Virus record (IMG/VR): IMGVR_UViG_3300025626_001460
Location: 1-23,209 of that record
Reading direction: 5' to 3' (one strand)
Source of the DNA: a virus
Length of the DNA stretch: 23,209 nucleotides
How positions within the stretch are numbered: position 1 is the first letter of the stretch; each line of letters opens with the position of its first letter. Under the pieces are notes generated by a model that saw only the letters and a list, made by a program, of their open reading frames with translations, did not search any database and was not told the DNA's origin. A program made the translations under genes and the position numbers. Of the stretch, positions 1 to 23,209 are shown one piece after another.

Positions 1-217
1 GAATCTGAGGTCCAACAGCAGTCGGTATTTCCGCTGCATCATCTACAATGAGGTTTACACCTCTGTTTACTACTTCTAGATCTTCATACGCTCTTTCATA
101 TTTGAACGTAAACTCTCTCGAAGAGTCTGTCTTATGGTCAAAATATGACTGTGCAGGATTTAGCTTTTCGTCTAAATCTACTGGCTTACGTCCTATAAAT
201 GTATCATACCATGCCAT
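1..217 (-). CDS. Portal protein, N-terminal part (cut by window edge)
   Basis: The frame is open from an ATG at 217 down to base 1, giving 72 codons with the C-terminus outside the window. The start reads MAWYDTFIGRKPVDL and continues into a stretch YERAYEDLEVVNRGVNLIVD, which resembles the N-terminal helical region of HK97-type portals, where a helix with N-R-G-V-N-x-I-x-D precedes the stem. The portal forms the 12-mer ring at the capsid vertex through which DNA is pumped. Position directly after the large terminase and HNH genes supports the call, since portal commonly follows them. It overlaps the end of the HNH gene by 14 bases, suggesting translational coupling. Family assignment is from a short fragment, so it is moderately sure. 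Confidence 0.6.
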   Translation of the reverse strand, partial: MAWYDTFIGRKPVDLDEKLNPAQSYFDHKTDSSREFTFKYERAYEDLEVVNRGVNLIVDDAAEIPTAVGPQI

Positions 218-566
218 GTTTTTCTCTTTGAATCTCTACCCAATTTTCTTGCTTCTTCGCGGTGCCTAGTCCTGGATTACGTCCGTAGACTTTATGTAAC
301 TGCAAATGATGCGCATGACACAAGGTAACTGTATGTTCGTATAGCTCTGCCCAGTGCTTTTCTATGAATTCATCTCTAAAAGATAATATGTTCTCAGGTA
401 ATAGCTTGTTTCTTTTTACATAAGTATGAACCAAAGGACTTAAGGTATGATAGTGGTGAAAGTCTAATTGAGATACTTCTCCACAAATATAACACTGAGT
501 GCCTTTTTCATACTTATTCTTTGCTTTATCTCTTATGTATTTTACTATATCTCTTTTTAAATCCAT
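204..566 (-). CDS. HNH endonuclease next to terminase
   Basis: This 120-residue protein has the zinc/HNH layout: CYIC at residues 25-28, FHHYH at 36-40 (catalytic His region) and CHAHHLQLH at 83-91, where the second Cys pair is replaced by a Cys/His-rich run. HNH nucleases cut DNA with one bound metal ion. In HK97-like phages a terminase-linked HNH protein stimulates cos or packaging-site cleavage by the large terminase. Here it lies between the large terminase and portal genes, as in those phages, which favours a packaging role over a homing endonuclease. No intron or intein is visible nearby. Its ribosome site is weak, so it may depend on read-through from the terminase gene. Confidence 0.82.
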   Translation of the reverse strand: MDLKRDIVKYIRDKAKNKYEKGTQCYICGEVSQLDFHHYHTLSPLVHTYVKRNKLLPENILSFRDEFIEKHWAELYEHTVTLCHAHHLQLHKVYGRNPGLGTAKKQENWVEIQREKHGMV

Positions 567-632
567 TTTGTATAACCGAAAGTATATCTAATTTGAGGTG
601 TTATGTCAAATACTATTTTTGACCATGTATCA

Positions 633-1937
633 TCAAAACCCGCTGTTGCTTGTTTCGAATGAATATAATGCGTATCGCAGAGCGTCCGCCATATGCGATG
701 CTCTATTGTGTCTTGGCTTTTCTCGAGCTAGGTTTGGGTTGGGATCCCACTGATATTGGTCTAATGCTGACATGCTTTCTAGACATTTCTGATTTACAAA
801 AAGACTATCATTGTCAACTATAGAGGCTACATGTGCAATTCCATCAAGTACGGATTTTTTAGCGTTGATAGTACTGAGATCATAGTTTTGTGCGAAGTCA
901 AATCGAGTTTGCTGAGCAGCAGAGTCAATATAAATATAGTCAATATCCCACTTATCCACCAAATTTTGTATCTCACGTGCGTGATGTTCTGTTGTTTTTT
1001 CGGCATCAAGATACTCATCTAATAAGTAGTATTTTTGTTCGTCCCAGTCGTATGCGAGGACACAAAAAGCGGTAGGATCTCTGTAGCCCACGTCCAGACC
1101 AGCAAAAATATCCATCTGGTGAGTTTCCATTCCGTCGCAGTTAATAACACATTTTTCGTGATCAAAGTTCCAAACCTGTCCTTCATAAATATTAAAGTCA
1201 GCTTCATACTCTTGTCTAAATTCAGCCTCTGACATAGACTTTCTAGCTTCCATAATATCGTTTTCAGATATGCGAGGATTATCTTTATAAGTTGCTTTAA
1301 TTGACGCCCACTCTGGAAAATCATCTGTAAACCCTCTATCAAAAAATTCAGAGAACCAGTTGTTCCGTCCTCGTGGAGTAGATATAAAAATTGCCTTAGA
1401 GTTAGCTTTATCTAGAGTAGGACGCAGAGCTACGTTAAAAGCATCCTTACCGTCTGCGAGAGCTGCCTCATCAAAAATAATTAGATCATAAGATCTACCT
1501 ACACAAGAATCTACTTGATTCACAGACCCCATTCGTATAGTAGAACCATTAGATAGTTCAATTACTTTATCTTTTGCATTATCTTTAGTTACTTCTAAAT
1601 CAAAGTGCTTAATTAAGTTTCTTTGTAGGTCAAAAGATATCTGCGAAAGTGAATAGTTCGGAGACATGATTAATATGTTAGAGCCTGGGACAAGAGATAC
1701 TAATTGACCGATAATATTCGCTATATAAGTCTTACCCTGCCGTCTAGACAGTGCTGCACATACAAAACGATATTTTGGGTTATTAATTGCATTTAAAATA
1801 GCCACCTGAGAAGGTAAAGGCTCTATTCCTAGTAACTCCATGTAAGGCTCTACTTGTAGCTTTAGATACTTATCTTCTTGGGCATAATCAAACAAGTAGT
1901 CTGAAATTATGTCCTTCCGGCTTATTTGAATAGCCAT
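633..1937 (-). CDS. terL: Terminase large subunit (packaging ATPase/nuclease)
   Basis: A complete 434-residue large terminase. The ATPase half has the Walker A-like SRRQGKT at residues 64-70, Walker B DLIIFDE at 151-157 and the coupling motif STPRG at 186-190. The RNase H-like nuclease half shows LDVGYRDPTA with Asp282, YIDSA with Asp338 and HMADALRYALY with Asp418, giving the expected three acidic metal ligands. The protein pumps DNA through the portal and cuts concatemers. It starts 2 bases below the stop of the 66-residue gene and precedes HNH and portal. Unusually, the probable small subunit is about 6 kb away, in a different transcription unit at 7.6-8.1 kb. Confidence 0.96.
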   Translation of the reverse strand: MAIQISRKDIISDYLFDYAQEDKYLKLQVEPYMELLGIEPLPSQVAILNAINNPKYRFVCAALSRRQGKTYIANIIGQLVSLVPGSNILIMSPNYSLSQISFDLQRNLIKHFDLEVTKDNAKDKVIELSNGSTIRMGSVNQVDSCVGRSYDLIIFDEAALADGKDAFNVALRPTLDKANSKAIFISTPRGRNNWFSEFFDRGFTDDFPEWASIKATYKDNPRISENDIMEARKSMSEAEFRQEYEADFNIYEGQVWNFDHEKCVINCDGMETHQMDIFAGLDVGYRDPTAFCVLAYDWDEQKYYLLDEYLDAEKTTEHHAREIQNLVDKWDIDYIYIDSAAQQTRFDFAQNYDLSTINAKKSVLDGIAHVASIVDNDSLFVNQKCLESMSALDQYQWDPNPNLAREKPRHNRASHMADALRYALYSFETSNSGF

Positions 1938-1939
1938 AT

Positions 1940-2140
1940 TTAATCTTGTCCCATTGATCTAGTTTTACTATAGCGTCTGCAATAGTCCATTTCTGTAAGG
2001 TCTTCAGAATCTTCTGGCTCTTTTTGACGAATACTAGTTTTTCTTTCTTCGCCCCAAATAAGCTCCCAAGCGTCTCCGTACTTACTAGTACTTACTCTGG
2101 ATTGTATCTTGTCGCCTGTTATATCATTTTTTGTGCTCAT
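1940..2140 (-). CDS. Small hydrophilic protein of unknown function
   Basis: A 66-residue, charged protein (starting MSTKNDITGDKIQSRVS) with no signal peptide, membrane segment or motif I recognise. GGAAGAAG upstream gives a fair ribosome site. It sits in the gap between the cysteine peptidase gene and the large terminase with only 1-2 bases on each side, which is how real phage genes pack. The position just before the large terminase is one often held by a small terminase, but the sequence shows no helix-turn-helix, and a better small-terminase candidate exists at 7648-8100. Function unknown. Confidence 0.6.
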   Translation of the reverse strand: MSTKNDITGDKIQSRVSTSKYGDAWELIWGEERKTSIRQKEPEDSEDLTEMDYCRRYSKTRSMGQD

Positions 2141-2141
2141 A

Positions 2142-2564
2142 TTACTTCTTCCAGAATTTACCCATTACTAACTTTGTAATAACTACAAAAGGATTGAAGG
2201 CATATTTATAAGTCCAATCGTACTTTTTATAGTCTAGTTCATATTCCGAACGGAGAGTCCACTGCCGCTTCCAATTATCTACGTACATTCCTTCGTACTC
2301 TAAAATAGCGTGTCCTCCTCCATTTACTGTTACATAGCAAATCTTGAATTTACCAGTAAGTAACATTTTAAGAAACTTAAATCTGCTTCTCTCTGCAAGA
2401 AGCCAAGCAACTGTAAGCGCATAATCTTCACAGTCGCCTTCGTCTTTTTCAGCATCTACATCTAGTACTCGCCAATAATCCGCAGCATCATACTGTACGG
2501 TATCATACTCGTATACGAATAAGTCGTTTACTCTTGTTACCGCTTGAAATCTATTTAACATCAT
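2142..2564 (-). CDS. Transglutaminase-like cysteine peptidase
   Basis: A 140-residue protein with the catalytic triad layout of the bacterial transglutaminase-like cysteine proteinase family: Cys45 in DEGDCEDYAL, His85 in GGGHAILEY and Asp96 in GMYVDNW. These families act as peptidases or amidases; in a phage a role in lysis, virion entry or prohead processing is possible. The C-terminal tail ends in hydrophobic and basic residues (VVITKLVMGKFWKK), which may contact membrane. There is no signal peptide. The ATG follows GGGAGCAAAAA and overlaps the stop of the EF-hand membrane gene. The enzyme class is well supported by the three motifs, the substrate is unknown. Confidence 0.75.
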   Translation of the reverse strand: MMLNRFQAVTRVNDLFVYEYDTVQYDAADYWRVLDVDAEKDEGDCEDYALTVAWLLAERSRFKFLKMLLTGKFKICYVTVNGGGHAILEYEGMYVDNWKRQWTLRSEYELDYKKYDWTYKYAFNPFVVITKLVMGKFWKK

Positions 2565-2875
2565 TTTTTGCTCCCAACGGCATCTGCTGCAAAGAATGCA
2601 GAAACTAGTACGGCAATCGATGCGAAATATGTGGGTGCAATATCAGCAATTAGATTAGCTGCTTGATCCAAGCCAAACATCGAAGTCAAAAAGATACCAA
2701 AAGGGTATAGCAAGAGACCGATTAAAGAAAACCATGCCATCTTACGAATAGCATCTCGCTGTGCATCTTTATCTTCGAGTTCTTTTCTTTTAAACTCTAA
2801 ATGCATTGCTAGCTCTTCGTCTGTAACTACACCGTCACCGTTTACATCTGCTGGATGATACTCACTCATTACCAT
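2561..2875 (-). CDS. EF-hand-loop membrane protein, possible holin
   Basis: A 104-residue protein. Residues 10-21 form a calcium-binding loop of EF-hand/dockerin type (DVNGDGVVTDEE, acidic ligands at positions 1, 3, 5 and 12). A charged helix follows, then two hydrophobic segments at about 45-67 and 73-98 and a short basic tail. Two membrane helices, small size and position beside a peptidase fit a holin, and the loop could make it sensitive to calcium; this is inference. The ATG at 2875 follows AAGG closely. An alternative ATG at 2869 would overlap the upstream stop in the TAATG pattern used repeatedly in this operon. Confidence 0.65.
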   Translation of the reverse strand: MVMSEYHPADVNGDGVVTDEELAMHLEFKRKELEDKDAQRDAIRKMAWFSLIGLLLYPFGIFLTSMFGLDQAANLIADIAPTYFASIAVLVSAFFAADAVGSKK

Positions 2876-3177
2876 TTTACCTTATCTGCCCAATATGCTG
2901 CGGACATCTTGCCTTTGGCTATGTTTTTTGCGTGACGAGCTTTGAAGCTTGCTCTTTTCTTTCTCATCGCTTCGGATTCTCCAGCTTTAGGTTTTCCCGC
3001 CGTTTTAGCGCCTTGCTGACCGAAACGAATTGTCTTAATTTTTGTACCTACTTTTGCTACAACTATGTGTGATTTTTTGGGATGACCTGGAGTGCGCTTT
3101 GGCTTGTTAAAGCCTGATACACCAGCTCTCTTAACTCTAGAGTCCTTCTTTTTAACTCTTTTTCTTTTTGCTGCCAC
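2869..3177 (-). CDS. Very basic small protein (virion- or DNA-associated)
   Basis: A strongly basic protein of 102 residues if it starts at the GTG at 3177, which has GAGGAAG five bases upstream; an ATG at 3195 would add six residues and lacks such a site. The N-terminus is a lysine/arginine stretch like a histone tail. The C-terminal half (motifs GKPKAGESEAMRKKRASFKA and MSAAYWADKVKW) is of a type I associate with small basic proteins of marine phages, without assigned function. DNA condensation or a minor head role would suit the charge. It overlaps the upstream gene by 26 bases in another frame. Confidence 0.65.
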   Translation of the reverse strand: MAAKRKRVKKKDSRVKRAGVSGFNKPKRTPGHPKKSHIVVAKVGTKIKTIRFGQQGAKTAGKPKAGESEAMRKKRASFKARHAKNIAKGKMSAAYWADKVKW

Positions 3178-3442
3178 GTTTCTTCCTCTTTGCAAACGTA
3201 CTTACGTTCGTTGGCTTGCCTCCAGGGTTACCGGCGGCTCTCTTACGACGAATTGCAGATTTTCTTTGAGATGGAGTCATGGATGCTGCTTTGGAAGCGG
3301 GTACGCATTTTGGATATTTTTTCTTACCCGACTTACTTCTTCCACATTTTTCGAACCCCCCGCCCTTTTTAGGACGGGAGATATCAACCCACTTTTCTCC
3401 AAACCACTTAGTTAATCCACCTGGTGGTTTAATTCCTGCCAT
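3152..3442 (-). CDS. Basic conserved phage protein, DUF5872-like
   Basis: A 96-residue basic protein. Its N-terminus has a tryptophan-rich conserved block (GLTKWFGEKWVDISRPKKGG), then FEKCGRSKSGKKKYPKCVPA with two cysteines, and NPGGKPTNVSTFAKR near the end. I recall this block from a domain of unknown function in aquatic phages and some algae-virus proteins; the family name is from memory. GGGAG lies before the ATG. The protein could bind nucleic acid through its basic segments and a possible two-cysteine knuckle. It is one of five small charged proteins encoded consecutively between 2.87 and 3.88 kb. Confidence 0.7.
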   Translation of the reverse strand: MAGIKPPGGLTKWFGEKWVDISRPKKGGGFEKCGRSKSGKKKYPKCVPASKAASMTPSQRKSAIRRKRAAGNPGGKPTNVSTFAKRKKRGSKKKKS

Positions 3443-3471
3443 TTTAATCTCCCGGACTAACGCTTAGAAGG

Positions 3472-3549
3472 TCACTTCTTCTTTTTACCCTTACCCTTTT
3501 TAGCTGGGCGCCCTCTTTTCTTTCCGTACGTTCCTTTACCTGCTGGCAT
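3472..3549 (-). CDS. 25-residue Lys/Gly-rich peptide
   Basis: A very short gene encoding MPAGKGTYGKKRGRPAKKGK followed by five more residues, nearly all Lys and Gly. It includes an AT-hook-like GRP core (KRGRPAKKG), which in other proteins inserts in the A+T minor groove. GGGGAG lies 6 bases before the ATG, and the start overlaps the stop of the upstream gene as TAATG, so translation is likely coupled. Similar tiny peptides occur beside basic virion proteins in marine phages, as I recall. The gene is short enough to be missed by standard gene calling. Confidence 0.6.
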   Translation of the reverse strand: MPAGKGTYGKKRGRPAKKGKGKKKK

Positions 3550-3734
3550 TACTTGCTCCCCATGCGGTATCTACCGCCCTTGGCTTTGTAAGTCTTTACA
3601 AGCCATCCATTTGCATAAGCCGAAGGATAAACTGCAAACTTCCGCTTTGCTTGAGCTTTTACATTTGCGTAAAGTTTTTTATTTGTCGGAACTGGCTTCT
3701 TCTTCGCCGTCTTTCTCTTCTTCTTTACTGCCAT
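3549..3734 (-). CDS. Small basic protein with conserved aromatic C-terminus
   Basis: A 61-residue protein beginning MAVKKKRKTAKKKPVP, with a lysine-rich tail followed by an ordered block (KFAVYPSAYANGWLVKTYKA). The frame is open to 3842, but the ATG at 3734 is preferred: further upstream the sequence encodes the acidic protein in another frame, and the protein pattern (Met-Ala-Val then basic tail) begins here. The block YPSAYANGWLV recurs, from memory, in small basic proteins of aquatic phages. Function is unknown; DNA binding or head association is plausible from charge and context. Confidence 0.65.
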   Translation of the reverse strand: MAVKKKRKTAKKKPVPTNKKLYANVKAQAKRKFAVYPSAYANGWLVKTYKAKGGRYRMGSK

Positions 3735-3879
3735 CTGTTTCTCCGTACCAAGTGGCCCGGCCTTCTTCAGGCTTAGATTCACCCTTATCGAAAGCAATAG
3801 CTTCTTCTTCAGTTTCAAATCTATGAAGGCCTGTATTGTCATTTACAATCCATTCATTTGCTTTTTTAATAATAGTCAT
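3679..3879 (-). CDS. Small acidic protein
   Basis: A 66-residue protein whose C-terminal half is dominated by Glu and Asp (SKEEEKDGEEEASSDK). The N-terminal half contains WIVNDNTGLHRFETEEEAIA, which looks like a small folded motif. AGGAG lies five bases before the ATG, and the start overlaps the preceding stop as TAATG. Its last 56 bases overlap the start of a very basic protein, so one DNA stretch encodes a Glu-rich tail in one frame and a Lys-rich head in another. An acidic partner made together with basic proteins might keep them soluble; that is inference. Confidence 0.65.
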   Translation of the reverse strand: MTIIKKANEWIVNDNTGLHRFETEEEAIAFDKGESKPEEGRATWYGETDGSKEEEKDGEEEASSDK

Positions 3880-3995
3880 TAGTTACTCCTTGCATGTGAG
3901 AAATCACATGTACAGTCTTGACAGACTTCGTTAATACAATTTTTACACTCTTTGCCACAGTGACAATCATGTCCACATTTTCCACACTTTTTCAT
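3879..3995 (-). CDS. 38-residue cysteine-rich, probably metal-binding protein
   Basis: A tiny protein with nine cysteines and three histidines, starting MKKCGKCGHDCHCGKECKNC. The pairs CGKC, DCHC, CKNC and CQDCTC resemble zinc knuckles or a metallothionein-like cluster, so it probably binds zinc or another soft metal; the exact fold is unknown. It is the first gene of the leftward packaging operon. AGGAG lies six bases upstream of the ATG, and a consensus promoter lies 38 bases before it. Its stop overlaps the next start (TAATG). Alternatives include a regulator of the operon or a metal buffer. Confidence 0.65.
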   Translation of the reverse strand: MKKCGKCGHDCHCGKECKNCINEVCQDCTCDFSHARSN

Positions 3996-4033
3996 AGATC
4001 TCTCCTATGTATTACTGTGCTGAATATACGTCT

Positions 4034-4062
4034 ATTATAGAGCACATTATTTTAAATGTCAA
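4034..4062 (-). promoter_or_regulatory. Consensus sigma-70 promoter for the packaging operon
   Basis: Read leftward, TTGACA (4062-4057) and TATAAT (4039-4034) are separated by exactly 17 bases, with an A-tract and TTTC directly upstream of the -35 box. It faces the cysteine-rich gene at 3995 and the following basic-protein, peptidase and terminase genes. Confidence 0.85.
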
Positions 4063-4187
4063 GAAATTTTTTTAACCATGTATCGTTTACAAGAAAAATA
4101 TAAGTCCTATGATAAAGCCTATGTTAAGACCTATAGAGCATACCAAAAGAACATCTTTATAAAATCTATAGCGTACGTACTCGTACA
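4063..4187. other. Short non-coding gap
   Basis: Between the promoter at 4034-4062 and the stop of the next leftward gene. It holds repeated CCTATG/AGCCTATG-like words but no convincing terminator hairpin or gene. Confidence 0.4.
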
Positions 4188-4646
4188 TCAGTCTGCAAGG
4201 GGGTTATCGAGGGCTCTCTGCAACTTATTTTCCAACCTCGTCTCTAGTTCTTTGATTTCTCTACTAGTGTCGGATGTTAGAGCGTCTCGTTTTGCTTCAA
4301 AACGTTCGCTCGCCTTATCTATCATATCTCGTACTTTTTCTTCTGAAGTACGAACTTTGTCTTCTGCTCTATCCGCCTGCTTTTCTATTCGTAGTATATC
4401 ATCTTTAAGACCTGATTTAATGTCTCGAGTGTACTCAATAGCATCGTCGAGTTTTTGTTCAATTTGTATATTCCGGCTTTCGATTGCATCTATATCAATG
4501 TTCTGGACAATTTCTTTCATGTCCATATAGTCTGCGTAAAACTCGAAGGCAGCCCAGGATGCCCCACCTAAAGTAGAAAGAGCTGTAAGAACTACTGCCA
4601 TCTTTCCACCTTTAAACGTCATTCCTGCAACTTCAAACTCTGCCAT
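4188..4646 (-). CDS. Membrane-anchored coiled-coil protein
   Basis: A 152-residue protein. Residues about 15-36 form one hydrophobic helix (KMAVVLTALSTLGGASWAAF), followed by about 110 residues of charged heptad-like sequence rich in Glu, Lys, Arg and Ile, probably a long coiled coil. The layout resembles an inner-membrane spanin or a membrane tether, but no partner is certain. I have seen close relatives of the N-terminal motif EFEVAGMTFKGGKMAVVLTA in marine phages without function. It is the last gene of the secreted-protein unit and starts right after the stop of the 168-residue gene. The opposite-strand reading frame over it is a shadow. Confidence 0.7.
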   Translation of the reverse strand: MAEFEVAGMTFKGGKMAVVLTALSTLGGASWAAFEFYADYMDMKEIVQNIDIDAIESRNIQIEQKLDDAIEYTRDIKSGLKDDILRIEKQADRAEDKVRTSEEKVRDMIDKASERFEAKRDALTSDTSREIKELETRLENKLQRALDNPLAD

Positions 4647-5153
4647 TTAATTATTTCCTTTGTCTCCCTGTGTCACAACTGATTTAGCAACTGGGATCTG
4701 TACTGTAGGAGATGCGTTATCCTCTACAAATCTTAAGTTTCTTAAGTTATTGAGTTCTGCTTTAAGTTTCTGAACTTCCATCCTTTTTATTTCTAGTTCT
4801 AATTTATATAGTGTATTACAATTAATTCTTTCTTTAGGGGCGCCTATAGGTATAGTTATTCTTGCATATACGCTTACATCTTTCTCTTGCCCTAAACTAG
4901 GAGTGCTTAAGGGGTCTGAGCTGAAAGAATTATTAAAAGTATCATTATATCCTTCGTTAATTATACCTACAACCCCGAACTCTAAGTTTGTAGACGAACC
5001 AATAGCGTTCTGACACTCTACTCCGTCTGCACGGATTCTATCAGAAGCATAACTTTGGGGGCTACTAGGCAAGTTTAAGTTTAGAGAGCTTGTATCTGCG
5101 TTAGCCACGGTTGCGATTACTAATCCAAGTATCGCGACTATAAAAAATTTCAT
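4647..5153 (-). CDS. Secreted protein of unknown function
   Basis: A 168-residue protein with a clear signal peptide (MKFFIVAILGLVIATVANA, cut after ANA). The mature part has two cysteines (in GVECQNAIG and INCNTLY), a beta-rich middle (SVYARITIPIG) and a charged helix (KLELEIKRMEVQKLKAELNN) likely to coil. It would act in the periplasm or outer membrane. Its position after a pilin-like and a small secreted protein suggests a common surface structure or lysis function. I do not recognise a named family. It stops at 4647, directly before the start of the membrane coiled-coil gene. Confidence 0.65.
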   Translation of the reverse strand: MKFFIVAILGLVIATVANADTSSLNLNLPSSPQSYASDRIRADGVECQNAIGSSTNLEFGVVGIINEGYNDTFNNSFSSDPLSTPSLGQEKDVSVYARITIPIGAPKERINCNTLYKLELEIKRMEVQKLKAELNNLRNLRFVEDNASPTVQIPVAKSVVTQGDKGNN

Positions 5154-5158
5154 TTATT

Positions 5159-5536
5159 TCACTTTATTCTTGAACAAATTTTGGATGATACTATACTAGG
5201 TTCTAAGCCTGGTATATCTAGTATCTTGGACGTAGAGCAAATGAATCTTGCTTTTTTCAAATCTCTGTTACGAATGTATATTTCTACTTTCTTAGCTTCT
5301 AAGTGCTTTAGCCTTACTATTGCGTCGCTACTAGCAAAAGTTACTGGAGTCATATTACTGTCCAGAACACTTAATTCATAATACTCTATATCCTTTCTCT
5401 TATTTAACAAGTCCATTTTTGCCACTACTACCCCTGATATATAAGACGGAACTAATTTAGGATATGTTGGAGTAAATTCATGTGAGTAACTTTTGCTAGC
5501 AATAACGAAAAGCAGTAGTAATAAAAAATACCTCAT
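5159..5536 (-). CDS. Small secreted protein, possibly chaperone-like
   Basis: A 125-residue protein starting MRYFLLLLLFVIASKSYSHE, with a signal peptide cut near SYS/HE. The ATG at 5536 is chosen because it overlaps the pilin-like gene's stop as TAATG; an ATG at 5551 would overlap further. The mature part alternates strand-like segments (YYELSVLD, AIVRLKHLEAKKVEIYIRNR) and carries two cysteines near the end (FICSTS, KICSRIK). Pairing with a pilin-like gene raises the idea of a minimal pilin chaperone, yet it is about half the length of true fimbrial chaperones, so this is only a hypothesis. Confidence 0.6.
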   Translation of the reverse strand: MRYFLLLLLFVIASKSYSHEFTPTYPKLVPSYISGVVVAKMDLLNKRKDIEYYELSVLDSNMTPVTFASSDAIVRLKHLEAKKVEIYIRNRDLKKARFICSTSKILDIPGLEPSIVSSKICSRIK

Positions 5537-6039
5537 TACTGAGCAATACACTCTGCTGTTACAGTTGCAGAATAGTTTCCTGCAGGTAGAGCTTTATTAA
5601 CACCATAAGAAGCAGTTGATGTGACATCAAACCACACGCTACCTGCAATAGATAAATCAAACTCTGTTACATTATTATAAGTTATTTTCCCGCTTTCAAA
5701 CGCTGACATACCTGCATCTGAAGAGTCTCCTACTACTACTGATCCGGTCCACGTTACTGTATCTGAAAGAGTGGGCGACTGAGAAAACTGATTAGGATAT
5801 GTTACGGTAGCGTGATAAGCATTTGCTGTTACGATATCATAACGAATTCTAGGCTTTACTCCACCGTCAGCAGGGGAGGTACTAAGAGTGTATGCATTTG
5901 GGTTACCATAAACACCGTCAGTATCTGTTGTAATTACGCACTTAGACTGAACAGTACCATTAATAGGGACTGTGGCCGCTGCTGTATGCGAAATTAAAAC
6001 TGTTGAGGCTATAACAGCCATAGTTCTAAGTTTATTCAT
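5536..6039 (-). CDS. Secreted pilin-like / spore-coat-U-like beta protein
   Basis: A 167-residue protein with signal peptide (MNKLRTMAVIASTVLISHTA, cut near AAA/TV). GAGG upstream selects the ATG at 6039 over one at 6066. The mature domain looks like a fimbrial-subunit beta sandwich: an early strand with Cys (NGTVQSKCVITTD), alternating Thr/Ser-rich strands, and a final strand LPAGNYSATVTAECIA, close to the LPAGxYxxTVT ending of pilins, with a second Cys placed to close a disulfide. Fimbrial subunits are secreted and assemble on the surface. In a phage such a protein could decorate virions or alter host surface. Sequence homology is not proven. Confidence 0.55.
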   Translation of the reverse strand: MNKLRTMAVIASTVLISHTAAATVPINGTVQSKCVITTDTDGVYGNPNAYTLSTSPADGGVKPRIRYDIVTANAYHATVTYPNQFSQSPTLSDTVTWTGSVVVGDSSDAGMSAFESGKITYNNVTEFDLSIAGSVWFDVTSTASYGVNKALPAGNYSATVTAECIAQ

Positions 6040-6078
6040 AAAAGGTCCTCGGGTGCTGTTAAGCACGCTTTGATAACA

Positions 6079-6951
6079 TTAGTTATCGTACTGAAGTTCT
6101 AGCATCTTTTCATGTTTTAGTTGTTGCGCAAATATAGCTCTTCTAGCTTTTCTATTATCTGAGATTTCTTTGCGTTCAAACTCTAGAACATCATTATATT
6201 CTCCACCGTCTAGTGAATCTAAATAAGCGGGGGGAACAAAGTTCATTGCAAATAAAGCTTGCTCCTGAAGTTGGGCGGAGTCAGTCATCATTTGCATATT
6301 TAAACCTCCAAGCACTTTCTCTAGATCTAATTTCACTTTTTGGTTTTGTTTTTTTCGGTCGTACTCTTCTTGCTCTTTTTCTCTCTCAAGCTCTGCTTTC
6401 TTTTCCATTTCAGCACGAATAAGCTCATCCTGTAAAGGGTCGTTAAACTCTACTACAGGAATAATATCTTCTAAATTATAAGGGGCTTGGTAGTCTGGAC
6501 AACTAGGGTCGCTTTGAGGATCAAAACAAGTATCATATTTATATGTATAAAGAACAGAAGCGTTAGTTACACTACCTTCGCCTTCTACTTCTATAGAGCC
6601 ATTACCCCATCTTTCTATGGGTAGGGCACCAACTGGTATAACTTTTCGGATACTGTTTCCTAATAAGCCAGACCAATCATCTGTTTCTCGAAAAATGTAT
6701 CCATCTCCAAGTGCATCTTCATTTTGGACATGGACTAGCATATCAGCAGTTTCTTCTTTTACTGCTGTGTACCTATAAATAACGTTACTAACTGTAAGAC
6801 CTGCCTGTTGAGGTAGTACATTTTGCATTACCCAATTATACCCTGCTGAAGCAGCGTTTTGGCTAGTACCAAATACTTCCTCAGAGTAGGAGTAGGAGGA
6901 GCAAACTAGCAACGCCACCAACACCCCACAATGTCTTCTTAGTTGTATCAT
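6079..6951 (-). CDS. Secreted coiled-coil protein of unknown function
   Basis: A 290-residue protein with an N-terminal signal-like segment (CGVLVALLVCSSYSYSEE). Residues about 30-160 form a folded domain with several aromatic residues and Cys pairs (DTCFDPQSDPSCPDY). Residues about 175-215 are a highly charged helix (many Glu/Lys), followed by QMMTDSAQLQEQALFAMNF and a charged tail. It presumably works in the periplasm. AAGGA precedes the ATG. The first 71 bases overlap the end of the upstream gene in another frame, so its signal peptide is encoded over that gene's C-terminal membrane helix. I do not recognise a family. Confidence 0.65.
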   Translation of the reverse strand: MIQLRRHCGVLVALLVCSSYSYSEEVFGTSQNAASAGYNWVMQNVLPQQAGLTVSNVIYRYTAVKEETADMLVHVQNEDALGDGYIFRETDDWSGLLGNSIRKVIPVGALPIERWGNGSIEVEGEGSVTNASVLYTYKYDTCFDPQSDPSCPDYQAPYNLEDIIPVVEFNDPLQDELIRAEMEKKAELEREKEQEEYDRKKQNQKVKLDLEKVLGGLNMQMMTDSAQLQEQALFAMNFVPPAYLDSLDGGEYNDVLEFERKEISDNRKARRAIFAQQLKHEKMLELQYDN

Positions 6952-7426
6952 CTATTTTTCCTTCGTCTTCGAGTAGCTCAGGCTCTATGTCTGTATGGGT
7001 TTCCCACCCCGCCTTAGCGTCAGCTCCTATTAATCCATCGTAAGGACAGGGTGTTCCTGCCATCATCATTGCGTCAAAAACTCTTTTATCCTGACACATT
7101 ACTGAAACTGCTGCAACTTTCATTCCCATATCGTAAAGGGTTTTTGCATTCTTTAACTTCTCACAGTTCATATCTCGTTGAGTTGTTCCCATTGAGATGC
7201 CTAATATCTGTGTTTGTACCGCGCCCGCGACTCCTACTGTACATAAATCGGAGTTTGAAATATTCATTGTTGGTGTTATCGCTGAAGGAGGTGGAGACTT
7301 TAATGTCGTAGTACTTTCTGTCTTTATTGTACTATCTGTTGTAGAGTCTGTTATAATTACATCTTCTTCTGCTGAGACTGCTGCTGCTGAAAATACTAAA
7401 AGCAGTGGTATCCATATTTTTTTCAT
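6881..7426 (-). CDS. Secreted/anchored protein with C-terminal membrane helix
   Basis: A 181-residue protein with a signal peptide (MKKIWIPLLLVFSAAAVSAE), a Ser/Thr/Pro-rich linker at about 22-52, a central domain with four cysteines (DLCTVG, MNCEKLKN, VMCQDKRV, GTPCPYDG), and a C-terminal poly-Leu segment that would anchor it in a membrane. The block CEKLKNAKTLYDMGMKVAA looks conserved in form with unnamed proteins of aquatic phages. With both ends hydrophobic it would sit in the periplasm tied to the inner membrane. It follows the short membrane protein at 7445-7648. Function unknown; involvement in lysis or envelope remodelling is possible. Confidence 0.65.
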   Translation of the reverse strand: MKKIWIPLLLVFSAAAVSAEEDVIITDSTTDSTIKTESTTTLKSPPPSAITPTMNISNSDLCTVGVAGAVQTQILGISMGTTQRDMNCEKLKNAKTLYDMGMKVAAVSVMCQDKRVFDAMMMAGTPCPYDGLIGADAKAGWETHTDIEPELLEDEGKIDDTTKKTLWGVGGVASLLLLLLL

Positions 7427-7444
7427 TTCTTTACCTAAATTGGT

Positions 7445-7648
7445 TTATTGCATTATTAAAGTAACAACTAGTCCTGCTAGAAACAAAATAATAGCCCCTC
7501 CCATATGAAGCTGTCTTTGCTCCATACGGTCCAGTTTACCATCTATATCGTCTAGCCTATTAAACGTTGTTTTCCACCGTTCTTCGCACTGTACTTCATG
7601 TGCGCGAAGCTCAGACTTCACGTTATTAATTTCTTCTTGCTCGAACAT
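7445..7648 (-). CDS. Short coiled-coil protein with C-terminal membrane helix (XhlA-like)
   Basis: A 67-residue protein: a charged N-terminal coil (NRLDDIDGKLDRMEQRQLH) and a single membrane helix at the end (GGAIILFLAGLVVTLIMQ). This layout matches haemolysin XhlA-type phage proteins that sit in the inner membrane and assist the holin. Sequence identity to that family is not shown here. The start overlaps the probable small-terminase stop as TAATG, so it is translated from the 8.1 kb promoter unit. Together with the EF-hand membrane protein it is one of two candidate lysis-membrane proteins in the window. Confidence 0.6.
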   Translation of the reverse strand: MFEQEEINNVKSELRAHEVQCEERWKTTFNRLDDIDGKLDRMEQRQLHMGGAIILFLAGLVVTLIMQ

Positions 7649-8100
7649 TATTTTATCAACTTTTCCATGAGCTTACCGTAGTTGCCCTGGCCGAAGGGCA
7701 GCCCTTCATTAATCTGTACGTTTGTCTGATTCTTTACTTGTGTACCTTGGGCTTTCTCTAATTCTGTCTGAGCTTTAATTTCGTCCATTCTCATTTTATG
7801 AGCCATTTGAAGTAAGTCAGCAAGATCTTTACCGGAGTATACTCCGCTTACCTGCGCCTCTTCTAACTTATTCGCGATCATTTCGTCTAATAGACTCGCG
7901 ATATTATTCTTGTTGCGGTAACCTATATCCAAATAAACAGTATCAATATATTTCTTGACCTCTCGTTTATTTAAGATTTCGACTACTTTATTTTCTTGAA
8001 CGCCTAACTGCTCGACGACTCCGCGAATGTTCCCGAACTGCAAATAAGAGTTTGCTACTTCAAGTCCTTCCGGAGAGATTGTGGTTATTTCTTTACCCAT
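7648..8100 (-). CDS. terS: Probable terminase small subunit
   Basis: A 150-residue protein. The N-terminal region (NSYLQFGNIRGVVEQLGVQENKVVEILN) reads as a helix-turn-helix that would recognise the packaging site, as in small terminases that begin by scanning stepwise for 'tail of genes absent in database' style recognition helices; the middle (LDEMIANKLEEAQVSG, KDLADLLQMAHKMRMDEI) resembles the oligomerisation helices. The C-terminus is a short tail for large-subunit contact. It heads its own unit, about 6 kb from the large subunit. The ATG lies only 7 bases after the -10 box with no Shine-Dalgarno, so it is probably translated as a leaderless or near-leaderless message. Other DNA-binding roles remain possible. 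Confidence 0.65.
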   Translation of the reverse strand: MGKEITTISPEGLEVANSYLQFGNIRGVVEQLGVQENKVVEILNKREVKKYIDTVYLDIGYRNKNNIASLLDEMIANKLEEAQVSGVYSGKDLADLLQMAHKMRMDEIKAQTELEKAQGTQVKNQTNVQINEGLPFGQGNYGKLMEKLIK

Positions 8101-8107
8101 AATCGCT

Positions 8108-8136
8108 ATTATACTTTTCTATTGTTGTAATGTCAA
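8108..8136 (-). promoter_or_regulatory. Consensus sigma-70 promoter giving a near-leaderless message
   Basis: Read leftward: A-tract, GTTC, TTGACA (8136-8131), 17-base spacer, TATAAT (8113-8108). The ATG of the gene at 8100 begins after exactly 7 further bases, so transcription should begin at or next to the start codon. Confidence 0.88.
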
Positions 8137-8159
8137 GAACTTTTTTTGGTGTGGTTATT

Positions 8160-8636
8160 TTAAGAACTTGGTTCAGTAGGCCAAGATATATCTTCAGGAT
8201 CATCTAGATCTGCAGGTATGTTCGATATAATGTCTCGAAGAGCTTGTCTATAGGTTCTCCATTCGGCTTTCTTTTCATCAGTAAGAGGGGAGTCTGCTCC
8301 TTGTGTCCAGTCTGAGGAAGAAAGTTTTACATACCTAAGATATCTTACTTCTTGAAGTAACGTAGTAGTATTTACAACCCACTCACTATCTCCGTCCCAC
8401 ATATACCACTGAGTAGGTTTAGGGCCCCGCGAAGCCCAGTAATTATCTCTCCAAAAATTTTCATCTAAAAACTGTGCTGGGTCAGAAAAATTTAAAGACT
8501 CTATTTCAGTATCCCTAATTAATCTAATAGTAAGATCATTTACTATAGTTCCGTCTTCTGGAATAACTCCTGAGACTCCAGTTATGTTTTTAATGTTACC
8601 TTCGCTATCTACGTAGGCTAACCAGGCTACACCCAT
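8160..8636 (-). CDS. Phage tail assembly chaperone-like protein
   Basis: A 158-residue protein. Its C-terminal third carries the pattern of the phage tail assembly chaperone domain: SSSDWTQGADSPLTDEKKAE followed by WRTYRQALRDI and an acidic, Pro-rich end (SWPTEPSS). In phages this domain sits at the end of tail-fibre operons and helps fibres fold or attach. The N-terminal half is variable (VAWLAYVDSEGNIKNITG), as usual in this group. AGGAG lies nine bases before the ATG. The first 32 bases overlap the oxygenase gene's end. It is the last gene of the fibre unit and ends just upstream of the 8.1 kb promoter. Confidence 0.75.
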   Translation of the reverse strand: MGVAWLAYVDSEGNIKNITGVSGVIPEDGTIVNDLTIRLIRDTEIESLNFSDPAQFLDENFWRDNYWASRGPKPTQWYMWDGDSEWVVNTTTLLQEVRYLRYVKLSSSDWTQGADSPLTDEKKAEWRTYRQALRDIISNIPADLDDPEDISWPTEPSS

Positions 8637-9213
8637 TTTTCATACTCCTATCTGTATTGGGAACAAAAGTCCCTTCTAAAATTTTGTTTTTATGTTTATT
8701 AAATACGTCATCACTAAGTGTTTTATAGTTGTGGTTTTTAATAAAGTCTTCTTTATAAATATTAAGCATATAAGATAGTCTTCTAGTAGAGTACCCACCT
8801 TTTGTTTTATGCCAAATTCCTGGGCCAAATATAACTAAAGAGTTTTGTTTTGGGGAGTATGTTACTTCTTTTTCTTCTGTGCACAATACTAGTTCCCCTC
8901 CGGTCATACTTGTAATAATTGGATAATATATTATAGAAACAATAGGCAGAACTAAATTTCCTAAGTCATAGGAATAATGATCGTAATCTATATGCCAATC
9001 GTAGTCATATAAGTAGCCCTCTAAAAAATCTCTTTTCCACATTTCAATAGTAGTTGCTTCTGAAATATCAAAAAAACGTTTTGTATAATCTATAATTTTA
9101 TCTATAAAAGGATAAAAAGAATCATTAAAGTTTGAGACGCGAGTTTTATAAGGGTAAGTAAGCATCTCCAAGAATTCTTCGGTATTAAGAAAATTTTCTA
9201 CTGCCTCAAACAT
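8605..9213 (-). CDS. 2-oxoglutarate/Fe(II)-dependent oxygenase
   Basis: A 202-residue protein with the double-stranded beta-helix ligands of the family: His74 and Asp76 in DWHIDYD, His135 in GPGIWHKT and Arg144 or Arg145 in STRRLSYMLNIY, which would bind the 2-oxoglutarate carboxylate. PIITSMTGGELVL is the usual strand between them. These enzymes hydroxylate proteins, nucleic acids or small molecules; prolyl-hydroxylase-like members are frequent in marine phages. Location between fibre genes and the tail chaperone suggests that a fibre side chain may be its substrate, which is inference. Start overlaps the upstream stop as TGATG. Confidence 0.85.
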   Translation of the reverse strand: MFEAVENFLNTEEFLEMLTYPYKTRVSNFNDSFYPFIDKIIDYTKRFFDISEATTIEMWKRDFLEGYLYDYDWHIDYDHYSYDLGNLVLPIVSIIYYPIITSMTGGELVLCTEEKEVTYSPKQNSLVIFGPGIWHKTKGGYSTRRLSYMLNIYKEDFIKNHNYKTLSDDVFNKHKNKILEGTFVPNTDRSMKNGCSLVSLRR

Positions 9214-9797
9214 CAGTTTCTGAGTTTAAAAACAAATATAGAGCCCATCTGGTAAAGACTTGTTCTGACATTGTTAAAATAAAAATAGTTAATAAATTTT
9301 ATAGAATTACTAGTCCATTGATAGTTATTCAGTACAAAAGGAGTACTGCCATTTTGATTGTAGATAGGAAGAACTACAGTGCCAACATAGACGTTAGTTA
9401 AACTTCCAGAGTAAATAACATCTTCATCTGATAAAACTCCTGGGGGAATAATACTTAGGATACTAAAAGCTTTAGTATAACCATCAGAGAAAGTAACTGT
9501 ATTTGTTCCTCCCGCATCAAATATTTTAATACCGTGACTTCCAGAAGCCGGAGGAGTATCCTCATCAACTGGGCGTATTCTTGCACAGTTCAAAGTAACT
9601 GAACCTGATTGATTAAAATCATGGCTTAATTTAGTGGACCCTGCGGATGTTCTATTAAAAGCAATAAAATCTCCAGCCCTACTAAAACTAGAGTTAGCAG
9701 ATAGTGTAAAAGTGGATTTCACCTGCATTTGAGTCTGATCATCGGTGTTTATTAAAACATTTCCGTTTGTATTATAAACTTGCAATCCATATGGCAT
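9213..9797 (-). CDS. Tail fibre-like structural protein
   Basis: A 194-residue protein rich in Ser, Thr, Asn, Gly and aromatic residues, with the predicted strand-rich composition of a fibre or tip protein. It begins MPYGLQVYNTNGNVLINTDD, and a closely similar phrase (YGFKVFNSSGQTIVDSD) occurs inside the neighbouring 324-residue protein at about residues 222-238. The two therefore share a domain, probably by duplication. GAGG lies before the ATG. It would sit at the distal tail and help host recognition. No catalytic motif is visible. Confidence 0.65.
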   Translation of the reverse strand: MPYGLQVYNTNGNVLINTDDQTQMQVKSTFTLSANSSFSRAGDFIAFNRTSAGSTKLSHDFNQSGSVTLNCARIRPVDEDTPPASGSHGIKIFDAGGTNTVTFSDGYTKAFSILSIIPPGVLSDEDVIYSGSLTNVYVGTVVLPIYNQNGSTPFVLNNYQWTSNSIKFINYFYFNNVRTSLYQMGSIFVFKLRN

Positions 9798-9800
9798 AAA

Positions 9801-10775
9801 TTAATACCTCAAAGCCGCATACTTTACAGCATAGGAAACACCTGTAGATCCTGCAGTAAGCTTTACTTTAAAACTACCATTTTCTCTTATAGTGGTGACT
9901 CCACCAAAAGGGTTAGTGGGGGTAGGATCGGGGTAATCAAGGTATAAAACATCAATAATTTCTTGATTGTATATATTCATACCTGCACATGAAATAGACA
10001 CAGACTCTCCCCCATTTCCCGTAACATTAACCGTTCCTGTTACTATAGCAGTTGTCTGTCTGTCAACATCTGAATCTACTATTGTTTGCCCACTAGAATT
10101 AAAAACTTTAAAACCATACCCAGTAGCCCCGCTTCCAGAGCCTGAAGTGGTAGTGTTAAATGAATGATTATTTGTACCTATACCAAGGGAGTGAGTTCTT
10201 GTAGTAGCTGCTAAAGAGCTAGTCCTAGCTCTAAAATATATAGTATCTGAACTAGTTGCTGTACCTGTGGTTTTCCAAGTTGAGTTTGCAGCAGTCCTAA
10301 ACTCTCCCGAGTTCGCTTGGACATTAACAGTAACATTAATAACTCCTGAAAGGCTTAATCCTGTCCCATTTGCTGTAGTTCCTGGAGTGCTCGTACTAAA
10401 AGTTGCATAATAAAAAGAATCTGTAGCAGCATTTGTTACATTACCCCCTAAATTTGTATAATTTTCTGGGGTAGGGTCATCTGGTACAGCAACGAAATTT
10501 CCAGAGAGGTTTCCATAATAAACTGTATTTGTTTTACCAGAACCTGTGACAGACTGAAAGGATGCGGAGTATGAAGTACTGCCAGAAGGAGTAACTGTAA
10601 TTGTGGCGCCAGCAGACCCTGAAGTTGCAGAAGTTGTACAATTAGTTACACCAGTTCTCGTCCAAGTAGAACCACCGCCATTAATAGTAAGACTAATAGT
10701 GTCTCCCGTAACAACATTTTGAGTTACAGTAGTTCCTCCGATAACTAGAGTTAGAGTTTTAGAATATACTGTCAT
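9801..10775 (-). CDS. Tail fibre-like protein, Ser/Thr/Gly-rich
   Basis: A 324-residue protein almost entirely of short strand-like segments rich in Thr, Ser, Gly and Asn. N-terminal residues 1-20 (TVYSKTLTLVIGGTTVTQNV) read as beta strands; the middle has Ig-like sandwich patterns (GVINVTVNVQANSGEFRT); the C-terminal part from about 215 contains the domain shared with the 194-residue neighbour and ends VSYAVKYAALRY. It is likely a receptor-contacting fibre or tip protein. It overlaps the acetyltransferase-like gene's stop by four bases (ATGA), so expression is coupled to the upstream promoter. Confidence 0.7.
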   Translation of the reverse strand: MTVYSKTLTLVIGGTTVTQNVVTGDTISLTINGGGSTWTRTGVTNCTTSATSGSAGATITVTPSGSTSYSASFQSVTGSGKTNTVYYGNLSGNFVAVPDDPTPENYTNLGGNVTNAATDSFYYATFSTSTPGTTANGTGLSLSGVINVTVNVQANSGEFRTAANSTWKTTGTATSSDTIYFRARTSSLAATTRTHSLGIGTNNHSFNTTTSGSGSGATGYGFKVFNSSGQTIVDSDVDRQTTAIVTGTVNVTGNGGESVSISCAGMNIYNQEIIDVLYLDYPDPTPTNPFGGVTTIRENGSFKVKLTAGSTGVSYAVKYAALRY

Positions 10776-11269
10776 CTTCTTGTAACTCTATGCATGCTCC
10801 AGTCTTCGGGGGAATAATTGCTTCCCTTAATTACATTCGCCTCAATATTTACATGGTTATAGTGAGCGGGATGAGTCGTCCACTTTTTCTTATCTACTAG
10901 CCATAATATACTTTCAGGTACCCAGTTTTGTAAAGTAGATTTATTTTTTAAACCAGCTTGAATCATTTCGTGAGTTAAGCCTTGCCCACGAAAATTAGGG
11001 TCAGTTACTATAGATGTGAAACAGTGCGTATTAGACTCTACCTTTGACAACATCCATAATATAGGGACATCATTTTTTGAATATATTCTCGACACAAAAA
11101 AGGAAGGATAAGGAGGCTCAGAGGGGGCAGGAACTCTAGTATCTAACCCTAACTCAATTGCCTGATCGGGTGTGTACTCGTCCCCTTCCAACACCCTAGT
11201 AAGCCAGGGTCTGTCATCTTCTGTAACATAATTAAATTTCCATTCTGAATTAGGTACTGTATAATACAT
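10772..11269 (-). CDS. GNAT-like acetyltransferase
   Basis: A 165-residue protein. The segment TSIVTDPNFRGQGLTHEMIQ matches GNAT motif A: a strand, then the acetyl-CoA pyrophosphate loop R-G-Q-G-L and a helix. ILWMLSKVES upstream of it could be the preceding strand. GNAT enzymes acetylate amino groups of proteins or small molecules. The ATG at 11269 is selected by AAGGAG eight bases upstream; an ATG at 11287 would translate the ribosome site itself. It heads the tail-fibre unit, so it might modify fibre proteins or be an early host-directed function. The match is from motif A only, so moderately sure. Confidence 0.55.
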   Translation of the reverse strand: MYYTVPNSEWKFNYVTEDDRPWLTRVLEGDEYTPDQAIELGLDTRVPAPSEPPYPSFFVSRIYSKNDVPILWMLSKVESNTHCFTSIVTDPNFRGQGLTHEMIQAGLKNKSTLQNWVPESILWLVDKKKWTTHPAHYNHVNIEANVIKGSNYSPEDWSMHRVTRR

Positions 11270-11280
11270 GTATTCTCCTT

Positions 11281-11334
11281 TTAACAACCAATTATACTAA
11301 CATAGAACAAAAATTTTGTGCGATTAAATTTCAT
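11281..11334 (-). CDS. 17-residue leader peptide before fibre operon
   Basis: An ATG exactly 7 bases after a consensus -10 box opens a frame encoding MKFNRTKFLFYVSIIGC, ending 11 bases before the acetyltransferase start. The stop is just before its AAGGAG site. Such a leaderless mini-frame could control downstream translation by ribosome arrival. The 13-base word GTTAGTATAATTG occurs twice, once as the promoter -10 region and once inside the frame. Reality of translation is not shown. Confidence 0.4.
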   Translation of the reverse strand: MKFNRTKFLFYVSIIGC

Positions 11335-11341
11335 ACCTGCA

Positions 11342-11370
11342 ATTATACTAACAACAGGAAGAAAAGTCAA
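11342..11370 (-). promoter_or_regulatory. Sigma-70 promoter for the tail-fibre unit
   Basis: Read leftward: A-tract, GTTC, TTGACT (11370-11365), 17 bases, TATAAT (11347-11342). It is followed after 7 bases by an ATG. Confidence 0.85.
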
Positions 11371-11393
11371 GAACTTTTTTTGGTACGTATACG

Positions 11394-11430
11394 AAAAAAG
11401 CCAGTGAGCGAGAGCTACCGGCTTTTTATT
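11394..11430 (-). terminator. Rho-independent terminator, probably bidirectional
   Basis: AAAAGCCAGT (11396-11405) pairs with ACCGGCTTTT (11417-11426) around an 11-base loop, with a T run on the leftward strand and T-rich sequence on the other. It ends the leftward transcript of the small membrane gene before the next promoter. Confidence 0.85.
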
Positions 11431-11448
11431 TACAAAGTAGGAACTGAT

Positions 11449-11544
11449 TTAAGTCAATAATGGTGCTAAAGGTACTAATACAAGTACCGAGATTACCAAA
11501 AAGGGAAAGAAAAGTTCCATTAGGGGTGCGAGTTTTTTCATCAT
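11449..11544 (-). CDS. 31-residue membrane peptide
   Basis: Between a consensus promoter and a clear terminator there is one plausible gene: a 31-residue peptide starting MMKKLAPLMELFFPFLVISV, with a single hydrophobic helix and basic N-terminus. A longer frame (from 11631) in the same phase would begin upstream of the expected transcription start, so the ATG at 11544 is preferred; CAGGAG lies 14-19 bases upstream, which is longer than usual. Single-helix peptides of this type in phages may act as holin-like, antiholin or envelope modulators. Function cannot be assigned. The unit seems to be dedicated to this one gene. Confidence 0.5.
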   Translation of the reverse strand: MMKKLAPLMELFFPFLVISVLVLVPLAPLLT

Positions 11545-11602
11545 GCGAGTGTAGGATCTCCTGTGCGTCCGGTTTCTTGAAATCTTCTTTGATTTCGGAC
11601 AT

Positions 11603-11631
11603 AGTATAGGATATTTTAAGGAAAATGTCAA
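11603..11631 (-). promoter_or_regulatory. Sigma-70 promoter for the membrane peptide
   Basis: Read leftward: A-rich tract, GTTC, TTGACA (11631-11626), 17 bases, TATACT (11608-11603). The predicted leader contains a GAAATC/GATTTC hairpin before the peptide gene. Confidence 0.8.
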
Positions 11632-11640
11632 GAACTATTT

Positions 11641-11979
11641 TTAGAAGGTATATCGAACTTCAGTCTCAATCTTAGTCTTGGCAGAGCCAGTATCTTTAGT
11701 CTCTAGTTTTCCTTTAACGGTTACACCATCGAATTTGAACTTGTATCCGGCTTCATAACTATGGCCCTTCGTCATGGGCCCAATTTCAAAATAAAAATTA
11801 TTTGCCCCCTTATACCCGAGACGTAAGTGATCAGTAGTCTTTGTATGATTCCACTCTTTCATCTCGTACTCATTCTTGTACTCAACATAAGGTGCGGCTT
11901 TAATGTCTAAACTTAAAAACATAAACACTGATCCTATGAATACCAAGGCTACAATCGTTTCTTTCCAATTCTTCTTCAT
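11641..11979 (-). CDS. Small outer-membrane beta-barrel-like protein
   Basis: A 112-residue protein with an N-terminal hydrophobic export segment (VALVFIGSVFMFLSLDIKAA), then about 84 residues of alternating polar and aromatic residues typical of amphipathic barrel strands (HLRLGYKGANNFYFEIG, YEAGYKFKFDGVTVKGKLE) and a final EVRYTF. A terminal Phe preceded by alternating hydrophobics is the recognition signal for outer-membrane barrel insertion. Length suits 6-8 strands, or one half of a KdgM-type porin; I favour a small barrel. Expressed by the phage, it could mask receptors or change permeability. GGAG lies before the ATG, and an extended -10 box upstream. Confidence 0.6.
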   Translation of the reverse strand: MKKNWKETIVALVFIGSVFMFLSLDIKAAPYVEYKNEYEMKEWNHTKTTDHLRLGYKGANNFYFEIGPMTKGHSYEAGYKFKFDGVTVKGKLETKDTGSAKTKIETEVRYTF

Positions 11980-12020
11980 GTTATATTCTCCAGAGGCTTT
12001 GTGAACTTTTTCACCGGAAT

Positions 12021-12029
12021 ATTATAACA
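12021..12029 (-). promoter_or_regulatory. Extended -10 promoter for the small barrel protein
   Basis: Read leftward, TGTTATAAT (12029-12021) is an extended -10 element; no good -35 box lies 17 bases upstream. It lies about 40 bases before the ATG at 11979. Confidence 0.5.
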
Positions 12030-12067
12030 TAGTTTTGTTAAGATTTTATAAAGATTTGTTTAAGAAT

Positions 12068-12093
12068 TAAAAAAGGGGCCGAAGCCCCTTTGT
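12068..12093 (-). terminator. Rho-independent terminator of the TonB receptor gene
   Basis: Read leftward, AAAGGGGC, loop TTCG, GCCCCTTT, then a T run: a classic hairpin closed by a stable tetraloop, 3 bases after the receptor's stop. Confidence 0.95.
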
Positions 12094-12095
12094 CA

Positions 12096-14501
12096 TTAGA
12101 AACGATAGGATAGTTTCGCTTGATAATGTCGCGGCAGTTCGGGGAGAACAACCGTAGTACCAAATAGGTCTGGAAAGTTTGCTCGGAAGTAACGCTCATC
12201 TGTAACGTTCTTCGCTGCAACAATGACAGACCAGTCTTCAGCATCATAGCTCACACTCAAATTTACTAGTGTGTAGGCTGGAAGGGTTACTGCGAACGAC
12301 TGACCGGATGCAACTGCATCTACATCAATCACACTACCACTAAATGCCAGACCATTACCAACAGTATAAGTACCTGTCATTGACATAATGTTTTCAGGCA
12401 TACCGGCTCGTACACCTTGGCTTGGACCTACAGGGATTAAGCCACCAACTTGTCCACCCCAGAGTAGAGTAGGATCAATTAGAGGTAGGTCTGCCTGACC
12501 AAGAAACGAAAACTCACTTCCTGCAGCGATAGTTGCAAGCATCAGTGCTTCAACATTGCTATAACCAAAAGTCATAAGGAAGTTATCACTCATTACCCAG
12601 CGTATCTCAACTTCCGTACCCTCTGTTTTCACAGCTTGGTTTACAGTAATTGATTGAGCGTTGAAGTCAGTACGTTCCATTTCGTAGGACGACACCGCAA
12701 AGTAGAGACGATCATTCATTAAACTACCTTTGAGGCCATACTCAAGTAGTTCTGAAGATCCGAAAGCATTGCCTGTAAATACATTACCGACCTGCAGTTC
12801 TGATCCTTGACCTGCGATAATAGTGTTTTGCTCTGATACTGTGACGTAGGGAACGAGTCCAATCGGTGTTGACCAACTCAAGCTTCCTGACCAAGAAACA
12901 CCAGACGGCTTCGCCGTTGCAGTATTTACAGCTACATCAACTCCACCTTCTGAAGAAGTAAAAGCTGAGTCTGATTGTGTCTTACCTTCGGGTGTAGTGG
13001 ACTCCATGTCAATGACATCGTAACGAGCACCAAGAAGAAGGGATAAACCACTCTCGTGTCCAAAATCAGCCATTACACCAAAGCCAAGGTCAGTATACTC
13101 ACCAACGTAGTATTCGCTATACTCTGAATCAATTCGAGTTGCTAGTACTCGACGGTCGAGAGCTGTAGAAGGGCCAGTAAGGTCACGTCTACTAAAATAC
13201 TCATTGTAGTAATCATCCCCGTGAGTAAACTCAGTTCGACGAATCGAAGGAGAGATCTGTACTGAAGTAGTTAAGCTGTCACCGTTAAAGACGCGTGAAA
13301 GAATTAACTGATTCTCTACTACAGAAGCATCGTGAGACTGTGAGAAACCATAAGCATTCTCATTTAGATTTTCATAGCTTTCATAGAATAACTTATTTGC
13401 TAAGTTCCACTCGTTGAGCTCTACATCGATATCAAAGTACAATGTCGTTACTTTGTTTTCGAGTAAGTCATCTGCAGCGATCAGAGTAGAGGACATTGGG
13501 AGAATTGCTGTTCCTACGTTCTCAAGAGCCATGTTTGAGTTCTCATAGTCGAAACCAAAAGAAGCATCAGACAAAGTAGCCAAATCAATGTTCTGCTGAC
13601 CGAAGAAGGCGTAAAGAGCAAAAGGATTAATGTTTCCAGCGTAGTATTCATCGTGTGAGATAAAGCCATCTCCAGATGTATCAAGAGGAGTGGGAGTACC
13701 TGTGATATAAGTACCGGTATCAATCAGATCTTGAGTTAAACGATTCCAGCCGGCATTTTGGCTTCCTTGGTAGTCATGAACCATGCCACCAAATTGAATA
13801 CGAACAGTATCAGCTAAGTCCATATCAAAGCTCGCCTGTATTAGAGATTGATTTACGCCAGGTGCGTTTGTATAAAAACTGCCAGAATGCTCCACTTCTC
13901 CATAGAGATAGTATCCAAGAGGTTTTCCACCAATTGCTGCGGGACCTCCAACTTCTGCAGTCAAAACATTACGATCCCAGCTACCTCCTGAATAGGAGAT
14001 CTCGCCAATGCGTTCCTCTATATAACTTCCGGTTTCTTCAATTCGGGCTGACTTCGGATTGAAGTTGAGATATCCACCAATTTTGGAGGGTCCCATGATA
14101 GGAGATGCAGGGCCACGAACAATGTCGACTCGATCAGATGCACCGATTGGGGTGGGGTAGTTGCCAGGATTATCTAATCGTCGAACTCCACGAAAATATG
14201 TCTCGCCTGCGGTACCTCGAACATCTAAGGAACCTGCTACACCAAAAAACGATTGGGTAAAAGTGCCAGGAGCTAGAGCGACTAACTCATCAATATCTTG
14301 CATATTGAAACGATCCATCATCTCTTCGGAAATTGTCGAAGCAGAACGAGGGGTGTCTAGAATGGATTTTTCGAAACCGAACACGCTTTCTACACGTTCT
14401 CCAGGTAGACTGCCTAGGTCGCCTACAACGACGACTTCTTCTATTTCATTTGCAAATGCGGCACTGCTCATCAACAGCAGAACCAATGTTTTTTTAAACA
14501 T
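12096..14501 (-). CDS. TonB-dependent outer-membrane receptor
   Basis: A complete 801-residue receptor. It has a signal peptide (residues 1-17, cut AFA/NE), a TonB box IEEVVVVG at 20-27, a plug domain at about 40-155 with the hallmark DRVDIVRGPASPIMGP and IGGYLNFNPKSA, then a 22-strand barrel region ending KLSYRF with terminal Phe. Such receptors import iron-siderophores, vitamins or sugars using energy from TonB-ExbBD. The plug resembles siderophore-type receptors, but the ligand is not known. AAAGGAG lies before the ATG. The gene has its own consensus promoter and terminator, the layout of a moron gene, and is richer in G+C than the tail genes. Both essential ends are intact, so it looks functional. 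Receptors of this kind are normally chromosomal. Confidence 0.95.
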   Translation of the reverse strand: MFKKTLVLLLMSSAAFANEIEEVVVVGDLGSLPGERVESVFGFEKSILDTPRSASTISEEMMDRFNMQDIDELVALAPGTFTQSFFGVAGSLDVRGTAGETYFRGVRRLDNPGNYPTPIGASDRVDIVRGPASPIMGPSKIGGYLNFNPKSARIEETGSYIEERIGEISYSGGSWDRNVLTAEVGGPAAIGGKPLGYYLYGEVEHSGSFYTNAPGVNQSLIQASFDMDLADTVRIQFGGMVHDYQGSQNAGWNRLTQDLIDTGTYITGTPTPLDTSGDGFISHDEYYAGNINPFALYAFFGQQNIDLATLSDASFGFDYENSNMALENVGTAILPMSSTLIAADDLLENKVTTLYFDIDVELNEWNLANKLFYESYENLNENAYGFSQSHDASVVENQLILSRVFNGDSLTTSVQISPSIRRTEFTHGDDYYNEYFSRRDLTGPSTALDRRVLATRIDSEYSEYYVGEYTDLGFGVMADFGHESGLSLLLGARYDVIDMESTTPEGKTQSDSAFTSSEGGVDVAVNTATAKPSGVSWSGSLSWSTPIGLVPYVTVSEQNTIIAGQGSELQVGNVFTGNAFGSSELLEYGLKGSLMNDRLYFAVSSYEMERTDFNAQSITVNQAVKTEGTEVEIRWVMSDNFLMTFGYSNVEALMLATIAAGSEFSFLGQADLPLIDPTLLWGGQVGGLIPVGPSQGVRAGMPENIMSMTGTYTVGNGLAFSGSVIDVDAVASGQSFAVTLPAYTLVNLSVSYDAEDWSVIVAAKNVTDERYFRANFPDLFGTTVVLPELPRHYQAKLSYRF

Positions 14502-14568
14502 AGTAACTCCTTTTAGTTTTTCTTGGGTTTATGTGGATTTGGGAAAATTCATTGTGCTCAGGAATCAT

Positions 14569-14597
14569 ATTATACTTCGAATAATTCAAAATGTCAA
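14569..14597 (-). promoter_or_regulatory. Consensus sigma-70 promoter for the TonB receptor
   Basis: Read leftward: A-tract, TTTC, TTGACA (14597-14592), 17 bases, TATAAT (14574-14569). The leader to the ATG at 14501 is about 60 bases. Confidence 0.88.
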
Positions 14598-14629
14598 GAA
14601 ATTTTTTTAAGAAAGTGGTTAAAAGTTTC

Positions 14630-14658
14630 TTGAACACTAAGGTCTTTTATGATATAAT
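14630..14658 (+). promoter_or_regulatory. Rightward sigma-70 promoter, divergent from the receptor
   Basis: TTGAAC (14630-14635), 17 bases, TATAAT (14653-14658), with AAAAGTTTC upstream. It fires into the intergenic control region; the only short frame after it (14675-14740, 21 residues, MKNIKVVRERERGRDHYHSV) has a poor ribosome site and is not called. Confidence 0.7.
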
Positions 14659-14781
14659 AGCGCCTATAAAGAGTATGAAAAACATAAAAGTAGTACGTGA
14701 AAGGGAGCGCGGGCGTGACCACTATCACTCAGTCTTATAACCCCCCTATGCTACCATCATTCACAATGATGTAGCAAAAAG

Positions 14782-14798
14782 TTGGCACGATCTATGCA
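14782..14798 (+). promoter_or_regulatory. Sigma-54-like promoter 1
   Basis: TTGGCACGATCTATGCA has the invariant GG (14784-14785) and GC (14796-14797) exactly 10 bases apart, as at -24/-12. It is preceded by a short A-tract shared with site 2. No gene starts soon after, so its transcript would run through the hairpin/repeat region. Confidence 0.55.
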
Positions 14799-14841
14799 TA
14801 GAGGGCGCGCACCACAATGGTGCAGCGTTGCACCACTATAG

Positions 14842-14861
14842 GGCGCGCGTAACCTATTGAT
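14842..14861 (+). repeat. 20-base direct repeat, copy 1
   Basis: GGCGCGCGTAACCTATTGAT, identical to the copy at 14956-14975. It lies just downstream of sigma-54-like site 1. Confidence 0.9.
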
Positions 14862-14955
14862 ACTGTTAGAGTTTTTCTAAATTACTATCATATTGATTGT
14901 AATCGTGCTCTATTGTGGTGCACAGGCAGCCTAAAATAAGGCTCTATCCTGGGCA

Positions 14956-14975
14956 GGCGCGCGTAACCTATTGAT
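14956..14975 (+). repeat. 20-base direct repeat, copy 2
   Basis: Exact second copy of the 20-mer, 114 bases after copy 1 and about 20 bases upstream of sigma-54-like site 2. It could be an activator-binding site. Confidence 0.9.
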
Positions 14976-14995
14976 TTATAAGGGAAAGAAAAAGT

Positions 14996-15011
14996 TGGCA
15001 TGACTCCTGCA
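14996..15011 (+). promoter_or_regulatory. Sigma-54-like promoter 2
   Basis: TGGCATGACTCCTGCA-type site: GG at 14997-14998 and GC at 15009-15010, 10 bases apart. Predicted start near 15022, ahead of an AAGGA ribosome site and the ATG at 15050. Preceded by AAAAAG as at site 1. Confidence 0.6.
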
Positions 15012-15049
15012 TATATATAGGTAGACAAGAAAAAAAGAAGGATAAAAAA

Positions 15050-15187
15050 ATGAACCAATACCACGCAGACCGATGCATCGATGAGGCTATAGAAATTGTG
15101 TGCAATGATCCAAACGCGACTGAGGAAATGGTCGCTGCGCTGATAAAAGAGCTTTTTAAAAGAGAAGGGCCAGAGGGGCCCTTATAA
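15050..15187 (+). CDS. 45-residue helical protein
   Basis: A short gene encoding MNQYHADRCIDEAIEIVCND and 25 more residues, mostly helical and acidic, ending KREGPEGPL. AAGGA lies 8 bases before the ATG, and a sigma-54-like promoter lies about 40 bases upstream. No domain is recognised. The stop is followed by about 30 bases to the next promoter. The end of the gene forms AAGGGCC/GGCCCTT, which could be a weak terminator lacking a T run. It is the first gene on the right side of the control region. Confidence 0.6.
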   Translation: MNQYHADRCIDEAIEIVCNDPNATEEMVAALIKELFKREGPEGPL

Positions 15188-15219
15188 CCAAATGATCTTT
15201 GCTTATTCCAAATCGATAT

Positions 15220-15247
15220 TTGACAAAATCAAAAAAATCATTATAAT
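15220..15247 (+). promoter_or_regulatory. Sigma-70 promoter for the PPK2 operon
   Basis: TTGACA (15220-15225), 16 bases, TATAAT (15242-15247). An ATG at 15255 follows after 7 bases and is in frame with the gene start at 15291. Confidence 0.8.
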
Positions 15248-15290
15248 TAACCCCATGCAATCAAGCATTAACAACAAAAGGAAAGACAAT

Positions 15291-15590
15291 ATGTCAAACT
15301 ACACAGAACAGATGATCGCTAAGATCTCAGCCGCCCAGCCTCTCGACCTCGAGAAAGCAAAAGCACTCGCCTCAGATTTTGGTGGCGTTATCACTCACCG
15401 ATCTGTAATCAGCAAAGCAAAAAGCCTCGGCTTTGAATATATCGCGCAACCAAAGCGCGTGGCTTCAAAGCGTACCGGCCCAACCAAGGCCGATATTTTA
15501 ACCGGCATTCGGTCGGCTTTATCTCTGGCAGATCGTGAAGGCGATCTAACCAAGGATGAATTGGTTAGCGTGTTGGAGCACATAGCATGA
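15291..15590 (+). CDS. HTH-like small protein, paralogue 1 of 3
   Basis: A 99-residue protein starting MSNYTEQMIAKISAA, with AAAGGAAAG before the ATG. An in-frame ATG at 15255, 7 bases past the -10 box, could give a leaderless form 12 residues longer. Residues about 15-50 read as a helix-turn-helix (AKALASDFGGVITHRSVISK then AKSLGF), followed by a basic linker with KRTGPTKADILTGIRSAL and a C-terminal helix. Proteins at 19204 and 21227 share the plan N-Y-x-E-x-M, SVIxK, LGxx, T-K-x-G, K-x-DIV, so these are paralogues. Such proteins are common in marine phages with no proven role; DNA or RNA binding is inferred. First gene of the operon. Confidence 0.7.
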   Translation: MSNYTEQMIAKISAAQPLDLEKAKALASDFGGVITHRSVISKAKSLGFEYIAQPKRVASKRTGPTKADILTGIRSALSLADREGDLTKDELVSVLEHIA

Positions 15591-15784
15591 TCGCTCTGGC
15601 CTCTTGGATTGGGACGGCGCTATTGTGCGTCGCCCCTTTCATCATCGACACTGACGCTGGCAAGGTGTCGATGATCCTCGGCCTCGCACTGTTGAGCTTG
15701 CAAGCATTCGATAAAAAATGCTATAATCTAATTCTACTAAACACAATAGGAGCCATTGGCTATGCCATCAATCTTTATATTTGA
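15587..15784 (+). CDS. Small membrane protein with about three helices
   Basis: A 65-residue protein that is almost wholly hydrophobic. Helices are likely at about 5-18 (ASWIGTALLCVAPF), 26-41 (KVSMILGLALLSLQAF) and 45-65 (YNLILLNTIGAIGYAINLYI). Three helices in a small protein recall half-transporter types such as SemiSWEET or PnuC-like folds, but it lacks a recognisable signature and is shorter, so transport is speculation. The ATG overlaps the preceding stop as ATGA and the last 23 bases overlap the phosphatase gene. In an operon with phosphate-transferring enzymes it might handle a small metabolite or simply be a membrane-acting phage protein. Confidence 0.65.
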   Translation: MIALASWIGTALLCVAPFIIDTDAGKVSMILGLALLSLQAFDKKCYNLILLNTIGAIGYAINLYI

Positions 15785-16247
15785 TCTCGACGATACCACC
15801 GTTGATTCATCCCACCGCACAAAATTAAATGCGGATGGGTCAATCAATCTAAATCACTGGCGCAGATTCTGCACTGCTGAAAATATTCTCCGCGATTCAA
15901 TGTTACCGCTTGCCGGTAAGATGATCGAAGGCATAGCCGATGGCTTAGACATCGTGATTCTGACCTCTCGCGTTATGGGTAAAGCTGATATTGCATGGCT
16001 GAAAATGCGCGGCATGATCGCCCCCACTATTCTCAGCCGATCGGTTGCGGATGATCGCCCGACTGGTGAGTATAAACTGGCTCGGTTGCATGATCTTGCA
16101 ATCATGCGAAAGATGAGCTTCAGCGATTTAACGCGAAAAATCATCATGTGGGACGACTGCAAAAATGTTCAAAGTGTTCTCGGAAATGCTGGCGTTCGCG
16201 TCATTGATCCGGTACAATATAATCTCAATCAAAAAAAGGAAGCATAA
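15762..16247 (+). CDS. HAD-superfamily phosphatase
   Basis: A 161-residue protein with the HAD motifs: I, FDLDDTTVDSS (Asp8 nucleophile and Asp10 acid/base); II, ILTSR with Thr68; Lys around 105 in the TGEYKLARLH helix; and IV, IIMWDDCKN with Asp131-Asp132. It resembles the 3'-phosphatase domain of T4 polynucleotide kinase and 5'-nucleotidase-type HADs, so nucleotide or nucleic-acid end dephosphorylation is likely. The ATG at 15762 is preferred because AGGAG lies 9 bases before it; a TTG at 15756 is too close. Composition is richer in G+C than the flanking phage genes, like the rest of this operon. Confidence 0.82.
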   Translation: MPSIFIFDLDDTTVDSSHRTKLNADGSINLNHWRRFCTAENILRDSMLPLAGKMIEGIADGLDIVILTSRVMGKADIAWLKMRGMIAPTILSRSVADDRPTGEYKLARLHDLAIMRKMSFSDLTRKIIMWDDCKNVQSVLGNAGVRVIDPVQYNLNQKKEA

Positions 16248-16248
16248 A

Positions 16249-16914
16249 ATGTCTAAGCACTACTATATAATCGTTGACACAGAAACGACCAAAAAACAAA
16301 CGGTCGCCGATTTTGGCGCGGTTGTTGTTGATCGTCAAGGCCGCGTTGTTGAGCGACTCGGCGCGATGGTTACAGGTCACTTCGGAAAATTCGATCTGTT
16401 CTCTGATCCTACCGCCCCGACTGATTCGCTATGGTCGAAGCAATCGGCCAAGCGTAGGGCAAAGGATTATTATGCCATGATGGAAAATGGCTCGCGTATC
16501 TGGGCATCGGTTGCGTTCATCAATAAATGGCTTGCGATTGTCAATGCTAGATATTCGCCGGTATTCACGGCTTATAATTCTGCGTTCGATCTCAGCAAAT
16601 GCCGAAATACCGGCATCGACTTGGGCATTTTCTCGCAATCTTTTTGTCTGATGAAGGCCGCCAAGAGCGAGATTGGGACGCTTGCGGAATATCAAGAATT
16701 TTGTCGTGCTTATGGCCTAGTGACGGCTCGCGGTAATGTTCGCCACACTGCCGATGCTATGGCAAAATTCGTCAACTTTTCGGGCGAGCGATACGGCCTA
16801 ATGGACGATGAGCCACACACAGCGCTTGAGGACGCGCAATTTTACGAGGCTTTGATTCTGCAACGCTTGCTGTCTAAGCTGACGCGCAAGCAACTTCTGG
16901 AGGCCGGAAAATGA
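16249..16914 (+). CDS. DEDDh 3'-5' exonuclease (DnaQ-like)
   Basis: A 221-residue protein with the three exonuclease motifs: Exo I IIVDTETTK (Asp10, Glu12), Exo II TAYNSAFDLSKCR (Asp114) and Exo III HTALEDAQF (His190, Asp195). The His five before the Asp defines the DEDDh class, as in DnaQ, RNase T and oligoribonuclease. It would trim single-stranded DNA or RNA ends using two metal ions. AAAGGAAG lies before the ATG at 16249; sequence upstream in frame belongs to the phosphatase. Stop overlaps the next ATG (ATGA). No polymerase is encoded next to it, so a nucleic acid repair or degradation role fits better than proofreading. Confidence 0.88.
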   Translation: MSKHYYIIVDTETTKKQTVADFGAVVVDRQGRVVERLGAMVTGHFGKFDLFSDPTAPTDSLWSKQSAKRRAKDYYAMMENGSRIWASVAFINKWLAIVNARYSPVFTAYNSAFDLSKCRNTGIDLGIFSQSFCLMKAAKSEIGTLAEYQEFCRAYGLVTARGNVRHTADAMAKFVNFSGERYGLMDDEPHTALEDAQFYEALILQRLLSKLTRKQLLEAGK

Positions 16915-17021
16915 AAACGAAAATTTTGGCTATGCTTTTCAAGGCTTACATGCTATACTCAGTCACAGCCGACTTGATATTAATTGGCGGAATAATTTAC
17001 TTAATCGCTAGGGGACTATAA
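16911..17021 (+). CDS. 36-residue single-helix membrane protein
   Basis: A small gene fitted exactly between the exonuclease and kinase genes, sharing ATGA with the first and TAATG with the second. The peptide begins MKTKILAMLFKAYMLYSVTA and has one hydrophobic helix to the end (DLILIGGIIYLIARGL). Overlapping start and stop on both sides is strong evidence that it is translated by coupling. GGAGG lies 12 bases before the ATG. Function is unknown; it might tether a complex to the membrane. Confidence 0.65.
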   Translation: MKTKILAMLFKAYMLYSVTADLILIGGIIYLIARGL

Positions 17022-17641
17022 TGAAATTAAAAACAGAACAGGCTCGATTAAATCGCAACCTTGAAGGCCGCGGCCATCGCGGAATTTGCGTTGTACTCGA
17101 AGGGCGCGACACTGCTGGAAAATCTAGCACGATCCGCGAGGTGACGCACTACCTAAACCCACGGCATTTTTCGGTTCACTTGAGCGCAATGCCTAGCAAA
17201 TCCACCATGAAAAATTGGCTTGGCTATTGGGGCAACAAAATGCCCGCTTGCAATCAGGTTGTTTTTTATGATCGTTCATGGTATAGCCGCGCAATGGTTC
17301 AGCGCTTGAATAATTGGTGCTCCGAGACGCAATACCAGAATTTTCTAGCGAACCACAAAGCATGGGAAGAATCGCAAGGCGTTCACATGATAAAATTCTG
17401 GCTATCGATTGACGAAAACGAGCAACGCGCACGAATCGAAAACCGCAAAAAATCGCCATTGACCTACTGGAAATTTTCAGAGAATGACGAAAATGCGCTT
17501 TCCTATTATGACCGCATGACCATTTTAAAAGAGCGCGTGATTGATGGCGAATGGAATGTGATCAATTACAATGATAAAGAAGCGGGCATACTATCACTGA
17601 TGCGAATACTCAACGACCGCCTTGAGGCTCTCCCCAAATGA
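17021..17641 (+). CDS. PPK2-family polyphosphate kinase
   Basis: A 206-residue kinase with Walker A EGRDTAGKSS at residues 27-36, NPRHFSVHLSAMPSK as the sugar/base segment, Walker B QVVFYDRSWYSRA at 79-91 with Asp84-Arg85, and a lid RKKSPLTYWKFSENDENA (142-159). These are the diagnostic PPK2 motifs: the family transfers phosphate between polyphosphate and nucleoside mono- or diphosphates. It is a little shorter than typical single-domain PPK2 (about 230-300), mostly at the ends, and keeps all motifs. The phage could use host polyphosphate to regenerate NDP/NTP; that is inference. It ends the operon; the stop lies within a strong inverted repeat beside a parS site. Confidence 0.92.
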   Translation: MKLKTEQARLNRNLEGRGHRGICVVLEGRDTAGKSSTIREVTHYLNPRHFSVHLSAMPSKSTMKNWLGYWGNKMPACNQVVFYDRSWYSRAMVQRLNNWCSETQYQNFLANHKAWEESQGVHMIKFWLSIDENEQRARIENRKKSPLTYWKFSENDENALSYYDRMTILKERVIDGEWNVINYNDKEAGILSLMRILNDRLEALPK

Positions 17642-17659
17642 GAACCATTCTCATTTGGG
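17633..17659 (+). terminator. 12-base-pair inverted repeat at operon end
   Basis: CCCAAATGAGAA (17633-17644) pairs perfectly with TTCTCATTTGGG (17648-17659) around CCA, spanning the kinase stop codon. There is only a weak T stretch afterwards (ATTGTTT), so it may be a terminator, an mRNA-protecting hairpin or part of the adjacent site. Confidence 0.55.
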
Positions 17660-17661
17660 AT

Positions 17662-17677
17662 TGTTTCACGTGAAACA
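17662..17677. promoter_or_regulatory. parS: Perfect parS (ParB-binding) palindrome
   Basis: TGTTTCACGTGAAACA is a perfect 16-base palindrome and the canonical bacterial parS sequence recognised by chromosomal ParB, including in alphaproteobacteria. ParB loads here and spreads as a CTP-dependent clamp. No parA or parB gene lies in this window, so host ParB would be the reader unless the phage encodes its own elsewhere. It is 3 bases after a strong inverted repeat. Confidence 0.85.
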
Positions 17678-17750
17678 CGCTCTGAAAAAATCTCAATTAA
17701 TGCTTGACTTTAGCAAAATTTTGGCGCGGGGGCGCCAGTGCGAAAACTAA

Positions 17751-17928
17751 GTGCAAAAGCAACAGTGTACCCCGCGCCATTCTACGTGCAAAAGCGATAA
17801 TTGTCAAGTCTTTTTTGCGGGTGCGGGCAAAATAAATTAAATTTGGGCAAGTCTTTTGCGCCAATGCGCCAAAGTGCAAAGTCGAAAAATGAAAGTAAAT
17901 TGCTCTGCGCCATAATAAGTGCAAAAGC
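17751..17928. repeat. GTGCAAAAGC repeats
   Basis: Exact copies at 17751-17760, 17786-17795 and 17919-17928, and a variant GTGCAAAGTC at 17874-17883. In two cases the repeat is the spacer between a leftward -35 and -10 box, so it may be an operator. It could also be an iteron set. Confidence 0.7.
17779..17807 (-). promoter_or_regulatory. Leftward promoter B
   Basis: Read leftward: AAAAAAGAC, TTGACA (17807-17802), 17 bases, TAGAAT (17784-17779). Its transcript would begin with the GC-rich hairpin ending near 17723 and then run antisense into the kinase gene. Confidence 0.6.
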
Positions 17929-17940
17929 AATGCATGTCAA
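17912..17940 (-). promoter_or_regulatory. Leftward promoter A
   Basis: Read leftward: TTGACA (17940-17935), 17 bases, TATTAT (17917-17912). The spacer ends with GCTTTTGCAC, as in promoter B, and both are followed by GGCGC. Confidence 0.6.
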
Positions 17941-18025
17941 GTATTATTTACACCATTGGGCAAATTAATTCAACCCCGCGCAGGTCTCTCCCTGCGCCGC
18001 CGCGAGTTGGAATCCTATGAGGTAT

Positions 18026-18054
18026 ATTATACGCGCAATCTTGAGCGGGGTCAA
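18026..18054 (-). promoter_or_regulatory. Leftward promoter C
   Basis: Read leftward: TTGACC (18054-18049), 17 bases, TATAAT (18031-18026). The transcript would soon contain a GCGCAGG/CCTGCGC hairpin. No gene follows on this strand. Confidence 0.6.
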
Positions 18055-18104
18055 GGATTAATTGCTCTGTCCGCGTAATTATATGCAATTATGGAAGACC
18101 CCGC
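18045..18104 (+). other. Two-part extended hairpin
   Basis: GCGGGGTC (18045-18052) pairs with GACCCCGC (18097-18104), and inside it TAATTGC (18059-18065) with GCAATTA (18085-18091). The -35 box of leftward promoter C lies in the left arm. It may be a small RNA, attenuator or cruciform. Confidence 0.55.
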
Positions 18105-18227
18105 AACGGGTGCGCAAATCCGCGAAAATTTTAGAAGATTCGGGAAAATAAATCTTGACACGCAGAGGTCGTGTGCGGCCCCCCGGAATTCGTTTGCGTT
18201 TGTTTATGATTGAGCCCCAAAAAACAT

Positions 18228-18256
18228 TTGACAACACATACAAATGCTTGTATAAT
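18228..18256 (+). promoter_or_regulatory. Consensus sigma-70 promoter
   Basis: AAAAAACAT, TTGACA (18228-18233), 17 bases, TATAAT (18251-18256). It drives the 82-residue gene at 18281 and is nearly identical around the -35 box to the promoter at 18593. Confidence 0.88.
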
Positions 18257-18280
18257 ATGCACATACAAAAGGAGATAAGC

Positions 18281-18529
18281 ATGAAGTTATTCGTAGTAAT
18301 AGATCCAGAGCAGGGTGAGGCAGTATTTATTTCACCAATTTTTAAAGCATTCAAAGCTTTTATGGGGGAACTGCGTAAGGAGCTTACAGAGATCGGAGTA
18401 GAAGATGCAAATGAGTGTTCCGATTACGCCGTATTAGAGATGTATGGCGATTGGATAATGCATACGTATGATACCGTAGAGATAGAAAACTGGCCTTATA
18501 TTCCTGCAATGGAGGGCTGGAATGACTAA
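18281..18529 (+). CDS. Small acidic protein of unknown function
   Basis: An 82-residue protein starting MKLFVVIDPEQGEAVFISPI. AGGAG lies 7 bases before the ATG at 18281, which itself lies 24 bases after the -10 box; the open frame further upstream precedes the promoter and is not used. It has a strand-rich start, a helix (FKAFMGELRKELTEIG) and an aromatic acidic end (IENWPYIPAMEGWND). No family is recognised. It is the first of the many small early-type genes on the right, and overlaps the next microprotein gene by 8 bases. Confidence 0.7.
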   Translation: MKLFVVIDPEQGEAVFISPIFKAFKAFMGELRKELTEIGVEDANECSDYAVLEMYGDWIMHTYDTVEIENWPYIPAMEGWND

Positions 18530-18596
18530 GGTTGATTGGGTAAAAGTATTAGTTATTCTAGGGGGTTTGTTGTGGATTGTAGCAAAAAACATTTGA
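18522..18596 (+). CDS. 24-residue membrane microprotein
   Basis: The sequence encodes MTKVDWVKVLVILGGLLWIV and four more residues, a single membrane helix with a charged N-terminus. GGAGG lies 6 bases before the ATG, which overlaps the upstream gene's end. The stop TGA is inside the -35 box of the next promoter. Such single-helix microproteins recur along this arm (also at 20021 and 22080). Confidence 0.55.
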   Translation: MTKVDWVKVLVILGGLLWIVAKNI

Positions 18597-18621
18597 CAAC
18601 ATAAGCACAAGGTAGTATAAT
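18593..18621 (+). promoter_or_regulatory. Consensus sigma-70 promoter giving a near-leaderless message
   Basis: AAAAAACAT, TTGACA (18593-18598), 17 bases, TATAAT (18616-18621). The ATG of the metallopeptidase gene follows after exactly 7 bases. Confidence 0.88.
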
Positions 18622-18628
18622 ATACATC

Positions 18629-19066
18629 ATGAAGAAGAAGAAACAGATAAAAATTATACAGGATGTTATCTACATGGTAGGTGCTTATTTTAACCTCGAC
18701 GTTGATGTTGAGATTACGGTGGGCCCTATGTCAGATGATAATTGTGCTGAGCTAGGAATGGAATGCCTTGGTTTTTATTGCATGGCATTCAACAAAGACT
18801 TCTTGACAACGGCATCAAATGCAGATATAATACGTATCACAGCGCATGAAATGGTTCACGTAAAACAACATGAATTAGATGGACTTGAGCTAGAAGTTGA
18901 TGCTGCCTTCTTCAAAGGGAAGAAGTGGATAGGCGAATATTGGTTCTCTCCTTGGGAGGTAGAAGCAAGAGGGTATGAACTAGCATTTCTACAGCATTAC
19001 ATAGATCATGGGAGGGAAAGTGGCAAGACCGCAGCAGCAGCAAAACCCATCTCCTATCGTATCTAA
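18629..19066 (+). CDS. HExxH zinc metallopeptidase-like protein
   Basis: A 145-residue protein with the zinc motif HEMVH (His73, Glu74, His77) in ITAHEMVHVKQ and a likely third ligand Glu112 in SPWEVEARGYE. Two histidines plus a downstream Glu is the gluzincin pattern. No signal peptide is present, so it would act in the cytoplasm on host or phage proteins. Length is minimal for the fold. The ATG is 7 bases after the -10 box with no ribosome site, so the message is probably near-leaderless. The N-terminus is very lysine-rich. Its specific substrate is not known. Confidence 0.75.
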   Translation: MKKKKQIKIIQDVIYMVGAYFNLDVDVEITVGPMSDDNCAELGMECLGFYCMAFNKDFLTTASNADIIRITAHEMVHVKQHELDGLELEVDAAFFKGKKWIGEYWFSPWEVEARGYELAFLQHYIDHGRESGKTAAAAKPISYRI

Positions 19067-19109
19067 GAAGGTGAGGAAGCAACAGAGGGACAAAAAACAT
19101 AACCAGTAG
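19020..19109 (+). CDS. 29-residue basic peptide (GTG start)
   Basis: A short frame overlapping the metallopeptidase end, with GGGAGG three bases before a GTG start. It encodes a basic, Gln-rich peptide starting MARPQQQQNPSPIVSKKVRK. Strong ribosome site and start at the end of a gene are in favour; the size and the overlap make it uncertain. An ATG at 19008 in the same frame is an alternative. Confidence 0.4.
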   Translation: MARPQQQQNPSPIVSKKVRKQQRDKKHNQ

Positions 19110-19122
19110 GTAAAAATAGTTC

Positions 19123-19151
19123 TTGACATTACCTGCTTAAACACTTATAAT
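19123..19151 (+). promoter_or_regulatory. Consensus sigma-70 promoter upstream of HTH gene and tmRNA
   Basis: AAAAATAGTTC, TTGACA (19123-19128), 17 bases, TATAAT (19146-19151). The transcript likely includes the HTH-like gene, the tmRNA and two small genes. Confidence 0.88.
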
Positions 19152-19203
19152 AGTACACATAATGAATTGGATAACAAACATATTTTTCGGGAGAAAGAAC
19201 AAG

Positions 19204-19536
19204 ATGACTAAGGACAAAACAGCAGTAAATGCGGAACGTAACTACTCAGACGAAATGGTTGCACGAATGATGAAAGTATACAGTGCTAACCCTACTCGTG
19301 ATACAGCAGAAGAGCTGGCAGTAGAGTTCGATAAGCCAGTACGGAGTGTAATTGCAAAACTTTCTAACTTGGGCATCTACAAAGCTCAAGCGCGAGTAAC
19401 CAAAAGTGGTGCTCCAGTAGTACGAAAAGAAGACATTGTAGCTCAGATTCAAGCAACAGTTGGCGTATCAGTGCCTACCCTTGCCAAAGCTACAAAGCAA
19501 GACCTGATGACTCTTTTATCAGCTCTTGGTACATAA
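19204..19536 (+). CDS. HTH-like small protein, paralogue 2 of 3
   Basis: A 110-residue protein starting MTKDKTAVNAERNYSDEMVA. GGGAG lies upstream of the ATG at 19204; an in-frame ATG at 19162, 10 bases after the -10 box, would add 14 residues by near-leaderless initiation. Residues about 35-60 (EELAVEFDKPVRSVIAKLSN) form a likely helix-turn-helix, followed by a linker with TKSGAPVVRKEDIVAQIQAT and a C-terminal helix. The plan matches paralogues at 15291 and 21227. It may bind nucleic acid; no function is known. It ends a few bases before the tmRNA acceptor segment. Confidence 0.72.
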   Translation: MTKDKTAVNAERNYSDEMVARMMKVYSANPTRDTAEELAVEFDKPVRSVIAKLSNLGIYKAQARVTKSGAPVVRKEDIVAQIQATVGVSVPTLAKATKQDLMTLLSALGT

Positions 19537-19539
19537 TTC

Positions 19540-19855
19540 GAAGAAGCTAAAGTAGGATTGAATGGACGGGGGTTCGATTCCCCCCTCCTCCACCAAAAGC
19601 ACACCTGTAAGGCGTAGTAAGGTTCCCACCGGACTACCGCAGAAGACTACGCAGGGTGTGTTTTTGATGGGGGAGCACGGTTTCGACAGGCAATCTCAGG
19701 TTAGTGGAGAATCGGTGTGCAAGCTACCGTAAACGTAAGAAAATTATAAATGGCAATGATGACATTTACGACATGGCAGCCTAAACAACCCTCTGGGTAG
19801 TTAGGTGATAGCCGGGGAAACGCAGGCCGCCTAGCAACAGAAAGGGTTCTGCACC
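19540..19855 (+). ncRNA. ssrA: Circularly permuted (two-piece) tmRNA
   Basis: tmRNA rescues stalled ribosomes and tags the peptide. The acceptor part comes first: a T arm GGGGG-TTCGATT-CCCCC (19568-19585), the strand CTCCTCC and ACCA ending at 19595. An intervening hairpin (19599-19661: CACACC/GGTGTG outside GCGTAGT/ACTACGC) is presumably cut out. The coding piece begins at 19669 with GGGGGAG and GGTTTCGACAGG. The 7-base acceptor stem forms between the pieces and contains G3-U70, the alanine identity pair. CAATCT (19691-19696) pairs with GGATTG (19555-19560) as the long helix. The tag frame ends NGNDDIYDMAA, stop at 19782-19784. A hairpin domain follows (AACCCT/AGGGTT; GTTAGG/CCTAGC). Outer ends are approximate. 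Confidence 0.93.
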
Positions 19856-19877
19856 ACGAATTTTAAAAGGAAGAGTA

Positions 19878-20021
19878 ATGGCGAGAGGATTAAAAGTAGT
19901 ACACGAAGCAGGGCCACCTAAGAAGACATCTTCTAGTGGTAATCCGAGCATGGTTAAGTTTTCTTCAATGAACAAAGACAAAAAACGTTCATATAAGAAA
20001 TATCGCGGTCAAGGCCGCTAA
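19878..20021 (+). CDS. 47-residue basic protein
   Basis: A small basic protein starting MARGLKVVHEAGPPKKTSSS and ending MNKDKKRSYKKYRGQGR. AAGGAAGAG lies just before the ATG. The C-terminal block SSMNKDKKRSYKKYRGQGR appears, from memory, in short proteins of other aquatic phages; a nucleic acid or ribosome-binding role would suit the charge, but it is not shown. It follows the tmRNA coding piece by about 20 bases, so it shares the transcript. The stop overlaps the next ATG as TAATG. Confidence 0.65.
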   Translation: MARGLKVVHEAGPPKKTSSSGNPSMVKFSSMNKDKKRSYKKYRGQGR

Positions 20022-20107
20022 TGTTTACTGCGGCTATATTATTCTTTATAGTGGTAGTAGGATTATGCTACTACCAGATATGGAAAGATGAAAATGAAGA
20101 TCAGTAG
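20021..20107 (+). CDS. 28-residue membrane microprotein
   Basis: Starts inside the stop of the basic-protein gene (TAATG). It encodes MFTAAILFFIVVVGLCYYQI followed by a charged tail WKDENEDQ: one membrane helix with a cytoplasmic acidic end. Translational coupling and the clean helix argue for a real gene. Function unknown. Confidence 0.55.
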   Translation: MFTAAILFFIVVVGLCYYQIWKDENEDQ

Positions 20108-20143
20108 TATAAAAAATTTTTTAAGGATTGGAAAAAATAATTC

Positions 20144-20172
20144 TTGACAACAAGTGGTTTATCTTGTATAAT
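20144..20172 (+). promoter_or_regulatory. Consensus sigma-70 promoter of a non-coding RNA
   Basis: AAAAAATAATTC, TTGACA (20144-20149), 17 bases, TATAAT (20167-20172). Predicted start about 20179. No gene follows until 20726. Confidence 0.9.
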
Positions 20173-20178
20173 ATACTA

Positions 20179-20655
20179 TTGATTGACACAGTTTTAGGGA
20201 AGCCAGGGACTGATCCAGTGCTAGACACGGTTTAAATGAACAGATAAGGCAGTAAAGATCTCGGTGAAAGTATTAGCCCCGCCGAAGCCCTACTTATTAA
20301 TGGTGGAGTTTATAACCACCGCCCTCTCCTCTCAGGGTAAAGCGCAAAGAGAGGCCATCGCATAGGCTGAGCCAAGTAATAGTTATCTACACTTTGATTC
20401 TTGTAAAAACAAAACAGTAGAGGTGCCAACTCTCGCCATAATAAGGGGTAAGTGTAGAACGAAAATTGCTACCAATTGCTATGATCGTACACTTGCAAAA
20501 TTACAGCTTCTATCTCACTACCCCAGCTGAGTAGAAGTCAGGGAAGAGTCACCGGATCCTCTTGTGAGACTCTTACGAAAGAAACAGTAGGCGGCAGTTC
20601 TTTCACCTCATTTAAAACGAAGTCCTCAGGATGCAAATTCTGGGGGCTTTTTTTA
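20179..20655 (+). ncRNA. Large structured non-coding RNA, about 475 nt, unknown class
   Basis: A perfect promoter and a strong terminator bracket a region with no credible gene. It is dense in helices: GGTGG/CCACC (20302-20306/20316-20320), CCTCTC/GAGAGG (20323-20328/20349-20354), TCTACACTT/AAGTGTAGA (20386-20394/20450-20458), CTTCTA/TAGAAG (20507-20512/20532-20537), AAGAGTC/GACTCTT (20544-20550/20568-20574) and GAAAGAA/TTCTTTC (20577-20583/20598-20604). It lacks the conserved blocks of RNase P RNA, tmRNA or group I introns. Large ornate phage RNAs such as GOLLD or ROOL lie near tRNA-type genes and are comparable in size, so kinship is worth testing. Its size and strong promoter suggest abundance. 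Confidence 0.75.
20621..20654 (+). terminator. Rho-independent terminator of the structured RNA
   Basis: AGTCCTCAGGA (20621-20631) pairs with TCTGGGGGCT (20639-20648 and following T), with some G-U pairs, then a run of seven Ts. Confidence 0.88.
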
Positions 20656-20675
20656 TACCTAATCAAAAAAATTTC

Positions 20676-20704
20676 TTGACATTTTTTGCTAAGTCCATTA
20701 TAAT
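20676..20704 (+). promoter_or_regulatory. Consensus sigma-70 promoter
   Basis: AAAAAAATTTC, TTGACA (20676-20681), 17 bases, TATAAT (20699-20704). It drives the genes from 20726 and possibly the structured region at 21.6-22.0 kb. Confidence 0.9.
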
Positions 20705-20725
20705 AGTGGTCATAGGAGAAAAGAT

Positions 20726-21043
20726 ATGGCAAAAATTTACCAGTTTCCTAATATGCGGGACAAAAAACAGCTTGAAAGTCAAATGACAACCATGCAAGAC
20801 AGTATGGGTGAGCTTTATGATGCAATTCGCAAAGTAGAGATGGGGTTAGATATACTAGTAAATCAGTCTGTAGAGGCTGAGGATGTGTATCAACAACTGA
20901 TCCAGAACTATGCTAACATCGTTGGTGCAGATAATATAGCTACAGAATGGCTAGAGTATTGTACTTATGTTGGTATGGAACGAGATCCGGTAACAGGCGA
21001 AGTACATGTATATTTTAAACCACCAGAGGGAGAAGATTTATGA
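20726..21043 (+). CDS. Small conserved phage protein, helical
   Basis: A 105-residue protein starting MAKIYQFPNMRDKKQLESQM. Residues about 12-65 are helical and heptad-like, the end is aromatic and acidic (DPVTGEVHVYFKPPEGEDL). AGGAG lies before the ATG. It belongs to the set of small early-type genes seen in marine phages; no domain with a known role is recognised. It overlaps the next gene by ATGA, so the pair is translated together. Confidence 0.7.
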   Translation: MAKIYQFPNMRDKKQLESQMTTMQDSMGELYDAIRKVEMGLDILVNQSVEAEDVYQQLIQNYANIVGADNIATEWLEYCTYVGMERDPVTGEVHVYFKPPEGEDL

Positions 21044-21267
21044 GAAACGAATATTTATTAAATGCGCTAGTAATGAAGCTAGAGGGTGAAGCAGCAGTAC
21101 ATGAAGCTAATGTCAGAGTGTATATGGAAAGTCCAGTCGGAATTGGAGAACACCCACAAATCATTGAATCTATTGAAACAGAAATCGCAAAACTCGCGGA
21201 AGCTCTAGAGAAGATAGACACAATTAATGCAAACTTTTATGCAAAGGCCGACAGAAGTGAACTATAA
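21040..21267 (+). CDS. Small conserved phage protein, helical
   Basis: A 75-residue protein with a conserved-looking central phrase (GEAAVHEANVRVYMESPVGI) flanked by helices. GGGAG lies before the ATG, which overlaps the preceding stop. From memory, the same phrase occurs in small proteins of other aquatic phages. No catalytic or binding motif is visible. The last 41 bases overlap the likely start of the third HTH-like gene in another frame. Confidence 0.7.
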   Translation: MRNEYLLNALVMKLEGEAAVHEANVRVYMESPVGIGEHPQIIESIETEIAKLAEALEKIDTINANFYAKADRSEL

Positions 21268-21562
21268 CGAAGAACAAACACAGTACTTAGTCAATGAGTA
21301 TGTGAACGATCCTACCAAAGCTACAGTTGACCGACTGGCCCAAGAAATGGAGAAATCTCCAAAATCAATAATAGGTAAACTCAGTAGAGAAGGAGTGTAT
21401 CGCCGTTCCGTCTATAAGACGAAGACAGGCGAAAGCCCAGTAACAAAAGAACAGATCGTAAGAGATATTGAAGATGTTCTGGGTATAAATCACGAAAGTC
21501 TCACTGGTCTAGAGAAATCACCTAAAAATATTCTAAAACAACTACGAGACTCGCTACCTTAA
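21227..21562 (+). CDS. HTH-like small protein, paralogue 3 of 3
   Basis: Up to 111 residues. The start is uncertain: ATGs at 21227 and 21239 and a GTG at 21257 are in frame, none with a strong ribosome site; homology with the paralogues begins at NYNEEQTQYLVNEY. Residues about 40-60 (AQEMEKSPKSIIGKLSREGV) match the helix-turn-helix region, followed by YKTKTGESPVTKEQIVRDIE and a C-terminal helix. Similarity to copy 2 is better than to copy 1. It is followed, as copy 2 is, by a strongly structured RNA region. Function unknown. Confidence 0.65.
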   Translation: MQTFMQRPTEVNYNEEQTQYLVNEYVNDPTKATVDRLAQEMEKSPKSIIGKLSREGVYRRSVYKTKTGESPVTKEQIVRDIEDVLGINHESLTGLEKSPKNILKQLRDSLP

Positions 21563-22079
21563 ACTGGGGTCTCAACGGGATTGTACAAACCACTACGCCT
21601 AAGGTTCAAGCACGGAAAATTGTGGGAAAGAAGTAACGGGAAAGAGAGTCTTAAAAATTTGATCGCGAATTGCGCATAATTGGAAGGGATTTTTAGTTCG
21701 GGTAGGATGGGATGTGGTACCGTAACGGGGTTATTTGATTATCGTTGTCATTGACGATTAGATAAAAACGTTACAAGTACTTAGTTGAAACGAGGATTAT
21801 GTTGTTACTTAATATTACTTGGAATAATATAATAGGTTCGGAGATAGGATCTCCTTTAATTCCGATCCACTCCAAGCGTATTAATATTCCAAACTATTTT
21901 CGTAACAACGACTTAGTAAGAAATTATATAGTGATCTTATTGATCATCAATTTAGATATAATTGTATCACACTTTTTGGCATAAAGAAAGTACTTTTTTT
22001 GCCCATGTGGACGAAAACAAATTGTGAATGAGTTGGAGAGTACGTAAAAAAGTTTTAATTTTAAACAGGAGAGACGACT
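21563..22079 (+). ncRNA. Strongly structured region, probable non-coding RNA
   Basis: No convincing gene lies in these 517 bases. Many helices can form: GTAACG/CGTTAC (21722-21727/21769-21774) enclosing ATCGT/ACGAT (21741-21745/21754-21758); GTTGTTAC/GTAACAAC (21801-21808/21902-21909) enclosing TTGGAATA/TATTCCAA (21819-21826/21885-21892) and a GGAGAT/ATCTCC or TCGGA/TCCGA hairpin; and AATTATAT/ATATAATT (21922-21929/21956-21963). The nested order suggests one multibranch fold rather than chance. A frame at 21799-21984 lies on these helices and lacks a ribosome site. There is no promoter of its own; transcription would come from 20704. Ends are approximate. Confidence 0.6.
22028..22073 (+). repeat. 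Leader repeat A (about 45 bases)
   Basis: Starts ATGAGTTGGA, then GTA, A-run, GTTTTA and AGGAGAG; about 85-90 percent identical to repeat B at 22547-22591. Both end in the ribosome site of the next gene. Confidence 0.75.
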
Positions 22080-22223
22080 ATGGATATGATACTATCCCTT
22101 TTTGGAATAGTAGTAATGATTCTCGGCGGATGGATTATCTGGGAATCAGAAAAAGCATTAGAGGAACGACGTAAAAACTACCGTGCAGGTACGCACGACT
22201 ACTATGGGAATAGAATACAATGA
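22080..22223 (+). CDS. 47-residue membrane-anchored protein
   Basis: A small protein starting MDMILSLFGIVVMILGGWII, with one membrane helix and a charged soluble tail (ESEKALEERRKNYRAGTHDYY). AGGAG lies before the ATG, in the repeated leader. Its stop overlaps the next start (ATGA). No function is known; such proteins may modulate the host membrane early in infection. Confidence 0.65.
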   Translation: MDMILSLFGIVVMILGGWIIWESEKALEERRKNYRAGTHDYYGNRIQ

Positions 22224-22390
22224 TACTACCAGTAATTGAAGTACTAGAAGTAACCGAACAAGCAGATGGGACTACAAGAGTGGTGCTAGACTTAGATGAA
22301 GAGGCTACCTCTCTTCTACTCTCTGCAGGGCTTGAGAAAATTTTAACAGATCACGTAAAAGAACAGGAGCAAAAGAATGATAAGACTTGA
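22220..22390 (+). CDS. 56-residue acidic protein
   Basis: Starts MILPVIEVLEVTEQADGTTR, has two strand-like segments (VIEVLEVTEQ, TRVVLDLD) and a C-terminal helix ending KEQEQKNDKT. It shares ATGA with the preceding gene and 14 bases with the next. The style and packing match the small early-type genes around it. No family with known function is recognised. Confidence 0.62.
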   Translation: MILPVIEVLEVTEQADGTTRVVLDLDEEATSLLLSAGLEKILTDHVKEQEQKNDKT

Positions 22391-22550
22391 GAGTAGCGTG
22401 TCGGATGAAAAAGTAACAATGGAGTTCTATCACGAAGAGGGAGCAAACATTCAAGAACTTTGTGAAAAGTTTGGATCTTTTCTTCTTGCGATAGGCTATG
22501 CATTTAACCCTGTAACTCACGAAGTTGCATTAGTGGAGAAAGACGTATGA
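22377..22550 (+). CDS. 57-residue conserved small protein
   Basis: Starts MIRLESSVSDEKVTMEFYHE and ends with YAFNPVTHEVALVEKDV. AGGAG lies 6 bases before the ATG. The middle (FYHEEGANIQELCEKFGSFL) looks like a conserved helix of a small phage protein family I have met in marine phages, without a role. Stop overlaps a short MSW-type frame (ATGA). Confidence 0.62.
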   Translation: MIRLESSVSDEKVTMEFYHEEGANIQELCEKFGSFLLAIGYAFNPVTHEVALVEKDV

Positions 22551-22597
22551 GTTGGAAAGTATGTAAAAAAGTTTTATTTTTAAAAGGAGAGAAGTAA
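22547..22597 (+). CDS. 16-residue leader-type frame (repeat B)
   Basis: Encodes MSWKVCKKVLFLKGEK, overlapping the previous stop (ATGA) and ending two bases before the next ATG. The DNA is repeat B, similar to repeat A at 22028. It includes the next gene's AAAAGGAGAG site. It may couple translation or may be a relic of an MSW-type gene start such as that at 23009. Confidence 0.35.
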   Translation: MSWKVCKKVLFLKGEK

Positions 22598-22599
22598 AA

Positions 22600-22782
22600 A
22601 TGTTTGAACAATTTAAGACAATAGACGAGAGTAATACCTTTGAGATTCTAGACAACGGGTTTATTCTTCGTGTGAGTGGACGAGGAGTGGATGGAGACTG
22701 GCTACGAAAAGCCTTTGTTTTCCCAGAACTTGCAGACTTTCTAGAAGCAGTTGAAGAGCTTACAGAAAAAGAAGTATCATGA
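22600..22782 (+). CDS. 60-residue conserved small protein
   Basis: Starts MFEQFKTIDESNTFEILDNG and contains strands (FEILDNGFILRVSGRG) then WLRKAFVFPELADFLEAVEE, an aromatic helix. AAAAGGAGAG lies before the ATG. It has the style of a small folded regulator or inhibitor. No function is known. Overlaps the next gene by four bases (ATGA). Confidence 0.68.
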   Translation: MFEQFKTIDESNTFEILDNGFILRVSGRGVDGDWLRKAFVFPELADFLEAVEELTEKEVS

Positions 22783-23012
22783 CTCCACTTGAGATAACAG
22801 ACTATAAGAGGTCATGGATGATGGCCTCTCGTCACCAGTACGAAACTCACACAGACTTAAGAACTGAGTGCATAGACTGGTGTAAAGCAAACTGTAAACA
22901 ACATCAGTGGGACATGAAAAAATTCACTGATATCTATGGCGATACAATAAGATTCGAGCTTCAGAAGCACTATGATGCTTTCGACGCTTGGTATAAGGAG
23001 AGATGGAGATGA
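22779..23012 (+). CDS. 77-residue conserved small protein
   Basis: A helical protein rich in aromatic and charged residues (SWMMASRHQYETHTDLRTEC, CKANCKQHQWDMKKF). Three cysteines at about 30, 34 and 38 (ECIDWCKANCKQH) might bind a metal together with neighbouring histidines, though spacing is not that of a known finger. Overlapping ATGA on both sides shows it is part of the same translated string of genes. Confidence 0.68.
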   Translation: MTPLEITDYKRSWMMASRHQYETHTDLRTECIDWCKANCKQHQWDMKKFTDIYGDTIRFELQKHYDAFDAWYKERWR

Positions 23013-23209
23013 GTTGGAACTTTAGATTAGTAAGAGATGAAGACGTAGTAAAACTACGGGAAGTGTACTATGATGAGAACGGTAAACCTTATCTCTATAG
23101 CACAGGAGAAGTAAGAATCGTAGAGTCAATAGACGACGATTTACTCTGGCATCGAGAGAAGTTGATCGAAGCATTGCAGAAACCAGTAGTAGACTACCCT
23201 TTTGAAGGT
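23009..23209 (+). CDS. Small conserved phage protein (cut by window edge)
   Basis: The frame runs from an ATG overlapping the preceding stop to the window end, 67 codons without a stop. It starts MSWNFRLVRDEDVVKLREVY and continues YDENGKPYLYSTGEVRIVES. GGAGAGATGGAG gives a ribosome site. The pattern MSWNxRxV, EVYYDExGKPY and EALQKPVV is, from memory, widespread in cyanophage and other aquatic phage proteins with no known function. The first nine bases match both leader repeats. Confidence 0.7.
   Translation, partial: MSWNFRLVRDEDVVKLREVYYDENGKPYLYSTGEVRIVESIDDDLLWHREKLIEALQKPVVDYPFEG

Follow-up and report, generated by a model that had tools for sequence, protein, structure and literature searches.

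What does a TonB-dependent receptor (TBDR) do in the genome of a phage, and from where was it acquired? The question is raised by a linear 23,209-base fragment from an IMG/VR virus record (the whole of this stretch is called the window here), in which a receptor gene stands among phage genes. A sequence-only reading of the window had regarded the gene as phage cargo (a moron gene), and it had offered three roles: feeding the infected cell with iron or a vitamin, replacing or crowding out the receptor of competing phages, and acting as a decoy.

The receptor gene and its setting

The gene opens with ATG and runs for 801 codons with no internal stop; from the sequence, the product begins with the hydrophobic leader MFKKTLVLLLMSSAAFA and ends in Phe (Table 1). 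Its Plug domain was matched by PF07715 (E=6.7e-12, 46.3 bits against a cut-off of 23.9), although the Pfam barrel model gave no score on the same protein. The barrel is represented by an AlphaFold2 model of moderate confidence (m2d5ec4b5b006; pLDDT 66, pTM 0.73), calculated from an alignment of 37 phage and bacterial sequences, which has approximately 22 strands and for which Foldseek ranked Fiu, FoxA, PiuA and FhuA at the top of the solved folds. This model replaced an earlier run on 12 close sequences that had turned out poor (pLDDT 40). With a Plug domain, a modelled 22-strand barrel, a signal peptide and a TonB box, the protein is recognized as a TonB-dependent receptor, and its earlier description as intact, with terminal Phe, was correct. 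In its large extracellular loop, the residues D274, G277, D278, G279, S282, H283 and E285 of an EF-hand-like calcium motif are invariant in the 37 phage and bacterial sequences.

Table 1. Features of the window around the receptor gene
Feature	Position	Strand	Basis
Terminase small subunit	7648..8100	-	phrog_3802, E=2.2e-37
Tail fibre assembly homologue (landmark of the fibre block)	8160..8636	-	homology
Small exported protein, weak likeness to phage outer-membrane beta-barrel	11641..11979	-	PF24653, below cut-off
Intrinsic terminator, TTCG tetraloop hairpin then T run	12072..12091	-	sequence
TonB-dependent receptor gene, family TBDR-A	12096..14501	-	801 aa ORF, Plug domain, model, Foldseek
22-strand barrel, residues 165-801	12099..14009	-	AlphaFold2 model m2d5ec4b5b006, Foldseek
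EF-hand-like motif DTSGDGFISHDE, large extracellular loop, residues 274-285	13647..13682	-	sequence
Plug domain, residues ~46-164	14010..14366	-	PF07715
TonB-box-like segment EIEEVVVVG, residues 19-27	14421..14447	-	sequence
Predicted signal peptide, residues 1-18	14448..14501	-	judged by eye from sequence
Sigma-70-type promoter TTGACA-17-TATAAT, upstream of receptor	14569..14597	-	12/12 consensus match
T5-like deoxynucleoside-5'-monophosphatase (dmp) homologue	15756..16247	+	32% identity, E=7e-25
Polyphosphate kinase 2 (PPK2; nucleotide phosphorylation from polyphosphate)	17021..17641	+	PF03976, E=7.6e-43
Permuted tmRNA	19535-19784	+	RF04321, 107.8 bits; ARAGORN tag GNDDIYDMAA

The promoter is kept in the related contigs L002, L003, L004, L006 and L010, and the terminator hairpin, AAAGGGGC-TTCG-GCCCCTTT followed by the T run, is kept downstream of the receptor in L002-L006. 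Because the two elements reappear in relatives despite divergence of the sequence around them, they are considered more than chance, and the proposal that the receptor has its own consensus promoter and tetraloop terminator is well supported. Its location was likewise described accurately, with the tail-fibre block, represented by the fibre-assembly homologue and the terminase small subunit, on one side and the early arm, with the permuted tmRNA further in, on the other. The gene for the small exported protein adjoins the receptor in relatives also, and the dmp homologue additionally matches a polynucleotide kinase phrog. Genes similar to the permuted tmRNA are found in L066, L328 and L343. 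A 2OG-Fe(II) oxygenase-like protein is encoded between the tail-fibre genes (8605-9213, minus strand), and a run of small consecutive ORFs at 4188-7426 (minus strand), mostly with export signals, has an order common to many relatives; none of these ORFs was matched to a family whose function is known.

Cargo of a distantly T5-like phage

Both receptor junctions recur in the independent IMG/VR contigs L002, L003, L004, L006, L010, L011 and L026, and no mis-assembly joint is apparent from these contigs. In a contig of 82.8 kb (G177), terminase and portal are repeated approximately 77.9 kb apart, which gives a unit of that length that appears to be circularly permuted. Replicate junctions and the G177 repeat together eliminate mis-assembly and a chromosomal prophage as explanations, and the assignment of the receptor as a phage cargo gene is upheld. 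The relatives' contigs span some 78-96 kb, and genomes of the group measure at least about 78 kb.

The terminase is nearest to that of T5-like Demerecviridae (48% identity), and portal (37-42%), major tail protein (27-37%) and dmp (29-37%) also resemble T5-like proteins, the phage matched being a Vibrio T5-like phage. The replication block of G177, as read from translations, is T5-like in holding a flap endonuclease, gp46/47-like proteins, DNA polymerase, primase, helicase and a split ligase; the replication region of a relative (L332:9158-9625, minus strand) encodes a NifU/IscU-like Fe-S scaffold (phrog_8429). A tblastn search of four large contigs, none of them certified complete, did not find the A1 pre-early protein, and the group is therefore called distantly T5-like and is not assigned to Demerecviridae. 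A marine Pseudomonadales host is suggested provisionally from the receptor tree; the permuted tmRNA and the pelagiphage-like NrdB of the group would not by themselves point to such a host.

Host origin and conservation

In a tree of 56 sequences, the window-type phage receptors group as a single clade within the receptors of marine Pseudomonadales, the nearest bacterial relatives in the comparison that the sequence-only reading had proposed. The phage receptors of a second genomic location (slot 2, below) form another clade elsewhere among the bacterial sequences. Forcing all phage TBDR-A together was rejected (AU test, p-AU 6e-57), and the family was thus taken up by this phage group on at least two separate occasions. 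Among 101 genomes sampled from the nearest host family, 37 encode a homologue at E<=1e-150, with 88% as the maximum identity. One apparent bacterial origin, L047 (GTDB 'Rhodobiaceae'), was discarded as a contig of phage origin placed in a bacterial bin, its TBDR being near-identical to those of L018/L022. GC3 is lowered in the phage copies, having shifted to that of the phage (0.34 for the window gene as compared to 0.54-0.57 in the nearest hosts), and synonymous differences between phage and host copies are saturated, which implies an old capture followed by long residence.

Between window-type phage copies, dN/dS is 0.04-0.09 (Nei-Gojobori, with several pairs near saturation), indicative of purifying selection. 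Collectively, the nested tree, the AU test, the dN/dS values and the occurrence in several contigs characterize a host-derived gene kept stably in phage genomes. The chromosomal orthologues in purine clusters of marine Pseudomonadales (for example L027, L028, L031) are 82-88% identical to the window receptor and agree with it in plug, TonB box and loops; they differ in that they lie within a purine cluster, whereas the phage gene is solitary and has a promoter, terminator and signal peptide of its own, the last being where phage and host copies differ most. Fixed phage/host differences are absent from the plug (119 sites) and from the TonB-box/linker (residues 21-45), and they amount to 3 of 300 sites in extracellular loops and 11 of 307 in membrane strands, with loop limits taken from the moderate-confidence AlphaFold2 model. 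The loop-to-core ratio is 0.85 for phage/host pairs versus 0.77 between hosts. Such conservation is that expected when a transporter still works, not when a surface is changed to evade binding. With plug and TonB box preserved, and loop divergence within the level among bacteria, the partners of the host copy should also be bound by the phage copy.

Two slots for outer-membrane proteins

The window locus is one of two slots occupied by interchangeable outer-membrane proteins, a feature that had escaped the earlier reading, as had the repeated capture of the receptor and the genes of nucleotide metabolism around it. Slot 1, flanked by the fibre/terminase-small block and the early arm, contains TBDR-A (the window and relatives) or a distinct family, TBDR-B (L086/L087 and relatives; for example L086:1733-3925, minus strand, and L357-L362), the third TBDR family of the group. 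Slot 2, between NrdB and a fibre block of opposite orientation, holds a TBDR-A orthologue, TBDR-C or a TorF-type porin (TIGR02001), or is empty; the respective rows number 12, 2 and 6, with 54 lacking an outer-membrane protein, a tally not to be read as a frequency, some contigs being counted twice and the sample being biased to close NrdB relatives. The slot-2 TBDR-A copies directly follow NrdA-NrdB (ribonucleotide reductase) on the same strand, and a GAAA-loop hairpin is placed after the slot-2 TBDRs. Assignment of the NrdB-adjacent contigs to a separate T4-like phage was abandoned, as large contigs carry NrdB together with the window-type early arm, showing one group having two slots. In the cultured phage collection, none of the three phage TBDRs found a match above approximately 34%, and a search for the bacterial origin of TBDR-B returned nothing above 42% identity.

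The TBDR and the neighbouring fibre genes do not co-segregate. L011 is 97% identical to the window at nucleotide level in the fibre block, 78% in the TBDR and 66% in the terminase, and TBDRs of the window type occur with mostly unrelated fibres in L004, L005 and L007. Identity of 97% between L011:2150-5256 and window positions 8155-11314, beside terminases at 66%, denotes a recent module exchange.

Purine genes around the bacterial receptors

On either side of the bacterial TBDR-A orthologues are genes for an adenosine deaminase and a NUP protein, both secreted according to export signals judged by eye, and further neighbours include NCS2/AzgA permeases, an HPRT-like PRTase, PuuE allantoinase, allantoicase and AllA (ureidoglycolate lyase). 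By comparison with a local reference set, at least one purine neighbour is present at 24 of 34 bacterial TBDR-A loci, and at least two at 22; the ten loci devoid of any are mostly divergent and in some cases short-flanked. All 12 bacterial TBDR-C loci have purine neighbours, their flanks being the shortest, which works against their count. The 20 control TBDR loci have none, these being loci that matched TBDR-C in three of the same host genomes, not a random draw; flank lengths differ among the loci compared. As TBDR-C and TBDR-A are only distant relatives (24% identity over parts), two families point to purines. Among distant bacterial homologues of TBDR-B, the purine context is absent. Homologues of the TorF-type porin (30-38% identity) are located near GlnK and/or AmtB, as read from the sequences, at 5 of 6 bacterial loci, a weak link to nitrogen.

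Proposed role and its alternatives

From these comparisons, the receptor is tentatively understood as a working importer of purines or purine nucleosides, host-derived metabolic cargo that would supply nucleotide synthesis of the phage; we regard this reading as only marginally more probable than not. The infected cell would make the receptor from the phage's own promoter, and the protein would enter the outer membrane and draw energy from the host TonB-ExbB-ExbD. Purine nucleosides, or larger purine-bearing molecules, might thus be drawn into the periplasm, where the host's adenosine deaminase, NUP-type protein and NCS2 permeases could hand the bases onward. The added purine, also a nitrogen source, may then support dNTP synthesis with NrdAB, PPK2 and the dmp-like phosphatase. 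PPK2 and the dmp-like gene lie near the receptor in the window, and NrdAB, outside its 23 kb, is ascribed to the group from relatives; this nucleotide-gene setting fits purine supply and does not prove it. Feeding is hence the role, of the three offered originally, that fits best, with the ligand shifted from iron or a vitamin to purines or purine nucleosides by the bacterial gene context. Against purine import stand the indirect nature of gene-context evidence, the ten TBDR-A loci and the TBDR-B homologues that lack purine genes nearby, and the prior plausibility of a receptor role given that T5-like phages recognize TBDRs; in addition, purine bases and nucleosides fit through ordinary porins, and a cell late in infection may have too little time to gain from a new receptor.

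Surface remodelling or superinfection exclusion, in which the receptor would compete for assembly, space or TonB and so cut adsorption of rival or sibling phages, is judged unlikely, yet it is the alternative with the most to recommend it. T5-like phages, the closest by terminase, recognize the TBDRs BtuB, FhuA or FepA as receptors (PMC8594841); these phages bind host TBDRs, and none in the cultured collection was found to encode one like that of the window. Tail-fibre genes adjoin both slots, and the slot contents (TBDR-A, B, C and TorF) are interchangeable outer-membrane proteins; from the slot-1 position, a link to adsorption or exclusion is possible. Against this, TonB box and plug are fully preserved, loop divergence does not exceed the level between bacteria, TBDR and fibre genes have been exchanged independently, and the purine link of two distantly related TBDR families would have to be coincidence. 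The porin Lc of phage PA-2, for which surface remodelling or exclusion has reportedly been proposed, is likewise a phage-encoded outer-membrane protein and is a general porin, unlike the TonB-dependent transporter of the window.

Import of a non-purine nutrient (an iron chelate, a vitamin or another nitrogen compound), with the purine neighbours incidental or regulatory, is held to be distinctly unlikely. The best sequence matches come from generic siderophore-receptor models (TIGR01783), below cut-off, and siderophore receptors are also the nearest in fold; an iron or siderophore ligand was set aside, its support being limited to such models. The same-slot porins near GlnK-AmtB and the TBDR-B context also lend themselves to a ligand other than purine. 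The contrast between controls and both purine-linked families argues otherwise, as does the adjacency of adenosine deaminase-like and NUP genes, which persists even in divergent lineages (L039, L042, L043, L050, L056, L062).

The decoy role, with receptors shed on debris or vesicles to titrate competing phages or bacteriocins, agrees with the preserved extracellular surface; however, a decoy needs neither plug nor TonB box conserved, and it would be costly if it also bound the phage's own tail, and we therefore rate it very improbable. The competitive roles of the original proposal, replacement and decoy alike, are thus disfavoured, with the use of TBDRs by T5-like phages remaining in their support. 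An assembly artefact, or host DNA beside phage, conceivable for a linear metagenomic fragment, is of negligible probability given identical junctions amid diverged sequence, phage-like GC3 and phage genes on both flanks.

Relation to known systems and significance

To our knowledge, most phage metabolic cargo genes work inside the cell. If true, the purine-importer reading would imply that a phage-encoded, energised outer-membrane transporter lets infection alter which dissolved compounds are imported, and it would tie viruses to the exchange of purines among ocean microbes (PMC11698098). It also provides a predicted ligand for a TBDR family without assigned substrate in the family libraries used. 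TBDRs have been reported from other marine phages. The TBDR gene of pelagiphage Polarivirus skadi, likened here by description and not by sequence, lies among structural genes outside any metabolic context and was read by the authors as a clue to which receptor is used for adsorption (PMC10504331); the SusC-like TBDR of megaphage Mar_Mega_1 was proposed as an auxiliary metabolic gene (PMC9723777), with a carbohydrate as substrate and in a genome of over 650 kb. The repeated capture, the interchangeable slots and the purine link appear novel, no report of them having been found in the open-licence literature, which also held nothing direct on a purine TBDR or on a SAR92 phage with a TBDR. It is conceivable, if short of probable, that in a widespread marine phage group the two slots are docking sites for interchangeable nutrient receptors, that purine transporters were captured repeatedly from the hosts, and that infection reprogrammes the uptake of dissolved organic matter by ocean bacteria.

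Facing the slot-2 outer-membrane gene in L363 (6295-6939), L202, L203, L207 and L232-L235, a predicted lipoprotein of approximately 220 aa ('LGAC' or similar) is encoded, which could have a role in exclusion or a structural one.
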